Shown: positions 1-64,000 of the stretch, in pieces
How positions within the stretch are numbered: position 1 is the stretch's first letter
Layout of the letters: every line of letters begins with the position of its first letter
Assembly: GCA_902558435.1 (NCBI GenBank)
Contig: CACEDU010000001.1
Location: forward strand, 230,919 to 294,918
From: an uncultured Pelagibacteraceae bacterium
Lineage (GTDB): Bacteria > Pseudomonadota > Alphaproteobacteria > Pelagibacterales > Pelagibacteraceae
DNA length: 64,000 bases
Direction of reading: 5' to 3'
Notes under the pieces: model-generated
What the model was told of the DNA's origin: nothing
Databases searched by the model: none
Seen by the model: only the letters and a program-made list of their open reading frames with translations
Position numbers and translations under genes: made by a program

Positions 1-786
1 TTTGCTGCAGAGCATCAGAATGTTTTAACTAATTGTCATTCCAATTTTATTGGAATGTCAGCAAATAAAAAAAAATATAAGAACTCAGAAGTTAATAAAG
101 AGTTTAAAGAAACTATTAAAAGATTTAAAAAAGGACAATGTTATGGATTGGGAGAAACTGGACTAGTTCACTATAATAAAAAGAAAAAAAATCCCCCTTA
201 TGGTGGGTATCAACCGACATTAGATTTAGATCTTAAGCACCCAATTATTGATAAGGCGTTCGAATTTGTCAATGAACACCGTATGCCGATTAATTTACAC
301 CTGGAGCCTTTTCATGAAATAGATGGGATAGATAGATTAACAGAGTTTAAAAATTTTTATAAAAAAAAATGTGAAAAATACCCCAACGCAAAAATTGTGA
401 TAGCTCATACAGGAATGATGCCAACAAAAGACCTTGAAGAAATTTTTGATTATTGTCCTAATACATATACTGACTGGAAAATAGCATTTCATTGGTCTTC
501 TCTTTGGGGCTTTGAGGATTTGCATATCCCAAATGATTATAGATTTAAATTACATGAGGTTTGGGCAAAATCGATGGAAAAATATTCCGATAGATATTTT
601 TTTGGTTCTGATCATAAATTAGGTAAAAGCCCAGCACATGATGTTTTTGTTGAACACTATATGAAGCATGTTCGTTTGATGATTGGATCTTTAAGCCCAG
701 ATGTACAAGAAAAGATTGCATATAAAAATGCAGCTAAACTTTTTAAAATTAATCTTAATCAACCTTTAATTGTTGGCAAACAATAA
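1..786 (+). CDS. Amidohydrolase-family (TIM-barrel metal-dependent hydrolase-like) protein, probably 5'-truncated by the window edge
   Basis: ORF 55-786 with [25 protein letters not shown] and FFGSDHKLG segments typical of amidohydrolase_2-like proteins; N-terminal barrel strands appear to be missing, so the true start is probably upstream. Confidence 0.6.
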
Positions 787-2036
787 AAATCAGCAGTATC
801 TATTTTAGAAGAATACTGCCTTCGCATATTCCATTTTTTATGAACGCCTGCACTTGCAACACTTAATGTAGACCTTCCGTATCGATGATTAGTGTTATCA
901 ATTGATCTCATTAAGCTATTTATCTTTTCATCTTTTTCAGAAGTAAATAAATTTGTTTTGTCATTTGCATTGGATAAACCTGTTAGCATCACACCTGCTT
1001 TTTGATAACGATAACCATTTTTAAATATACTCTCAAGAATTGAAACTGCAGTTTTAACTGTTTCAATACTGTTGTTTGTTGCAATAGGAAAATCAACTGT
1101 CTTTGCATTTGAATAATAACCAAAGTTTCTATGAAAGGGACTTGTTCTAACAAATACAGTAATTGCTTTTGCAACTAAAGACTCTGATCTAATTTTTTCA
1201 GATGCATTTAAACAATAATTTGCAACTGCTTCTTTTAATTCTTGAAAAGTTTCAATTCTTTTTCCAAATGATCTTGAAACAACACAACTCTTTCTTTTGG
1301 TAGTAGTTGTTTCTAAATCAATACAAGGAATTCCTCTAAGCTCCATTGCCGTTCTTGAACTTAAAACATTAGAACTTTTCTTTATCCAAGTGTTAGATTT
1401 ATTTTTTAATTGCTTCGCATTATAAATTCCATGCTTTTGATAAAACTTAGTTAATTGTCTCCCAACACCCCAGACATCATTAATTTCAACTTTTTCTAAA
1501 ATAGGATCTAAATTATCTATTCCAATTAAACTTGTAACACCTGATTGTTTTTTCTTTGCAATATGATTTGCAACTTTACTTAATGTTTTTGTTTTTGCGA
1601 TCCCAATACTTGTTGGAATACCAGTCCACTGTAAAACTGTTTCTCTAATTTCTTTTCCAACTTTTTCTACATCTTGATCTTTAAAGTTTGATAAATCTAA
1701 AAAAGCTTCGTCAATTGAATAAACTTCTATTTCAGAATTAAATCTTTTAAGGGTACGCATTACTCTTCTCGATAAATCTCCATACAAAGAATAGTTTGAT
1801 GAAAAAACATTTACATTATTTTTAATAATAATATCTTTTGCTTTAAAGTAAGGTTCTCCCATTTTAATGCCTAAAGCTTTTGCTTCTGTTGATCTTGAAA
1901 TTATACAACCATCATTATTAGATAGAACTACAACAGGTTTTTTTCTTATTTTAGGATTAAATAATCTTTCGCAAGAAACATAAAAAGAGTTACAATCAAT
2001 AAGTGCTATTTTTTTAGTATACTGAATGGATGACAT
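759..2036 (-). CDS. umuC: Y-family DNA polymerase V catalytic subunit UmuC
   Basis: [61 protein letters not shown]; immediately follows a UmuD-like gene. Confidence 0.95.
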
Positions 2037-2409
2037 AAGTTACAACTCCCCAAATAAATATATCTTCATCTTCATTAATTAAAATTCGATCTGTAAATTC
2101 TTTAGAACCTGATGTTAAAAATTTTTTATCTCTTTCTTGAACTAAACTTTTAACAACTAGTTCATCATGAACATTTGCAATAACTGTTGAGAAATTTTTT
2201 GGTGTTAAACTCTTATCAACAACTAATAGATCGCCATCATTAATTCCCACATCCACCATTGATTTCCCCTGGACTCTTATGATGAAAGTTGCTGGAACAT
2301 TTTTGATTAAATGAACATTTAAATCAATATCTTCCTCAATATAGTCTGTAGCAGGGGACGGAAAACCCGCGCCAGCTTTATGTAAATAGTAAGGTATAGT
2401 TAGCTTCAT
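2014..2409 (-). CDS. umuD: UmuD-like S24-family autoprotease
   Basis: [38 protein letters not shown] (catalytic Ser) and ELVVKSL (catalytic Lys); overlaps umuC. Confidence 0.93.
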
Positions 2410-2413
2410 AAAT

Positions 2414-2428
2414 GTTCTTATTTTGTTC
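2414..2428 (-). promoter_or_regulatory. Candidate alphaproteobacterial LexA/SOS box (GTTC-N7-GTTC)
   Basis: GTTCTTATTTTGTTC lies 5 bp upstream of the umuD start codon and matches the known alphaproteobacterial GTTCN7GTTC consensus exactly. Confidence 0.75.
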
Positions 2429-2485
2429 TAATTAATATCTAAGTTATTCAATAGTGTCAATCAGGTTGTATTTTGAGTCTGTAAC

Positions 2486-2507
2486 TGAATCAAAAGTGAA
2501 TCAAAAC
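2486..2507. repeat. 11-bp tandem repeat (TGAATCAAAAG/TGAATCAAAAC)
   Basis: Two adjacent copies differing only at the last base, in the umuD-GFA divergent intergenic region. Confidence 0.7.
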
Positions 2508-2520
2508 GTGAACATCGAAA

Positions 2521-2541
2521 CCACATGTTGTATACATGTGG
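2521..2541. promoter_or_regulatory. Inverted repeat CCACATG-N7-CATGTGG
   Basis: Perfect 7-bp arms, 34 bp upstream of the GFA-family start; overlaps TGTGGATAA (reverse complement of TTATCCACA). Confidence 0.5.
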
Positions 2542-2575
2542 ATAACTTTAACCATAAATAGTTTGAAGATAATAA

Positions 2576-3058
2576 ATGGAAAAAAACGAAAGCTTAACTG
2601 GAAGATGTATTTGTGGTCAGGTTAAATATAGAATTACAGAAAAGCCTCTATTCACCCAAGCTTGTCATTGTAAAGATTGTAAAATTATAACTGGGTCTTC
2701 ATACGTTATTAATACAAGCGTCTTGGATAACACTTTAATTATAGAAGGAGAAGTTGCATCAACAGAACTCAAAGCAGGAAGTGGCGCCACTTCTAATGCA
2801 TATTTTTGTACTAAATGTGGAACTTATATTTATACTGATTATGCCTCAGCTGTTGGTAGATTAACAGTTAGAACTAAAACTTTAGATAATTCAGAAAGTT
2901 TTCCACCACAAGTGCATATTTTTACAAAAGATAAAGATCCATGGCTGAACCTTACAGAGGATGTAATTTGTTTTGAAAAGATGTATGATCCTAAAAAAAC
3001 ATGGCCAGAGGAAAGTTTAAAAAGATACGGAGAATATTTAAAAGTTATTAATAAATAA
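2576..3058 (+). CDS. GFA-family (glutathione-dependent formaldehyde-activating enzyme/CENP-V fold) zinc protein
   Basis: GRCICGQVKYRI, ACHCKDCKIITGSSY, YFCTKCGTYIYT cysteine motifs. Confidence 0.9.
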   Translation: MEKNESLTGRCICGQVKYRITEKPLFTQACHCKDCKIITGSSYVINTSVLDNTLIIEGEVASTELKAGSGATSNAYFCTKCGTYIYTDYASAVGRLTVRTKTLDNSESFPPQVHIFTKDKDPWLNLTEDVICFEKMYDPKKTWPEESLKRYGEYLKVINK

Positions 3059-3078
3059 TTTTATTAAGAGATTAAAAT

Positions 3079-3447
3079 ATGAAAAAGTTAACTTGTCACT
3101 GCGGAGCAATTGAAGCTGAAGTTAGAATTCCTATAGGTGGTGTTGAAAAAATCATGCGTTGTAATTGTTCAATTTGTAAAAAAAAAGGTTACATTATAGG
3201 AGTGCTCGGTCCTGATGATTTTAAACTTACAAAAGGAGAAGATAAGTTAACACTTTATCAGTTTTATACTAATACAGCTAAGCATTATTTTTGTTCTATC
3301 TGTGGAATTCATACTCATAACAGACCTAGAAGTAATCCAAAAATATATGGTGTAAATATTGCATGTATTGAAGGTGTAGAACCATTCGAAATTGAGGATG
3401 TTCCTGTAAATGATGGAAAGAATCATCCACTAGATCAAAAACAATAA
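3079..3447 (+). CDS. GFA-family zinc protein, second tandem member
   Basis: LTCHCGAIEAEVRI, MRCNCSICKKKGYI, HYFCSICGIHTHNRPRSNP. Confidence 0.9.
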   Translation: MKKLTCHCGAIEAEVRIPIGGVEKIMRCNCSICKKKGYIIGVLGPDDFKLTKGEDKLTLYQFYTNTAKHYFCSICGIHTHNRPRSNPKIYGVNIACIEGVEPFEIEDVPVNDGKNHPLDQKQ

Positions 3448-3455
3448 ATTTCTTT

Positions 3456-4382
3456 ATGCAACCAATTGGCGACTGTTACAGAAAAGTTAGTAAAGATTGT
3501 ATCAAATTTATTAGATCTCAAGAAACATCTAAAGAAAAATTTAAAAATAAAGAGAAGATGATAAAATCTTTTTTAATTCCGATTAGTTTCTGGATTTCAA
3601 ATAGAGCTAAAAAATCGAAACCTTATTTGATAGGTTTATCAGGGGGCCAAGGAACTGGCAAAACAACCATAAGTTCTATTTTAAAAATTATTCTAACTAA
3701 ATATTTTAGATTAAACGTTTTTAAACTCTCAATTGATGACTTATATAAAACTAGAAAAGATAGAATAAGGTTATCTAAAAAAATACATCCTTTGTTAAAG
3801 ACCAGAGGTGTTCCGGGAACACATGATGTAAATTATATGTTTGATTTTCTAAAAAAAATTAAAAAAAAAAGTTTTAAACACTATAGAATTCCTAAATTTA
3901 ATAAAGCTATAGACGATAGACTTAAAAGAAAATCTTGGTATTTAGTTAAAAGAGTCCCAGATGTTATAATCTTTGAGGGTTGGTGTGTAGGAGCCAGAGC
4001 TGAAAAGAAAATTACTTTAAGAAAATCTATTAATCCGCTAGAGAAAAAAAAGGATATAAATTTAATATGGAGAAAATTTGTAAATGACCAATTACAGACC
4101 AAATACAAAAAATTGTTTTCAAAATTAGACTGCATGATATTTTTAAAAGCCGGTAGCTTTAAGTTATTGCAGAGTTGGCGGCTAAAACAAGAATCCTTAT
4201 TAAAATTAAATTCAAAAAATAAAGCAAACAATAAAGTAATGAGCAAAAATGAGGTATTAACATTTATGCAGACATATCAGAGGATTACCCAAAATATGTT
4301 TAAATTTGCTCCAAAATATTCTTCAATTATATTAAATTTAAATAGAAATCATGAAATTAAATCAATAAAATATAATAAATGA
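3456..4382 (+). CDS. P-loop kinase, D-glycerate 3-kinase-like
   Basis: Walker A GLSGGQGTGKTTISSIL, SIDDLYKTRKDR, RGVPGTHDV, FEGWCVGA motifs of the GLYK/Tda10-like family. Confidence 0.8.
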   Translation: MQPIGDCYRKVSKDCIKFIRSQETSKEKFKNKEKMIKSFLIPISFWISNRAKKSKPYLIGLSGGQGTGKTTISSILKIILTKYFRLNVFKLSIDDLYKTRKDRIRLSKKIHPLLKTRGVPGTHDVNYMFDFLKKIKKKSFKHYRIPKFNKAIDDRLKRKSWYLVKRVPDVIIFEGWCVGARAEKKITLRKSINPLEKKKDINLIWRKFVNDQLQTKYKKLFSKLDCMIFLKAGSFKLLQSWRLKQESLLKLNSKNKANNKVMSKNEVLTFMQTYQRITQNMFKFAPKYSSIILNLNRNHEIKSIKYNK

Positions 4383-5677
4383 AAAAAATATTATTAACAA
4401 TACTCTCTCTATTTGCTCTTACATTTTCAGCAAGTGCAGCATCATTGACTGATGCACTAAAAATTACTTTTCAAAATAATTTAGAGCTAAAAGCTGAGCG
4501 TAAAAATTTAGAAGTTCAAAGAGAAGTATTAAATATTTCAAAAAGTGATTTTTTTCCAATGTTAACATTATCTGGAACAAAAAATTTTGAAAATACCAAT
4601 GAACTTACAAATCAAAGCGGAGCTGATGCTTCAATCACTGATACAGATACAATGACTTCATCTGTTAAATTAGAACAAACTTTAATTGATGGTAGTGCAA
4701 GAAGTAACAAGTACGAAAAAAGTAAATTGGGACTAAACCTTTCCGAAGCAAAACTTATTAAGAAAGAACAAGATGTTTTTATGAAAGCAATAGAAGCGTA
4801 TACTGGTTTAATACTTGCTTATGAAAAATTAAGTATAAATAAAGAAAATGTAAACTTACTTCAAAGACAATTTGAAATAGACAATGCGAGATTATCTAGA
4901 GCTCAAATTACTGCTACTGACTTAGCACAATCCCAATCCTCATTGTCAGGAGCTCAAGCTGGTTACATAGGAGCACAAAATAATATTATAACCAGTAAGT
5001 TAGCTTATGAAAATATTATTGGACCAATCAATACTAACGAAAAATTAAAAAAAATATATAATTCAGAAGTTTCAATACCAAAAAGTTTAGTTGAAGCAAA
5101 AAAAATATCTGAACAAAAAAGCCCTGATCTTATAATCGCTGAAATAGAATATGGACAGTCCGAATTAGATGTAAAAATAGCAAGATCAGATTTATCACCG
5201 ACAGCTAAACTTTCACTCGAGAGATCGTATACAGATGATCTGAGTGCAACTTATGATGAAAGAGAAAAAGATGTTTTGCAAGCAACAGTAAGCTGGCCTT
5301 TTCAATTTGGGGGAAAGAACAAGTCTAATATAAATAAAAATCTTCAAGTTAAAGGGATGAAAAAATTACTTCTTGAAAACGCTTTTAGAAATAACACACA
5401 AGGTGTTACTGCTGCTTGGTCTACTTTAGAGTCATCTAAAAGCCTTTTAAGAGCTGTCCAATCACAAGTTAAAGCTGCTGAAATTGCAAATGAAGGAATA
5501 AGTTTTGAGTATGAGAGTGGTTTGAATAGATCAACCTTTGATGTACTTCAATCTAGATCAAATTTGATTAATGCAAAAATAAATCTTGCAGAAGCTGAAA
5601 GAAATTACTTATTAGCCCAATACAGATTATTAAAATCAGCTGGTTTATTAAATAGCGACTATTTAAAACTTAGATAA
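4379..5677 (+). CDS. TolC-family outer-membrane efflux protein
   Basis: Signal peptide followed by long helical repeats, SLTDALKITFQNN...; C-terminal LAEAERNYLLAQYRLLKSAG. Confidence 0.88.
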   Translation: MKKILLTILSLFALTFSASAASLTDALKITFQNNLELKAERKNLEVQREVLNISKSDFFPMLTLSGTKNFENTNELTNQSGADASITDTDTMTSSVKLEQTLIDGSARSNKYEKSKLGLNLSEAKLIKKEQDVFMKAIEAYTGLILAYEKLSINKENVNLLQRQFEIDNARLSRAQITATDLAQSQSSLSGAQAGYIGAQNNIITSKLAYENIIGPINTNEKLKKIYNSEVSIPKSLVEAKKISEQKSPDLIIAEIEYGQSELDVKIARSDLSPTAKLSLERSYTDDLSATYDEREKDVLQATVSWPFQFGGKNKSNINKNLQVKGMKKLLLENAFRNNTQGVTAAWSTLESSKSLLRAVQSQVKAAEIANEGISFEYESGLNRSTFDVLQSRSNLINAKINLAEAERNYLLAQYRLLKSAGLLNSDYLKLR

Positions 5678-5720
5678 ATAAACCCTTTTAAACACAATAT
5701 TAAAAAAATATTGCTAATGA

Positions 5721-5735
5721 GAACAAAATGTGTAC
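5721..5735 (+). promoter_or_regulatory. Candidate SOS box upstream of recA (GAAC-N7-GTAC)
   Basis: GAACAAAATGTGTAC; 12/15 identical to GAACAAAATAAGAAC, the reverse complement of the umuD box at 2414-2428. Confidence 0.5.
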
Positions 5736-5785
5736 ATTTATTTTCATGATTCGAATGTTTAAAAACGTAAAAAAAGAGGCAAAAA

Positions 5786-6910
5786 ATGACTAAAAATAAC
5801 TTAAAAGTGGTTAAAACCGCTAAAGATAAAGAATTGGAAAATAAAGAGAAAAATAAAGCATTAGACGCAGCAATTAGCCAAATCACAGATAGCTTTGGAA
5901 AAGGCTCTGTAATGAAACTTGGTGAGCAGAAGGCTATGGATGTTGAGTCTATTTCAACTGGATCTTTAAGTCTTGATCTAGCACTTGGAATAGGTGGATT
6001 GCCAAAAGGAAGAATTATTGAAATTTATGGACCAGAGTCATCTGGAAAAACTACTCTAGCTTTACAAGTAGTCGCTGAAGCACAAAAGGCTGGTGGAATT
6101 TGTGGGTTTGTTGATGCAGAGCATGCATTAGACCCAGTTTACGCAAAGAAACTAGGTGTTAATACTGAAGAATTACTTATTTCTCAACCAGACACAGGAG
6201 AACAAGCTTTAGAAATAACAGATACTTTAATTAAATCTGGCTCGATGTCAGTACTTGTTGTAGATTCTGTAGCTGCTTTAACTCCAAGAGCAGAGATAGA
6301 GGGTGATATGGGAGATCATCATGTTGGTCTCCAAGCAAGACTAATGTCACAAGCACTAAGAAAATTAACAGGTTCAATTTCTAGAACTAACACAATGGTT
6401 ATTTTCATTAACCAAATTAGAATGAAAATTGGAGTTATGTTTGGAAGTCCAGAAACAACATCAGGTGGAAACTCTCTGAAATTCTATTCTTCAGTCAGAA
6501 TGGATATTAGAAGAATTGGTGCAATCAAAGATAAAGAACAAATTATTGGAAATACAACAAGAGTTAAAGTTGTAAAAAATAAAGTTGCTCCACCATTTAA
6601 AGTTGTTGAATTCGATTTAATGTATGGAAAAGGAATTAGTAAAGTAGGGGAACTAATCGACCTTGGTGCCAAAGCAGAGATTGTTGAAAAGTCAGGCGCT
6701 TGGTACGCATATAAAGGTGAAAAAATTGGTCAAGGTAGAGAAAATGCTAAACTTTACCTTGAGCAAAATCCAAAAGCTGCAGCTGAGATTGAAATGGCTA
6801 TCAGAGAAAAAGCTGGCGTTATATCAAAAAAGATAGAGGGAAATCCTTTAAGTGAGGAAAAGGTTGAAGCTCAGAAAAAAGAAGAAGAAGTTCCTACTAA
6901 AAAAAATTAG
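5786..6910 (+). CDS. recA: Recombinase RecA
   Basis: [54 protein letters not shown]. Confidence 0.99.
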
Positions 6911-6930
6911 CAGATAACTTTTAGTTATTA

Positions 6931-6960
6931 AAAAAAGGCGCTCAATTGGGCGCCTTTTTT
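6931..6960 (+). terminator. Rho-independent terminator downstream of recA
   Basis: AAAAAAGGCGCTC-AATT-GGGCGCCTTTTTT: 7-bp GC-rich stem, 4-nt loop, U tract. Confidence 0.9.
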
Positions 6961-7009
6961 CCCTTCAGAAGTGTAGACATCATATTAAAATGCTGTATTT
7001 TGGTTGAAT

Positions 7010-9673
7010 ATGGCTAAAACATTAAATGAAATAAGATCCGCATTCTTAGAATATTTTGAAAAAAATGACCATAAAATAGTTGAGTCTAGCAATTTAGTTC
7101 CAAATAACGACCCAACATTAATGTTTGCCAACTCTGGGATGGTACAATTTAAAAATGTATTTACTGGTCTAGAGAAAAGAGATTATCAAAGAGCCACTAC
7201 ATCTCAAAAATGTGTAAGAGCTGGCGGAAAGCATAATGATTTAGAAAATGTTGGCTATACACCAAGACACCATACATTTTTCGAAATGTTAGGGAACTTT
7301 TCATTTGGAGATTACTTTAAAGAAAGAGCTATTGAACTAGCTTGGAATTTAATAACAAAAGAATTTGGATTAAACAAAGACAGACTCTATGTAACTGTTT
7401 ATCATGATGATGATGAAGCCTTTAATTATTGGAAAAAAATTGCAGGATTAAGTGAAAATAAAATTATAAGGATAGCAACATCTGATAATTTTTGGTCTAT
7501 GGGTGAGACTGGACCTTGTGGCCCTTGTTCTGAAATATTCTATGACCATGGAGATCATCTTGAAGGTGGGTTGCCTGGAACAAAAAATGAGGATGGAGAT
7601 AGATATATAGAAATTTGGAATTTAGTTTTTATGCAATTTGAACAAATTTCAAAAGATAAAAGAATTAATCTACCAAAACCATCAGTTGATACAGGAATGG
7701 GTCTTGAGAGAATTGCTGCATTACTCCAAGGCACCCATGATAACTATGAAACAGATCATTTTAAAAAAATAATAAATTCTACAGCAGAAATTTTAAAAGT
7801 TAATCCAAACAAAGAAAATTTAGCGAGTTTTAGAGTGATAGCAGATCATTTACGCGCTAGCTCATTTTTAATTGCTGAGGGAGTATTACCATCAAATGAA
7901 GGTAGAGGCTATGTATTAAGGAGAATCATGAGAAGAGGAATGAGACACTCTCACTTACTTGGTTCCCAAGAGCCAATTTTTTTTAATATATTTAAAACTC
8001 TTAAAGATGAAATGAAAGGTAATTACTCAGAGATAGAGAGAGCGGAATCTTTAATAAAAGAAACATTAAGAATGGAAGAGGAAAAATTTTTAGTTCTATT
8101 AGATAGAGGAATAAAAATATTAAATGATGAAATAGCTAAGATAGATAAAGTATTACCTGGAGAAATAGCGTTTAAGCTTTATGATACTTATGGTTTTCCT
8201 TTAGATTTAACACAAGATATTTTAAAGAATAAATCATTAAAGATAGATAGTGAGAAATTTCAAAATTTAATGAAGGAAAGTAAAGAACTTGCAAAGAAAA
8301 ACTGGAAAGGCTCAGGAGATAGTGCTGTTGATGATATTTGGTTTTCAATCAAGGATAAAATAGGTGCTTCAGAATTTTTAGGATATGAGACTGATCGAGC
8401 AGAAGGTATCATCCTGGCATTATTAAAAGATAATAAAGAAGTAGACCAACTTAATGAAAATGATGAAGGAATGATTATTGTAAACCAAACCCCTTTTTAT
8501 GGAGAGTCAGGTGGACAAGTTGGCGATACTGGACAAATAATTGCAGGAAACTTCAAGTTTGAAATTTCAGATGTACAAAAGAAATTGGGAGATCTATTTG
8601 TACATTATGGAAAGGTTAAATCAGGCAAAATCAAGATTAAAGATCATGTGGAAATGAATATTGACGTTGAAAGACGGAACAACGTAAGAGCATATCATTC
8701 TGCAACTCATCTTTTACATGAGTCTTTAAGAAGAGTGTTAGGTACTCATGTCACTCAAAAAGGATCATTAGTAGCTCCCGATAGACTACGATTTGATTTT
8801 AGCCACATGAAGCCAATTACAGAAAAAGAAATAGAAAAAATCGAAAGTTATGTAAATTTCATGGTTGAAAAAAAATCTGATGTAAAAACAAGGATAATGA
8901 CGCCTAAAGAAGCAGTCGACAACGGCGCACTTGCACTTTTTGGAGAGAAATATGGTGAGGAGGTAAGAGTTTTATCTATGGGAGATGAAAAAGAAAAATA
9001 TTTTTCTACAGAACTTTGTGGAGGAACTCATGTTAGAAATACTGGCGATATAGGACGATTTAAAATAGTAAGCCAATCCTCAATTGCAGCAGGTGTAAGA
9101 AGAGTTGAGGCTTTAAGAGAAAATCAATTAAATGAGTTTTTAAAAAATAAAGAAAAATTATCTGATTTGTCAGTACAAAAAGATGAGGAAATGATTAATG
9201 ATTTGTCAAAACAAATAATTAAATTAGGAGGCAAACCAAATTTAGAAAATGATGATAATAAAAGTTTGATTAAAGATTTATCTAAACAACTAGAACTTTT
9301 AAAATTTACTTCAATTCTAAAAGATAATTCGAAAAATAAAATACACGATGATAAAATTAATAATGTAAATATCAGATTTCAAAAAGTTGAAGATCTTCCA
9401 CCTAAAGAACTTAGGAAATTAGTTGATACAGGGAAAAAAGACATAAAGAGTGGTATAATTGTAGTATTTGCAAGTTTTGAAGATAAAGTAGGTCTTGCAG
9501 TTGGAGTTACTGAAGAACTAATTGATAAATATGATGCTGTTGTATTTGCAAAATCAGGTTCTGAGATCATTGGTGGAAAAGGAGGAGGTGGAAGAAAAGA
9601 TTTTGCACAAGCCGGTGGTCAATTTAAAGATAAAATTGATGAAGCTTTTGAAAAGATTAAGTCTTTAATTTAA
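7010..9673 (+). CDS. alaS: Alanyl-tRNA synthetase
   Basis: [64 protein letters not shown]-terminal [19 protein letters not shown] at 7010 preferred over the upstream TTG. Confidence 0.99.
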
Positions 9674-10879
9674 TTTCTGTCTCAACTTTCCATCTAAAGT
9701 ATCTAAAAATTGATTAGTTGTAAGATATTTAGTTGAAGGTCCTATTAATATAGCTAAGTCCTTAGTCATTGAACCTTCTTCAACACAATCAACACATACA
9801 TTTTCAAGTGTTTCAGCAAATTTAATTAATTCTTCGTTTCCATCAAGCTTTCCTCTATGAGCCAAGCCCCTTGTCCATGCAAAAATTGAAGCAATAGGAT
9901 TTGTTGAAGTTTCTTTTCCTTGTTGATGCATTCTAAAGTGTCTTGTTACCGTACCATGTGCAGCTTCCGCTTCCATAGTTTTTCCATCTGGTGCGAGGAG
10001 CACACTTGTCATTAAACCTAAAGAACCATATCCTTGAGCAACTGTATCTGATTGGACATCCCCATCATAATTTTTGCATGCCCAAATATATTTACCATGC
10101 CATTTCATTGCACATGCAACCATATCATCTATTAATCTATGTTCATAAGTGATTTTATTTTGTTCAAATTTTTCTTTGAATTCTTTTTCAAAAACTTCTT
10201 GGAAAATATCTTTAAATCTTCCGTCGTATCTTTTTAAAATTGTATTTTTTGTTGATAGATAAACAGGCCACTTCTTGATTAACCCATAATTAAAGCAAGA
10301 TCTTGCAAAATCCTTTATAGATTTATCTAAGTTATACATTGATAAAGCAATTCCAGGACCAGGAAAATTAAATACCTCATATTTTTTCTCATCATTTCCA
10401 TCTTCGGCAGTCCATTTTATTTCTAGTTTGCCTTTTCCCGGAACTGTAAAGTCTGTTGCTCTGTATTGGTCACCAAATGCGTGTCTACCTATAATTAGTG
10501 GATCTGTCCATGAGGGTACAAGCTTTGGAATATTTTTACAAATTATGGGTTCTCTAAAAACAGTACCACCAATAATATTTCTTATTGTACCATTAGGAGA
10601 TCTCCACATTTTTTTTAGGCTAAACTCTTTTACTCTTGCTTCATCTGGAGTAATAGTTGCACATTTGATACCCACTCCATTCTTTTTAATGGCATTAGCA
10701 CACTCTATAGTAATTTTATCATTAGTTTTATCTCTACTTTCCATTCCTAGATCGTAGTATTCGATTTTGAGATCTATGTAGGTTAAGATTAGTTTATTTT
10801 TTATGAAGTCCCATATAACTCTAGTCATTTCGTCACCATCTAACTCTACTATGGGGTTTTTAACCTTAATTTTACTCAT
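9665..10879 (-). CDS. icd: NADP-dependent isocitrate dehydrogenase
   Basis: [63 protein letters not shown]. Confidence 0.98.
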
Positions 10880-10957
10880 TTTTTAGATATATCTTAATAG
10901 TTGAATTTATTCTTTTTGTATACATATTAATTCAAATTTATTGTTTATAGGATTGTT

Positions 10958-11602
10958 ATGAGTAAAATTTTTCCAAAATTACACAATCAAGGATACAAGT
11001 TTATTGTTATTTTTGCAATTGCAACTGTAATTCTTTATTTGATAAATGGTTTTTTTGGTTTTGTCGGTTTAGTATTAACTATTTGGTGTTACTATTTTTT
11101 TAGAGATCCTGAGAGAACATCTATTGGAGATGATAATTATCTTACAAGTCCTGCAGATGGAGTTGTGTTACAAGTGATGGACACAAATGGCCCAAAAGAA
11201 CTTGGCTTAGAAAATAAAAAGATGAAAAAGGTAAGTATATTTATGGACGTATTTGACTGTCACGTAAATAGATCTCCTTGTTCTGGGGCAATATCAGAGA
11301 TACTTTATAAACCTGGGAAGTTTTTTAATGCATCATTAGATAAAGCAAGTGAAGATAATGAGAGAAATTATTATAGAATTAAAAATTCTAACGGAGAAGA
11401 AATTATTGTAGTCCAAATAGCTGGATTAGTTGCTAGAAGAATTGTAACCGAAGTTTCCAAAGATGAACTTGTAGAGCAAGGTTCAAGAATAGGTATGATT
11501 AGATTTGGGAGTAGGGCAGATATGTATTTTGAAAATTACTCTCCCTTAGTTAAGGTTGATCAAAAGACTATAGCTGGCGAAACTTTAATTGCAAAAAAAT
11601 AA
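10958..11602 (+). CDS. psd: Phosphatidylserine decarboxylase
   Basis: YYFFRDPERT, SPADGVVLQV, FMDVFDCHVNRSPCSG, IRFGSRADMYF (pyruvoyl-type GS cleavage). Confidence 0.95.
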   Translation: MSKIFPKLHNQGYKFIVIFAIATVILYLINGFFGFVGLVLTIWCYYFFRDPERTSIGDDNYLTSPADGVVLQVMDTNGPKELGLENKKMKKVSIFMDVFDCHVNRSPCSGAISEILYKPGKFFNASLDKASEDNERNYYRIKNSNGEEIIVVQIAGLVARRIVTEVSKDELVEQGSRIGMIRFGSRADMYFENYSPLVKVDQKTIAGETLIAKK

Positions 11603-11606
11603 TCTA

Positions 11607-12404
11607 ATGAAGTTACAAGATAAAAATATTAAATTAGTTTCAAATAAAAAAACTAGAGTAATTTTACCAAATATTCTTACACTTGTTGGTGTGTGTATTG
11701 GACTAACGTCAATAAAATTTGCGTTTGACGGTAAATTCGAGTTATCAATTATTGCTGTAATAGTTGCCGCGATAATTGATGGGTTAGATGGAAGAATTGC
11801 AAGATTGATTAAAGGTACCTCTAAAGTAGGTAAAGAACTAGACTCCTTAACTGATGTGATAAGTTTTGGTGTTGCCCCAGCATTTATAATGTATTTTTGG
11901 GCTCTATCAGAAACAGGTAGAGTAGGCTGGTTGATTTCATTGATTTATGTAGTTTGTGTTGCACTTAGACTTGCAAGATTTAATGTTTCATCAAACGAAG
12001 AAAGTTCTTGGAAAGATAATTTTTTTGAAGGCATTCCTTCACCAGCTGGCGGAATTCTAGTTTTAATGCCGTTAGTTTTAAGTATAAGCGAATTTAAGTT
12101 TTTAAACTTGAATTATCAATTTGTCGTCCCAATTATGTTTATTTTTGTTTCAATACTATTAATAAGCAAAATACCAACTTATTCGTTTAAAAGGATTGTT
12201 GTACCAAGAAGTGCATCAATATTTTTGTTATTCGGAATAATCTTATATTTTGGCTTAATTCTCGTTTATACTTTTAATGCAATAATTATTTCAGGATTAA
12301 TTTATATGTTGATGGTACCGATAAGTTCAATGCATTATCTTATGATTAAAAAAAATGAAAAAATTATCACAAATGATACTGATCATCATGAAGATGTCTT
12401 ATAA
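11607..12404 (+). CDS. pssA: CDP-diacylglycerol--serine O-phosphatidyltransferase
   Basis: DGLDGRIARLIKGTSKVGKELDSLTDVISFG CDP-alcohol phosphotransferase motif; adjacent to psd. ATG 11607 preferred. Confidence 0.95.
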   Translation: MKLQDKNIKLVSNKKTRVILPNILTLVGVCIGLTSIKFAFDGKFELSIIAVIVAAIIDGLDGRIARLIKGTSKVGKELDSLTDVISFGVAPAFIMYFWALSETGRVGWLISLIYVVCVALRLARFNVSSNEESSWKDNFFEGIPSPAGGILVLMPLVLSISEFKFLNLNYQFVVPIMFIFVSILLISKIPTYSFKRIVVPRSASIFLLFGIILYFGLILVYTFNAIIISGLIYMLMVPISSMHYLMIKKNEKIITNDTDHHEDVL

Positions 12405-13304
12405 ATGAAGGAAAACACAATAATTTCCTTAGCCGACTCAAATTATTTTAATCTTTTAAATGAATTAATAGACTCAATTAACAGATTTGAGCAAAGTAAA
12501 GATATAGATATATGCATAATGGATGCTGGATTAACTGAAGAGCAGATAAAAGTTTTAGAAAAAAAGGTCTTTAAAATTAAAAAGGCAGAGTGGGATATAG
12601 AAGTTCCAAATTTTAAGATTAAAGGAAGAGAATGGTTGAAGAGTCAGGTATCCAGAGCGTTTTTACCTAAATATTTTCCAGGTTATAAAAAATACTTGTG
12701 GATAGATGCGGATGCTTGGGTTAATTCATGGTACGCAATTGATCTTTATTTAAGAGGATGTGAAAATAAAAAATTAGCAATAGCAACATCCGCTGACAGG
12801 TCATATGGAAGAGTTTTAAGAGCAGAATGGGTGATAGGAAGTTTCGCAAGAATAAAATCACAAAATTATAAGCATGCTAAATCATCTGGATTTTCGGAAA
12901 AAGTTTCAAGAGAAGTAGCTCTTAAACCTCATTTAAATATTGGATTATTTTGTTTAGAAGAAAATGCGCCTCATTGGGAAGTTTGGCAAAAAAATTTGAG
13001 AAAAGCATTGTCGTCAGGAAAGATTTGGGGTTCTGAACAAATAGCAATGAATATAACTATATATTCTGATAATCTTGGTGTTGAAATTTTGCCAGCCTAT
13101 TGCAATTGGACACTTATTGAAGCAATAAGATTTGATAAAAAACAAAATACTTTTGTTGAACCATATTTACCAAATCATGAAATAGGAATTATTCACTTAG
13201 CTGGAAAGAACAATGATAATATTAGAAATGATAAAAATTATATTTCTAAAATTAAAACACTAGATGGCGATATAATTGAAAAATCATTGAGATTTGAGAA
13301 CTAA
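12405..13304 (+). CDS. Putative glycosyltransferase (GT-A fold, GT8-like)
   Basis: N-terminal IISLADSNYFNLLNELIDSI and YLWIDADAWV (DxD-like) with a GSEQIAMN motif. Confidence 0.6.
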   Translation: MKENTIISLADSNYFNLLNELIDSINRFEQSKDIDICIMDAGLTEEQIKVLEKKVFKIKKAEWDIEVPNFKIKGREWLKSQVSRAFLPKYFPGYKKYLWIDADAWVNSWYAIDLYLRGCENKKLAIATSADRSYGRVLRAEWVIGSFARIKSQNYKHAKSSGFSEKVSREVALKPHLNIGLFCLEENAPHWEVWQKNLRKALSSGKIWGSEQIAMNITIYSDNLGVEILPAYCNWTLIEAIRFDKKQNTFVEPYLPNHEIGIIHLAGKNNDNIRNDKNYISKIKTLDGDIIEKSLRFEN

Positions 13305-13916
13305 TTGAAAAAAAATAAATTTTCTAAAAATTGGATTATTAAACAAAAAAGAGATATTTACGTAAAAAAATCAAAATTAGAAGGATATAGATCAAGAGCT
13401 GTTTATAAATTACAAGAAATTAATGAAAAATTTAATATAATAAAAAATAACACCTTAGTTGTCGATCTAGGTGCTGCTCCTGGAAGTTGGTCACAGTATA
13501 TATCAAGAAATTATAAAAGTTCTAAAATTATTTCAATAGATTTGAAAGATATAGAGCCTATTAAAAATTTAATTCATATTAAAGGAGACTTTACAGAAGA
13601 TGATCAAAAAATTAAAATACAAAATTATTTTGGAAAAAAAGTAGATCTCATAATTTCTGATATGGCTGTAAATACCACAGGCAATAAAAGTGTGGATTCT
13701 CTTGTAACAGGTGAATTATGCATAGAAGCAATGAATTTTGCTGTTGAATTACTAAATGAGAAGGGAAGTTTTATTTCTAAAATTTTTATGGGGTCATCTT
13801 TTAACGAGATTGTCGCATTTGGTAAAAAAACATTTAAACAAGTGGATATTTTTAAGCCTCCCTCTAGTAGAAAAGATTCAAAGGAAAATTTTATAATTTG
13901 CAGAAATTTAAGATAG
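13305..13916 (+). CDS. rlmE: 23S rRNA (uridine-2'-O-)methyltransferase RlmE (FtsJ/RrmJ)
   Basis: SRAVYKLQEINEKF, VVDLGAAPGSWSQY, DLIISDMAVNTTG; TTG start. Confidence 0.93.
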   Translation: MKKNKFSKNWIIKQKRDIYVKKSKLEGYRSRAVYKLQEINEKFNIIKNNTLVVDLGAAPGSWSQYISRNYKSSKIISIDLKDIEPIKNLIHIKGDFTEDDQKIKIQNYFGKKVDLIISDMAVNTTGNKSVDSLVTGELCIEAMNFAVELLNEKGSFISKIFMGSSFNEIVAFGKKTFKQVDIFKPPSSRKDSKENFIICRNLR

Positions 13917-13955
13917 TTTGGCTTTTATTTTTTTAAGAATCATTTATATAAGGAC

Positions 13956-15020
13956 ATGGATACTATCAAAGAGGCTCTAACATTTGATGATGTTACATTA
14001 GCTCCAAATTACTCTGAAATTTTACCAAATAAAGTAAACACATCAACAAATCTAACAAAAAACCTAAGTATAAGAATACCCCTTTTATCATCTGCAATGG
14101 ATACCGTAACAGAATCATCAATGAGTATTGCTATGGCAAAAGCTGGTGGATTAGGAATTATCCATAGAAATCTAAATATTAATGATCAAATCAAAGAAAT
14201 AAGAAAAGTAAAATCAAAAAAATACATGGTAGGAGCAGCAGTTGGGGCAAGTGAAAAAGAATTTAAAAGAGCAGAGAAAATACTAAAAGAAAACATAGAT
14301 ATAATTGTAGTAGATACAGCTCATGGACATACAAAAAAAGTTGGAAATATAATAAACAAAATCAAGAAAATAAGACCAAAGGGAACAGCAATTTGTGCTG
14401 GAAATATAGCCACAGCTGAAGCTGCAAAATTTCTAGTTAGACTTGGTGTTGATATAATCAAAGTAGGAATAGGTCCTGGATCTATTTGTACAACAAGACT
14501 TGTTGCAGGAATAGGAGTTCCTCAATTGAGTGCAATTTTAGATGTTAAAAAGGGAATAGGGAAAAGCAAAATAAAATTGATTGCTGATGGGGGTATAAAA
14601 TTCTCTGGAGATATTGCAAAAGCATTAGCTGCGGGTGCGGATGCTGTTATGATAGGATCATTATTTGCAGGAACTGATGAAGCACCGGGTAAAAAAATAA
14701 AAAAAAATGGTAAATTGTATAAATATTTTAGAGGTATGGGATCGATAGGAGCAATGAATAAAGGGTCAGCAGATCGATATTTTCAATCTAAACAGAAAGA
14801 TACTTCAAAATATGTGGCTGAAGGAGTAGAGGGATACATTAAATACAAAGGTAGAGTTGATAAAATAATTTATAACTTAGTTGGAGGTTTAAAATCCTCC
14901 ATGGGTTACTTGGGGGCTAAGAAAGTAATTGATTTAAGGAAAAAACCAAAATTTGTGAAAATTACTAAAGCAGGTTTTTATGAAAGTATGGTACATAACA
15001 TAGATCTAGTAAAAAAGTAA
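13956..15020 (+). CDS. guaB: Inosine-5'-monophosphate dehydrogenase lacking the CBS (Bateman) module
   Basis: [63 protein letters not shown] catalytic loop; only 354 aa. Confidence 0.95.
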
Positions 15021-15022
15021 TT

Positions 15023-15451
15023 ATGAAAAATTTAATTTTAATAATAGCTTTCTCTTTATTCACTATGATGGCAAAAGCAGAAAAAAATAATTTTTTCATG
15101 GATGCTAAAGATTTATTTGATAATAAAAAATACGAGGAATCTAAGTTTTTGTTTTATAGAAATATAGTCTATAACCCAAAGGATGCACCGTCTTACCTCT
15201 ATTTAGCTAAAATTTTCAAAATTGAAGAAGATAAAAGACAAGAGGAAAAAAATATAAAAACTACTTTGCTCTTAGATCCAAAAAATGAAGAGGCAATGTA
15301 CCTATTAATAGACATGGAATTAGAAAGATCGAATTTTTCAAAAGCAGATGAGTTAAGTAAAGATTTTAAAAAAATTTGTGTAAAAATATGTGCAAAAATT
15401 ACTTCAATTGAAAGCCGTTTAAAAGATTTTGAAAGAAAAGATGCATCTTGA
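15023..15451 (+). CDS. Small secreted TPR-like protein
   Basis: Signal peptide, then [39 protein letters not shown] repeat pattern. Confidence 0.6.
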
Positions 15452-17003
15452 AGACACTCTTAATAAAATATTAATTGTTGACTTTGGTTCTCAATTTACA
15501 CAATTAATAGCACGTAAAATAAGAGAACTCGGCATTTATTGTGAAATTATCAGCCATAAATCAATAGAAAAACGTAAAAACTTCAACAAAAATATCAAGG
15601 GTATAGTCTTATCAGGTGGACCTTTAAATGTTTACGAAAATAAAAAAGTAAAATTTAATCATAATCTTTTAAAACTTGAAATACCTATATTGGGAATATG
15701 TTTTGGGCACCAAATTATTTCAAAAGTAATGGGTGGAAAAGTAAAAAGTTCTAAATTTAGAGAGTTCGGACTAGCTGAAGTAACAGAGATAAAAAAAAGC
15801 AAATTAACAAAAAATTTTTTTTCTAATAAAAAAAATAATGTTTGGATGAGTCATGCAGATCAAGTAACAAAATTACCAAAAAATTTTAGTGTAATTGCAA
15901 AAAGTAATAATTCTAAATTGTGTATTATTCAAAATAATAAAAAAAATATTTTTGGAATCCAATTTCATCCAGAAGTAAGTCATACCAACAAAGGAAAAGT
16001 AATACTTAGAAATTTTATATTTTCTATATGTAAATTAACTAAAAATTGGTCTGCTAGTGATCAGAAAAAAAAATTAATTAGTGAGGTAAAAGAAGTTGTG
16101 GGAAATTCAAAAGTCATTTGTGCATTATCTGGCGGTGTAGATAGTAGTGTAGTTGCAAAATTGTTATCAAATGCAATAGGAAAAAATTTGACATGTATTT
16201 TTGTCAATACAGGCTTACTCAGAAAAAATGAGGAAAAACAAGTTGTTAATACATTTAAGAAACGTTTTAAAATTAATTTAATTTATGTGAATGCTGAAAA
16301 TCTATTTTTATCAAAATTAAAAAATATTTCTGATCCAGAAAGAAAAAGAAAAATTATTGGAAATTTATTTATAAAAATATTTGAAAAATATGCAAAAAAA
16401 ATTAAAAAAGTAAAATTTTTAGCCCAAGGAACTCTCTATCCAGATTTAATCGAAAGCAAATCTGTTACAGGAAGCAAAACTTCAAAAATAAAATCACATC
16501 ACAATGTTGGAGGTTTACCAAAAAAAATGAATCTTAAATTAGTAGAACCTCTAAAATATCTCTTTAAAGACGAAGTTAGAAAGTTAGGATTTGAAATTGG
16601 ATTGAACAAAGAGATTGTTTCCCGACATCCATTTCCTGGACCTGGTCTTGCAATTAGAATGCCTGGTAATATATCTAAAGAAAAAATCAAAATTTTAAAA
16701 GAAGCAGATAATTATTTTATAAAATCGTTAAAGGATAATAATTTGTATGACAAAATCTGGCAAGCATATGCTGCTTTACTCCCAGTAAAAACGGTAGGAG
16801 TTATGGGTGATAATAGAACCTATGAATACGTTTGTTTACTGAGAGCAATTACATCTGAAGATGGTATGACCGCAGATTTTTTTCAATTTAACAAAACTTT
16901 TATGCAATCAGTATCTAACCAAATTATAAATAATATAAGAGGAATAAATAGAGTTGTTTATGACATAACATCTAAGCCTCCAAGTACTATTGAATTAGAA
17001 TAA
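15441..17003 (+). CDS. guaA: GMP synthase (glutamine-hydrolysing)
   Basis: [56 protein letters not shown] 15441 preferred over TTG 15429. Confidence 0.98.
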
Positions 17004-17025
17004 TAAGACTATATAAGTTAATTAT

Positions 17026-17445
17026 ATGAAATATTTACACACAATGATTAGAGTCTCTAACATAGAGGAGTCATTAAGATTTTTCTGTGAAGGGTTAGGT
17101 CTTAAAGAAACAAGAAGAAAAGACAGTGAAAAGGGCAGGTATACTTTAGTATTTCTTGCTGCTCCAGATGATGAGAAAGCTGAAATAGAATTAACATACA
17201 ATTGGGATGGAGATAGTTTGGGTGATGGTTCAAGAAACTTTGGACATTTAGCTTACAGAGTTGAAAATATATATGAAACTTGCCAAAGATTAAAAGACAT
17301 GGGTTATACAATTAACAGACCACCAAGAGATGGCCATATGGCATTTGTGAGATCTCCAGATAAAATTTCTGTTGAAATACTTCAAGATGGTTACTTGGAA
17401 CCAATAGAGCCTTGGAAATCCATGGAAAATACAGGTACTTGGTAA
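17026..17445 (+). CDS. gloA: Lactoylglutathione lyase (glyoxalase I)
   Basis: HTMIRVSNIEESLRFF, AEIELTYNW, FGHLAYRVENIY, SPDKISVEIL. Confidence 0.93.
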   Translation: MKYLHTMIRVSNIEESLRFFCEGLGLKETRRKDSEKGRYTLVFLAAPDDEKAEIELTYNWDGDSLGDGSRNFGHLAYRVENIYETCQRLKDMGYTINRPPRDGHMAFVRSPDKISVEILQDGYLEPIEPWKSMENTGTW

Positions 17446-17454
17446 TAAATATTT

Positions 17455-18234
17455 ATGCCTTCGAAAATAAGCAGGCTTATATTAAAAAAAAAAAATAAGT
17501 CAAAAATAGTCTGCTTAACAGCCTACTCGAAAAATATTGCTGAAGAAGTTGATAAATACACAGACCTTATACTAGTTGGAGATTCTTTGGGTTCTGTTTT
17601 GTATAATTTTTATACGACAAGAAAAGTAAATCTATCTATGATGATTGAACATTCCAAAAGTGTAAGAAAAGGAGTAAAAAAAAGTTTAATGATTGTAGAT
17701 ATGCCATTTAATACTTATAAAAATAAATCGCAGGCGCTAAAAAATTGTAAAAAAGTCATCAAAGAAACTAAATGCGATGGAATCAAATTAGAAGGAGGAA
17801 GCAAGATCAAAGATATAATTAAACATTTAGTAAAAAATAAAATCTTAGTAATGGGCCACATAGGTATAACACCACAGTCTCAAAGAGGTAAATTTAGATA
17901 TAAAGGCAAGAATGAAAAAGAAAAAAAAAATTTATTAAATGATTCAAAAATCTTAGAAGAAGCAGGTGTTTTTGCTATTGTACTAGAATGTATTGAGAAA
18001 AAACTTTCAAAAGAAATTACTGAGACGATTGAAATTCCTACAATAGGAATTGGCTCATCAAAGTTTTGTGATGGTCAGATTTTAGTTTTAGACGATTTAT
18101 TAGGTTTGACTAATAGTAAAATAAAATTCGTTAAGAAATATGCTAATTTTAAAAGTAATATTAGAAATGCAGTTAAAAAATTTGGGTCAGATGTGAAAAG
18201 AGGTTCATATCCATCATTAAAGCATTCTTACTAA
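17455..18234 (+). CDS. panB: 3-methyl-2-oxobutanoate hydroxymethyltransferase
   Basis: LTAYSKNIAEEVDKYTDLILVGDSLGSVLY, KLEGGSKI, GHIGITPQS, IPTIGIGSSKFCDGQILVLDDLLGL. Confidence 0.95.
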   Translation: MPSKISRLILKKKNKSKIVCLTAYSKNIAEEVDKYTDLILVGDSLGSVLYNFYTTRKVNLSMMIEHSKSVRKGVKKSLMIVDMPFNTYKNKSQALKNCKKVIKETKCDGIKLEGGSKIKDIIKHLVKNKILVMGHIGITPQSQRGKFRYKGKNEKEKKNLLNDSKILEEAGVFAIVLECIEKKLSKEITETIEIPTIGIGSSKFCDGQILVLDDLLGLTNSKIKFVKKYANFKSNIRNAVKKFGSDVKRGSYPSLKHSY

Positions 18235-18845
18235 AAATACTTTTTAAATTCCTCATTAATTTTTAGAATTTCTAAGTCAACAAGTCCTCCAATAATAAGC
18301 TGTATTGCGAGTATAAGAATAACTGCTATTCCAATATAGACGACCCATAAATGTTTCTGAATATAATTAGCTAAATAAGTGGCCATAGCACCTGTGAGGA
18401 CTACAGATAAAATTAAACCAAAAATCATAAACCCAAAGTTACCCTTAGAAGCACCAACAACACCTATAACATTATCAAAACTAATTGTTATATCTGCGAA
18501 AAGGACTTTATACATACCCTTTGCAAATGAAGGTTCTAAGGATTTTTTTGTTGGTGATTTAATTTGTCTCTGAGCTTGTAAAAGATCTTTTCTAAGATCA
18601 TTTACTATCCAAATTAAAAGCAAACCTCCAAGAATTTTTATGAAGTAAAATTTGAATAAATAGGTCGCAAATACTGCAAATAAAACTTTAAAAATTAAAG
18701 CTCCGACCACTCCCCAAAATATGATTTTTTTTCTATTCTTTGGGACAAAATTAGCCGCAATTAGACCAATTATTATGGCGTTATCAGCTGCTAATATAAT
18801 ATCTATAAAGATAATTTGCAGTAAAATAATGGCTTCTTCGATCAA
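18231..18845 (-). CDS. TerC-family (YjbE-type) integral membrane protein
   Basis: FIDIILAADNAIIIGLIA and ADITISFDNVIGVVGA paired acidic TM motifs. Confidence 0.9.
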   Translation of the reverse strand: MIEEAIILLQIIFIDIILAADNAIIIGLIAANFVPKNRKKIIFWGVVGALIFKVLFAVFATYLFKFYFIKILGGLLLIWIVNDLRKDLLQAQRQIKSPTKKSLEPSFAKGMYKVLFADITISFDNVIGVVGASKGNFGFMIFGLILSVVLTGAMATYLANYIQKHLWVVYIGIAVILILAIQLIIGGLVDLEILKINEEFKKYF

Positions 18846-18960
18846 GATAACAATATAATAGTAACAATTTCAAATTTTTCAATAAAACATGGAAAAAATT
18901 TTTATTGATTTAACAAATAATACATAATGAGATGTACTTTTTAAAAATTAAGGAGGATTA

Positions 18961-19932
18961 ATGAAAATTTTAAAAACTTTGTTTTCTATTTTATTTTCTG
19001 TCTTGTTAATAGCAAATGTAAATGCTTCTGAAAAGTGGGATATGGCTTTAGCTTATGGTGCGAGCAACTTTCACTCAGCAAATGCAGCAGAATTTGCTAA
19101 AAATGTTTCAGAGAAAAGTGGAGGAAAACTTACAATAGTTACACATCCTGGTGGATCATTATTTAAAGGTGGAGAAATCTTTAGAGCGGTAAGAACTGGT
19201 CAAGCACAGATGGGCGAAAGATTTATGTCAGCATTGGGAAAAGTTGACCCTATTCTTGAAATTGACTCACAACCTTTTTTAGCAACTTCATATGACGATG
19301 CTATGAAACTTTATCAAGCTTCAAAGCCAGCAATCATTGAAAGTTTAAACCAAAAAGGATTAGTATTTTTATATGCTGTGCCATGGCCTGCACAAGGACT
19401 ATATAGCAAAAATGAAATCAATAGTGTTTCAGATCTAGAAGGTTTAAAATTTAGAGCTTATAATTCTGCAACAATTAGAATTGCAGAGCTCACAGGTATG
19501 GCTCCAACTAAAATTGAGGCGGCTGAAATCAGTCAAGCATTTTCAACTGGAGCAGTTGAAAGTATGATTACATCGCCAACAACTGGTAAAAATAGCAAAA
19601 TATGGGAGAACGGTGTTAAATATTTCTATGATATCGCTGCTTGGTTCCCAAAAAATATGGTTGTTGCACATAGAGGATCTTGGAATAAACTAGATGCTGA
19701 TACTCAAATGCTAATTAAAAGAGAAGCTGCTGCTGCAGAAGAAAAAGGTTGGATGCTTTCTAGAGTTGGAAATATAGAAGATAAAAAAGCTCTAGCTGCT
19801 GCAGGAATGGTAGTAGGCAAAGTAAATGCTGATTTGGAAAAACATTTCCAAAAAGTTGGAAAAAAAATGGCAAAAGAATGGAAGAAAAAAGCTGGCAAAA
19901 CAGGTGCTAGCGTACTTGCCGCATACAAATAA
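18961..19932 (+). CDS. dctP: TRAP transporter substrate-binding protein (DctP family)
   Basis: Signal peptide; GGSLFKGGEIFRAVRTGQAQMGE; LEGLKFRAYN; FSTGAVESMITSPTTG; preceded by AAGGAGGA ribosome-binding site. Confidence 0.95.
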   Translation: MKILKTLFSILFSVLLIANVNASEKWDMALAYGASNFHSANAAEFAKNVSEKSGGKLTIVTHPGGSLFKGGEIFRAVRTGQAQMGERFMSALGKVDPILEIDSQPFLATSYDDAMKLYQASKPAIIESLNQKGLVFLYAVPWPAQGLYSKNEINSVSDLEGLKFRAYNSATIRIAELTGMAPTKIEAAEISQAFSTGAVESMITSPTTGKNSKIWENGVKYFYDIAAWFPKNMVVAHRGSWNKLDADTQMLIKREAAAAEEKGWMLSRVGNIEDKKALAAAGMVVGKVNADLEKHFQKVGKKMAKEWKKKAGKTGASVLAAYK

Positions 19933-19944
19933 AAAAAATATAAT

Positions 19945-19977
19945 AAAAAAGGCTGTTTAAAAAAAACAGCCTTTTTT
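19945..19977 (+). terminator. Rho-independent terminator between dctP and dctQ
   Basis: AAAAAAGGCTGTTT-AAAAA-AAACAGCCTTTTTT: 8-bp stem and U tract ending at 19977; the dctQ ATG starts at 19978. Confidence 0.9.
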
Positions 19978-20463
19978 ATGTTACAGAAATTAAATAAATC
20001 ATTAAATAATATTTATAATTATTCAGGATATATAGCTGCAGTTTTTTTAATTCTTATTGCAGTTTTTATATTAACTGGAATTGCATCTAGAATTTTCGGT
20101 TTTTACATAAGGGGGTTGGCTGAATACTCTGGGTATTGTATGGCTGCCTCATCTTTTTTTGCTCTTTCATATACATTTGTAAATGGGGGTCATATAAGAA
20201 TCACATTATTTTTAGAAAAGTCTACGGGTTTTAAAAAAAAATTTTTAGAAGTTTGGAGCTTAGTCGTCACAACAATATTTGCAGGTTATATGTCATATTA
20301 TTTTATCAAAATGTTAAAAATCTCATACGAGTTTGAGGAAAGAAGTGAAGGTGCTGATGAAATTTTAATATGGATACCTCAATGTAGCGTCGCTATTGGA
20401 GCAACACTTTTTTTTATATGTGCCTTTCATCTATTAATCTTAAAAATTAATAATAATGATTGA
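19978..20463 (+). CDS. dctQ: TRAP transporter small permease (DctQ)
   Basis: Four-TM small protein between dctP and dctM; YSGYCMAASSFFALSYTFVNGGHIRI. Confidence 0.92.
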   Translation: MLQKLNKSLNNIYNYSGYIAAVFLILIAVFILTGIASRIFGFYIRGLAEYSGYCMAASSFFALSYTFVNGGHIRITLFLEKSTGFKKKFLEVWSLVVTTIFAGYMSYYFIKMLKISYEFEERSEGADEILIWIPQCSVAIGATLFFICAFHLLILKINNND

Positions 20464-21766
20464 AATTTTATTAGCTATTTTTTTTATTACAGTTTTACTA
20501 CTTTTTTTAAGCTCTGGAATATGGGTAGCAATAAGTATGATTGGTGTTTCTTCTATTGGAATGATTTTATTTACTTCTCGACCAGTTGGTGATGCGATGG
20601 CCACAACAATTTGGGGTGCATCATCATCATGGACTCTGACTGCTTTGCCTCTTTTTGTATGGATGGGAGAAATTTTATTTAGGACTAAATTATCTGAAAA
20701 TTTATTTGAGGGATTGGCTCCTTGGTTACAGAAACTTCCTGGAGGTTTAATACATGTCAATGTTGTTGGATGTGCATTGTTTGCAGCTATATCTGGATCC
20801 TCAGCTGCAACAGTCGCTACAGTTGGAAAAATGTCAATTCCAGAGTTAAGAAAAAGAAAATATCCCGAAAAAATTTTACTTGGAAGTCTTGCGGGCTCTG
20901 GAACATTAGGATTACTAATCCCTCCTTCAATTATTCTAATTATTTATGGAGTAACTGTTCAAGAGTCTATTGCTAAACTATTTATAGCTGGAATAATTCC
21001 TGGAATAATGATTGCTCTGATTTTTATGGGCTATGTAATCATTTGGTCTTTGTTAAATAAAAATAAAATGCCGTTAACTGAAGAAAATTACTCATTTTTA
21101 ATTAAATTAAGTAAATCAAAACAGTTAATACCTGTAATTTTATTAATCCTTGGTGTAATTGGCTCTATTTATACTGGAATTGCAACAGCAACTGAAGCAG
21201 CATCTCTGGGTGTTGTGGGAGCTTTAATACTTTCTTATTTTCAAAAAAGTTTAAACTTAAAAACTTTTAAAGAATCTTTACTTGGTGCAACAAAAACCTC
21301 GTGCATGATTGCATTCATACTAGCTGGAGCAACATTTTTATCACTCGCTATGGGATTTACTGGCCTTCCTAGAAATCTAGCAATTTGGATACAAAATATG
21401 GAATTATCACCATATGTTTTAATTTTTGTATTAATGATTTTTTATATAATTTTAGGGATGTTTCTTGATGGAATATCAGCAGTTGTACTTACAATGGCTA
21501 TTATCGAACCTATGATTAGGCAGGCTGGTTTTGATATGATTTGGTTTGGTATATTTTTAGTTATAGTTGTTGAAATGGCTCAAATTACTCCTCCAGTTGG
21601 TTTTAATTTATTTGTTTTGCAAGGTATGGCTAACAAAGATATGGGCTACATCGCCAAAAGTGCATTTCCGTTATTCTTGTTGATGATATTTGCGGTAATC
21701 TTAATTGTTTTGTTTCCTCAAATAGCCTTATGGATGCCTGAGCAAATGATTCAAAATATAAACTAA
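20456..21766 (+). CDS. dctM: TRAP transporter large permease (DctM)
   Basis: GSSAATVATVGKMSIPELRKRKYPEKILLGSLAGSGTLGLLIPPSI; GMFLDGISAVVLT. Confidence 0.96.
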   Translation: MIEILLAIFFITVLLLFLSSGIWVAISMIGVSSIGMILFTSRPVGDAMATTIWGASSSWTLTALPLFVWMGEILFRTKLSENLFEGLAPWLQKLPGGLIHVNVVGCALFAAISGSSAATVATVGKMSIPELRKRKYPEKILLGSLAGSGTLGLLIPPSIILIIYGVTVQESIAKLFIAGIIPGIMIALIFMGYVIIWSLLNKNKMPLTEENYSFLIKLSKSKQLIPVILLILGVIGSIYTGIATATEAASLGVVGALILSYFQKSLNLKTFKESLLGATKTSCMIAFILAGATFLSLAMGFTGLPRNLAIWIQNMELSPYVLIFVLMIFYIILGMFLDGISAVVLTMAIIEPMIRQAGFDMIWFGIFLVIVVEMAQITPPVGFNLFVLQGMANKDMGYIAKSAFPLFLLMIFAVILIVLFPQIALWMPEQMIQNIN

Positions 21767-22248
21767 TATTTTGATTTTTTTGATCCGTCTATAATTTCTT
21801 TTAATTCTTGATACTCTTCACAATTACAACTTTTTAAAACTTCTAATCTTTCTTTTGCCAAATCTATTCTGTTTGTAACGACATATAATTCACCTAAGTA
21901 TTCATTTATTCCAACATGATTTGGTTCAACTTGTAAACCTAGTAAATAATATTTCTCTCCAGCTTCAAAATCTCCAAGTTTTCTGGTTGTAAAACCTAAA
22001 TAATTCAAAGTATCGGCTTGTAATGGTTTTTTTTTATCTAATTCTAATAAAATTTTTTGGGCTTTTTTATATCTTTTTAAAGCCTTATCCATTTTATCTT
22101 TTGACTCATATTTTTTTGCAGCCTCAATCAATTTTACTGCATTTTTATAACTTGGTTTTTTATCTGATGAGCTTGTTCCAGCTGCAAAAGACTGAGTAGC
22201 AAAGGTTAAAAGTAAAAAAAAGGTTAAATATATTTTAATAATCTTCAT
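21763..22248 (-). CDS. Secreted TPR-repeat protein
   Basis: Signal peptide; KALKRYKKAQKILLELDKKKPLQADTLNYLGFTTRKLGDFEAGEKYYLLGLQVEPNHVG. Confidence 0.75.
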   Translation of the reverse strand: MKIIKIYLTFFLLLTFATQSFAAGTSSSDKKPSYKNAVKLIEAAKKYESKDKMDKALKRYKKAQKILLELDKKKPLQADTLNYLGFTTRKLGDFEAGEKYYLLGLQVEPNHVGINEYLGELYVVTNRIDLAKERLEVLKSCNCEEYQELKEIIDGSKKSKY

Positions 22249-23018
22249 AAAAATTTACTCATTTTATTTAAAGGTTTTAAATTTAAATTATTTTCTAATA
22301 AATTATGTTTTACAAACATTGCAGTTTCTAATGAACTTTTGTTATCTCCATGTATGCAGACTGAGTCAATTTCACAAGGTATTTGTTTACCACTGTGACA
22401 ATTAAGGGTTTGGTTTTTAACCATATTCAACACATGATTTTTAGCTTGGGTGGGATCTGTTATTAAAGCATGGTTTTTTGTTCTTGAAACTAGCGTTCCA
22501 TCATCTTCATAATTTCTGTCGGCAAATATTTCACAGGCAATTTTCATATTAAGTTTTTTTGCTGCTATTTCCATTTTAGAACCAGTAGGTACTAAATAAA
22601 TGATATCTTTATCAATTTGGTATATTGCTTTAGCTAAAGTTGTAGCTAGGTCTAAGTCCTCACATGCCATATTATTCAACGCACCATGCGGTTTAATATG
22701 TGAAACCTTTTCTCCTTGTAGATTAGCTATATTTTGTAATATCTCATATTGATCAATAATTAGTTTATTTATTTCATTAGCCGAAAGGTTCATTCTTTTA
22801 CGTCCAAAATTTTCAGGATCATTGAATGATGGGTGTGCTCCAATACTAACATGATTTTCTTTAGAAATTTTCACCACCTCATGCATTGTCTGCTCATCAC
22901 CTGCATGATATCCACATGCCACATTAGCAGAATTTACAATTTTGAGTAGTTCAGGATCATTTTCATTTGAATGATGCTTTGATTTTTCACCTAAATCGCA
23001 ATTTAAATTAATTTCCAT
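22245..23018 (-). CDS. pxpA: 5-oxoprolinase subunit A (LamB/YcsF family)
   Basis: MEINLNCDLGEKSK, NVACGYHAGDE, SIGAHPSFNDPENFGR, HIKPHGALNNMA; the ORF track extends to 23042 but family-typical start is the Met at 23018. Confidence 0.95.
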   Translation of the reverse strand: MEINLNCDLGEKSKHHSNENDPELLKIVNSANVACGYHAGDEQTMHEVVKISKENHVSIGAHPSFNDPENFGRKRMNLSANEINKLIIDQYEILQNIANLQGEKVSHIKPHGALNNMACEDLDLATTLAKAIYQIDKDIIYLVPTGSKMEIAAKKLNMKIACEIFADRNYEDDGTLVSRTKNHALITDPTQAKNHVLNMVKNQTLNCHSGKQIPCEIDSVCIHGDNKSSLETAMFVKHNLLENNLNLKPLNKMSKFL

Positions 23019-23045
23019 ACTTAATAGCTTAAAGTATAACATGGC

Positions 23046-23720
23046 ATGATAAAAAATATATCAAATCTTGGTGACGCAGCTTTATACTGTGACTTTGGAA
23101 ATGATGTAAACAGGGAAATAAATTTAAATGTAATTCAATTTTTTAAAAATATAAAGAAAAGCAATATTCCTGGTATTACAAATATTACACCAAGTTATAA
23201 TAAATTGATAATTAGTTTTGACCTAAGCATTACTAGCTTTGATAAAATTAAAACAGAAGTTGAACAATTAAATTTCAAAAATGAAATAGTGAATGTAGGT
23301 AATCTCATTAATATACCTGTCTGCTGTGACAACAATTTTGCTCTTGATATAAAAAGATTAGAAAAATTGTTAAATCTTGACAAAGAGGAAATTTATAAAA
23401 AATTTTTTTCTAAAAAATATTATTGTTATATGACAGGATTTATTGCTGGTATGCCATTTTTGGGAGATTTGGATGGTTCATTACATGCTAGACGTCTAGA
23501 CACTCCAAGGGTTAAAGTACCAAAAAACTCTATAGGATTAACAGAACAATTTTGTAATATTTATACATTTGAAAGTCCTGGTGGATGGAACATAATTGGA
23601 AAAACCCCTTTAGATATATTCGACAATAAAAATAACACTTCACCAAACTTAATTAATCCAGGTGATACGATATCATTTTTTCAAATATCAAAATCAGAAT
23701 TCGAGAAAAAATATGACTGA
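23046..23720 (+). CDS. pxpB: 5-oxoprolinase subunit B (KipI-like)
   Basis: LGDAALYCDFG, YCYMTGFIAGMPFLGDLDGSLHARRLDTPRVKVPKNSIGLTEQFCNIYTFESPGGWNIIGKTPLDIFD. Confidence 0.95.
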   Translation: MIKNISNLGDAALYCDFGNDVNREINLNVIQFFKNIKKSNIPGITNITPSYNKLIISFDLSITSFDKIKTEVEQLNFKNEIVNVGNLINIPVCCDNNFALDIKRLEKLLNLDKEEIYKKFFSKKYYCYMTGFIAGMPFLGDLDGSLHARRLDTPRVKVPKNSIGLTEQFCNIYTFESPGGWNIIGKTPLDIFDNKNNTSPNLINPGDTISFFQISKSEFEKKYD

Positions 23721-24660
23721 AAATTATTTTGAGGTTTTGAGACCTGGCATAAATTCAACTTTCCAAGATAATGGTAGAAAAAATTTCTATCATATAGGAA
23801 TACCTTTTAGTGGTGCGATGGATAATAGAAATTTTGTTATAGCTAACGCTATTTCAAATAATAAAAAAAATAGTCCTGTTATAGAATTTGCACTACAAGG
23901 GCCAAAATTGAGATACAAAGGTGATAAAGTTTATTTTAATGTCACTGGTGATGTAAACTTTCAAATATTAAGAAAAAATAAAATAGAAGAAGGAGTTTGT
24001 TATCAAAATCTTGTTTTAGAAAATAATGATTGTTTAGATCTTATATCCACTAATAGATCTGTTTATGGTTATTTATCTATAAATGCATCATTTAAAATAG
24101 ATTTTTATCTTGATAGTTGCTCAGTAAATACAAAAGCAGAAATTGGTGCTAACAATGGGAAAATATTACAAAAAAATCAAATAATTAAAATAGAAAATAT
24201 TACAAAAAAATATTCTTCGAATAAATTAGATTACATGGTTTCAAAAATTGAAAATATTAGAGTAATAAAAGGACCACACTTTGATTATTTTTCCGAAACC
24301 GCAAAAGAATTATTTTTTAAAGAAAAATTTAGAATAACAAAATTGACTGATAGAATGGGAATTAGATTAGACGGTCCAAAAATTGAAAACATAAAATATA
24401 CAAACATCAAATCTGAGGGATTAGTTAAAGGAACGATTCAAATAACAGCTGATGGTGACCCAATTGTTATGCTTTCGGATCATGGAACTATTGGTGGTTA
24501 TCCTAAAATTGGAGTTGTTATAAGTGCTGATTACGATAAGCTAGTCCAAATACCACCCGGAAGTAAAATAAAATTTAAAGAAATCAATTTAAAAGACGCT
24601 GAAACTATTTACAAACTTTATGAAATGGAAACCCGAAATTTAATATCTAAAATTAAATGA
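23713..24660 (+). CDS. pxpC: 5-oxoprolinase subunit C (KipA-like)
   Basis: FEVLRPGINSTFQDNGRKNFYHIGIPFSGAMDNRNFVIAN; SDHGTIGGYPKIGVVI. Start trimmed to Met 23713. Confidence 0.95.
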   Translation: MTENYFEVLRPGINSTFQDNGRKNFYHIGIPFSGAMDNRNFVIANAISNNKKNSPVIEFALQGPKLRYKGDKVYFNVTGDVNFQILRKNKIEEGVCYQNLVLENNDCLDLISTNRSVYGYLSINASFKIDFYLDSCSVNTKAEIGANNGKILQKNQIIKIENITKKYSSNKLDYMVSKIENIRVIKGPHFDYFSETAKELFFKEKFRITKLTDRMGIRLDGPKIENIKYTNIKSEGLVKGTIQITADGDPIVMLSDHGTIGGYPKIGVVISADYDKLVQIPPGSKIKFKEINLKDAETIYKLYEMETRNLISKIK

Positions 24661-25535
24661 ATTTAATTTCAAAATTACCAGGACCATTATTAATTTTTCT
24701 TGGTGCATTTTGTCTTAGTTTTGGAGGTTTAATTGTAAAATCGTTTGAAGGATCAACTTTATGGCAAATACTATTCTGGAGACAAGTTTTTTTTATAATA
24801 ACTGTAACTATATTTTTATTTTTTAATTATAAAAAGAATGTATTTAGCAAAATTTATTTATCAGGAATTCCAGGATTAATTGGAGGTTTTATTCTTGGTA
24901 TTGGTTTTAGTAGTTATGTTTTTGCCATGTATAATACTACAGTTGCCAATACTAATTTTATTATCCAGACGCAGACAATTTTTTTAGCAATTTTTGGTTA
25001 TTTTTTTTTAAAAGAGAAAATTTCAAAAATTACACTAGCGTCAATTATTTTAGCAATATCAGGTTTAATACTTATGCTTGGAAATACCCTTTCAAGTGGT
25101 CAAATGTCAGGAAACATTGTTGCTTTTGTAATGCCTATTACATTTGCAATTTTAATTTTAATTGTAAGAAAGTATCCGACTGTGGATATGGTACCTCTTC
25201 AACTAGTAGCAGGTATAGTTGCTATGATTATTGGTTTCTTAGCGTCAACTAAAATTTCTGTATCTATGTACGATATATTTTTAGCATTTTTATCAGGTAC
25301 ATTTCAAATAGGGCTTGGTTTTATATTTATAACAATTGGAGCTAAAAAAACATTATCTGCAATGGTTGGTATAATTATGCTAACAGAGGCAATTTTAGGT
25401 CCTATGTGGGCATGGCTTTTTGTAAATGAAAATCCATCATTTCACGTATTAATTGGTGGCGGGATAATAATATTTGCAGTTTTTCTACAATTTGTCTCAT
25501 CATTTAAAGGTGAAAATAAATATAATCCTCAATAA
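24657..25535 (+). CDS. EamA/DMT-family transporter
   Basis: Ten-TM DMT pattern, NTTVANTNFIIQTQTIFLAIFGYFFLKEKIS. Confidence 0.9.
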   Translation: MNLISKLPGPLLIFLGAFCLSFGGLIVKSFEGSTLWQILFWRQVFFIITVTIFLFFNYKKNVFSKIYLSGIPGLIGGFILGIGFSSYVFAMYNTTVANTNFIIQTQTIFLAIFGYFFLKEKISKITLASIILAISGLILMLGNTLSSGQMSGNIVAFVMPITFAILILIVRKYPTVDMVPLQLVAGIVAMIIGFLASTKISVSMYDIFLAFLSGTFQIGLGFIFITIGAKKTLSAMVGIIMLTEAILGPMWAWLFVNENPSFHVLIGGGIIIFAVFLQFVSSFKGENKYNPQ

Positions 25536-26773
25536 TGAAATTAGCAATTATAGGGTCTGGTATTTCAGGTCTAAGTGCAGCATATTATCTTTCGAAAAAT
25601 CATAAAGTTGATCTTTTTGAAAAAGAAGATCACTTTGGTGGACATTCCCATACAATAGATATCAAAATTCAAGATAATATAATACCTGTAGATATAGGCT
25701 TCATTGTATTCAATAAAAAAACATATCCAAATTTAATAAATTTTTTTGAAGAAAATAACATAGCTATAGAAAAAAGTAATATGTCATTTTCAGTTTCTGT
25801 TAGAGACTCAGAAATTGAATATTGTGGAAAAGGAATATCAGGAATTTTTAGCAATAAATTAAATCTATTAAATATAAAATTTTTAAAAATGTTTTTTACA
25901 ATAATTGATTTTTACAAAAAGAGTGAAAACAAAAATTTAATTACCGAGAATATTACTTTAGGAAAATATTTAGAAAAATTAAATGTTTCAGACTATTTCA
26001 TAAAATTTCATATTATTCCAATGGTTTCAGCAATATGGTCAATGCCTCCTTATGAAGCAAAGCAAATGCCTTTAAGTTTTTTTTTAAAATTTTTCCAAAA
26101 CCATGGTCTTTTTAAATTAAAAAATAGACCTCAATGGTTTACAGTTTCAAACAGAAGCAGAACATATGTAGATAAAATACTGAGCAATATAAGTGGCGAA
26201 TACTATAAAAATTATAACATAAATAAAATTAAAAGAATTCAATCTGGAGTCCAGGTTTATTATGGTGATAAAAATGAGTATTTTACTTATGACAAAGTTG
26301 TACTAGCTACACATGCTGATCAAGCTCTTTCAATGATTGAAGCTCCAGATGAAAATGAAAAAAAGATTTTGAGTAATTTTAAATATAAAACAAATGAGGC
26401 GGTTATTCATGAAGATATTAATTACATGCCAAAAAATAATAAAGCTTGGTGTTCTTGGAATTCATCAATAAAGGCTGAAAACAGCGAGCAAAATTCCATT
26501 ACTTATTGGTTAAATTTATTGCAGAATCTGAATATTTCTAAAAATATATTTTTAACATTGAATCCTTATTTGAAAATACCTGAAGAAAAAATAATTAGAA
26601 GGGTACAATTTACACATCCTTATTTTGATCAAAAAGCAATTAATAGTCAAAAGGATCTACATTTAATTCAAAATAAAAATAATATTTTATTTTGTGGAAG
26701 TTATTTTGGTTATGGTTTTCATGAAGATGGTATAAAATCATCATTAGATATGATGAATTATATTAATGTTTAA
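25535..26773 (+). CDS. NAD(P)/FAD-binding amine-oxidase-like oxidoreductase of the CFA/DUF1365-associated type
   Basis: LAIIGSGISGLSAAYYLSKNHKVDLFEKEDHFGGHSHTIDI; C-terminal FCGSYFGYGFHEDGIKSSLDM. Confidence 0.92.
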   Translation: MKLAIIGSGISGLSAAYYLSKNHKVDLFEKEDHFGGHSHTIDIKIQDNIIPVDIGFIVFNKKTYPNLINFFEENNIAIEKSNMSFSVSVRDSEIEYCGKGISGIFSNKLNLLNIKFLKMFFTIIDFYKKSENKNLITENITLGKYLEKLNVSDYFIKFHIIPMVSAIWSMPPYEAKQMPLSFFLKFFQNHGLFKLKNRPQWFTVSNRSRTYVDKILSNISGEYYKNYNINKIKRIQSGVQVYYGDKNEYFTYDKVVLATHADQALSMIEAPDENEKKILSNFKYKTNEAVIHEDINYMPKNNKAWCSWNSSIKAENSEQNSITYWLNLLQNLNISKNIFLTLNPYLKIPEEKIIRRVQFTHPYFDQKAINSQKDLHLIQNKNNILFCGSYFGYGFHEDGIKSSLDMMNYINV

Positions 26774-27542
26774 AAACTCAAAAATTTATACTGGGAAAGT
26801 AATTCATAGAAGATTTAAACCTAAAAATCACTATTTTAAATATAGTGTTTTTTCATTGTTGATTGACCTTGATGATTTAGAGGAAATTAATAAGAATATT
26901 ACTATATTTTCTTATAATAAATTTAATATTATAAGTTTTTTTGACAAAGATCACGGTAATCGAGATGGAACATCTTTAAAAAATTGGGTTAAACATAATT
27001 TAAAAAATATTGGCATTGATGAAACAGAAGTAAAAGTTAAAATATTGTGTTATCCAAGAATTTTTGGGTATGTATTTAATCCTTTAAGTGTTTTTTTTAT
27101 ATATAATAAAGATAACAAAATAATTTCAATTTTCTATGAAGTTAAAAATACTTTTGGTGAACAGCATACTTATATTTTTAAAACTCATGATACAGAGACT
27201 ATAAAAAATAGTTGTACAAAAAAATTTCATGTATCGCCTTTTATAGAAATGGAGTGTATTTATAAATTTAGAGTAAACAAACCTTCTGATAAAATATCAG
27301 TTATAATAGACCAATCTGATAAAGAGGGAAAATTATTATTTGCATCACAAGACGGTATTGCAAAAGATTTAAGTAATAAAAATTTGTTCTTTTCTTATAT
27401 TTTTCACCCATTAATGACATTCAAAGTTATTGTCGCAATCCATTATGAAGCATTTAAATTATGGTTAAAAGGAATAAAGTTTATAAAGAAAAAGTTAAGA
27501 ATTAAAAATAATATTTCAGAAGAAATAAATGAATTTGAATAA
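26766..27542 (+). CDS. DUF1365 family protein
   Basis: IYTGKVIHRRFKPKNHYFKYSVFSLLIDLDDL, HGNRDGTSLKNWV, CYPRIFGYVFNPLSVFFIYN, FHVSPFIEME. Confidence 0.93.
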   Translation: MFKNSKIYTGKVIHRRFKPKNHYFKYSVFSLLIDLDDLEEINKNITIFSYNKFNIISFFDKDHGNRDGTSLKNWVKHNLKNIGIDETEVKVKILCYPRIFGYVFNPLSVFFIYNKDNKIISIFYEVKNTFGEQHTYIFKTHDTETIKNSCTKKFHVSPFIEMECIYKFRVNKPSDKISVIIDQSDKEGKLLFASQDGIAKDLSNKNLFFSYIFHPLMTFKVIVAIHYEAFKLWLKGIKFIKKKLRIKNNISEEINEFE

Positions 27543-28701
27543 ATTGTCAGACAAGATTGTTTTTAGCTCACTCAAATATATAAAACATGGTTCGTTAAAG
27601 ATAATCAATCATGATGGAAAAGAATATAATTTTGGAAATAGTAATGAAAGATTACATGCTCATTTAAAAATCAATAAACCAGGAATTACTCTAAAAATAA
27701 TCAAAAATGGTAGCATCGGTTTAGCAGAAGCGTATATGGATAACAGTTTTGAAACAAAAAATTTAACCAACTTAATAGAATTAGCTGCCAAAAATATAAA
27801 AATAATACATAAATTTTCTGGATCCTTTGATATTGCAATATTTAACAAAATCAAAAATTTTTTTATTAAAAATAATAAATCTAGAAGTAAAGAAAATATA
27901 AGAAAACATTACGATTTAGGAAATGAGTTCTTCTCCTTATGGCTTGATAAAACATTAACATATTCGAGTGCAATCTTTGAAGAAGGAAATGACTTAGAAA
28001 AAGCACAAATCAACAAATATAAGAAACTTTCAAATTTAGTAAAGCCTAAGCCTGGTGACAAAATGCTAGAGATAGGATGTGGTTGGGGAGGCTTTGCGGA
28101 ATACATTGGAAAAAATTATGATGTAAAATTAGATTGTATTACTATTTCTAAAAAACAATATGAATTTTCCAAGGAAAGAATTCATAAAGTTGGTTTAAAT
28201 GAGAAGATAAACATACAAATGTTAGACTTTAGAGATATTAAAAATAAATATAATTCAATTGCATCAATAGAAATGATCGAGGCTGTCGGTCATAACTATT
28301 TAAAAAATTATTTTAATACAATAAAGCATAATCTAGTAGATGGTGGAACAGCTGCCATACAAGCAATCACTATTGATGATAGCATTTACGAAAGGTATAA
28401 AAATAAGACTGATTTCATCCAAAAATATATTTTTCCTGGTGGTTTTTTGCCAAGCAAAAATGAGTTAGTTTCTTTATCAAATAAATCAGGACTTAAATTT
28501 GAGAAATGTAATTCTTACGGAGAACATTACTCAAATACCCTGAGAATTTGGAGAGATGAATTTTTCAACAAGTGGGATCAAATTTCATCCCAAGGTTTTG
28601 ATAACACTTTCAAAAGAATGTGGAACTTTTACTTGTCTTATTGCGAGGCTGGATTTAAATCCAAAAATATCGATTTAATACAATTTGCTCTTCAAAAGTA
28701 A
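27529..28701 (+). CDS. Cyclopropane-fatty-acid-synthase-like SAM-dependent methyltransferase
   Basis: NIRKHYDLGNEFFSLWLDKTLTYSSAIFEEG, MLEIGCGWGGFAEYIG, IASIEMIEAVGHNYL, FIQKYIFPGGFLPS. Confidence 0.93.
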   Translation: MNLNKLSDKIVFSSLKYIKHGSLKIINHDGKEYNFGNSNERLHAHLKINKPGITLKIIKNGSIGLAEAYMDNSFETKNLTNLIELAAKNIKIIHKFSGSFDIAIFNKIKNFFIKNNKSRSKENIRKHYDLGNEFFSLWLDKTLTYSSAIFEEGNDLEKAQINKYKKLSNLVKPKPGDKMLEIGCGWGGFAEYIGKNYDVKLDCITISKKQYEFSKERIHKVGLNEKINIQMLDFRDIKNKYNSIASIEMIEAVGHNYLKNYFNTIKHNLVDGGTAAIQAITIDDSIYERYKNKTDFIQKYIFPGGFLPSKNELVSLSNKSGLKFEKCNSYGEHYSNTLRIWRDEFFNKWDQISSQGFDNTFKRMWNFYLSYCEAGFKSKNIDLIQFALQK

Positions 28702-28705
28702 CTTT

Positions 28706-29242
28706 ATGAAATTAAAATATTTTTTATTGATAATAATCTCAGTATTGATTACAAACTGTTCATCTAATCAAGGTATGAAACCAGAAGATTTTAAAAACCA
28801 AAAACCAAGACTGATAATTGAAGAATATTTATCTGGAAATGTAAAAGCATGGGGTATTTTACAAAATAGGTCAGGTAAAGTTACTCGACAGTTTTCTGCA
28901 GATTTGAATGGAAAGTGGGATGGAAAACAATTAATACTTGACGAAAAATTTGTTTGGAACGATGGAGAAATTCAAAATAGGCAATGGAAAATCAATAAAA
29001 TTGATGAACATAACTATGAAGGCACTGCTGGAGATGTAGTTGGAACTGCAAAAGGTTTTTCTTATGGTCCTGCATTTAAGTTTGAATATGTACTGTTAGT
29101 TCCTGTAAAAGGAAGAGAAATGAAAATAACTTTTGATGATTGGATCTTTATGCAAGATGAAAGAGTAGCAATTAATAGAGCAAAAATGACAAAGTTTGGT
29201 ATTAAAGTTGCAGAATTAACTGTGATGTTTGTAAAAGATTAA
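28706..29242 (+). CDS. DUF3833-like lipoprotein
   Basis: Lipobox-like LITNCSSN; FKNQKPRLIIEEYLSGNVKAWGILQNRSGKVTRQFSADLNGKWDG; DWIFMQDERVAINRAKMTKFGIKVAELTV. Confidence 0.85.
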   Translation: MKLKYFLLIIISVLITNCSSNQGMKPEDFKNQKPRLIIEEYLSGNVKAWGILQNRSGKVTRQFSADLNGKWDGKQLILDEKFVWNDGEIQNRQWKINKIDEHNYEGTAGDVVGTAKGFSYGPAFKFEYVLLVPVKGREMKITFDDWIFMQDERVAINRAKMTKFGIKVAELTVMFVKD

Positions 29243-29244
29243 AT

Positions 29245-30000
29245 TTATTTTTTTTGAAGCTTCGTCATTTTTCTTATCAAATATAAGTAGATCCCATTTG
29301 GCAAAATCTTAAAAAATTTTAATATTAAAAATAAACTTCTAGGAAAAGCTATTTCAAATGAATTTTTATTTATTAAACCATCATAAATCTGTTCAGCCGC
29401 ATATTGTGTGGTTTTTAAAAATGGCATTTTAAATGTGTTTTTATCCGTAAGTCTTGTTTTGATAAATCCAGGGCTGACTAGACATACGCGAACATCATAT
29501 CTTTGAAAATCAAGATATAAACTTTCTGCTAAATTAATAAGAGCTGCTTTTGCAGGCCCATAGGCAGTTGAATTTGGCAATCCTCTGTATCCTGCAGTAG
29601 AAGATACAATAGATATAACTCCTTGCCTTTTTTCTTTGTAATATTTTTCAACAGCTTTAATACAGTTTATGGTTCCAATATAATTCACATTTGTAACATC
29701 AATTATATTCTGAAGATCAAAATCCTTCTCTTTTTCAGGCTCATAAATTGCAGTAGAAAAAAAACAAATATCAACCTTGTTGTATTTCTCAACAATAGTT
29801 TTAAAAACTGAATGACATGCTTCATAATCAACAATATCTAATTTCAAATAATCAATATTTTCATTTTTATCTGAAATATCTTTTAAGACTTCCTCACGTC
29901 TTGATGATATAATTACCTGCCATCCTTTATTTGCAAACTTTAATGCAACTGCTTTTCCTATTCCACTGCTACCGCCAGTTATCCAAATTACTTTTTTCAT
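29245..30000 (-). CDS. Short-chain dehydrogenase/reductase
   Basis: VIWITGGSSGIGKAVALKFANKGW, STAYGPAKAALINLAESLYLDF. Confidence 0.92.
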   Translation of the reverse strand: MKKVIWITGGSSGIGKAVALKFANKGWQVIISSRREEVLKDISDKNENIDYLKLDIVDYEACHSVFKTIVEKYNKVDICFFSTAIYEPEKEKDFDLQNIIDVTNVNYIGTINCIKAVEKYYKEKRQGVISIVSSTAGYRGLPNSTAYGPAKAALINLAESLYLDFQRYDVRVCLVSPGFIKTRLTDKNTFKMPFLKTTQYAAEQIYDGLINKNSFEIAFPRSLFLILKFFKILPNGIYLYLIRKMTKLQKK

Positions 30001-30037
30001 CTATTTTCTTTGTTTTATCTCATAAATTTTTATCGAC

Positions 30038-30331
30038 ATGCGACAAGAATTGAATAGTATTAATTATATTGAGAACTATATCAACCATATGTTCAAAATT
30101 ATAATCATATATGAGTTAATTTTCGTCGCGTTTTGGAATATTCTTTATTATTCTAACTCTGGAGTAGAGAACTGGTTCCAAGAAAAAATTTTGACAGCCA
30201 TCTTTGTGTTTCTATCTACCATGGCTTTAGGACTAACTTTAATTTATGTGATTTATTATAGTTTAAAAATTACGGGGCTATCAAAAATTTTAAAATCACT
30301 TAAAGATCCTAGAAAAAGCAATACACAATAA
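30038..30331 (+). CDS. Small membrane protein of unknown function
   Basis: 97-aa ORF with two predicted TM segments in a gap between minus-strand genes. Confidence 0.5.
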   Translation: MRQELNSINYIENYINHMFKIIIIYELIFVAFWNILYYSNSGVENWFQEKILTAIFVFLSTMALGLTLIYVIYYSLKITGLSKILKSLKDPRKSNTQ

Positions 30332-30460
30332 TTAATTACTAGAGGCGCATCTCTTAGAGCAATACTTAACTTTTTCCCAATTAAGTTTCCATTTTTTTCT
30401 CCAAGAAAAAGGCTTGTTACAAACTTTGCATACCTTAGTTGGTAGGTTTTGTTTTTTCAT
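30332..30460 (-). CDS. DUF2256-like small zinc-ribbon-type protein (absent from the ORF track)
   Basis: Reverse-complement translation: [42 protein letters not shown]; CxxC...CxxxC pattern and RKKW core. Confidence 0.88.
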
Positions 30461-30806
30461 TTAATTGTTTTCTGTTTTTTAAAAATAAGAAAAATGCAGC
30501 AATTTCATATATATAATGAAAAATAATAAATAAGGGTTTTATTGAAAAAATTTTAGATAGGATTTTATATTTTGGTATTTTTGACCAAATTATAATAAAT
30601 GCTTTAGCACCTCCAATAACTTCACCATCATTTATTACATGCAACCTTCTGAGCAACTCTTTTTGCGACTTAGATGTAATTTTTATAGCCTCATCATTAT
30701 TTGTAATATCTATCCACTCCAAATCACTATTTGCAATTTTTTTATAATGATTTATTTCCATTCTACAAATATTGCAAGAATCGTTAAAATAAACTTTAAT
30801 TCCCAT
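30435..30806 (-). CDS. DUF393 / DCC-family thiol-disulfide oxidoreductase-like protein
   Basis: [20 protein letters not shown] (DxxCxxC), [15 protein letters not shown]. Confidence 0.85.
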
Positions 30807-32292
30807 AAGTATTATCTTTAATGAATTTGTTTGCTTCTGATAATATTAATTTTTTTCTATTTTCTTTCATTTTATCAAAAATTCTTACCATCATAGACAA
30901 CCTTGGATTTTTCAAAAAAAATTTTCTATTTCTATCTATGAATCGCCAATAAAGACCATCCATAACATTACACCAGTTGCCCCTTTTAAAATCCATCATT
31001 TTCATAAAATAACTTGATCCACAGATATAAGGCTTAGTTGCGAAAATTCCACCATCACTAAACAAACCCATTCCATAAACATTTGGAACCATAACCCAAT
31101 CAGATGAGTCCACAAACATTTCCATGAACCATTTATAAACTGATTTTGGTTCAACTTCGCATAAATTCATAATATTTGACAATATCATTAATCTTTCAAT
31201 GTGGTGCGACCAACCAAATTTGCTAGCATTTTTAATTGCATGATCTAAAGGATCCAAACCAGTGCTGCCATCATAGAATGTATCTTTCATTTTTCTATTA
31301 TGTTTAAAGAAATTTCCACTTTCCATTTCTTTACTATAATTTTGATATATTCCTCTCATAAACTCTCTCCAACCAATTATTTGTCTTATATAACCTTCTA
31401 AAGAATTTAGTCTGACACTCTTACTATGGTGATAAGTCATTATTTTTTGAATGATAATGTCTGGCGTTATTAAACCTAGATTTAAATACGGACTAAGAGC
31501 ACTGTGAAATAAAATATTATTTTTTTGATCAACAGCATCTTCGTAATCACCAAATAGGTTTAACTTATCTTTAATAAAAAAATCTAATAATTTTGAAATA
31601 TCTTTATATTCAGTTGCAAACCAAAATTTTTTGGTATCACCTGGATGTTTACTAAATAATTTTTCAATAATTGGTTTTAAAATTTTTGTATGTTTAGTTT
31701 CTTTAATTTCTGGAAATTTTGGTATTAAGATATTTTTTGGCAGTTTTTTTCTATTATCCTCATCAAAACTCCATTTTCCTCCCTCTGGTGTACCATCTTT
31801 GTTTAACAAAATGTTTAATCTCTCTCGCTTTTCTTTATAAAACTTTGCCATAAAGGGTTTTTTTGTTTTTGATAAATATTTTTTAAAATCTTCACGACTA
31901 TCTAAAAACATTGGCGATCGAATTATATTCCACTGAATATTTTGTTTTTTTAAAAAATTATTTATTTTTGTTTCAAAAAATTTATCCTCTATTTCAAAAC
32001 TAGTTACTTCTTTTATCTTATTCATCTTTAACAATTTTTCTAATTTCTTCGTATAGTCCTTTTTAAAATCAGTAGAATCAATTTTTGAGTAATTAAGCTT
32101 AAATTTATTTTCCTTCAATTTATCCGCATAAGATCTCATTGAAGATAAAAATAGTAGAATTTTTAATTTATGATGTCTTTCATATGTACATAATTGGTAG
32201 TCTTCTGACATAAAAAATAGGTGGTCTTTTTTGAAGCGGTCGAGGTTTTTTAATGGAAATAACTGATTTCCAAGTATAAAAAATAATTTCAT
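30796..32292 (-). CDS. Cryptochrome/deoxyribodipyrimidine photolyase-related protein (FeS-BCP type)
   Basis: FILGNQLFPLKNL N-terminus, GWREFMRGIYQNY, GWSHHIERLMILSNIMNLCEVEPKSVYKWFMEMFVDSSDWVMVPNVYGMGLFSDGG, PYICGSSYFMKM. Confidence 0.95.
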   Translation of the reverse strand: MKLFFILGNQLFPLKNLDRFKKDHLFFMSEDYQLCTYERHHKLKILLFLSSMRSYADKLKENKFKLNYSKIDSTDFKKDYTKKLEKLLKMNKIKEVTSFEIEDKFFETKINNFLKKQNIQWNIIRSPMFLDSREDFKKYLSKTKKPFMAKFYKEKRERLNILLNKDGTPEGGKWSFDEDNRKKLPKNILIPKFPEIKETKHTKILKPIIEKLFSKHPGDTKKFWFATEYKDISKLLDFFIKDKLNLFGDYEDAVDQKNNILFHSALSPYLNLGLITPDIIIQKIMTYHHSKSVRLNSLEGYIRQIIGWREFMRGIYQNYSKEMESGNFFKHNRKMKDTFYDGSTGLDPLDHAIKNASKFGWSHHIERLMILSNIMNLCEVEPKSVYKWFMEMFVDSSDWVMVPNVYGMGLFSDGGIFATKPYICGSSYFMKMMDFKRGNWCNVMDGLYWRFIDRNRKFFLKNPRLSMMVRIFDKMKENRKKLILSEANKFIKDNTYGN

Positions 32293-32302
32293 TAATTATT
32301 AT

Positions 32303-33013
32303 ATGTCAGAAAAATATCTAATTGTCGGTGCGACAGGTTCTATCGGATCCAATTTAGCAGAGCAAATGTATTCTTCTGGTAAAGAAATTCATTTAGTTGG
32401 AAGAGATGAAAGTCAACTTAAAAATTTAGCTGAGAAATTGAACTCTTCTTATACTGTGGCAGATGTATTACACGAGGGGTTCGTGGATACAATTAAATCA
32501 GACATATCAGAAATCAAAGGTGTAGCATATTGTGTTGGGTCTATAGATTTGAAGCCTTTAAAGATGGCAACTGAGAATGATTTCAATAAATGTATGAAAC
32601 TTAATTTTTATTCTGCGGTAGACTTAATCAAAGGATATCAAGATAACCTAAAACAAAATAATGGTTCAATTGTTTTATTTTCAACAGTTGCAGCTCAAAG
32701 AGGTTTTACAAATCATTCAATAATAGCATCAACCAAAGCGGCTATTGAGGGACTAACTGTATCATTAGCAGCTGAATTTGCTCCAAACATAAGAGTTAAT
32801 AGTGTTGCTCTAAGTTTAACTAATTCTAAGATAGCTCAACCAATGTTAAAAAATACAGCAATTGCTCAAGGAATAGCTAAAGCCCACCCACTTAAAAGAC
32901 TAGGTGAGGGTAAAGATGGAGCAGCTTTGGCAAAATTTTTACTTACCGAGGAAAGTTCCTGGGTAACGGGTCAAATAATTGCAGTTGATGGTGGAAGATC
33001 AAAACTTTCATAA
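32303..33013 (+). CDS. Short-chain dehydrogenase/reductase
   Basis: YLIVGATGSIGSNLAEQMYSSG; STKAAIEGLTVSLAAEFAPNIRVNSVAL; WVTGQIIAVDGGRS. Confidence 0.92.
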   Translation: MSEKYLIVGATGSIGSNLAEQMYSSGKEIHLVGRDESQLKNLAEKLNSSYTVADVLHEGFVDTIKSDISEIKGVAYCVGSIDLKPLKMATENDFNKCMKLNFYSAVDLIKGYQDNLKQNNGSIVLFSTVAAQRGFTNHSIIASTKAAIEGLTVSLAAEFAPNIRVNSVALSLTNSKIAQPMLKNTAIAQGIAKAHPLKRLGEGKDGAALAKFLLTEESSWVTGQIIAVDGGRSKLS

Positions 33014-33014
33014 A

Positions 33015-34079
33015 GTGAAAAAAATAATATACGTTTTAATTCTTTTTTTCGTATTTGCCTCAAAATCGTATTCACAAAACTTTAAATTAGAAAAATTAGT
33101 TAACCTAGATTCACCTTGGGGATCCTCTTTTATTAATAGTAATGAAATAATAATTACAGAAAAAAGCGGCAAAATAAAAATTGTAAATATTTTATCTAGA
33201 GAAGTTCAAGAAATTAGTCATCAACTTAACTTTGTTGTCCATGGTCAAGGAGGCTTATTAGATATTATTCATAAAGACAATAATATTTGGATTTCATATA
33301 CTGAAGATAGAGGTGGATATAAAACTAGCACTTCTATTGCAAAAGCAGAATTTAATAGGAAACAATTAAACTTTAAAAATATTTTTCAAGCAAATCCCCC
33401 AATAGACTCTGGTTATCATTTTGGATCAAGATTAGTTATCAAAGATAATTTTATATTTGCTTCTGCGGGTGAGAGAGGACAAGGTATGATTGCACAAGAC
33501 GCCTCAAAGCATCCAGGTAGTATTATAAGAATTCATTTAGATGGAAGTATACCAAAAGATAATCCAAAGTTTGAGGGTATGGTAGATTGGTTGCCAGAGA
33601 TTTATCAAATTGGAATTAGAAATCCTCAAGGGATGGCACTTTCTGAATTTGATGGAAAAGTTTACATGAGTAATCATGGGGCAAAAGGTGGAGATTGGTT
33701 CGGAGAAGTTAAAAAAGGTGAAAATTATGGATGGAAAATTTTAGGATGGGGAGGAACCAATTATTCTGGAATTCCAATTGGCCCAAAATGGAAACCTGGA
33801 TTTACAAAAGCTATTCAATATTGGGTACCCTCAATAGCAACTAGCGCAATAACTATTTATAAAGGTGACGAGTTTAATGAGTGGAATAGTCATGCTTTAA
33901 TCACTTCTTTAAAAGATAAATCCTTAAGAAAACTGATATTTGAAGACTTATCAAATGTAAAAGAAGAGGTTATTTTTAAAAATAAAATTGGAAGAATTAG
34001 AGACATTCAAGTGCATCCCTCTAACGGAAAAATTTATTTTTTATCTCAAGATGCTTTATGGTTAATGCAAAGAAAATAG
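33015..34079 (+). CDS. PQQ-dependent sugar dehydrogenase-like (soluble aldose dehydrogenase) secreted protein
   Basis: GTG start and signal peptide; LDSPWGSSFINSNEIIITEKSGKI, GQGGLLDI, SGYHFGSRLVI, YQIGIRNPQGMALSEF, GENYGWKI. Confidence 0.9.
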   Translation: MKKIIYVLILFFVFASKSYSQNFKLEKLVNLDSPWGSSFINSNEIIITEKSGKIKIVNILSREVQEISHQLNFVVHGQGGLLDIIHKDNNIWISYTEDRGGYKTSTSIAKAEFNRKQLNFKNIFQANPPIDSGYHFGSRLVIKDNFIFASAGERGQGMIAQDASKHPGSIIRIHLDGSIPKDNPKFEGMVDWLPEIYQIGIRNPQGMALSEFDGKVYMSNHGAKGGDWFGEVKKGENYGWKILGWGGTNYSGIPIGPKWKPGFTKAIQYWVPSIATSAITIYKGDEFNEWNSHALITSLKDKSLRKLIFEDLSNVKEEVIFKNKIGRIRDIQVHPSNGKIYFLSQDALWLMQRK

Positions 34080-34094
34080 TATATATTAAAATTT

Positions 34095-35198
34095 ATGGAT
34101 GATGTCGTCATAGTTGGTGGAGGTATAATAGGCGCTGCTACTGCATACTTTTTATCAATGGAAGGTAGAAAAGTTAAGGTAATTGAGAGAGACCCTACAT
34201 ATAAGACTGCCTCATTTCCTTTGTCTTTAGGTGGATTTAGAAGACAATTTTTTCAAAAAGAAAATATACTTTTAGGTAAGTTTGCTAGAGAATTCATTTT
34301 TAAAATACCAGAATTGTTAAAAACAAAAAAAAATCCAAACCCATCGGCAAGCATGGTTCCTAATGGATACCTTTTAATGTTTGGACCAGAACATGCAGAG
34401 GAACAATATAAAGCTTTGGAAAATCATAGAGAATGCGATGCTGGTACAAAAAATATTAAAGGTTCAGAATTAAATAAAATTTTTCCATATATAAATAACG
34501 AAGGTATAGAAACAGCTACATATACTGATAATAAAAGTGAAGGTTGGATTGATCCTTTTATGTTTCATAGTGCTTTAAAAAGTAAAGCAATTGAGTTAGG
34601 CGCAGAGTTTCTTAAAGGTGAGGTTAAAAATTTGTCTGAGATAAATGCAAAAACTATCATTTCAGCAGCAGGATGTTGGACTAAAGAATTGTTATCAGAT
34701 ATTCCAGTTGAACCACAAAAGCACACTGTATTTCGAGTTAAATGTCCAAAACATTTTCCTGATATGCCACTAACTGGAGATTTAACAACAGGTGTATATT
34801 GGAGACCAGAGGGTAAAGAGTTCTTAGCAGGTTCACCTATATCTGTATTTGATGCGAAAGATTTAGAACCAGCATGGAATGATTTTGAAGAATTAGTTTG
34901 GCCTGCTCTGGCAAAAAGAGTTCCAGCCTTTGAAGAACTAAAATTAACCGGTGGTTGGGCAGGATTTTATGATTGTAATAAACTTGATAACAACGCAGTT
35001 GTAGGCAAACATCCAAAATATGACAATGTTTATTTAGCCTCTGGTTTCACTGGAAGAGGTTTAATGCAGGCACCAGGTATTGGAAGGGCTCTGACTGAAT
35101 TGATCACAACAGGTAGCTACCAATCAATAGATATAAGTGTTTTTGATGTAGAAAGAGTTTTAAAAAGTAATGCTAGACCGGAACCTTACGTTTTATAA
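34095..35198 (+). CDS. DAO-family FAD-dependent oxidoreductase
   Basis: VVIVGGGIIGAATAYFLSMEGRKVKVIERDP; VYLASGFTGRGLMQAPGIGRALTELI. Confidence 0.9.
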   Translation: MDDVVIVGGGIIGAATAYFLSMEGRKVKVIERDPTYKTASFPLSLGGFRRQFFQKENILLGKFAREFIFKIPELLKTKKNPNPSASMVPNGYLLMFGPEHAEEQYKALENHRECDAGTKNIKGSELNKIFPYINNEGIETATYTDNKSEGWIDPFMFHSALKSKAIELGAEFLKGEVKNLSEINAKTIISAAGCWTKELLSDIPVEPQKHTVFRVKCPKHFPDMPLTGDLTTGVYWRPEGKEFLAGSPISVFDAKDLEPAWNDFEELVWPALAKRVPAFEELKLTGGWAGFYDCNKLDNNAVVGKHPKYDNVYLASGFTGRGLMQAPGIGRALTELITTGSYQSIDISVFDVERVLKSNARPEPYVL

Positions 35199-35372
35199 TT
35201 TTTTAATATAAACTCCTAGTATTCCGTTAAATATAGATACAGCTAAAATCAATAATTGTCCTTTAAACGAGTAAAATTCAAAAGATGGATAAAAACTTAT
35301 CCCAATTGAAAAAAAAAGATAAGTTAACACAAAAGGTCGATAAAATTTTTTTATAAAATTTAAAATTTTCAC
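35193..35372 (-). CDS. Small predicted membrane protein (59 aa, GTG start; absent from the ORF track)
   Basis: Reverse-complement translation: VKILNFIKKFYRPFVLTYLFFSIGISFYPSFEFYSFKGQLLILAVSIFNGILGVYIKKL*; GTG immediately follows the upstream DMT stop codon. Confidence 0.65.
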   Translation of the reverse strand: MKILNFIKKFYRPFVLTYLFFSIGISFYPSFEFYSFKGQLLILAVSIFNGILGVYIKKL

Positions 35373-36221
35373 TTACTTTCTAGTTGCAATATAAACGCCA
35401 ATTGTTGCAAGTATAAATCCTGCTATATCAATATTAGATAATATTTCTCCTAAAAATAAATAGGCCATCACAGCTGTTGTAGGTGGGACAAGAAAAAATA
35501 ATGTTGATGTCTTGCTTACTGAACCTGCCTTTATTAAAAACATTAAAATTGTAAAAGCCCCAAAAGACACCAGCACAATCTGATGTGTCATTCCTAATAT
35601 GAATCCTGTTGAAAAGTTAATATATGGAGTTTCTAAAAATAATATTAAAATAAGATTAAAAACACAGCCACCGAATGCTTGAAACCCGTTATTTACTGAT
35701 AAAGGAACATTCCCACTTAATTTTTTTTGCCATAAGGTACCTGTAGTGATTGCTGCAAGGGCAATAAAACAAGTGATAATTCCATCTTTGGGAAACTCAT
35801 TTCCAAAATCAATCCCAAGCACCAATAAAGAACCAACAAATCCAAAAACTATACCAACCCACTGCCTCCATCCTATAACTTCCTTATAAATTGGTCCTGA
35901 TAATAAATTTGTTAATATAGGTTGTAGAGTAACAATTAATGCAACTACACTTGCAGGAACTCCTACATGAAAGGCGTACCAACAACCACCAAGATACAAT
36001 CCATGAAACAATACACCTGTAGTAATACTCTCTAGGACATATCTTATTTTTGTAAAAATTATTTCTTTTTTAAATAGTGCAAATAAAAAAAACCCTATAG
36101 TTACAATTCCAAATCTAAAAGCAAGTGCTGCAAATGGAGATGCGTTCTGAACTATGATGTCACCTGATATGAATGCAGATGACCACAATAGTATAAATAG
36201 CAAAGGAAAGGTTTTTATCAT
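35373..36221 (-). CDS. EamA/DMT-family transporter
   Basis: PLLFILLWSSAFISGDIIVQNASPFAALAFRF; SVSKTSTLFFLVPPTTAVMAYLFLGE. Confidence 0.9.
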   Translation of the reverse strand: MIKTFPLLFILLWSSAFISGDIIVQNASPFAALAFRFGIVTIGFFLFALFKKEIIFTKIRYVLESITTGVLFHGLYLGGCWYAFHVGVPASVVALIVTLQPILTNLLSGPIYKEVIGWRQWVGIVFGFVGSLLVLGIDFGNEFPKDGIITCFIALAAITTGTLWQKKLSGNVPLSVNNGFQAFGGCVFNLILILFLETPYINFSTGFILGMTHQIVLVSFGAFTILMFLIKAGSVSKTSTLFFLVPPTTAVMAYLFLGEILSNIDIAGFILATIGVYIATRK

Positions 36222-36254
36222 TATAAAGGTTTCATATTGTCATAAATTTTTTAA

Positions 36255-37262
36255 TTAAATTTTGACAAGCATTTTACCAGTATTTTTTCCCTTTAATAAA
36301 TCTATAAATGATTTTGGGGCACTCTCAATTCCTGTATAAATAGTTTCTTTAAATTTTATTTCACCTTTAGATAACCATTTCAACATATCACTTTCAAATG
36401 GCTCTCTTTCATTTTCATGATCAAATATTAAAAATCCTTTAATGGTAAGTCTTTTAACAAGCACATGTGCCATATTTTTTATTCCAGATCCTGGTGTTGT
36501 TACATTCATCTGAGAAATTCTTCCACAAACAACTATACGACCAAAATTTTTCATTTGGAAAATTGCGGACTCCAAAAAATTACCTCCAACATTATCAAAA
36601 TAAAGATCAAATCCATCAGGACAAACTTCTTTAAAATGTAACACAAGATTTTCTACATTTTTATAATTGAAAGCATAATCAACTTTTAATTCATTTTTTA
36701 ACCAATCAACTTTTTCATCAGAACCTGTACTAGCAATAACTTTACAACCAAGATTTTTCGCAATTTGACAAACTGTCGAACCAACACTCCCTCCAGCTGA
36801 AGATACTAAAACTGTCTGCCCAGCTTTTAATTCTCCATGTTTTAACAGTCCGATGTATGCAGTATGTCCTGTCATACCAAGAGGACCTAAATAGGATTGA
36901 ATGGGCATGTCAATAGCTTTAAGCTTTTTTAGTTTATCAGCACTGCAAACAAAATTGTCTCTCATACCCTGGCTGCTAAATACTAAATCTCCAACATTAA
37001 AACTTTTATCATTTGAAATCTCTACTTTGCCAATTGCATATCCTTCCATTTCCTCACCAATTTTAAATGGCGGTTTATAATTTTTTCTTTCGGTCATTCT
37101 TGCTCTCATATACGGATCAACTGATATCCATGAATTTGAGACTAATATATTTTTATCCTTATTAATTGATATTTCTTTTGATTTTATCTCAAAATCAGTT
37201 TCTTTTGGTAACCCAGTCGGAATATAATTTTTTAAAGCTACATACTTGCTGATTATAGTCAC
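36255..37262 (-). CDS. NADP-dependent medium-chain reductase (CurA/leukotriene B4 dehydrogenase-like)
   Basis: ISVDPYMRARM, LGPLGMTGHTAYIGLL, GGSVGSTVCQIAKNLG, DLYFDNVGGNFLESAI. Confidence 0.92.
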   Translation of the reverse strand: MTIISKYVALKNYIPTGLPKETDFEIKSKEISINKDKNILVSNSWISVDPYMRARMTERKNYKPPFKIGEEMEGYAIGKVEISNDKSFNVGDLVFSSQGMRDNFVCSADKLKKLKAIDMPIQSYLGPLGMTGHTAYIGLLKHGELKAGQTVLVSSAGGSVGSTVCQIAKNLGCKVIASTGSDEKVDWLKNELKVDYAFNYKNVENLVLHFKEVCPDGFDLYFDNVGGNFLESAIFQMKNFGRIVVCGRISQMNVTTPGSGIKNMAHVLVKRLTIKGFLIFDHENEREPFESDMLKWLSKGEIKFKETIYTGIESAPKSFIDLLKGKNTGKMLVKI

Positions 37263-37263
37263 T

Positions 37264-37842
37264 TTAAGACCCCCAAATATTATTTAATGTTACCTCACGC
37301 CTACAAGCCTTTTTATATCTTAAATAATTTACAAAATTTATTTGGTAATAATCTTGATGGAAAGCTTCTGCTTTGTAAAATTTTTCAAATTCTCTAACGT
37401 AGGTTACGACTTTTTTTTTAAATTTTTGTTCTATTTCCTTAATACTATTTTCTATTAAATCTTTTTGTTTCTCATTTTGATAAAATGCAACTGATCTATA
37501 ACTATATCCTTTGTCACAAAACTGTCCTGCGGCATCAAATGGATCGATATTTACCCAGAATTCTTCTAAAAGTTTTTCATAGCTGACTACTTCTGGAACA
37601 TATATCACTTCAATAACTTCAAAATGACCTGTATTTCCATATGTGACCTCTTTGTAAGTTGGATTTTCTGTAGTGCCACCTGAGTACCCAGAAATAACTT
37701 TTGAAACACCAAGAATATTTTCAAATGACTCCTCCATGCACCAAAAGCACCCACCAGCAAAATAAGCTCTTTCAAAATTTGGTGAATTTGCAAAGCTCGT
37801 TGAAGAAAGTAATAAGAAAATAATTGATAATAATTTTTTCAT
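37264..37842 (-). CDS. msrA: Peptide-methionine (S)-S-oxide reductase, with signal peptide
   Basis: RAYFAGGCFWCMEESFENILGVSKVISGYSGGTTENPTYKEV; EAFHQDYY. Confidence 0.96.
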   Translation of the reverse strand: MKKLLSIIFLLLSSTSFANSPNFERAYFAGGCFWCMEESFENILGVSKVISGYSGGTTENPTYKEVTYGNTGHFEVIEVIYVPEVVSYEKLLEEFWVNIDPFDAAGQFCDKGYSYRSVAFYQNEKQKDLIENSIKEIEQKFKKKVVTYVREFEKFYKAEAFHQDYYQINFVNYLRYKKACRREVTLNNIWGS

Positions 37843-37899
37843 TAAAGGTAGCTATCTGGTTAATTCATAGCTTACCTTTAATGATTTGTATTTAAAACT

Positions 37900-39099
37900 C
37901 TATTTTTTCTGATATTTTGCCGCTTCTTCAGAACCGCCAGTGGCGCTTCCTTTACTGTAAGAATGTGCACCCATACCTGCTAATTGTCCATCCTTAACAA
38001 TTAGGTATTGGTTACGTATTTCACGACCTTCAAAGAAACATTCCAAAATCTCTCTAACACCATCAGCATATCTAGCTTGCGCTGAAAGAGAAGTTCCAGA
38101 AGTATGAGGCGTCATTCCATGATTTGGCATCGTTCTCCAAACATGATCATTTGGTGCTGGTTGTGGAAACCATACATCACCAGCGTACCCACTTAATTGA
38201 CCACTTTTTAACGCTTTAGCAATAGCGTCTCTGTTACAAATTTTACCCCTAGCAGTATTTACAATGTATGCACCTTTTTTCATTTTGCTAATCATTGCAT
38301 CATCAAATAAATTTTCTGTTTCAGGGTGTAGTGGACAGTTTATAGTTACCACATCACAAACTTTAACCATTGACTCTACTGTTTCATGAAAAGTTAAATT
38401 TAATTCTTTTTCTACTGATTCAGGTAATCTATGTCTATCAAAGTAATGAAGATGAACATCGAAAGGTTTCATTTTTCTTAAAGCATCTAGTCCAATTCTT
38501 CCAGCTGCAACAGTTCCAATATGCATTCCCTCAACGTCATAGGATCTTTGCACAGCATCTGCAATGTTCCAACCGCCTTCATTAACTATTCTGTGTTGAT
38601 TATGGTAATCTCTTACCAAAGATACAATCATCATTACAATATGTTCAGCAACTGATCTTGAGTTACAGAATGTGACCTCTACAACATCAATTTTATTATC
38701 CATTGCTGCTTGTAGATCTACGTGGTCTGACCCAATTCCTGCAGTTACAGCCATTTTTAAATTTTTTGCTTTTGCAATTCTCTCCTTAGTTAAATAATAA
38801 GGGAAGAAAGGTTGAGAGATCACTATATCCGCATCTACAATATGTTTATCAGCCTCGCATCCTTCTCCATCTTTACTATTTGTTACAATTAGCTCATGGC
38901 CATTACTTTCCAAAAATTTTCTTAATCCTAACTCTCCAGACACACAGCCTAACAATTCTCCAGGTGTAAAATCTCTACCTTTTGGACTTGGTAAAGTCAT
39001 TCCATCTGGGTATTTTTCTAGTTTTGGAAGATCTGATAAGGCATAAGACTTAGGCATACCGCCTTTAGGATCATCATATAACACACAAAGTACTTTCAT
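37900..39099 (-). CDS. fdh: NAD-dependent formate dehydrogenase
   Basis: Near full-length resemblance to the methylotroph-type enzyme: MHIGTVAAGRIGLDALRKMKPFDVHLHYFDRHRLPESVEKELNL, YAGDVWFPQPAPNDHVWRTMPNHGMTPHTSGTSLSAQARYADGVREILECFFEGR, GAHSYSKGSATGGSEEAAKYQ. Confidence 0.96.
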   Translation of the reverse strand: MKVLCVLYDDPKGGMPKSYALSDLPKLEKYPDGMTLPSPKGRDFTPGELLGCVSGELGLRKFLESNGHELIVTNSKDGEGCEADKHIVDADIVISQPFFPYYLTKERIAKAKNLKMAVTAGIGSDHVDLQAAMDNKIDVVEVTFCNSRSVAEHIVMMIVSLVRDYHNQHRIVNEGGWNIADAVQRSYDVEGMHIGTVAAGRIGLDALRKMKPFDVHLHYFDRHRLPESVEKELNLTFHETVESMVKVCDVVTINCPLHPETENLFDDAMISKMKKGAYIVNTARGKICNRDAIAKALKSGQLSGYAGDVWFPQPAPNDHVWRTMPNHGMTPHTSGTSLSAQARYADGVREILECFFEGREIRNQYLIVKDGQLAGMGAHSYSKGSATGGSEEAAKYQKK

Positions 39100-39196
39100 T
39101 TTATCTCCTAATTTTTAAGTTTAAAATTTCTCTCTATAGATATTTTCTAAACTAAGTCTAGCACAATTGGAACATCAATCAAATGAATAGTAAATG

Positions 39197-39658
39197 TTAA
39201 GGATATTTCTTTTGAGCAACAAATTTATTTAGAAGAATTCCAAATACTATTATTATCAGACATCCAGTTAATATTGGGGACAAAAGATATTCAAACGATA
39301 CTGACCCTAATATGACTATAATGGGGTTTCCACCTGCAGGTGGATGAGTTACATCTAAAAATATCATCAATCCAACTCCAAAACCTACAGCTAAGGGTAT
39401 CAAGATATAAATAGGTAAGGGAATGTAATTATAAAATAAAATTCCAATTGCTGAAGTTACCAAGTGACCAAATAATATATTTTTTGGTTTAGCAAAAGGG
39501 CTTTCAGGATAGCCGTACAAAAGAACCATTGAAGATCCAAATGAAGCAATTAAAAAAAGACCAAAATTGGTCTTATAGGTTAATAATGTTAAAATACCAA
39601 TTGTTATTGTAGAAAATAAAGCTGCCAAAAGTGACTTATAAATTTTATCTTTTGTCAT
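39197..39658 (-). CDS. HPP-family integral membrane protein
   Basis: ASFGSSMVLLYGYPESPFAKPKNILFGH and THPPAGGNPIIVILG motifs. Confidence 0.9.
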   Translation of the reverse strand: MTKDKIYKSLLAALFSTITIGILTLLTYKTNFGLFLIASFGSSMVLLYGYPESPFAKPKNILFGHLVTSAIGILFYNYIPLPIYILIPLAVGFGVGLMIFLDVTHPPAGGNPIIVILGSVSFEYLLSPILTGCLIIIVFGILLNKFVAQKKYP

Positions 39659-40054
39659 TTATTCAATTATTTTTTTTAAAGCTTCAATTGGCAATGTTAT
39701 ACAATCTTTCCTATCAAAATTTTTTTTATTAAAAATTTTTTTAAAATCTTTCCATTCATTAGGAAATAAAATGTTATCTTTATCATTAAACTTTTCTAAT
39801 AATTTTAAAAAATTTTTAATTTTGCTTTTACTTTTTCTTTTAAAATTTTTTGAAGCTATATTAGCTGATGCATTGCAATATATACAAGATTGAGATTGAT
39901 AGGTAAAATCTTTAATCATATTATCTTTTATAATTAAAAAAATTTCAATCTCGTCTCCACAAATCTGACTTTTGAACTTTGTTGAATGAGTAAAGTTTCC
40001 AATATATTTGTTATTTTTGGTATCTGAAGCTAATTTTAAAATATTAATATCCAT
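39659..40054 (-). CDS. NifU/SufU-like iron-sulfur scaffold-related protein
   Basis: SQICGDEIEIFL, YQSQSCIYCNASANIASK, RKDCITLPIEALKKII. Confidence 0.75.
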   Translation of the reverse strand: MDINILKLASDTKNNKYIGNFTHSTKFKSQICGDEIEIFLIIKDNMIKDFTYQSQSCIYCNASANIASKNFKRKSKSKIKNFLKLLEKFNDKDNILFPNEWKDFKKIFNKKNFDRKDCITLPIEALKKIIE

Positions 40055-40131
40055 TAATCTAAATTTTATTTGATTGTTATTACATAAATTTATATTTATA
40101 TTTTCTTATTTCTTAAATAAAAAAATAGCAC

Positions 40132-41037
40132 ATGCTTGATTTAAAAAATCCAAAAGTAGCCATTCCAATTGTCCTAATTGCTGGAGTTTTTTGGTCATTT
40201 GGTCCTTATGTTGTAAGGCACATCGATCAACCACAGACAGTTCCATGGCAATATCTATTTACTAGAGGGTTAGTTATTTTTCTTTTATTAAACATGTATC
40301 TATTTCTTGAAGAAGGAAAAGACTTTTACAAAAATTATTTTAAGGTAGGTATATCTGGTATTGTAGGAGGAATTGGCCTAGGAACTGCTATGATTACGTT
40401 CATATGGTCTATAACTAATACTACTGCAGCTATAACATTACTTTGCCTTGCTGCTATGCCATTTATAACTGCTTTGCTTGGTTTTTTATTTTTAAAAGAA
40501 AAAATCTCTACAACAGTATGGATAGCTATAGTAGTAGCTGCAGCTGGTATATGTATAATGGCTTTTGATAATTCAGAACAAAATACTTTGCATGGACTTG
40601 TATTTGGACTTACCTCTGCACTGGGTTTCTCAATTTTTTCAGTTTCACTTAGATGGAGAAAAGAAACACCAAAATTTACCACTGTTGCATTGGCTGGATT
40701 ATTTTGTTTTTTGTTTTCTGCAGTGATGCTTATGAGTAATGGCGCTAGCTTTTTATCTACTGGTAAAAATGAAGCTTTATTTGCAACTCATGGAACTCTA
40801 GTTTGCTTGGGTTTGATCTTATATTCAATTGGATCTAAAAACATTCCTGCTGCAGATCTAACTTTACTGTCTTTAACTGAGGTCATAGGTGGTATTTTTT
40901 GGGTATGGTTGCCATGGCTTGGAATTAATGAAGTGCCATCAACAAATACTATAATTGGCGGGTTTTTTATTTTTATGTCAATTTTCTATTATAGTTTAAT
41001 AATGCAATCCAATAGAAGATTTATAGGTTTAAATTAG
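40132..41037 (+). CDS. EamA/DMT-family transporter
   Basis: NTTAAITLLCLAAMPFITALLGFLFLKEKIS and multiple TM helices. Confidence 0.9.
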   Translation: MLDLKNPKVAIPIVLIAGVFWSFGPYVVRHIDQPQTVPWQYLFTRGLVIFLLLNMYLFLEEGKDFYKNYFKVGISGIVGGIGLGTAMITFIWSITNTTAAITLLCLAAMPFITALLGFLFLKEKISTTVWIAIVVAAAGICIMAFDNSEQNTLHGLVFGLTSALGFSIFSVSLRWRKETPKFTTVALAGLFCFLFSAVMLMSNGASFLSTGKNEALFATHGTLVCLGLILYSIGSKNIPAADLTLLSLTEVIGGIFWVWLPWLGINEVPSTNTIIGGFFIFMSIFYYSLIMQSNRRFIGLN

Positions 41038-41038
41038 T

Positions 41039-42154
41039 ATGAGTGATGAAAAAATAATTGTTAATAGTTGGAATGAGTGGGATCCATTGAAACATGTTAT
41101 AGTAGGAAAAGCAGATGGTACGTGCATTCCAGCTCCTGAGCCAGCATTAGACGCAAAGGTTCCTGAAGATAGCGATATGAGAGGTCAATTTGGACCACGA
41201 ACAAAAGATACCGTAGATAAAGCAAATCAACTTTTAGATGATTTCTCAGATATTTTAAGAAAAAGAGGAATTAAAGTTGATAGACCAGACCCAATTGATT
41301 TCAATCAAAAAACATCTACACCAGATTGGGAAGCAGAAACAATGTTTGGATGTATGCCTCCAAGAGATGTGTTATTGACTGTTGGTAATGAAATTCTAGA
41401 AGCTACAATGAGTTATAGGTGTAGATGGTTTGAATATCTATGCTACAGACCTTTGTTGAAGAAATATTATAATTCTGATCTTAGTATGAGACATGAATCT
41501 GCACCTAAACCAAGATTAACAGATGCCGATTATCGTAAAGATTATCTCTCAGATAAAATTGGTATTCAAAAAAGATTGGAATGGACTGAAAAAAAATATT
41601 TTGTAACTACAGAAGAGGAGCCATTATTTGACGCTGCTGATGTTTTGAGATTTGGCAAGGATTTAGTTGTTCAACACGGTTTTACAACAAATTTAAAAGG
41701 AATTGATTGGTTAAAAAGACATTATAATAATCACAGGGTACATGCTGTTAATTTTCCAGGTGACCCATATCCTATTCATATAGATGCAACCTTTACACCT
41801 ATAAAAGAGGGCCTGATAATCAACAATCCTCAAAGAAGACTTCCTAAAGAGCAAAGAAAATTATTTGAGGATAATGGTTGGGAAATAGTTGATAGTGCTC
41901 AACCAGCTCATAATGAACCTCCACCTTTATGCTATTCTTCAACTTGGTTATCAATGAATGTGTTAGTCTTAGACTCTAAAACTGTATGTGTTGAAAAAAG
42001 TGAAATATATCAAGCAGAGCAACTTGATAAATTGGGAATGGAGGTTCTTCCTATTGAATTAAGAGATGCTTATGCATTCGGAGGTGGATTACATTGCTGT
42101 ACAGCTGATGTATATCGAGAGGGTGAATTAAAAGATTATTTTCCAAAGCAATAA
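41039..42154 (+). CDS. Arginine:X amidinotransferase (glycine amidinotransferase/AGAT-like)
   Basis: NSWNEWDPLKHVIVGKADG, RPDPIDF, MPPRDVLLTVGNEILEATMSYRCRWFEY, FDAADVLRFGKDL, HIDATF, FGGGLHCCTADVYREGEL (catalytic Cys region). Confidence 0.93.
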   Translation: MSDEKIIVNSWNEWDPLKHVIVGKADGTCIPAPEPALDAKVPEDSDMRGQFGPRTKDTVDKANQLLDDFSDILRKRGIKVDRPDPIDFNQKTSTPDWEAETMFGCMPPRDVLLTVGNEILEATMSYRCRWFEYLCYRPLLKKYYNSDLSMRHESAPKPRLTDADYRKDYLSDKIGIQKRLEWTEKKYFVTTEEEPLFDAADVLRFGKDLVVQHGFTTNLKGIDWLKRHYNNHRVHAVNFPGDPYPIHIDATFTPIKEGLIINNPQRRLPKEQRKLFEDNGWEIVDSAQPAHNEPPPLCYSSTWLSMNVLVLDSKTVCVEKSEIYQAEQLDKLGMEVLPIELRDAYAFGGGLHCCTADVYREGELKDYFPKQ

Positions 42155-42156
42155 TT

Positions 42157-43203
42157 GTGGCAGAGATAAAAACAAAAAGAGAAAGAGTAAAATTTGCATC
42201 AGATAATGTAACTGGTGCTTGTCCAGAGGTTTTGGATGCAATTCTTAAAGCTAATGATGAAGATAGAACTCCTTACGGTAATGATGATCTGTCTAAAAAT
42301 TTGCAAAATAAATTTTCAGAAATCTTTGAAAAAGAAGTAATAGTTTTTCCAACAGCCTCAGGAACAGCTGCGAATGCTTTAGCTTTATCAACTCTGACAC
42401 CATCTTTTGGAAATATATACTGTCACAGACTTTCCCATATTAATGTAGATGAATGTGGAGCACCTGAATTTTATACTGGAGGAGCAAAGTTGGTTAATCT
42501 TGATGGGATTAATGGTAAGATTATTCCTGAAGAGTTAGATAATAGCATATCTGGCACAGGAATTGTTCATCACACTCAGCCTTCATCAGTTAGCATTACA
42601 CAACTTTGTGAAACAGGTGTAGCTTATCAATTAGATGAAATAAAAAAAATATCAGAAGTTGCACATAAACATAAGCTAAATATCCATATGGATGGCGCTA
42701 GATTTGCAAATGCATTAGTTTCATTAAACTGTTCTCCAGCAGACATGACTTGGAAATCTGGTATTGATGTTCTCTCATTCGGTGCTACTAAAAATGGATG
42801 TTTTGCAGCCGAGGCAATTATTTTTTTTAATCAAGACTTAGTAGGTAACTTACCTTTTTTAATGAAACGAGCAGGTCATTTGCTATCAAAAATGCGTTTT
42901 GTATCCGCACAGTTAGATGCCTATATATCAAACGAAGTTTGGTTAAAAAATGCAAAACATGCGAATGCTATGGGGAAAAAACTAAGCCAAGGCTTGCTGA
43001 AACACAAAAATATTGAATTAGCTTACCCAACAGATGCAAATGAGGTTTTCGTTAAAATACCAAAAAATATTATTGATCAATTTAATTCAAATGGTTACAA
43101 AATTAATGATGAAGAATGGGAGAATAAAGCAGTTAGGTTGGTAGCCGCATGGAACACAGACTCATCTGATGTTGATTCATTTTTAAATATAATTAAATCT
43201 TAA
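42157..43203 (+). CDS. Low-specificity threonine aldolase-like PLP enzyme
   Basis: FASDNVTGACPEVLDAI, YGNDDLSKNLQNKFSEIF, NIHMDGARFANALVSL, SFGATKNGCFAAEAIIFF; GTG start. Confidence 0.92.
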   Translation: MAEIKTKRERVKFASDNVTGACPEVLDAILKANDEDRTPYGNDDLSKNLQNKFSEIFEKEVIVFPTASGTAANALALSTLTPSFGNIYCHRLSHINVDECGAPEFYTGGAKLVNLDGINGKIIPEELDNSISGTGIVHHTQPSSVSITQLCETGVAYQLDEIKKISEVAHKHKLNIHMDGARFANALVSLNCSPADMTWKSGIDVLSFGATKNGCFAAEAIIFFNQDLVGNLPFLMKRAGHLLSKMRFVSAQLDAYISNEVWLKNAKHANAMGKKLSQGLLKHKNIELAYPTDANEVFVKIPKNIIDQFNSNGYKINDEEWENKAVRLVAAWNTDSSDVDSFLNIIKS

Positions 43204-43204
43204 T

Positions 43205-43432
43205 TTAACTAGGATTTTCTCTTAGAAAGTGAATATATTTTACTACTTCATCAAATTTTTCATCCTCAATATCTTTATAACTTGCACTAAACTTACTCTT
43301 TACACAAATTGCAACATGAGCATAGGGGTTTCGCCCTTTTGGATGATTAGGATGGTCAGGAAGTTGTCCTTGTAAATAATCGCCAGCTTCCTGAATAATT
43401 TTCCAGAGTTTACTTGCGTTTTCTTTGTTCAA
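43205..43432 (-). CDS. Conserved-looking small hypothetical protein
   Basis: 75-aa ORF (MNKENASKLWKIIQEAGDYLQGQLPDHPNHPKGRNPYAHVAICVKSKF...) with coding-like composition. Confidence 0.6.
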   Translation of the reverse strand: MNKENASKLWKIIQEAGDYLQGQLPDHPNHPKGRNPYAHVAICVKSKFSASYKDIEDEKFDEVVKYIHFLRENPS

Positions 43433-43460
43433 ACTACTTCAATCCTTGTTTTATCTCTTC

Positions 43461-43482
43461 ATTATCGAGTTATTATCGAGTT
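43461..43482. repeat. Perfect 11-bp tandem repeat (ATTATCGAGTT x2)
   Basis: Two identical adjacent copies 29 bp upstream of the 43432 start. Confidence 0.85.
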
Positions 43483-43533
43483 ATCATATAAAATCCTATA
43501 ACACTGAATTATGATCCTTAAAAGTTTTTTCAT
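43462..43533 (-). pseudogene. Possible remnant of a gene start (23 codons) resembling the start of the neighbouring alginate-lyase-like gene
   Basis: ATGAAAAAACTTTTAAGGATCATAATTC versus ATGAAAAAACTTTTAGGGATCGTGGTTC at 44779; translation MKKLLRIIIQCYRILYDNSIITR*. Confidence 0.4.
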
Positions 43534-43534
43534 T

Positions 43535-44779
43535 TTATTTCGTAATTAACATTGGGTGCAATGTAAAAACTCTAGAAGGCTCAGATTTAATTTTTGGTAA
43601 ATATTTATTATTATAGGTATCGTTATATTTTTTTAAAACTACATCTGAATTTTTATAATCTGGAAATTTACTTACATACACCATCAAATAAGTTGAAGAT
43701 TTTATAAAACTTTTTGAAGGTTTTTCAATTGATCCCCATCGATCACCTCCACCTGGACACGAGATTGCATAGATTTGATTTGTTTTAGAGGGATCCATTA
43801 TGCCTTTGATTACAAAATCTGCCCCGTTATGTAGACTTCGATCATCTACATTATATTTAAATAAATCTTGTTCTGTAGTATCCTTTAAAAGAGATGCCAT
43901 CATTAATAGATATCCATAACTATCAGCATTATATTTTAATCCCATACCACTTCTTTGAGTATCAATAGGAAAACTACCGTCTGGTCTCATATCATTAATG
44001 GCAAGCTTAACCACATCAATTGAATGCTGGACAGCTTTCAAATCATTGATCATTAATCCCCAAATCATTGTAATATAAGAAGTTAGATAAGCTTTATTAT
44101 CTTGCCTATCCTTCCATCTACTTTTAGCAACTTTTTTTACTAAATTATTTAACCAAGGTCCTAAAATTTTTCTTTCCTCTGCATCTAACTTGTCAGCGAT
44201 AACAGCTGTAGTTGTTAAGATTGAATTTATTAGTACCATCATTTGCCAATCCACAGGTTTTTTACCCCAAGAAACATTGATACCTTTTCTTAAAGCATCT
44301 TTTTGAGCCCAATCTAATAATACCGCTTTAATTTTATTGATGTTTTCTTCATTATTGCTAGCTCTTCCTGCATATGCTGCCTCTTGAAAATAATTCATTG
44401 CAAAATTAGCTTCTTCTAATTCTTCACCGTAACTTTCATCTAATTTTATTTTCTCAAGTGGTTTTGGTGCTCTACTTAAACTTATCTTATGTTTGTCTTC
44501 ATCAGACAGTTTATAAAAGGGAGTAATCCATTTTTTTTTAATGAAATAATCTTCTTTTTGTTTAGTTAATTTATATCCAAAACCTTCGCCATAAGTTGGG
44601 TGTTCAAAACACTCTTTTGCTTTGCTGAAAGCATTCCATAAAGCTTTTGTTTTGCTTTTTGATAAAACCTTTTTAGGTTTAGAAGTTAAGTCTAGATCTT
44701 CATAACTATTTATCGTTTTGGAAAAAGCACTCCCGCTCCACAACAAAACCAGAACCACGATCCCTAAAAGTTTTTTCAT
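43535..44779 (-). CDS. Secreted alginate-lyase-family (alpha-helical toroid) protein
   Basis: Signal peptide MKKLLGIVVLVLLWSGSAFS; helical-rich NFAMNYFQEAAYAGR, DNKAYLTSYITMIWGLMIND, DMRPDGSFPIDTQRSGMGLKYNADSYGYLLMMASLL as in the Alginate_lyase (PF05426-type) fold. Confidence 0.75.
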   Translation of the reverse strand: MKKLLGIVVLVLLWSGSAFSKTINSYEDLDLTSKPKKVLSKSKTKALWNAFSKAKECFEHPTYGEGFGYKLTKQKEDYFIKKKWITPFYKLSDEDKHKISLSRAPKPLEKIKLDESYGEELEEANFAMNYFQEAAYAGRASNNEENINKIKAVLLDWAQKDALRKGINVSWGKKPVDWQMMVLINSILTTTAVIADKLDAEERKILGPWLNNLVKKVAKSRWKDRQDNKAYLTSYITMIWGLMINDLKAVQHSIDVVKLAINDMRPDGSFPIDTQRSGMGLKYNADSYGYLLMMASLLKDTTEQDLFKYNVDDRSLHNGADFVIKGIMDPSKTNQIYAISCPGGGDRWGSIEKPSKSFIKSSTYLMVYVSKFPDYKNSDVVLKKYNDTYNNKYLPKIKSEPSRVFTLHPMLITK

Positions 44780-44789
44780 AAACATATTT

Positions 44790-45752
44790 CTAATTATTTA
44801 GTTTAATTTCAGGAAGTGGTTTTTTCCATTTAATTGATTTAGTAATTTTTTTTCCATAAGTAGGCATTCTATAGCTACTTTTTCTGTATCTTACATAAGA
44901 AATGGACTCTTTGCTTTCAGATGTATAAGAACATTTTTCTTGATTTAAGATTTCCTCACACTTATCACTGAAACCAAATTCTTTTACTGTTAAAGATTGT
45001 GAGGGAGTTTCATTTAAAAACGCATCTTTTAGCCATCTATAAAATCCCCATTTAAATGTATATCCATTACCTATGGTAAAGTTTGGACCATATACCTCAA
45101 AAACTTTCTTGTCATCAACCCATGCTATTATTTCTCCATTATCATCTTTTGATGCTAAAATTTTGAAACTGATTGTTCTGTAATTTTTAAATTGATCTAC
45201 AGATCCTAGGGGAAATTTATACGACACCTTATCAAAATTAGAATTTTCTGGATCTCCTTTTAAATAGAAAACCTCCTTGGTAAAATTTACTTGATGAACA
45301 ATTCTGTCTCCAGAAAATTGTAATTTCATCCATGGTAAAAGTCTTGAAGTACCTTTATTAGCAATAACTTGAAACAAGCTTCCACCTACAGCAGGGTGTG
45401 TAGGGAAATCGTTCAATTTAAAAGTATATTTTATATATACAGGTTTCTTAAATTTTCTTGGTTTTTTTTTATTTGCTGTTTCCCATCTCTGATTTCTTTC
45501 ACCAGTTCTTTCCCAGTCATTTTTGTGTCCTTTAAATTTTGTATCAAGCGTGATTTTAATTGCTTTACCATCTGAATCTTCAAAAATAGATAGTGCTTTT
45601 TTTTTAGATATCGACCTTGTATCATTTTTCATCTCTGACTTTGCCTTACCAATTAAAACTTCTTTTTTTAAAAATTTGTAAGGGTTTTCAGATGCATGTG
45701 TATTTGTGGAAAATATAAATAAAACAAAAAAAATTAATAAAAGTTTTTTCAT
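44790..45752 (-). CDS. Secreted polysaccharide-lyase-like (beta jelly-roll, glucuronan/heparin-lyase-like) protein
   Basis: Signal peptide; ERTGERNQRWE, YIKYTFKLNDFP, GSLFQVIAN, WMKLQFSGDRIVHQV, EIIAWVDDKKVFEVYGPN, YTFKWGFYRWL pattern of Polysacc_lyase-type jelly rolls. Confidence 0.65.
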   Translation of the reverse strand: MKKLLLIFFVLFIFSTNTHASENPYKFLKKEVLIGKAKSEMKNDTRSISKKKALSIFEDSDGKAIKITLDTKFKGHKNDWERTGERNQRWETANKKKPRKFKKPVYIKYTFKLNDFPTHPAVGGSLFQVIANKGTSRLLPWMKLQFSGDRIVHQVNFTKEVFYLKGDPENSNFDKVSYKFPLGSVDQFKNYRTISFKILASKDDNGEIIAWVDDKKVFEVYGPNFTIGNGYTFKWGFYRWLKDAFLNETPSQSLTVKEFGFSDKCEEILNQEKCSYTSESKESISYVRYRKSSYRMPTYGKKITKSIKWKKPLPEIKLNN

Positions 45753-45886
45753 TATCCAAGATTAACAAATCATGAACCATGAGTCTATTTGCTTAAAAAA
45801 TGGCTATTTGATTTATCTCAAAAGTCTCTAGTCTGGACACTAGTTTGTTACTTAAATTGATAAGTCTGCAAGCGAATTATTTTTAT

Positions 45887-46009
45887 TTAAAATCCACCAC
45901 GCCAATTGTTTTTAGATTTCAAATCTTTCTCCTCTAGTTTTGAAGTAGGTCTAAATAAATAAAAACTTATGACAACAATAACGAATATACCCAAAATGAT
46001 TTCAATCAT
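45887..46009 (-). CDS. Small single-TM protein (40 aa; absent from the ORF track)
   Basis: Reverse-complement translation: MIEIILGIFVIVVISFYLFRPTSKLEEKDLKSKNNWRGGF*; one hydrophobic helix plus charged tail. Confidence 0.6.
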   Translation of the reverse strand: MIEIILGIFVIVVISFYLFRPTSKLEEKDLKSKNNWRGGF

Positions 46010-46015
46010 ATTTGA

Positions 46016-46501
46016 TTAATCTCTAAAGTTTATAAATTCAATTGGAAGTCCTATATCAATTTCTTGTATAGCAGATATTGCTTCTTGAAGGTCATCTCTT
46101 TTTTTTCCTTGAGCTCTTAATTCTTCTCCTTGAATTTTAATTTGGATTTTAAGTTTTAGTTTTTTTACATCAGCAATAATCTTCTTAGCATTTTCTTGAC
46201 TAATGCCCTCTGCTAATTCACTGACTTGTCTGATGGTTCCACCAGCTGCACCTTCTGAATTTTTAACGATTATTACTCTTGGATCTACTTTTCTTCTTAT
46301 AAGATGAACTTGTAGCAATTCATTTACTTGTTTTAATTTCAATTCATCTGGCGCTATTGTAGTTATTATTTTATCTTTTCTCTCAATTGAAATATTAAGT
46401 CCCTTAAAATCATATCGGTTAGTAATTTCTCTTAAACAATTTGCTAGAGCATTATCAAATTCTTGATAATTAATTTTACTTATTACATCAAATGAAGGCA
46501 T
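46016..46501 (-). CDS. YajQ-family (DUF520) nucleotide-binding protein
   Basis: MPSFDVISKINYQEFDNALANCLREITNRYDFKG; IKIQGEELRAQGKKRDDLQEAI. Confidence 0.97.
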   Translation of the reverse strand: MPSFDVISKINYQEFDNALANCLREITNRYDFKGLNISIERKDKIITTIAPDELKLKQVNELLQVHLIRRKVDPRVIIVKNSEGAAGGTIRQVSELAEGISQENAKKIIADVKKLKLKIQIKIQGEELRAQGKKRDDLQEAISAIQEIDIGLPIEFINFRD

Positions 46502-46598
46502 AATTTTAATATTCTATACAATATTACATTTTTTTATGAGAACAACCTTCTTTAATCATTGTTATAATTTTTTAAATTTTAGTATATTTTAATTTTAA

Positions 46599-47624
46599 AT
46601 GTCCAAAGGTAAAATTAAAATTCATATAAGAAATAATCACTGGAAAAAAGGTTCTTTGCCTTGTGATTTAGAAGGTGAAAAAAATAGTAGTATTCCAAAA
46701 GAATTATTTGAGAATTTTCTCAATAAACACCCAAAGATAAAACATAAGATTTCATACATAGTTGATTGGGATGATGATAATTGGAAATCATCAATGAAAG
46801 ATGCAGATATCTTACTTGCTTGGGATTTTCCAACAAATGATTTGAGTGAAATAGCACCAAATTTAAAATGGATTCATATTGTTTCAGCAGGAGTTAATCA
46901 CCTTTACCCATTTGACTGGATTAAAAAAGATTTAGTTATAACAAATAGTAGTGGGATACATGCCAAAAAGGCTGGCGAATTTGGTTTGATGAGTATTTTA
47001 ATGCTTCAAAATCATATGACAAAAATAATTACTAATCAAAGAAATAGAGAGTTTGTAACTTTATTAAGCAACCCAATTGAGAATAAAAAAGTTTTGGTAG
47101 TTGGAACTGGATCATTAGGAGGGTCAATGATTAAACATATCAGTGCATTGGGGGCAAATGTAATTGGTATCAATAGAAGTGGAAGAAAAGTAGAGGGATG
47201 TTCAAAAGTTATCACTTTTGATAGAATTGATGAAGTTTTACCTGAAGCTGATTTTCTTTATTTAGCTGTTCCAGAAACAAATGATACTAAAGGATTAATA
47301 AATAAGAAAAGATTAGATGTGCTTAAAGCTACGTGTGGAATTGTTAATATTGGTCGTCAATCTGTAATGGATTATGAGCATTTAAGAAAAAAATTAAAAA
47401 AAAATGAAATTTCTGGAGCAATTTTAGATGTTTTTTCAGAGGAGCCTATAAATAGAAATTCTAAATTTTGGGATACTCCAAATTTAGTCATTACACCTCA
47501 TATATCGTCAGACAGTAAAGGAAAATATATCGAAATGGTTTTAGAAAAGTTTTTTGATAATTTAAAACTATTTATTGATCAAAAAAAATTACTTAATCGA
47601 GTAGATCCTAATCTAGGTTATTAA
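46599..47624 (+). CDS. D-2-hydroxyacid dehydrogenase
   Basis: WIHIVSAGVNHL, VLVVGTGSLGGSMIKHISALGANVIGINRSG, PNLVITPHISSDS. Confidence 0.9.
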   Translation: MSKGKIKIHIRNNHWKKGSLPCDLEGEKNSSIPKELFENFLNKHPKIKHKISYIVDWDDDNWKSSMKDADILLAWDFPTNDLSEIAPNLKWIHIVSAGVNHLYPFDWIKKDLVITNSSGIHAKKAGEFGLMSILMLQNHMTKIITNQRNREFVTLLSNPIENKKVLVVGTGSLGGSMIKHISALGANVIGINRSGRKVEGCSKVITFDRIDEVLPEADFLYLAVPETNDTKGLINKKRLDVLKATCGIVNIGRQSVMDYEHLRKKLKKNEISGAILDVFSEEPINRNSKFWDTPNLVITPHISSDSKGKYIEMVLEKFFDNLKLFIDQKKLLNRVDPNLGY

Positions 47625-47656
47625 TTTGTTTCTTTAAACTCTCGCTTTAATAAAGA

Positions 47657-48979
47657 TTATCCAAGACTATTTGGGACTTCCTTATCTTTAGTTCCTTCTT
47701 TTGATGTTGATTTTATTGGTTCTTCAATAGGCTCAGCAGCTGGATTTAATTCTAAGCCAATTGGCGTAATTGTAGTTGGCAGAGGGGTAAACTGCGAGTC
47801 TGGATTTTCAACAACTTCTCTGACCTTCATCCTATAAATACCATAAATACCAATAAATACATGGAATATGATTAAAAAAATGAAATAACCATTCTCTCCT
47901 ACAAAATCCATAAACAAGGAGCACAAAAATGGACCACTCATAGCTCCCATACCAAAAGCAAATTGTAAACCAGCACCTGCTGAAACAAACTTCTCTTTAG
48001 CTACAAAATCATTTGTGTGCGCAAATATTAACGCAAACATTGGAAGACTAAAGAATGCATATAAACCTGTAAACACATAAAACCAAAACTTTGAACTTGC
48101 TAATCCATCGGGTAAATGCATTGTCCCTACAGAAAAAATTGCACATAGTGCAAAAAAAGCTGCAGCAAACGTAGAATAAACAGTTACTGTCCTTCTGTCA
48201 TAAATATCAGATAGTTTTCCAATTGGCCATTGTGAGATAGCACCAGAAATTGCAACTAGAAAAGTTACAAAAGATATTTCAAATATGCTAAAATTCATTG
48301 CTGCAGCATACACTGCAATTAATGCAAACATTGCTGAATGACAAATGCCACACAAAACAGCGCTTACCATACCAAACGGGGAGGCTTCATAAAGTTCTTT
48401 AATTTTCATACCAATAATTTTTTTAAATTTTGGAGCTTTCTTTTTTGTAAGTAGAATTGGAACAAGCGATAAAGACATAAATAATGAAACTAAGATAAAA
48501 GGTTGAAAGTTTTCAGGTCTACTAAAATTTAAAAAAAACATTCCTATTGCCATAGAACTAAAGAGCACAATCATATAAATTGATAAAACACTTCCTCTAT
48601 TTTTATTACTTGCCCTATCGTTTAACCAACTTTCTGCAATTGTATAAAGACAAACCATAGAAAATCCTGAAAAAACTCTAAGTACAAACCAAGTTAAAGG
48701 ATTTATTACAATTGAGTGAACTAATACGACTATTGATGCAATTGAAGCAAAAGCCGCAAATACCCTTATGTGACCTACTCTTGAAACAAGGATAGGTACT
48801 GTTCGTGCACCAATAAAGTACCCAACAAAGTATCCCGTTAACATAAACCCTGTAGCCGTTATACTAAAACTCTCATGTACGGCTCTTACTCCTAGCAAGG
48901 AAACTTGGAAACCGTGAGCTAACATAATTAGCCCCATACCTGTAAAAAGGGCCCATGAGTTTTTTAATATCTTCTCCAT
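47657..48979 (-). CDS. MFS transporter
   Basis: Twelve-TM pattern, GYFVGYFIGARTVPILVSRVGHIRVFA, QWPIGKLSDIYDRRTV. Confidence 0.9.
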   Translation of the reverse strand: MEKILKNSWALFTGMGLIMLAHGFQVSLLGVRAVHESFSITATGFMLTGYFVGYFIGARTVPILVSRVGHIRVFAAFASIASIVVLVHSIVINPLTWFVLRVFSGFSMVCLYTIAESWLNDRASNKNRGSVLSIYMIVLFSSMAIGMFFLNFSRPENFQPFILVSLFMSLSLVPILLTKKKAPKFKKIIGMKIKELYEASPFGMVSAVLCGICHSAMFALIAVYAAAMNFSIFEISFVTFLVAISGAISQWPIGKLSDIYDRRTVTVYSTFAAAFFALCAIFSVGTMHLPDGLASSKFWFYVFTGLYAFFSLPMFALIFAHTNDFVAKEKFVSAGAGLQFAFGMGAMSGPFLCSLFMDFVGENGYFIFLIIFHVFIGIYGIYRMKVREVVENPDSQFTPLPTTITPIGLELNPAAEPIEEPIKSTSKEGTKDKEVPNSLG

Positions 48980-49020
48980 AATTTCGCTATCTATGGATGA
49001 TTTAATATTAAATCAAGAAA

Positions 49021-49914
49021 TTAATTATTAATTTTTTGAGGTTCTCTAAGTTTTAAAAAAGAGTGGATGCCTATAGTAGTTATAATTATAATTCCCCCAA
49101 TTATGGTCTGTAGAGTTGGTTGCTCTTTAATAACCAACCAAACCCAAATTGGTCCAATTATAGTTTCAAGTAAGAAAAACAAATTCACTTCCTCAGCAGG
49201 AATAAACCTAGGTGCAATTGTCACCAAAACAAATGGAAGAGCTACACAAACTATGCACATCAAAGGTATATAAATCTGATCAGATCCGATTAAATTGAAA
49301 TTTTCTACAAAAAAGAGGGCAAAAACAGCAACTCCTAATTTTCCCATGACAGCAGATGGCAAAAGATCTCTGTCTTTAGCATATCTTATCAGTACAGCGT
49401 TGACTGCTAAACCTGCAGCGGTAACAAATCCCATAATATTTCCAAAGAGATTTCCTATTTTAATTGAGTCATAGAATATGAATAAAACAGCAAAAAATGT
49501 TATAAAAATAGCTATCCAGGTTCCTTTACTAGGTATCTCTTTTAAAAAAATAGCACCTAAAATTGCAGATAGCATTGGCGATAGTGCAATCATGATCAGG
49601 GTATTAGCTACATTTGTATTTTGAATAGATATTATGAAGGTAATATTGCATATTGAAAAGCTGATAGCATAAAATATGCCAACAGTACCTACTTTGAAAA
49701 ATGCGTTTATGAAATTTTGTCTATAAAATAATAACAGTCCAATAAAAACAACAAAAAAAGGGATTATACCTCTATAAAAAAGCATTCCCCAAGTTTCAAT
49801 GTTAGAAAGTCTAATTAAAAGTGAGTCAGGTGTTATGAACATTACAGCCACAAAAGCTAGCAATGATCCTTTTTTTTGATCAGATAATTTATTCAAGCTT
49901 TTAAACCTTTCCAA
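49021..49914 (-). CDS. EamA/DMT-family transporter
   Basis: NTNVANTLIMIALSPMLSAILGAIFLKEIPS; overlaps gshB end. Confidence 0.9.
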   Translation of the reverse strand: MERFKSLNKLSDQKKGSLLAFVAVMFITPDSLLIRLSNIETWGMLFYRGIIPFFVVFIGLLLFYRQNFINAFFKVGTVGIFYAISFSICNITFIISIQNTNVANTLIMIALSPMLSAILGAIFLKEIPSKGTWIAIFITFFAVLFIFYDSIKIGNLFGNIMGFVTAAGLAVNAVLIRYAKDRDLLPSAVMGKLGVAVFALFFVENFNLIGSDQIYIPLMCIVCVALPFVLVTIAPRFIPAEEVNLFFLLETIIGPIWVWLVIKEQPTLQTIIGGIIIITTIGIHSFLKLREPQKINN

Positions 49915-50819
49915 AATGTCTTAGCAAGATTTATTTTAGATAGGTCGTAGTATGTTTTTAATCCAGTAGGGGAGGTAACATTAATATCTCCATTTAATTG
50001 TTGATCTATAAAGTCTATCCCAGCAAAATAAATATTATCTTTCTTTAATCTTTTACCGATAATTTTTGAAATCCTAATTTCTTTTTTGGTAAGGCTAGTA
50101 AGTTTTGGTTCAGCACCTTTACTCATATTACTTAGATATGAACCTTTCTTAGGAACTCGTGAGATTGCACCACATACTTTTCCATTAATTATAAATACTC
50201 TTTTATCGCCTTTAGATATATTTTTTAAAAATTTTTGAAACATTGAGTGTCCGTTTTTTTTTAAAAAATTTGTAATTAATTTTTTATTAAACTTATTCTT
50301 AATCAAATGTATTTGATTACCTCCATATCCATTAATTGGTTTCATAATTATACTTTTATTCTGTTTATAAAACTTCTTAACTTCTTCAATATTATTTGAA
50401 AATATTGTATTTGGCATATATTTTGTAAATTTTTTCGAATATAATTTTTCAGATACGTTTCTAATGGCTACTGGGTTATTTATTACTCTTGTTTTTTTTA
50501 AATCATCCAAAATGAGAGTGGTAATTAAATATTCTGAGTTAAATGGAGGATCTTGCCTAATTAAAATAAATTTAAGATTTTCAACGTCAATTTTTTGTTT
50601 TTTATAAATTTTATAAAATTTTTTTCTTTCATAATTTAATTTTACAAATACTCCATTTGCATATGTTTTATTTTTGATTATGGATAAGTTTGAAGGAGTA
50701 TAATAAAATATTTTATATCCTAGTTTCTGAGCTTCATTAGCTAAAAATATTGATGTATCAGAAGATATATTAATTTTATCTAATTTATCGCCTTGTATGC
50801 CTATTATTTTATTTGTCAT
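49893..50819 (-). CDS. gshB: Glutathione synthetase (prokaryotic ATP-grasp type)
   Basis: ILIRQDPPFNSEYLITTLILD, IMKPINGYGGNQIHLI, FAGIDFIDQQLNGDINVTSPTGLKTY. Confidence 0.95.
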   Translation of the reverse strand: MTNKIIGIQGDKLDKINISSDTSIFLANEAQKLGYKIFYYTPSNLSIIKNKTYANGVFVKLNYERKKFYKIYKKQKIDVENLKFILIRQDPPFNSEYLITTLILDDLKKTRVINNPVAIRNVSEKLYSKKFTKYMPNTIFSNNIEEVKKFYKQNKSIIMKPINGYGGNQIHLIKNKFNKKLITNFLKKNGHSMFQKFLKNISKGDKRVFIINGKVCGAISRVPKKGSYLSNMSKGAEPKLTSLTKKEIRISKIIGKRLKKDNIYFAGIDFIDQQLNGDINVTSPTGLKTYYDLSKINLAKTFWKGLKA

Positions 50820-52098
50820 ATAAATCTTCTAAATTTTGAAATTTAGAGAATTTATTTATAACATGACTGGCCACTGTTTCTTTGTTATTGATAATATTAT
50901 TTAGATGTTCCAGGTATTTAATTTCGTTTGTACCGCTTTTTCCAATAAAATCTCTCTTTTCTAAGCCTTTTTCAGCAATTTTTAACAAGTTAGAGATCCA
51001 ATAAATCATATCTTTACCCATTAAATTTGTATCAAGTCCTTTCATTGGCGCATCTTTATACGCATTCAATAAATCTTTCTTTTCCCATTTTGAAATAAAT
51101 TCTAATGCTTCGTCTAAATTACCGTATAAAAGACCAGTAAAAAAAGCAGGGCCAGCACAGATACAGTCCCAACCACAAGTATCCATAGATCTTAATTCGA
51201 TATATTGTTTTAATCTATTCTCTGTAAATATAGTACTTAAATGCAATCCAAGATCGTCAATACTTGGCAAAGATTTATTTATTTCTTGAATATTACCATT
51301 CATGTAATCAGAAAATTTATAATTTTTACCAGATAAATATTTATCATTTTTTTTTATAAACAGTATTGGATAATCCATTACAAAATCAGCATATTTTTCA
51401 AAATCAACATTTTCTAAAAAAATTTCTGGAAGGCCACCCCTTGATGTTTCTTGCCATACTTTTGATCGGTATGATAAGTATTTACTATCTTTTTTCTCAA
51501 CTATTGATGAGTTTGCAAAAAGTGCGATACTTAATGGAACTAAACTATTTGCTAATTTAAACTTTTTTATGAAATCATTTTCAGACGTGTAGTCTAGATT
51601 TAGCTGTGTCCCAGATGTTCTATACATCATATCTAAACTGAGAGGTCCGCCTTTAGGCATATCCTTTGTCATTACTTCATATCTTTTTTTAGGATTATTT
51701 GGAATTTCAGACAACTTAGATATTGGATCAAATCCAGCGCTTACTATTTTTAAATCTAATTTTTCAACAACTTGTTTAAGTTCAAACAAATAATTATTTG
51801 CTTCAGAGCAAACTTCATGAATATTATTTAATTGAGCACCTGCAAGCTCAATTTGATTACCTGGTTCTAAAGTTATACTCTTATTATCTTTATTTAACGC
51901 TATAACATTCTCACCTTCATAGGATGGTTTCCAACCAAATTCATATAAAATTTTGAAAATATCTTTAATTGTAGAATAATTAATTCTTTTATTATTCTTC
52001 TTATAGAAAAGGAATTTTTCGTGCTCAACGCCTATTTTGGAATTTATAGGCTCTTTAATTCCAGATTTAAAATAATCTATTATATTATCTTTATTCAT
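50809..52098 (-). CDS. gshA: Glutamate--cysteine ligase (plant/alphaproteobacterial type)
   Basis: IGVEHEKFLF, SITLEPGNQIELAGAQL, MYRTSGTQLNLDY, YIELRSMDTCGWDC. Confidence 0.95.
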   Translation of the reverse strand: MNKDNIIDYFKSGIKEPINSKIGVEHEKFLFYKKNNKRINYSTIKDIFKILYEFGWKPSYEGENVIALNKDNKSITLEPGNQIELAGAQLNNIHEVCSEANNYLFELKQVVEKLDLKIVSAGFDPISKLSEIPNNPKKRYEVMTKDMPKGGPLSLDMMYRTSGTQLNLDYTSENDFIKKFKLANSLVPLSIALFANSSIVEKKDSKYLSYRSKVWQETSRGGLPEIFLENVDFEKYADFVMDYPILFIKKNDKYLSGKNYKFSDYMNGNIQEINKSLPSIDDLGLHLSTIFTENRLKQYIELRSMDTCGWDCICAGPAFFTGLLYGNLDEALEFISKWEKKDLLNAYKDAPMKGLDTNLMGKDMIYWISNLLKIAEKGLEKRDFIGKSGTNEIKYLEHLNNIINNKETVASHVINKFSKFQNLEDLYDK

Positions 52099-52107
52099 AT
52101 TAATTAT

Positions 52108-54048
52108 TTAATAACTCTTACTTAGATATTCAACAGCCTCGTTTATGTTAGTTAATTTGTTAGAACAAGTTTGGTTTTTACATACAATAACACTAGGTTT
52201 TGTATCATTATTTAATTGGTAAACAAATGTTGCAACTCCTAGATATTCTTTTTGTAAATAAAGCTGTATTTCTTTAATAGACTGGGATGTTCCACTGAAT
52301 GTGAATGATAAGCTATTATCGCAAATATCTAGGGTTTTAATAAAGCTAAACATTTGTGAATAATAAGAGTTTAAAACCTGATGAAATGATTTTTTAAGAA
52401 CCTCATTTCTTTCAGACCATATTTTATCATTTGTAATTGAATATAATTTATTTGAAATTAGTAGATAAACACTATTACCATTTGGTATATTGCTATCGTT
52501 TAAGTCTAGTGGACTTGCAAACAAATCATTATCTTTAATAATATTTTTCTGGAATAGTTGTGTTTCTTTATTAAAGAATAATTCCCAAGTATCATTCATT
52601 ATCTTTATTGATTTTTCTAAAGCCTTTTTGTCAGCATTAACTTCATATAGCGTTATCATGAGTAAAGCATAATATACATAGTCCTCAAGAAAAGTTTCTA
52701 TCTCTTTATTTTCATAACAATGAATAATTTTTTGATGCAATTTTGTATTTAATATTTCAATTGTTTCTATCGTGTTATTTTTTAAATCTTCATCATCTAA
52801 ATATACTGACGTTTTGAGAAGAACTTGGAGCATATATGCATTTAAATCAGTTTGAGATTTATCATCAAAAAATGGTTTTACTCTTTTTCTTCTAATATTA
52901 AGTAATTTATTTTTTATTTGGTCCAGGTTATTTTTACCTTCGTCAGGAATTAAAGTCTTTTCCACCAAAATGTTATTACCTTCAAAATTACCGCTTTCCG
53001 AAATTTCGAATTTATTTTCTAGTAATTTAATATCTTCTTTTAAAAGATTTTTTAATTCCTCATATGACCAAACATAATATTTTCCTTCAACACCCTCGCT
53101 GTCAGCATCATATGCTGAACCATATAATTTTTCGTTATTTTTAAAATTATTATTAAAATAATGAATGGTTTGCAAAAGTTTATCTTTAAAATAATTATTT
53201 TTTGTATTTTGATAAAATTTAGTCAAAAGATCTATAAACTGAATATTATCATAGAGCATTTTCTCAAAATGAGGAATTATCCATTTTTCATCTACGGCGT
53301 ACCTTGAGATTCCACCATCAAGATGATCATAAATTCCTTTTGAGCAAAGGTTGGTAAGCAAAGTTTCAACAGGTTTAAAATAGTTCATATTTTTAGTCTT
53401 TAAATAAAAATAAAACATTGCATCAAATAAATAAAATTGTGGAAACTTTGGAGCTCCTTTAAAGCTGCCGTTACTTTCATCTAGATAATTGATAATTTTT
53501 TCAACAAATGGCTCGAGAGGTTGGTTCAAAACTGCAGATCTTTGATTAATTTTTGAAAAAATATCTTTTACTTGAGGGGCTTGAGCTAAGATTTTTTCTC
53601 TATTCCCTTTGTAAACATTGTGAACATTATTTAAGACTTTTTTAAAATCTGGTCTTCCTTGAATTTCTTTTGGTGGGAAATATGTTCCACCTGTAAAAGG
53701 CACACCATTTTCATCTAAAAACATTGATAATGGCCATCCTCCCTGAGCACCAGTTAATATTGATAAACTTTTTTGAAAAACATAATCTAAATCTGGCCTT
53801 TCTTCTCTATCAACTTTAATATTTATAAATTTTTCATTCATAAGTTTGGCAGTTTCCTCATTTTCAAAGCTTTCATGTGCCATAACATGGCACCAATGAC
53901 AGCTAGCGTATCCAACGCTTAAAAATATTGGTTTTTTTTCCTTTTTTGCTTTTTCTAGAGTTTCTTTATTCCATGGAAACCAATCAACAGGATTGTCTTT
54001 ATGTTGTTGAAGGTAAGGGCTTTTCTCGTTTTTTAAAATATTAGACAA
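52108..54048 (-). CDS. DUF255 thioredoxin-domain protein (YyaL/SPATA20-like)
   Basis: [77 protein letters not shown] at 54048 is the likely start. Confidence 0.93.
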
Positions 54049-54049
54049 T

Positions 54050-54607
54050 TTAGTGATGATAGAAAGGTTTTCTTGCAAAAATATTTCTAACCATTGGCTC
54101 AAATTCTTTTAAAGTCATTGATTTGTAACCTGGATCAAATGACGCTTGGTCATAATTTTCACAAAAATCTATTGTTGCTTGATAATGTTCAGCATCTTTA
54201 TATTTTTCTCTAGCATTTTTATCTCCACCTAAATGTTCAGCAGAATAATAAGTTTGAAATAAACCATGGTGCAAAATAATCCAGTAAGTTTTCTCTGAGA
54301 CATATGGTTTGATTACTGATGCTGCATATTGTGAATGATTCATTGGAGCCAACTCGTCTCCAAGATCATGTAATAACGTGGCTACTACCATTTCCTCACT
54401 TTCTCCATTCTTATAAGCTCGGGTAGCTGCTTGTAATGCATGTTCTAGTCTTGTTACTTGATATCCTTCTAAAGTAGTAGTCTGTGATGCCAAATATTTT
54501 AAAACTCTGTCCGCAGTTTTTCTTTCATACTGACTTTCTAACCTTTCTAAAAGCTGATAGTCATCTTTTGTACCATTTTTCATTTCAGTAAAACTTACTT
54601 TTTTCAT
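54050..54607 (-). CDS. HD-domain protein (phosphohydrolase or diiron-oxygenase-like)
   Basis: [60 protein letters not shown]. Confidence 0.8.
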
Positions 54608-54608
54608 A

Positions 54609-56078
54609 TTAATTATTTGATGCAGTACTAAGCAATGATAGTTGTGTTACTTTATCTTCACCAAGTTCATCAATTATTTTTACAGGATATTCTCCTGTAA
54701 AGTGGTGATCTGTCAACTGTGGGTAGTTATTATTTCTTTTATTAAAACCCATTCCTAAATATAAGCCATTTAAGCTTAAAAATTTAAGAGATTTTGCCTT
54801 AATAAATTCACAAATTTCATCTGTAGATTTATTCGCAGCCATGAGTTCTTTTTTAGTAGGTGTATCCACACCGTAAAAATCAGGAAACTTAATTTCAGGG
54901 CTTGCTATTCTAACATGAACTTCTTTTGCGCCAGCATCATAAAGCATTTTAACTATTTTTGATGATGTTGTTCCTCTAACAAGAGAGTCATCAACTAGTA
55001 TTATTTCTTTATTTTTAATCACAGAAATATTTGGATTTAATTTCAATTTAACTCCGAGGCTCCTAATTTGTTGTGAAGGTTCAATAAAAGTTCTACCTAC
55101 ATAATGATTTCTAATTAAACCTAAGTCAAATTTAAGTCTTTTTTCTTCGGCATATCCTAATGCTGCAGCATTTCCTGAATCTGGAACTGGCACAACTAAA
55201 TCTGCTTTAATATCATCTTCTTTTGCTAATTCTGCGCCAAAATTTTTTCTATATTCATAAGCTGTTTTGCCATTTAAAATACTATCTGGTCTTGAAAAAT
55301 ATATGTATTCAAAAACACAAGGTCTAATTTTTCTAGGTGGAAAAGGTTTAACACTTTTTAGTTCATCATTTTCAATGTAAACAATTTCTCCATTTTCTAC
55401 CTCTCTAACGAACTTAGCTCCAATTATATCAAAGGCACATGTTTCAGATGCGAGAACGTATGAGTTTTTTAGCTTACCAATAACCAATGGTCTTATTCCA
55501 TAAGGATCTCTTACACCAATAAGTGTATTTTGTGTCATCATTACAAGTGCATAACCACCTTGGATTTGAAATATAGCATCTATAATTTTGTCTATAGTTT
55601 TCACTCTTTTAGACTTAGCTATTAATTGAACAATAGTCTCTGTATCTGATGTTGTATAAAAAATTGCTCCCTCTTGAACTAACTTATTTCTTAAAGTAAT
55701 AGCATTTGTTAGATTACCATTATGGGCAACTCCTATACCCCCTGCATTTGTATCAGCAAAAAAAGGCTGAACATTTCTTAAAGCAGTTCCACCAGTTGTT
55801 GAGTAACGATTATGACCTATTGCATTTTTTCCAGGAAGTTTTTTAATAACTTTTTCATCATTAAAGTTATCTCCAACCAAACCAAATCTTTTTTCAGAAT
55901 GATATTTTTCACCATCGTATGAAACAATTCCACAACCCTCTTGTCCTCTATGTTGAAGAGCATGAAGACCTAAAGCAGTTAGAGTAGATGCATCATTAGA
56001 ATTACTTATCCCAAAAACGGCGCATTCTTCTTTTACCTTAGGATCATATATCTTGAACTTTTTCTTTAGTTTCATCAT
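54609..56078 (-). CDS. purF: Amidophosphoribosyltransferase
   Basis: ECAVFGISNSNDAS, ALQHRGQEGCGIVS, GHNRYSTTGG, IILVDDSLVRGTTSSKIVKML. Confidence 0.98.
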   Translation of the reverse strand: MMKLKKKFKIYDPKVKEECAVFGISNSNDASTLTALGLHALQHRGQEGCGIVSYDGEKYHSEKRFGLVGDNFNDEKVIKKLPGKNAIGHNRYSTTGGTALRNVQPFFADTNAGGIGVAHNGNLTNAITLRNKLVQEGAIFYTTSDTETIVQLIAKSKRVKTIDKIIDAIFQIQGGYALVMMTQNTLIGVRDPYGIRPLVIGKLKNSYVLASETCAFDIIGAKFVREVENGEIVYIENDELKSVKPFPPRKIRPCVFEYIYFSRPDSILNGKTAYEYRKNFGAELAKEDDIKADLVVPVPDSGNAAALGYAEEKRLKFDLGLIRNHYVGRTFIEPSQQIRSLGVKLKLNPNISVIKNKEIILVDDSLVRGTTSSKIVKMLYDAGAKEVHVRIASPEIKFPDFYGVDTPTKKELMAANKSTDEICEFIKAKSLKFLSLNGLYLGMGFNKRNNNYPQLTDHHFTGEYPVKIIDELGEDKVTQLSLLSTASNN

Positions 56079-56589
56079 AATCTTTTTTGTCTGGGAATTC
56101 TTTTATAAGATAGTTACTGCCTTTTTCAACCCATGCATATGTAAAAGCATCATCCAAGTTAATTGGCCATTTTTTATGATTATAGACTATATTTATGGTT
56201 GTATAAATACATACTACAATAATGTAAGCTCTTATAAAGCCAAAAAAGAAACCAAAGATTCTATCTAAATTACCCAAAACAGAGTATGTGATTGCTCTAT
56301 TAATTCCTTTGTTAATTAATAAAATTAAGAAAATAATTATTATATACAATCCTATGCCAACAACCAGATCAAGAACATATTCACTATCAATAATATCTTT
56401 TAAATATGGTTTTGCTTTTGGAAATAAGAAAAGAGTAAGTACGTAAGCTAAAAGCCACTTAGAGGCTGACAAAATACTTAACACAAAACCCTTTTTTGTA
56501 CATTTAATTAATGAGAGAATCGTAAAAAATAAGTAAACAATATCAAATGTGTATAACTCACTGAATATGTCTTTTAATGTCTCTATCAC
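56044..56589 (-). CDS. cvpA: CvpA family protein
   Basis: Four-TM small protein upstream of purF: FTILSLIKCTKKGFVLSILSASKWLLAYVLTLFLFPKAKPYL, LDRIFGFFFGFIRAYII. Confidence 0.88.
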   Translation of the reverse strand: MIETLKDIFSELYTFDIVYLFFTILSLIKCTKKGFVLSILSASKWLLAYVLTLFLFPKAKPYLKDIIDSEYVLDLVVGIGLYIIIIFLILLINKGINRAITYSVLGNLDRIFGFFFGFIRAYIIVVCIYTTINIVYNHKKWPINLDDAFTYAWVEKGSNYLIKEFPDKKDYDETKEKVQDI

Positions 56590-58962
56590 TTATTTTATTT
56601 TGAAAGGTTTAAATACTAAAAGAAGAGATGGTAATAATGTTAAGACAGATATCATAGCTAACAACATCGCAATTCCAGTAAAGACACCAAAATAAATTGT
56701 GGGAATAAAATTAGATAAAATTAAAATAGAAAAACCAAATACAATTGTGATTGATGTATTGAGTATCGCTATTCCAACTGTCGAATGACAATATTTGATA
56801 GTTTTATTGTAATCTTTAAAATTAACCAATTCTTCTTTAAATCTATAAATATAGTGAATACTGTTGTCTACTGCTATTCCAATTGTAATAGCTGCAATAG
56901 TTATAGTCATCATATCTAGAGGTATTCCTGCCAAACCTATTATTCCTAAAATAAAAAAAGCTGCAATAAAATTGGGAACTACACCTATAAGTGAAATTTT
57001 AATGTTTCTAAAAAGAATTAAAAACATAATTAAAATACCAATCATTACAAAACCTAAAGTTAATATTTGAGACTTAAATAAACTTTGTAGTAAATTATTA
57101 AATAATATTAAAACTCCACCAAGTTTAAATTCATTTTTTTTAATACCTAATTTATTTTCTAGATCAAAATTTATTTTATTAATGAGTTCATTTCTTCTTA
57201 ATCCATCTAATGAATCTTTTATCCTCAAACTTATTCTAGCTTCAGAGTCTTCAATTGAAATATACGGATCTATAATCTCTTTTTTAATTAAGTCAGGTAT
57301 CTTTGTATAAAGAACACCCATTTCCAATGTACCAAGTGGTTTATTATTATTTAATTTAGTTGCTACTTCAATAATTGAGGAAAAAGATAAAACTTTCCCA
57401 GTTGCCTCAATATTATCAAGATAATTATGAACTCTTTTTATTTTATCTATTTTATCTTTAGTAAACCAATATTTCTCATCATTTTCATCTTCATCACCCC
57501 AATCATTTTCCTCATCTTTCTCTTCATCTTTTGTGGCCGGAAATTTCAAAATAACTTCTAAAGGAGTTGTTCCACCAAGTTTTTCATCAATCAATTTCAT
57601 ACCTTGGTATATTTCTGTTTTTTTATTAAAATAATTTATAAAACTATTCTCTACCTCCAATTTAGAAATTCCAAAAATACTTAAAAAAATAACGATTATA
57701 GTTAATCCAAATATACAATTTTTATTATCAAGGGCTAGATTTCCAAAATAATTTGTAATTTTTGATCCCTCATTTTTTGTTAAGGCTATATTAGAGCCCT
57801 GCGTAAAACTAATTAATGTCGGAAGAAGTGTAAATGTTGTTAAAAGAGATGTTATTAATCCAAAAGTCATCATCCAGCCAAAATCTATTATGGGTTTTAT
57901 TTCACTAAATATTAAAGACATAAATGCACATATAGTTGTTATCACGGTATAAAAGATTGGCCATATCATTTTTCTTGTTGTTAAAATTAAAATTTCAAAT
58001 TTTTTTTTATTTGGAAATTGTTTTATCAATTGCAAATATCTTGTACTCATATGAATATTCATCGCCATTGTTAAAATTAACATTAATGCAATAAAGTTTG
58101 AAGAAATCACTGTAACTTTCCACCCAACAAATCCAAGAAATCCTACCATTAAGACAACAGAAAAGAAGCAACTACTTATTGGTATTATTATCCATATTAA
58201 TTTTCTAAAAACGTACCAAAGTGTTATAATAATAAAAGCTAATACCCCTATACCAAAAGCAATAATATCATTTTTTATAAATGTCATCATATCGTCAGCT
58301 ATCATAGGAATACCACCAAGATAAATTTCTGTGTTTTGATTATATTTTTTTATTACTTCTCTTATTTCTAAAATATTTTTGTGCCTCTCTTTTTTTGACT
58401 TATCCTTTATTATTTCCAACTCTTTTTTTGACTTATTTTTTATTTCCTCATTATTAGGTTTTATATAAACAATTATCCCGCTTGTTCTGCCATCTTCGCT
58501 AATAACAAAATTTCTAAATACAGGACTATTTAAAATTTCATTGAAACCTCTATCTTTATCTATATTTTCACTCTTTAATGTTTTAAAATTTTGAATTCGA
58601 TCAACCAAACTATCATCAGTTGCATCTAGCAAAGGAACATCTAGTAAAGTAATAACATTGTGGACCCAATTTAAATTCTGTAAATCATTTTTAAGTTCAA
58701 AAAGATTTTTAATTGACTCTTCCGAAACCATTTTATTTTTTGGGGAGTATGTGAGTACTAAAAATTCCTTAGCACCATATCGTTCATTAATTTCATTCAA
58801 ATATTTCAAATCTGGATCATTTTCTAATAGCAACGTCTCAGAACTAGCATCTAATCGAAAATCTTTTGAATAATAAAAAGCTAAAAGTAATATGATTAAA
58901 AGTAATGAGAAAATTGACCTTGGTTTCTCTATTATATTTTTTTGATAAAAATTAGCTAACAT
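56590..58962 (-). CDS. RND/MMPL-family exporter
   Basis: YLNEINERYGAKEFLVLTYSPK; TM blocks with AMNIHMSTRYL and ITIGIAVDNSIHYIYRFKEE. Confidence 0.9.
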   Translation of the reverse strand: MLANFYQKNIIEKPRSIFSLLLIILLLAFYYSKDFRLDASSETLLLENDPDLKYLNEINERYGAKEFLVLTYSPKNKMVSEESIKNLFELKNDLQNLNWVHNVITLLDVPLLDATDDSLVDRIQNFKTLKSENIDKDRGFNEILNSPVFRNFVISEDGRTSGIIVYIKPNNEEIKNKSKKELEIIKDKSKKERHKNILEIREVIKKYNQNTEIYLGGIPMIADDMMTFIKNDIIAFGIGVLAFIIITLWYVFRKLIWIIIPISSCFFSVVLMVGFLGFVGWKVTVISSNFIALMLILTMAMNIHMSTRYLQLIKQFPNKKKFEILILTTRKMIWPIFYTVITTICAFMSLIFSEIKPIIDFGWMMTFGLITSLLTTFTLLPTLISFTQGSNIALTKNEGSKITNYFGNLALDNKNCIFGLTIIVIFLSIFGISKLEVENSFINYFNKKTEIYQGMKLIDEKLGGTTPLEVILKFPATKDEEKDEENDWGDEDENDEKYWFTKDKIDKIKRVHNYLDNIEATGKVLSFSSIIEVATKLNNNKPLGTLEMGVLYTKIPDLIKKEIIDPYISIEDSEARISLRIKDSLDGLRRNELINKINFDLENKLGIKKNEFKLGGVLILFNNLLQSLFKSQILTLGFVMIGILIMFLILFRNIKISLIGVVPNFIAAFFILGIIGLAGIPLDMMTITIAAITIGIAVDNSIHYIYRFKEELVNFKDYNKTIKYCHSTVGIAILNTSITIVFGFSILILSNFIPTIYFGVFTGIAMLLAMISVLTLLPSLLLVFKPFKIK

Positions 58963-58987
58963 TAGTTATTAGCTTTTATAATTTATA

Positions 58988-60403
58988 TTAATTATTTTGA
59001 ATATCCTTAAATTTGGTAAACATTTCCTCGAATTCAAGTAAAATAGTACCAGTCGGACCATGTCTTTGTTTTAATATAAGAAGTTCTGCCAAATGAGAAA
59101 TTTCATTCATTTTTGCCTGCCATTCTGCGTGTTCTACAGTCGCCGGTCTTGGTTCTTTATTTTTTAAATAATATGACTCTCTAAATACGAACATAACAAC
59201 ATCTGCATCTTGTTCAATTGATCCTGACTCTCTTAAATCTGAAAGCTGTGGCTTTTTATCATCTCTTTGTTCAACTGCTCTTGACAATTGTGAAAGAGCC
59301 AAAACTGGAACAGATAATTCTTTAGCTAGCGCTTTTAAACCCTGAGTTATTTCAGATATTTCCTGAACACGTCCGTCCTTAAAACTTGTTCCTTTCATTA
59401 ATTGAATATAATCAATAACAATCATATCCAGTCCATGTATTCTTTTTATTCTTCTCGCTCGATTACTAAGAGCTGCTATGGAAATTGCTGGGGTTTCATC
59501 AATAAATAGAGGAAGTTCAGCAATATTTTTTGAGGTTTCTATAAATTTATCAAACTGATCCTCTGAAATTTTTCCTCTTCTAATATCATTAGATTTAATT
59601 CTTGATTGTTCTGCTAGAATTCTTGTTGATAGTTGTTCAGAAGACATTTCTAACGAAAAAAAAGCTACACAAGATTTTTCTCCTTTCTCTTGAATATTTT
59701 TTGCTGCATGAAATGCTATATTAGTCGCTAACGCTGTTTTACCCATTGAAGGTCTACCAGCAATTATTATTAAATCTGATTTATGCATACCACCCAATCT
59801 ATCGTCAAGGTCTCTGAGTCCGGAGGGCACACCAACTATGCCTTCTTCATTTTTATATGCATTTGATGCCATCTCAATTGTTTGTCTCATAGCTTCATCG
59901 AATTTAATAATTGAAGAACTAAAAGAACCTTTTTCAGCTAAATCAAATAAAGATTTTTCAAAGTTTTCTATGATTTTTTGGCCATCATTATTGAGGTCAT
60001 TGAGTTTTGCAGTATCAATAATATTGTCAGAAATTTTTATCAATTCTCTTTTCACATACAAGTCATATATAAGTTTAGAATATTCAATGCTTTGTCTTGA
60101 TGAAGTTGAAAATTTTGTAATTTTTACAAGATACTCAGGAATATTTAAATCATCTTTTTCATTTTCAAAATGATTTTTAAGTGTAATTGGATTAGCTAAC
60201 ATACCTTTATAAATCAAGTTCTCAATTGCACTAAAAATCTTTTGGTGCATTGGATCGTAAAAATTTTTAGAAGAAATTAAAATATTAATTTCATCAAAAA
60301 TTTCATTTGATAGTAAAATAGAGCCTATAACTGACTGCTCTGCCTCTATGTTATTTGGGAGTTCTTCAAGTTTATTTTTTACTATATTTAAAGATTGAGA
60401 CAT
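58988..60403 (-). CDS. dnaB: Replicative DNA helicase
   Basis: LPNNIEAEQSVIGSILLSNE, LIIAGRPSMGKTALATNIAFHAA, IVIDYIQLMKG, LSDLRESGSIEQDADVVMFVFRE. Confidence 0.98.
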   Translation of the reverse strand: MSQSLNIVKNKLEELPNNIEAEQSVIGSILLSNEIFDEINILISSKNFYDPMHQKIFSAIENLIYKGMLANPITLKNHFENEKDDLNIPEYLVKITKFSTSSRQSIEYSKLIYDLYVKRELIKISDNIIDTAKLNDLNNDGQKIIENFEKSLFDLAEKGSFSSSIIKFDEAMRQTIEMASNAYKNEEGIVGVPSGLRDLDDRLGGMHKSDLIIIAGRPSMGKTALATNIAFHAAKNIQEKGEKSCVAFFSLEMSSEQLSTRILAEQSRIKSNDIRRGKISEDQFDKFIETSKNIAELPLFIDETPAISIAALSNRARRIKRIHGLDMIVIDYIQLMKGTSFKDGRVQEISEITQGLKALAKELSVPVLALSQLSRAVEQRDDKKPQLSDLRESGSIEQDADVVMFVFRESYYLKNKEPRPATVEHAEWQAKMNEISHLAELLILKQRHGPTGTILLEFEEMFTKFKDIQNN

Positions 60404-60469
60404 GACTAAATCTATAAAATATTAATAAAATAACAATTCTTAATTAAGACTGGGGAAAATAATGTATAA

Positions 60470-60928
60470 TTATTTTTCCTCAGATTGTTGAATAACTTTT
60501 ATTACAATCTGAGTTTGAATTTCTGGATGTAAGTTTATTGTTACATCAAAATTTCCTAAAGATTTGATTTCTTTAGAAGGTTGGATCAATGATGGATTTA
60601 TTTCTAATTTATCAACTTCACTAATAAGTTTTGATATTTCGGATGGTTTAACTGAACCATAAAGCTCTTTATTTTCAGTACTCAATTTTTTAATATTATA
60701 TTCTTTATTTTTAATTTTATCTTGTATAGTTTTTGCCTCTTTTTTCTTCTCTAAATCTTTTTTATTCAACTCCTGTTTAATTTTTTCAACTTCTTTTATA
60801 TTTTCTTTTGATGCAAAAAGTGCTTTTTTTTTGGATATAAGAAAATTCCTTGCAAATCCTCTCTTTACATCAATTATTTCTCCTATTGATCCAATTTTAT
60901 TAACATTTTCAAGTAGTATTACTTTCAT
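60470..60928 (-). CDS. rplI: 50S ribosomal protein L9
   Basis: MKVILLENVNKIGSIGEIIDVKRGFARNFLISKKKALFAS. Confidence 0.97.
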   Translation of the reverse strand: MKVILLENVNKIGSIGEIIDVKRGFARNFLISKKKALFASKENIKEVEKIKQELNKKDLEKKKEAKTIQDKIKNKEYNIKKLSTENKELYGSVKPSEISKLISEVDKLEINPSLIQPSKEIKSLGNFDVTINLHPEIQTQIVIKVIQQSEEK

Positions 60929-60929
60929 A

Positions 60930-61199
60930 TTATAACAATGCTAAATTTCTTGCTCTTTTAATAGATATAGAAAGCTCTCTCTGTTTTTTTTGACTAACTG
61001 ATGTTATTCTTGAAGGTAGTATTTTACCATTTTCAGATACATATCTTTTTAATAATTTTATATTTTTATAGTCAACAGCTGGAGCACCTTTACCTGAAAG
61101 TGGGCATTTTTTTTTAAATTTATATTTTTGGTTTTGAAATATACTTAGCTTTGCAAAGTTGCTTTGTTTGGTTTTTTTTTTATTATTTCTTTTTTTCAT
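60930..61199 (-). CDS. rpsR: 30S ribosomal protein S18
   Basis: [47 protein letters not shown]. Confidence 0.97.
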
Positions 61200-61205
61200 G
61201 AATAT

Positions 61206-61550
61206 TTATTTATTAATATTATCCTTTTCCTCATTTTTCTTGAAATAATCAGTTTCCATGTCAAATTTTTTTACTTTAACAGTTAGATATCTTAATAGAT
61301 TTTTGTCTATCTTCTCATTTTTTTCTAATTCTGAAATAATTTTACCGTTACCCTCAATTTTAAAGTGGATGTAATTACCTTTTTTATTTTTTTTGATAAG
61401 ATAAGATAAATTCATCAAACCCCACATCTCTAATTTGACAACATTACCATCATTTTTTTCAACTATTTTTGAATATTTTTCCTCAATTTGTTTCAGCTGG
61501 GCTGGGCTGATATCTTGTCTAGCTATAATAGTGTGCTCGTATAAGTTCAT
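61206..61550 (-). CDS. rpsF: 30S ribosomal protein S6
   Basis: MNLYEHTIIARQDISPAQLKQIEEKY, EMWGLMNLSYLIKKNKKGNYIHF. Confidence 0.97.
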   Translation of the reverse strand: MNLYEHTIIARQDISPAQLKQIEEKYSKIVEKNDGNVVKLEMWGLMNLSYLIKKNKKGNYIHFKIEGNGKIISELEKNEKIDKNLLRYLTVKVKKFDMETDYFKKNEEKDNINK

Positions 61551-61634
61551 AATATTTCTTTTAAAAAAAAGAGGATATACTATTATAATTTTTTAATTAC
61601 AATATAAAAAATAAGGTTTTTACTTATATTTTCT

Positions 61635-62555
61635 ATGTTTTCTGTTTTATTTCCTGGACAAGGCTCTCAATCAGTAGGAATGATCAAGGATCTCTACGAC
61701 AATTTTAGATATATAAAAGATCTTTTTATTCAAGCTGATGATGAGCTCAATTTACCACTTAGTAAGATAATTTTTGATGGACCTATTGAATTATTGAATC
61801 AAACTGAAAATACTCAACCAGCAATTTTTCTAGCAAGTTACTCAATTTTTAAAGTAATAAAAAATGAAACATCTTTTGAAATTGATAATGCAAAGTATTT
61901 TGCTGGGCATTCGTTAGGAGAGTATTCAGCTTTAGCTTGCTCTAATGCAATTACTTTTACTGATACAATAAGGCTTTTAAAAATAAGAGGTAATGCAATG
62001 CAAAATGCTGTTCCAAAAAATGAAGGAGGCATGATTGCAATATTAGGTGAGTCTATAGAAAAAATATACGAAATTATAGAACATAATAAAGATAAGTTTA
62101 AATGTTTTGTAGCTAACGACAATTCAATAGGGCAAATTGTTGTAAGTGGTAAAATTATTGATCTAGATAAATTAATTATAGAATTAAAAAAATTAAATAT
62201 AAAAAATGTTAAGTTAGCAGTTTCTGCACCTTTTCACTGTGCCTTAATGAATTCAGCTACTGAAGTTATGAATCGAGAACTTAACAATACTAATTTAAAA
62301 ACTCCAAATAATGAAATAGTTTCAAATGTGACAGCCAAACCTATAAAAGACCCTAAAGAAATTAAAAACCTTCTTATTAAACAGATTGAAAAACCTGTTC
62401 GCTGGAGAGAAAGTATAATAAATATGATAAATAATGGAAATCAAAAATTTATAGAAATTGGACCTGGGAAAGTATTGTCTGGTTTAGTAAAAAGAATTGA
62501 TAGAAATGTCGAACTAATTCAAGTAAACAATATAGGGGACCTTAAGAATTTATGA
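61635..62555 (+). CDS. fabD: Malonyl-CoA:ACP transacylase
   Basis: FPGQGSQSVGM, AGHSLGEYSAL, SAPFHCALM. Confidence 0.97.
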   Translation: MFSVLFPGQGSQSVGMIKDLYDNFRYIKDLFIQADDELNLPLSKIIFDGPIELLNQTENTQPAIFLASYSIFKVIKNETSFEIDNAKYFAGHSLGEYSALACSNAITFTDTIRLLKIRGNAMQNAVPKNEGGMIAILGESIEKIYEIIEHNKDKFKCFVANDNSIGQIVVSGKIIDLDKLIIELKKLNIKNVKLAVSAPFHCALMNSATEVMNRELNNTNLKTPNNEIVSNVTAKPIKDPKEIKNLLIKQIEKPVRWRESIINMINNGNQKFIEIGPGKVLSGLVKRIDRNVELIQVNNIGDLKNL

Positions 62556-63289
62556 TAGAATTAAAAAACTTAAATATAGTTTTGACTGGTTCAACTGGAG
62601 TTATTGGTAACTCGATACTTCATAAGCTAATTAATGCTGGATCAAATGTATTGGCTACAGGAACCAATGAAGAAAAGCTAAAAAATATTAAAGACAAATA
62701 TAAAAATTTAAATGTATTAAAATTTGATATTTCTGATCATAAAAATATAGATAGTTTTGTAGAAGATTGTAATAAAATTTTATCAAATAAGATAGATATT
62801 CTGATTAATAACGCTGGGATTACGCAGGATAATTTGTCAATAAGAATGAAAGAAGAGGAATGGAAAAGAGTAATAGACATAAATCTTACATCAACCTTTT
62901 TAATTACAAAAGGAGTAATTAAAAAAATGCTAAAATCAAAAAATGGAAAAATTATTAATGTCACATCAGTAGTTGGTCACTCAGGTAATATTGGTCAAAC
63001 TAATTATGCTGCGTCAAAAGCAGGAATAGTTGCAATGTCAAAAAGTCTTGCATTGGAATATGGTAAAAAAAATATAAAAGTGAACTGTGTCTCTCCAGGC
63101 TTTATTTTGTCAGATATGACTAAAAAAATAAGTGATGAACACACAAATTTGTTGAAATCAAGAATTTCCCTTAATAAGTTCGGTGATCCTGTGGATGTGG
63201 CAAATACGATAGCTTTTTTATGTTCTAATCTTTCTGATTATATTACAGGGGAAACAATACATGTGAATGGAGGCATGTATTTTAGTTGA
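62552..63289 (+). CDS. fabG: 3-oxoacyl-ACP reductase
   Basis: VLTGSTGVIGNSI, LINNAGITQDNLSIRMKEEEW, GNIGQTNYAASKAG, GETIHVNGGMYFS. Confidence 0.96.
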   Translation: MIELKNLNIVLTGSTGVIGNSILHKLINAGSNVLATGTNEEKLKNIKDKYKNLNVLKFDISDHKNIDSFVEDCNKILSNKIDILINNAGITQDNLSIRMKEEEWKRVIDINLTSTFLITKGVIKKMLKSKNGKIINVTSVVGHSGNIGQTNYAASKAGIVAMSKSLALEYGKKNIKVNCVSPGFILSDMTKKISDEHTNLLKSRISLNKFGDPVDVANTIAFLCSNLSDYITGETIHVNGGMYFS

Positions 63290-63335
63290 CAAAATTATTA
63301 AAATATTTATTAACGAATTAACTTAAAGGAACAAA

Positions 63336-63575
63336 ATGTCAGATGATATTTCAAGCAAAGTAAAAAAAATAGTTGCAGACCATTTGGGTATTGATGAGTC
63401 TAAAGTAAATGAAGACTCAAGTTTTATTGATGATTTAGGTGCGGATAGTTTAGATACAGTTGAACTCGTGATGGCTTTTGAAGAAGAATTTGGATCTGAG
63501 ATATCCGATAGTGATGCAGAGAAGATTCTAACAGTGGGCGACGCAGTTAAATTTATTGAAAATAAAGCTAACTAA
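63336..63575 (+). CDS. acpP: Acyl carrier protein
   Basis: [45 protein letters not shown]. Confidence 0.99.
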
Positions 63576-63587
63576 TTTTTTACTTAA

Positions 63588-64000
63588 ATGGCCGAAAAAA
63601 AAGGTGGGGTAATAGTTATTTTATCATCCCCTTCGGGCGCAGGTAAAACTACATTAGTAAAAAAAATTGCCTTAAGAAAAAAATACAAGATTTCAATCTC
63701 ACACACTACAAGAAAACCTAGATCAAATGAAATAAATGGAAAAGACTACAATTTTGTTAATAAAGATGAGTTTAAAAAACTTATAAAAAAAAAAAATTTT
63801 TTGGAATACGCCAAAGTATTTAAAAATTATTATGGATCTTTAAAAGAGACAGTTATAAAATCATTAAAAAAAGGTGAAAATGTAATATTTGATATTGATT
63901 GGCAGGGCACTAAACAAATAAAAAATAAAAAACTTAAATACAAAATAATAACTATATTTATTCTACCACCCACTAAAAACGAATTGTTCAAAAGATTATT
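63588..64000 (+). CDS. gmk: Guanylate kinase, 3'-truncated by the window end (not in the ORF track)
   Basis: Translation from ATG 63588: [62 protein letters not shown]. Confidence 0.95.

Follow-up and report, generated by a model that had tools for sequence, protein, structure and literature searches.

Why should a very small marine genome hold two adjacent genes for exported proteins that resemble polysaccharide lyases, and how did these genes come to stand side by side? The question arises from a 64,000-nucleotide stretch of DNA (the window) that belongs to a genome of the Candidatus Pelagibacter lineage, here called G000 (1.32 Mb in 28 contigs, 91% complete). The two open reading frames concerned are:

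43535..44785, minus strand: P0001, predicted exported PL5-like (alpha/alpha) toroid protein, 416 aa (PF05426, Foldseek, profile search)
44790..45752, minus strand: P0002, predicted exported jelly-roll polysaccharide-lyase-like protein, 320 aa (PF14099, Foldseek, family profile)

A first-pass annotation of this DNA had described two neighboring signal-peptide genes that resemble an alginate-lyase-type toroid and a jelly-roll lyase, and our data bear this description out. Both N-termini are typical of Sec signal peptides as judged by eye, the likely true start of P0001 being the ATG at 44779 (MKKLLGIVVL...), and both proteins score above the Pfam cut-offs (P0001 with 62.1 bits for Alginate_lyase PF05426, cut-off 22.2; P0002 with 46 bits for Polysacc_lyase PF14099, cut-off 29.9). 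Structural models, for which sequences of the window and of related loci were aligned, agree with these assignments in that they predict a toroid with PL5 matches for P0001 and a jelly-roll with a PL20 enzyme as first match for P0002. We are thus highly confident that both predicted proteins, whose orthologues in other genomes show about 80-100% identity, have lyase folds.

The P0001 model (mean pLDDT 76.6) has PL5 structures, including A1-III, Smlt1473, AlgL and PanPL, as its Foldseek matches 1-24, with an E-value of 1.7e-8 for A1-III (1qaz) and a TMt of 0.73 for Smlt1473 (7fi2). Identity to Smlt1473 is about 18% in the structural alignment, and a profile of the P0001 clade finds this enzyme at 6.5e-18. 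In Smlt1473, residues N167, H168 and Y222 are catalytic, R215 aids carboxylate neutralization, and the H168A mutant is inactive (PMC8511899). P0001 shares with the PL5 lyases the fold, the Pfam family and the aligned Asn, Arg and Tyr, since its conserved N230, R278 and Y285 align with N167, R215 and Y222, but it differs at the catalytic His, the position of which is occupied by Lys231 (N-K instead of N-H) throughout the P0001 clade. Of the Tyr, His and Asn that the first-pass annotation had named as catalytic residues, Asn and Tyr are consequently present, together with Arg, whereas His is replaced. A total loss of lyase residues in P0001 was ruled out, as Asn, Arg and Tyr are retained. Because the catalytic His is a Lys, we describe P0001 as PL5-like without assigning it to PL5, and its activity is not assured: the exchange could signal altered or lost catalysis. 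All P0001 orthologues have the Lys, as do the relatives from a SUP05 single-cell genome (65% identity) and from Roseibium (44%), so that the substitution looks selected rather than decayed, and on balance we lean slightly towards P0001 being active as a polyuronate lyase. The His-to-Lys clade, which also occurs in SUP05 and Rhodobacterales-type relatives, poses an enzymology question of its own. In the SUP05 single-cell genome (L111:1638-5479), the P0001-type domain is part of a 716-aa protein that adjoins an FG-GAP-repeat protein, and the two have their N-terminal segment in common.

The P0002 model is weaker than that of P0001 (mean pLDDT 67.7). Its first Foldseek match is the PL20 glucuronan lyase TrGL (2zzj, 3e-9), followed by PL7 alginate lyases, and the P0002-family profile finds 2zzj at 7.8e-11. 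P0002 has the jelly-roll fold and Pfam family in common with TrGL and other jelly-roll lyases (PF14099, PL7, PL13). Identity to 2zzj is 13% in the structural alignment. A Q-x-I-A-N stretch of P0002 aligns with TrGL; the Arg, Gln and Tyr positions are kept, the Tyr being conserved. P0002 reads Q-V-I at a place where Q-x-H or Q-x-K is found in many Pelagibacter paralogues. A loss of the catalytic His in P0002, as this difference from Q-x-H might be read, was dropped as a candidate, because the glucuronan lyase has Q-F-I at this place. An iterative PF14099 profile drifted onto shared signal peptides, and its weak matches were excluded. Whether P0002 is an active enzyme seems to us a nearly balanced matter, with doubt slightly prevailing.

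If catalytic, P0001 and P0002 would probably beta-eliminate a uronic-acid polymer, either within the periplasm or immediately outside it. Depending on pH, Smlt1473 acts on polyglucuronate, hyaluronan and alginates (PMC8511899), and because polyglucuronate is cleaved by both of the nearest characterized relatives, Smlt1473 and TrGL, our best guess for the substrate of both proteins would be a glucuronate-rich polymer. Extracellular polysaccharide degradation had been thought unexpected for a small oligotroph genome. This picture is incomplete, as lyase-family genes are not exceptional in the group: of 101 relatives searched, 30 have PF14099 and 13 have PF05426.

What the cell might gain from these proteins can be approached through their neighborhoods. 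The lyase-family genes of relatives are often clustered with sulfatase, GH10-like and esterase-like genes, some clusters additionally including a TRAP subunit and a ROK kinase, and this would fit carbon acquisition, in which dissolved algal polyuronates are degraded and the products taken up. We regard this use as possible but doubtful. The failure to detect KDPG aldolase (PF01081) in G000, which like the other genomes is incomplete (91% complete), weakens the case for feeding on lyase products, and the site itself holds no transporter. None of the genes adjacent to the lyase genes is a TonB, SusCD or recognized sugar transporter gene, as had been noted before: the neighbors in the window are EamA permeases, an amidinotransferase-like gene, a Beta_elim_lyase gene, YajQ (DUF520), a 2-hydroxyacid dehydrogenase and an MFS permease.

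In several relatives, DUF1800, DUF1501, GT2 and PMT_2 genes lie next to lyase clusters, and PF14099 is present in 9 of the 11 genomes with DUF1800 (Fisher p 0.016). Together with the His-to-Lys exchange in P0001, this could mean that the target of the proteins is a glycan of the cell itself, at its surface or in its periplasm, in the manner of AlgL-like clearing, or that they are non-catalytic binders, a tentative reading to which we likewise give a low probability. The lyase genes of the window lie ~50 kb from the DUF1800/DUF1501 locus, which is lyase-free in G000, and the conservation of the Lys across phyla speaks against simple decay.

Lyase-family genes also occur at other places in these genomes. 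One variable genomic site on the umuDC / recA side (L046, L047, L048, L049, L105, L107) holds several of them, with GH10-like, sulfatase, esterase-like, DUF1800, DUF1501, GT2 and PMT_2 genes in different genomes; at this site, G000 has DUF1800 and DUF1501 and no lyase. The second PF14099 gene of G000, which also carries an export signal, lies within the histidine operon between hisH and hisA (L054:7514-8398, G000:C4), and an exported PF14099-family gene is found between hisH and hisA in G047 as well (L028:1267-2151).

The two lyase genes of the window are enclosed by the following conserved flanks:

42157..43203, plus strand: Beta_elim_lyase / threonine-aldolase-type gene (PF01212, 192.6 bits)
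43205..43432, minus strand: conserved 75-aa gene, marker of the threonine-aldolase-side flank
45887..46009, minus strand: conserved 40-aa ORF on the yajQ side, at the stop codon of which homology blocks often stop
46016..46501, minus strand: yajQ (DUF520) (PF04461, 180.1 bits)

We compared 11 versions of this threonine-aldolase–yajQ site and found conserved flanks and variable gene content, ranging from almost empty (G047) to at least five genes (AG-911-J19, G044). The site thus shows what defines a flexible genomic island, i.e., variable content between conserved flanks in close relatives. No credible RNA element was found in this hotspot, the one match to a miRNA model lying far below the gathering score. 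The P0001 gene is 99.2-99.9% identical in the single-cell genomes AG-911-J19, AG-911-K05 and AG-899-C17 and 98.9-99.7% identical in AG-896-P03 (two contig pieces), and yet its upstream neighbor changes: it is P0002 in G000, a 304-aa lyase in AG-911-J19 and AG-911-K05 and a 160-aa gene in AG-899-C17, while AG-896-P03 has a region with the tandem-repeat motif described below and no intervening gene. Four upstream contexts of a near-identical P0001 imply that the P0001-P0002 pair is one of several combinations. Moreover, the orthologues occur apart in relatives, the P0001 type in G041 and the P0002 type in G047, G044 and G048. The earlier view of a functional pair is not sustained by these observations, and a P0001-P0002 operon is ruled out by the changing neighbors of near-identical P0001 copies. 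Accessory cargo, which had been offered as one option, describes the genes well: they sit in a variable hotspot in which neighbors are exchanged between genomes, and that both are accessory cargo is almost certain.

How, then, is this cargo exchanged? The gene of P0001 lies between two copies of a 32-42 bp DNA element, here called the leader, that codes for an export signal (MKKLLGIVVLGLLW):

44738..44779, minus strand: leader copy 1, ATGAAAAAACTTTTAGGGATCGTGGTTCTGGTTTTGTTGTGG, encoding the P0001 signal peptide; 5' cassette edge; 1 mismatch to the 32-mer
43502..43533, minus strand: leader copy 2, an orphan stub 1 bp past the P0001 stop; 3' cassette edge; 6 mismatches in 32

P0001 accordingly begins with ATGAAAAAACTTTTAGGGATCGTGGTTCTGG..., and P0002 carries just the first 15 bp of the leader. 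A search with the 32-mer allowing up to 3 mismatches gave 46 matches in 27 of the 101 genomes, all from the same genus, and none in 40 genomes of other genera or for a reversed control; the genome-wide leader statistics in G000 are those of a pattern search. Over all loci, we counted 54 distinct leader copies, 36 of which head genes while 18 are orphans that head no gene of at least 45 codons. The mature parts of the 36 leader-headed genes fall into 24 unrelated clusters and comprise lyases, alpha/beta hydrolases and lipoprotein-like genes.

The conservation of the leader exceeds what a common peptide would require. Its consensus codon string has a probability of 3e-9 under the codon usage of the window. 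Twenty leaders found by their peptide, in loci that the DNA pattern had not fetched and some of which were chosen with the leader in mind, show 4.05 deviations from the consensus over 42 bases, compared to 12.2 expected for the same peptides, and the minimum in 2,000 runs of a codon simulation for these peptides was 10.5 differences. A likeness merely at the protein level is ruled out by this simulation. The leader peptide MKKLLGIVVLGL was not found printed in the open-licence papers searched, nor did this literature, where it deals with SAR11 and lyases or signal peptides, yield a description of it.

Identity between genomes is bounded by the leader copies. G000 and AG-911-J19 differ at 1 position over 1,293 bp, from leader copy 1 to 15 bp past copy 2, and this 99.9%-identity block ends 15 bp beyond the stub (site 3016, window position 43487). 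Outside the cassette, identity is 80-88% just beyond and about 94% in the wider flanks, and the upstream sequence is unrelated. The homology blocks to AG-911-J19, AG-911-K05 and AG-899-C17 start 3-9 bp upstream of leader copy 1, and a block shared by G000 and G031 (site 610-765) stops 15 bp after the coding sequence of P0002 begins. Three further cassettes behave similarly: a 308-aa lyase cassette (G055 vs G001; block -2..+949, 96.9%, next leader at +923), a 279-aa hydrolase cassette (G004 vs G031; block 0..+867, 93.1%, next leader at +839) and a 292-aa lyase cassette (G004 vs G025; block 0..+880, 87.3%, next leader at +880 in G004), with the block end inside the next leader for two of the three. 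The leader itself has been replaced as well. P0001 of the window and its orthologues at other sites are identical at 58% of leader bases and 90-93% of body bases, whereas these orthologues among themselves show 81-97% leader identity and similar body identity; the P0001 leader was thus exchanged.

A different explanation would be that leader DNA is kept for a role at the mRNA or translation level and that the edges coincide with it because genes exchange at gene boundaries. The leader is indeed coding, with uncommon codons, 34 of 52 leaders abut an upstream stop codon as in tightly packed genes, and exchange at leaderless gene edges is common, with 109 block edges observed at leaderless gene ends compared to 20 expected. 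Such a role would not account for the 18 of 54 copies without a gene, for downstream block edges at or within the next leader, or for leaders that differ between orthologues with 90% identical bodies. In addition, the share of leaders that coincide with a block edge is about four times that of other gene starts at the same loci (26 of 56 vs 48 of 426; Fisher p 2e-9 for leader-bearing loci, which were partly chosen for carrying leaders and in which genome pairs are related and not independent). We therefore consider a purely mRNA- or translation-level role unlikely. Since edges are common at leaderless gene ends, the leader would be a favored edge and not the sole one, and that it is a favored recombination edge is a conclusion we hold as probable.

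We propose that P0001 and P0002 are exchangeable exported cargo in a hotspot and that the leader-flanked cassette is exchanged by recombination between leaders, which we consider fairly likely. The P0001 gene would be a cassette between two direct leader copies, and recombination between leader copies would replace or add the mature-protein part, while the upstream region and the signal peptide stay. As the resident promoter side and signal peptide would be retained, new cargo could be exported at once. Orphan leaders could be end copies or scars. The leader-gene-leader-gene-leader layout, the orphan end copies and the leader-bounded identity fit recombination between leader repeats. Neither a recombination intermediate nor a circular cassette was seen. 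The pathway would most likely be ordinary homologous recombination, with either incoming or resident DNA as its substrate, which we prefer because no dedicated recombinase was found: most relatives, including G055 with its 10 leader copies, show one Xer-sized gene.

Alternatively, a phage- or satellite-encoded tyrosine integrase might use the leader or the tandem-repeat motif as attachment site. This is an option because, on an IMG/VR contig classed as viral (L128:286-2273), a tyrosine-recombinase-like ORF follows a perfect leader at a distance of 284 bp, and some leaders lie near tRNA-Leu or tRNA-Thr, with one stub adjoining a truncated tRNA-Leu copy. We judge it quite unlikely, as the single recombinase of G055 is Xer-sized (325 aa) like that of most relatives, none was detected in G044 despite 3 leader copies, the hotspot of the window has neither integrase nor tRNA, and the viral contig carries one leader copy only. 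A single exact IMG/VR match with one copy is insufficient for claiming a phage-borne leader as attachment site. In G010:C6 (L137:11327-14233), two exported genes, one of them of the PL5-like group, lie between an intact and a truncated tRNA-Leu; the truncated copy adjoins an orphan leader, and no integrase is nearby.

The tandem-repeat motif, a 10-11-bp tandem repeat followed by GAGATAA, occurs behind many orphan leaders and upstream of P0002, and it was absent from reversed controls. The hotspot has two copies:

43451..43481, minus strand: tandem-repeat motif ACTCGATAATAACTCGATAAT...GAGATAA, behind the stub
45813..45844, minus strand: tandem-repeat motif copy 2, ACTAGTGTCCAGACTAGAGAC...GAGATAA, upstream of P0002

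Copy 2 lies within a resident upstream region common to other genomes. The two repeats of a pair share the same variant bases (ACTNGANACNNACTNGANAC) in 21 cases, including L077, L080, L087, L090 and L104, where the search pattern itself required one matching base. A near-identical C-terminal tail (EYIAIVKNKLDDKVLIKVRTDSKEQAIE...) on different proteins, which overlaps the start of the next gene (L049:10080-10155, L046:10180-10251, L069:4862-5110), may be another module edge. In G035:C5 (L144:326-8492), an island between tRNA-Leu and tRNA-Thr holds several interspersed type IV pilin-like genes, the N-termini of which are nearly identical (GFTLIELLVVVAIIGILAAVGVVAYNGYT), and adjoins a leader-headed lipoprotein gene.

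SAR11 bacteria, whose genomes are very small, rank among the most abundant cells of the ocean, and marine Pelagibacter are documented to exchange genes (PMC12416821). Leader-bounded cassettes suggest how such cells may trade secreted proteins. An evenly poised further step would be to assume that bacteria of the Pelagibacter lineage exchange exported proteins through a general cassette system, in which a coding signal-peptide leader serves as recombination edge without a dedicated integrase and unrelated lyases, hydrolases and lipoproteins are traded across lineages and sites. If this were true, a repeat serving as export signal and recombination edge alike would allow SAR11 to gain secreted enzymes singly, in frame and with immediate export, which would explain the changing set of polysaccharide-active enzymes in a streamlined genome. 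With leader cassettes, the single-cell genomes that already exist can also serve to test gene turnover at defined sites.

The open-licence literature yielded no account of cassettes whose edge is a coding signal-peptide repeat, and several known systems show partial likeness. Integron cassettes are gene-sized, have variable cargo and are bounded by a repeated DNA element, the 3' attC. Leader cassettes have gene size, bounding repeats and variable cargo in common with them, but the leader repeat lies at the 5' coding end, and no integron integrase was found in the hotspot, with the 325-aa Xer-sized gene as the only recombinase of leader-rich G055. Tycheposons exchange cargo at fixed sites in marine oligotrophs (PMC10872708). 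The hotspot shares this fixed-site exchange but is not a tycheposon, as the window contains 0 tRNA genes and no recombinase, tyrosine recombinases included, lies between the flanks. Additive flexible genomic islands with tRNA-tail repeats were described in the streamlined aquatic Ca. Methylopumilus (PMC10872708), and there, as here, short direct repeats precede the added genes and content varies at a fixed site. The repeat of these islands is a tRNA end, whereas the leader is itself coding and supplies the signal peptide of its cargo.
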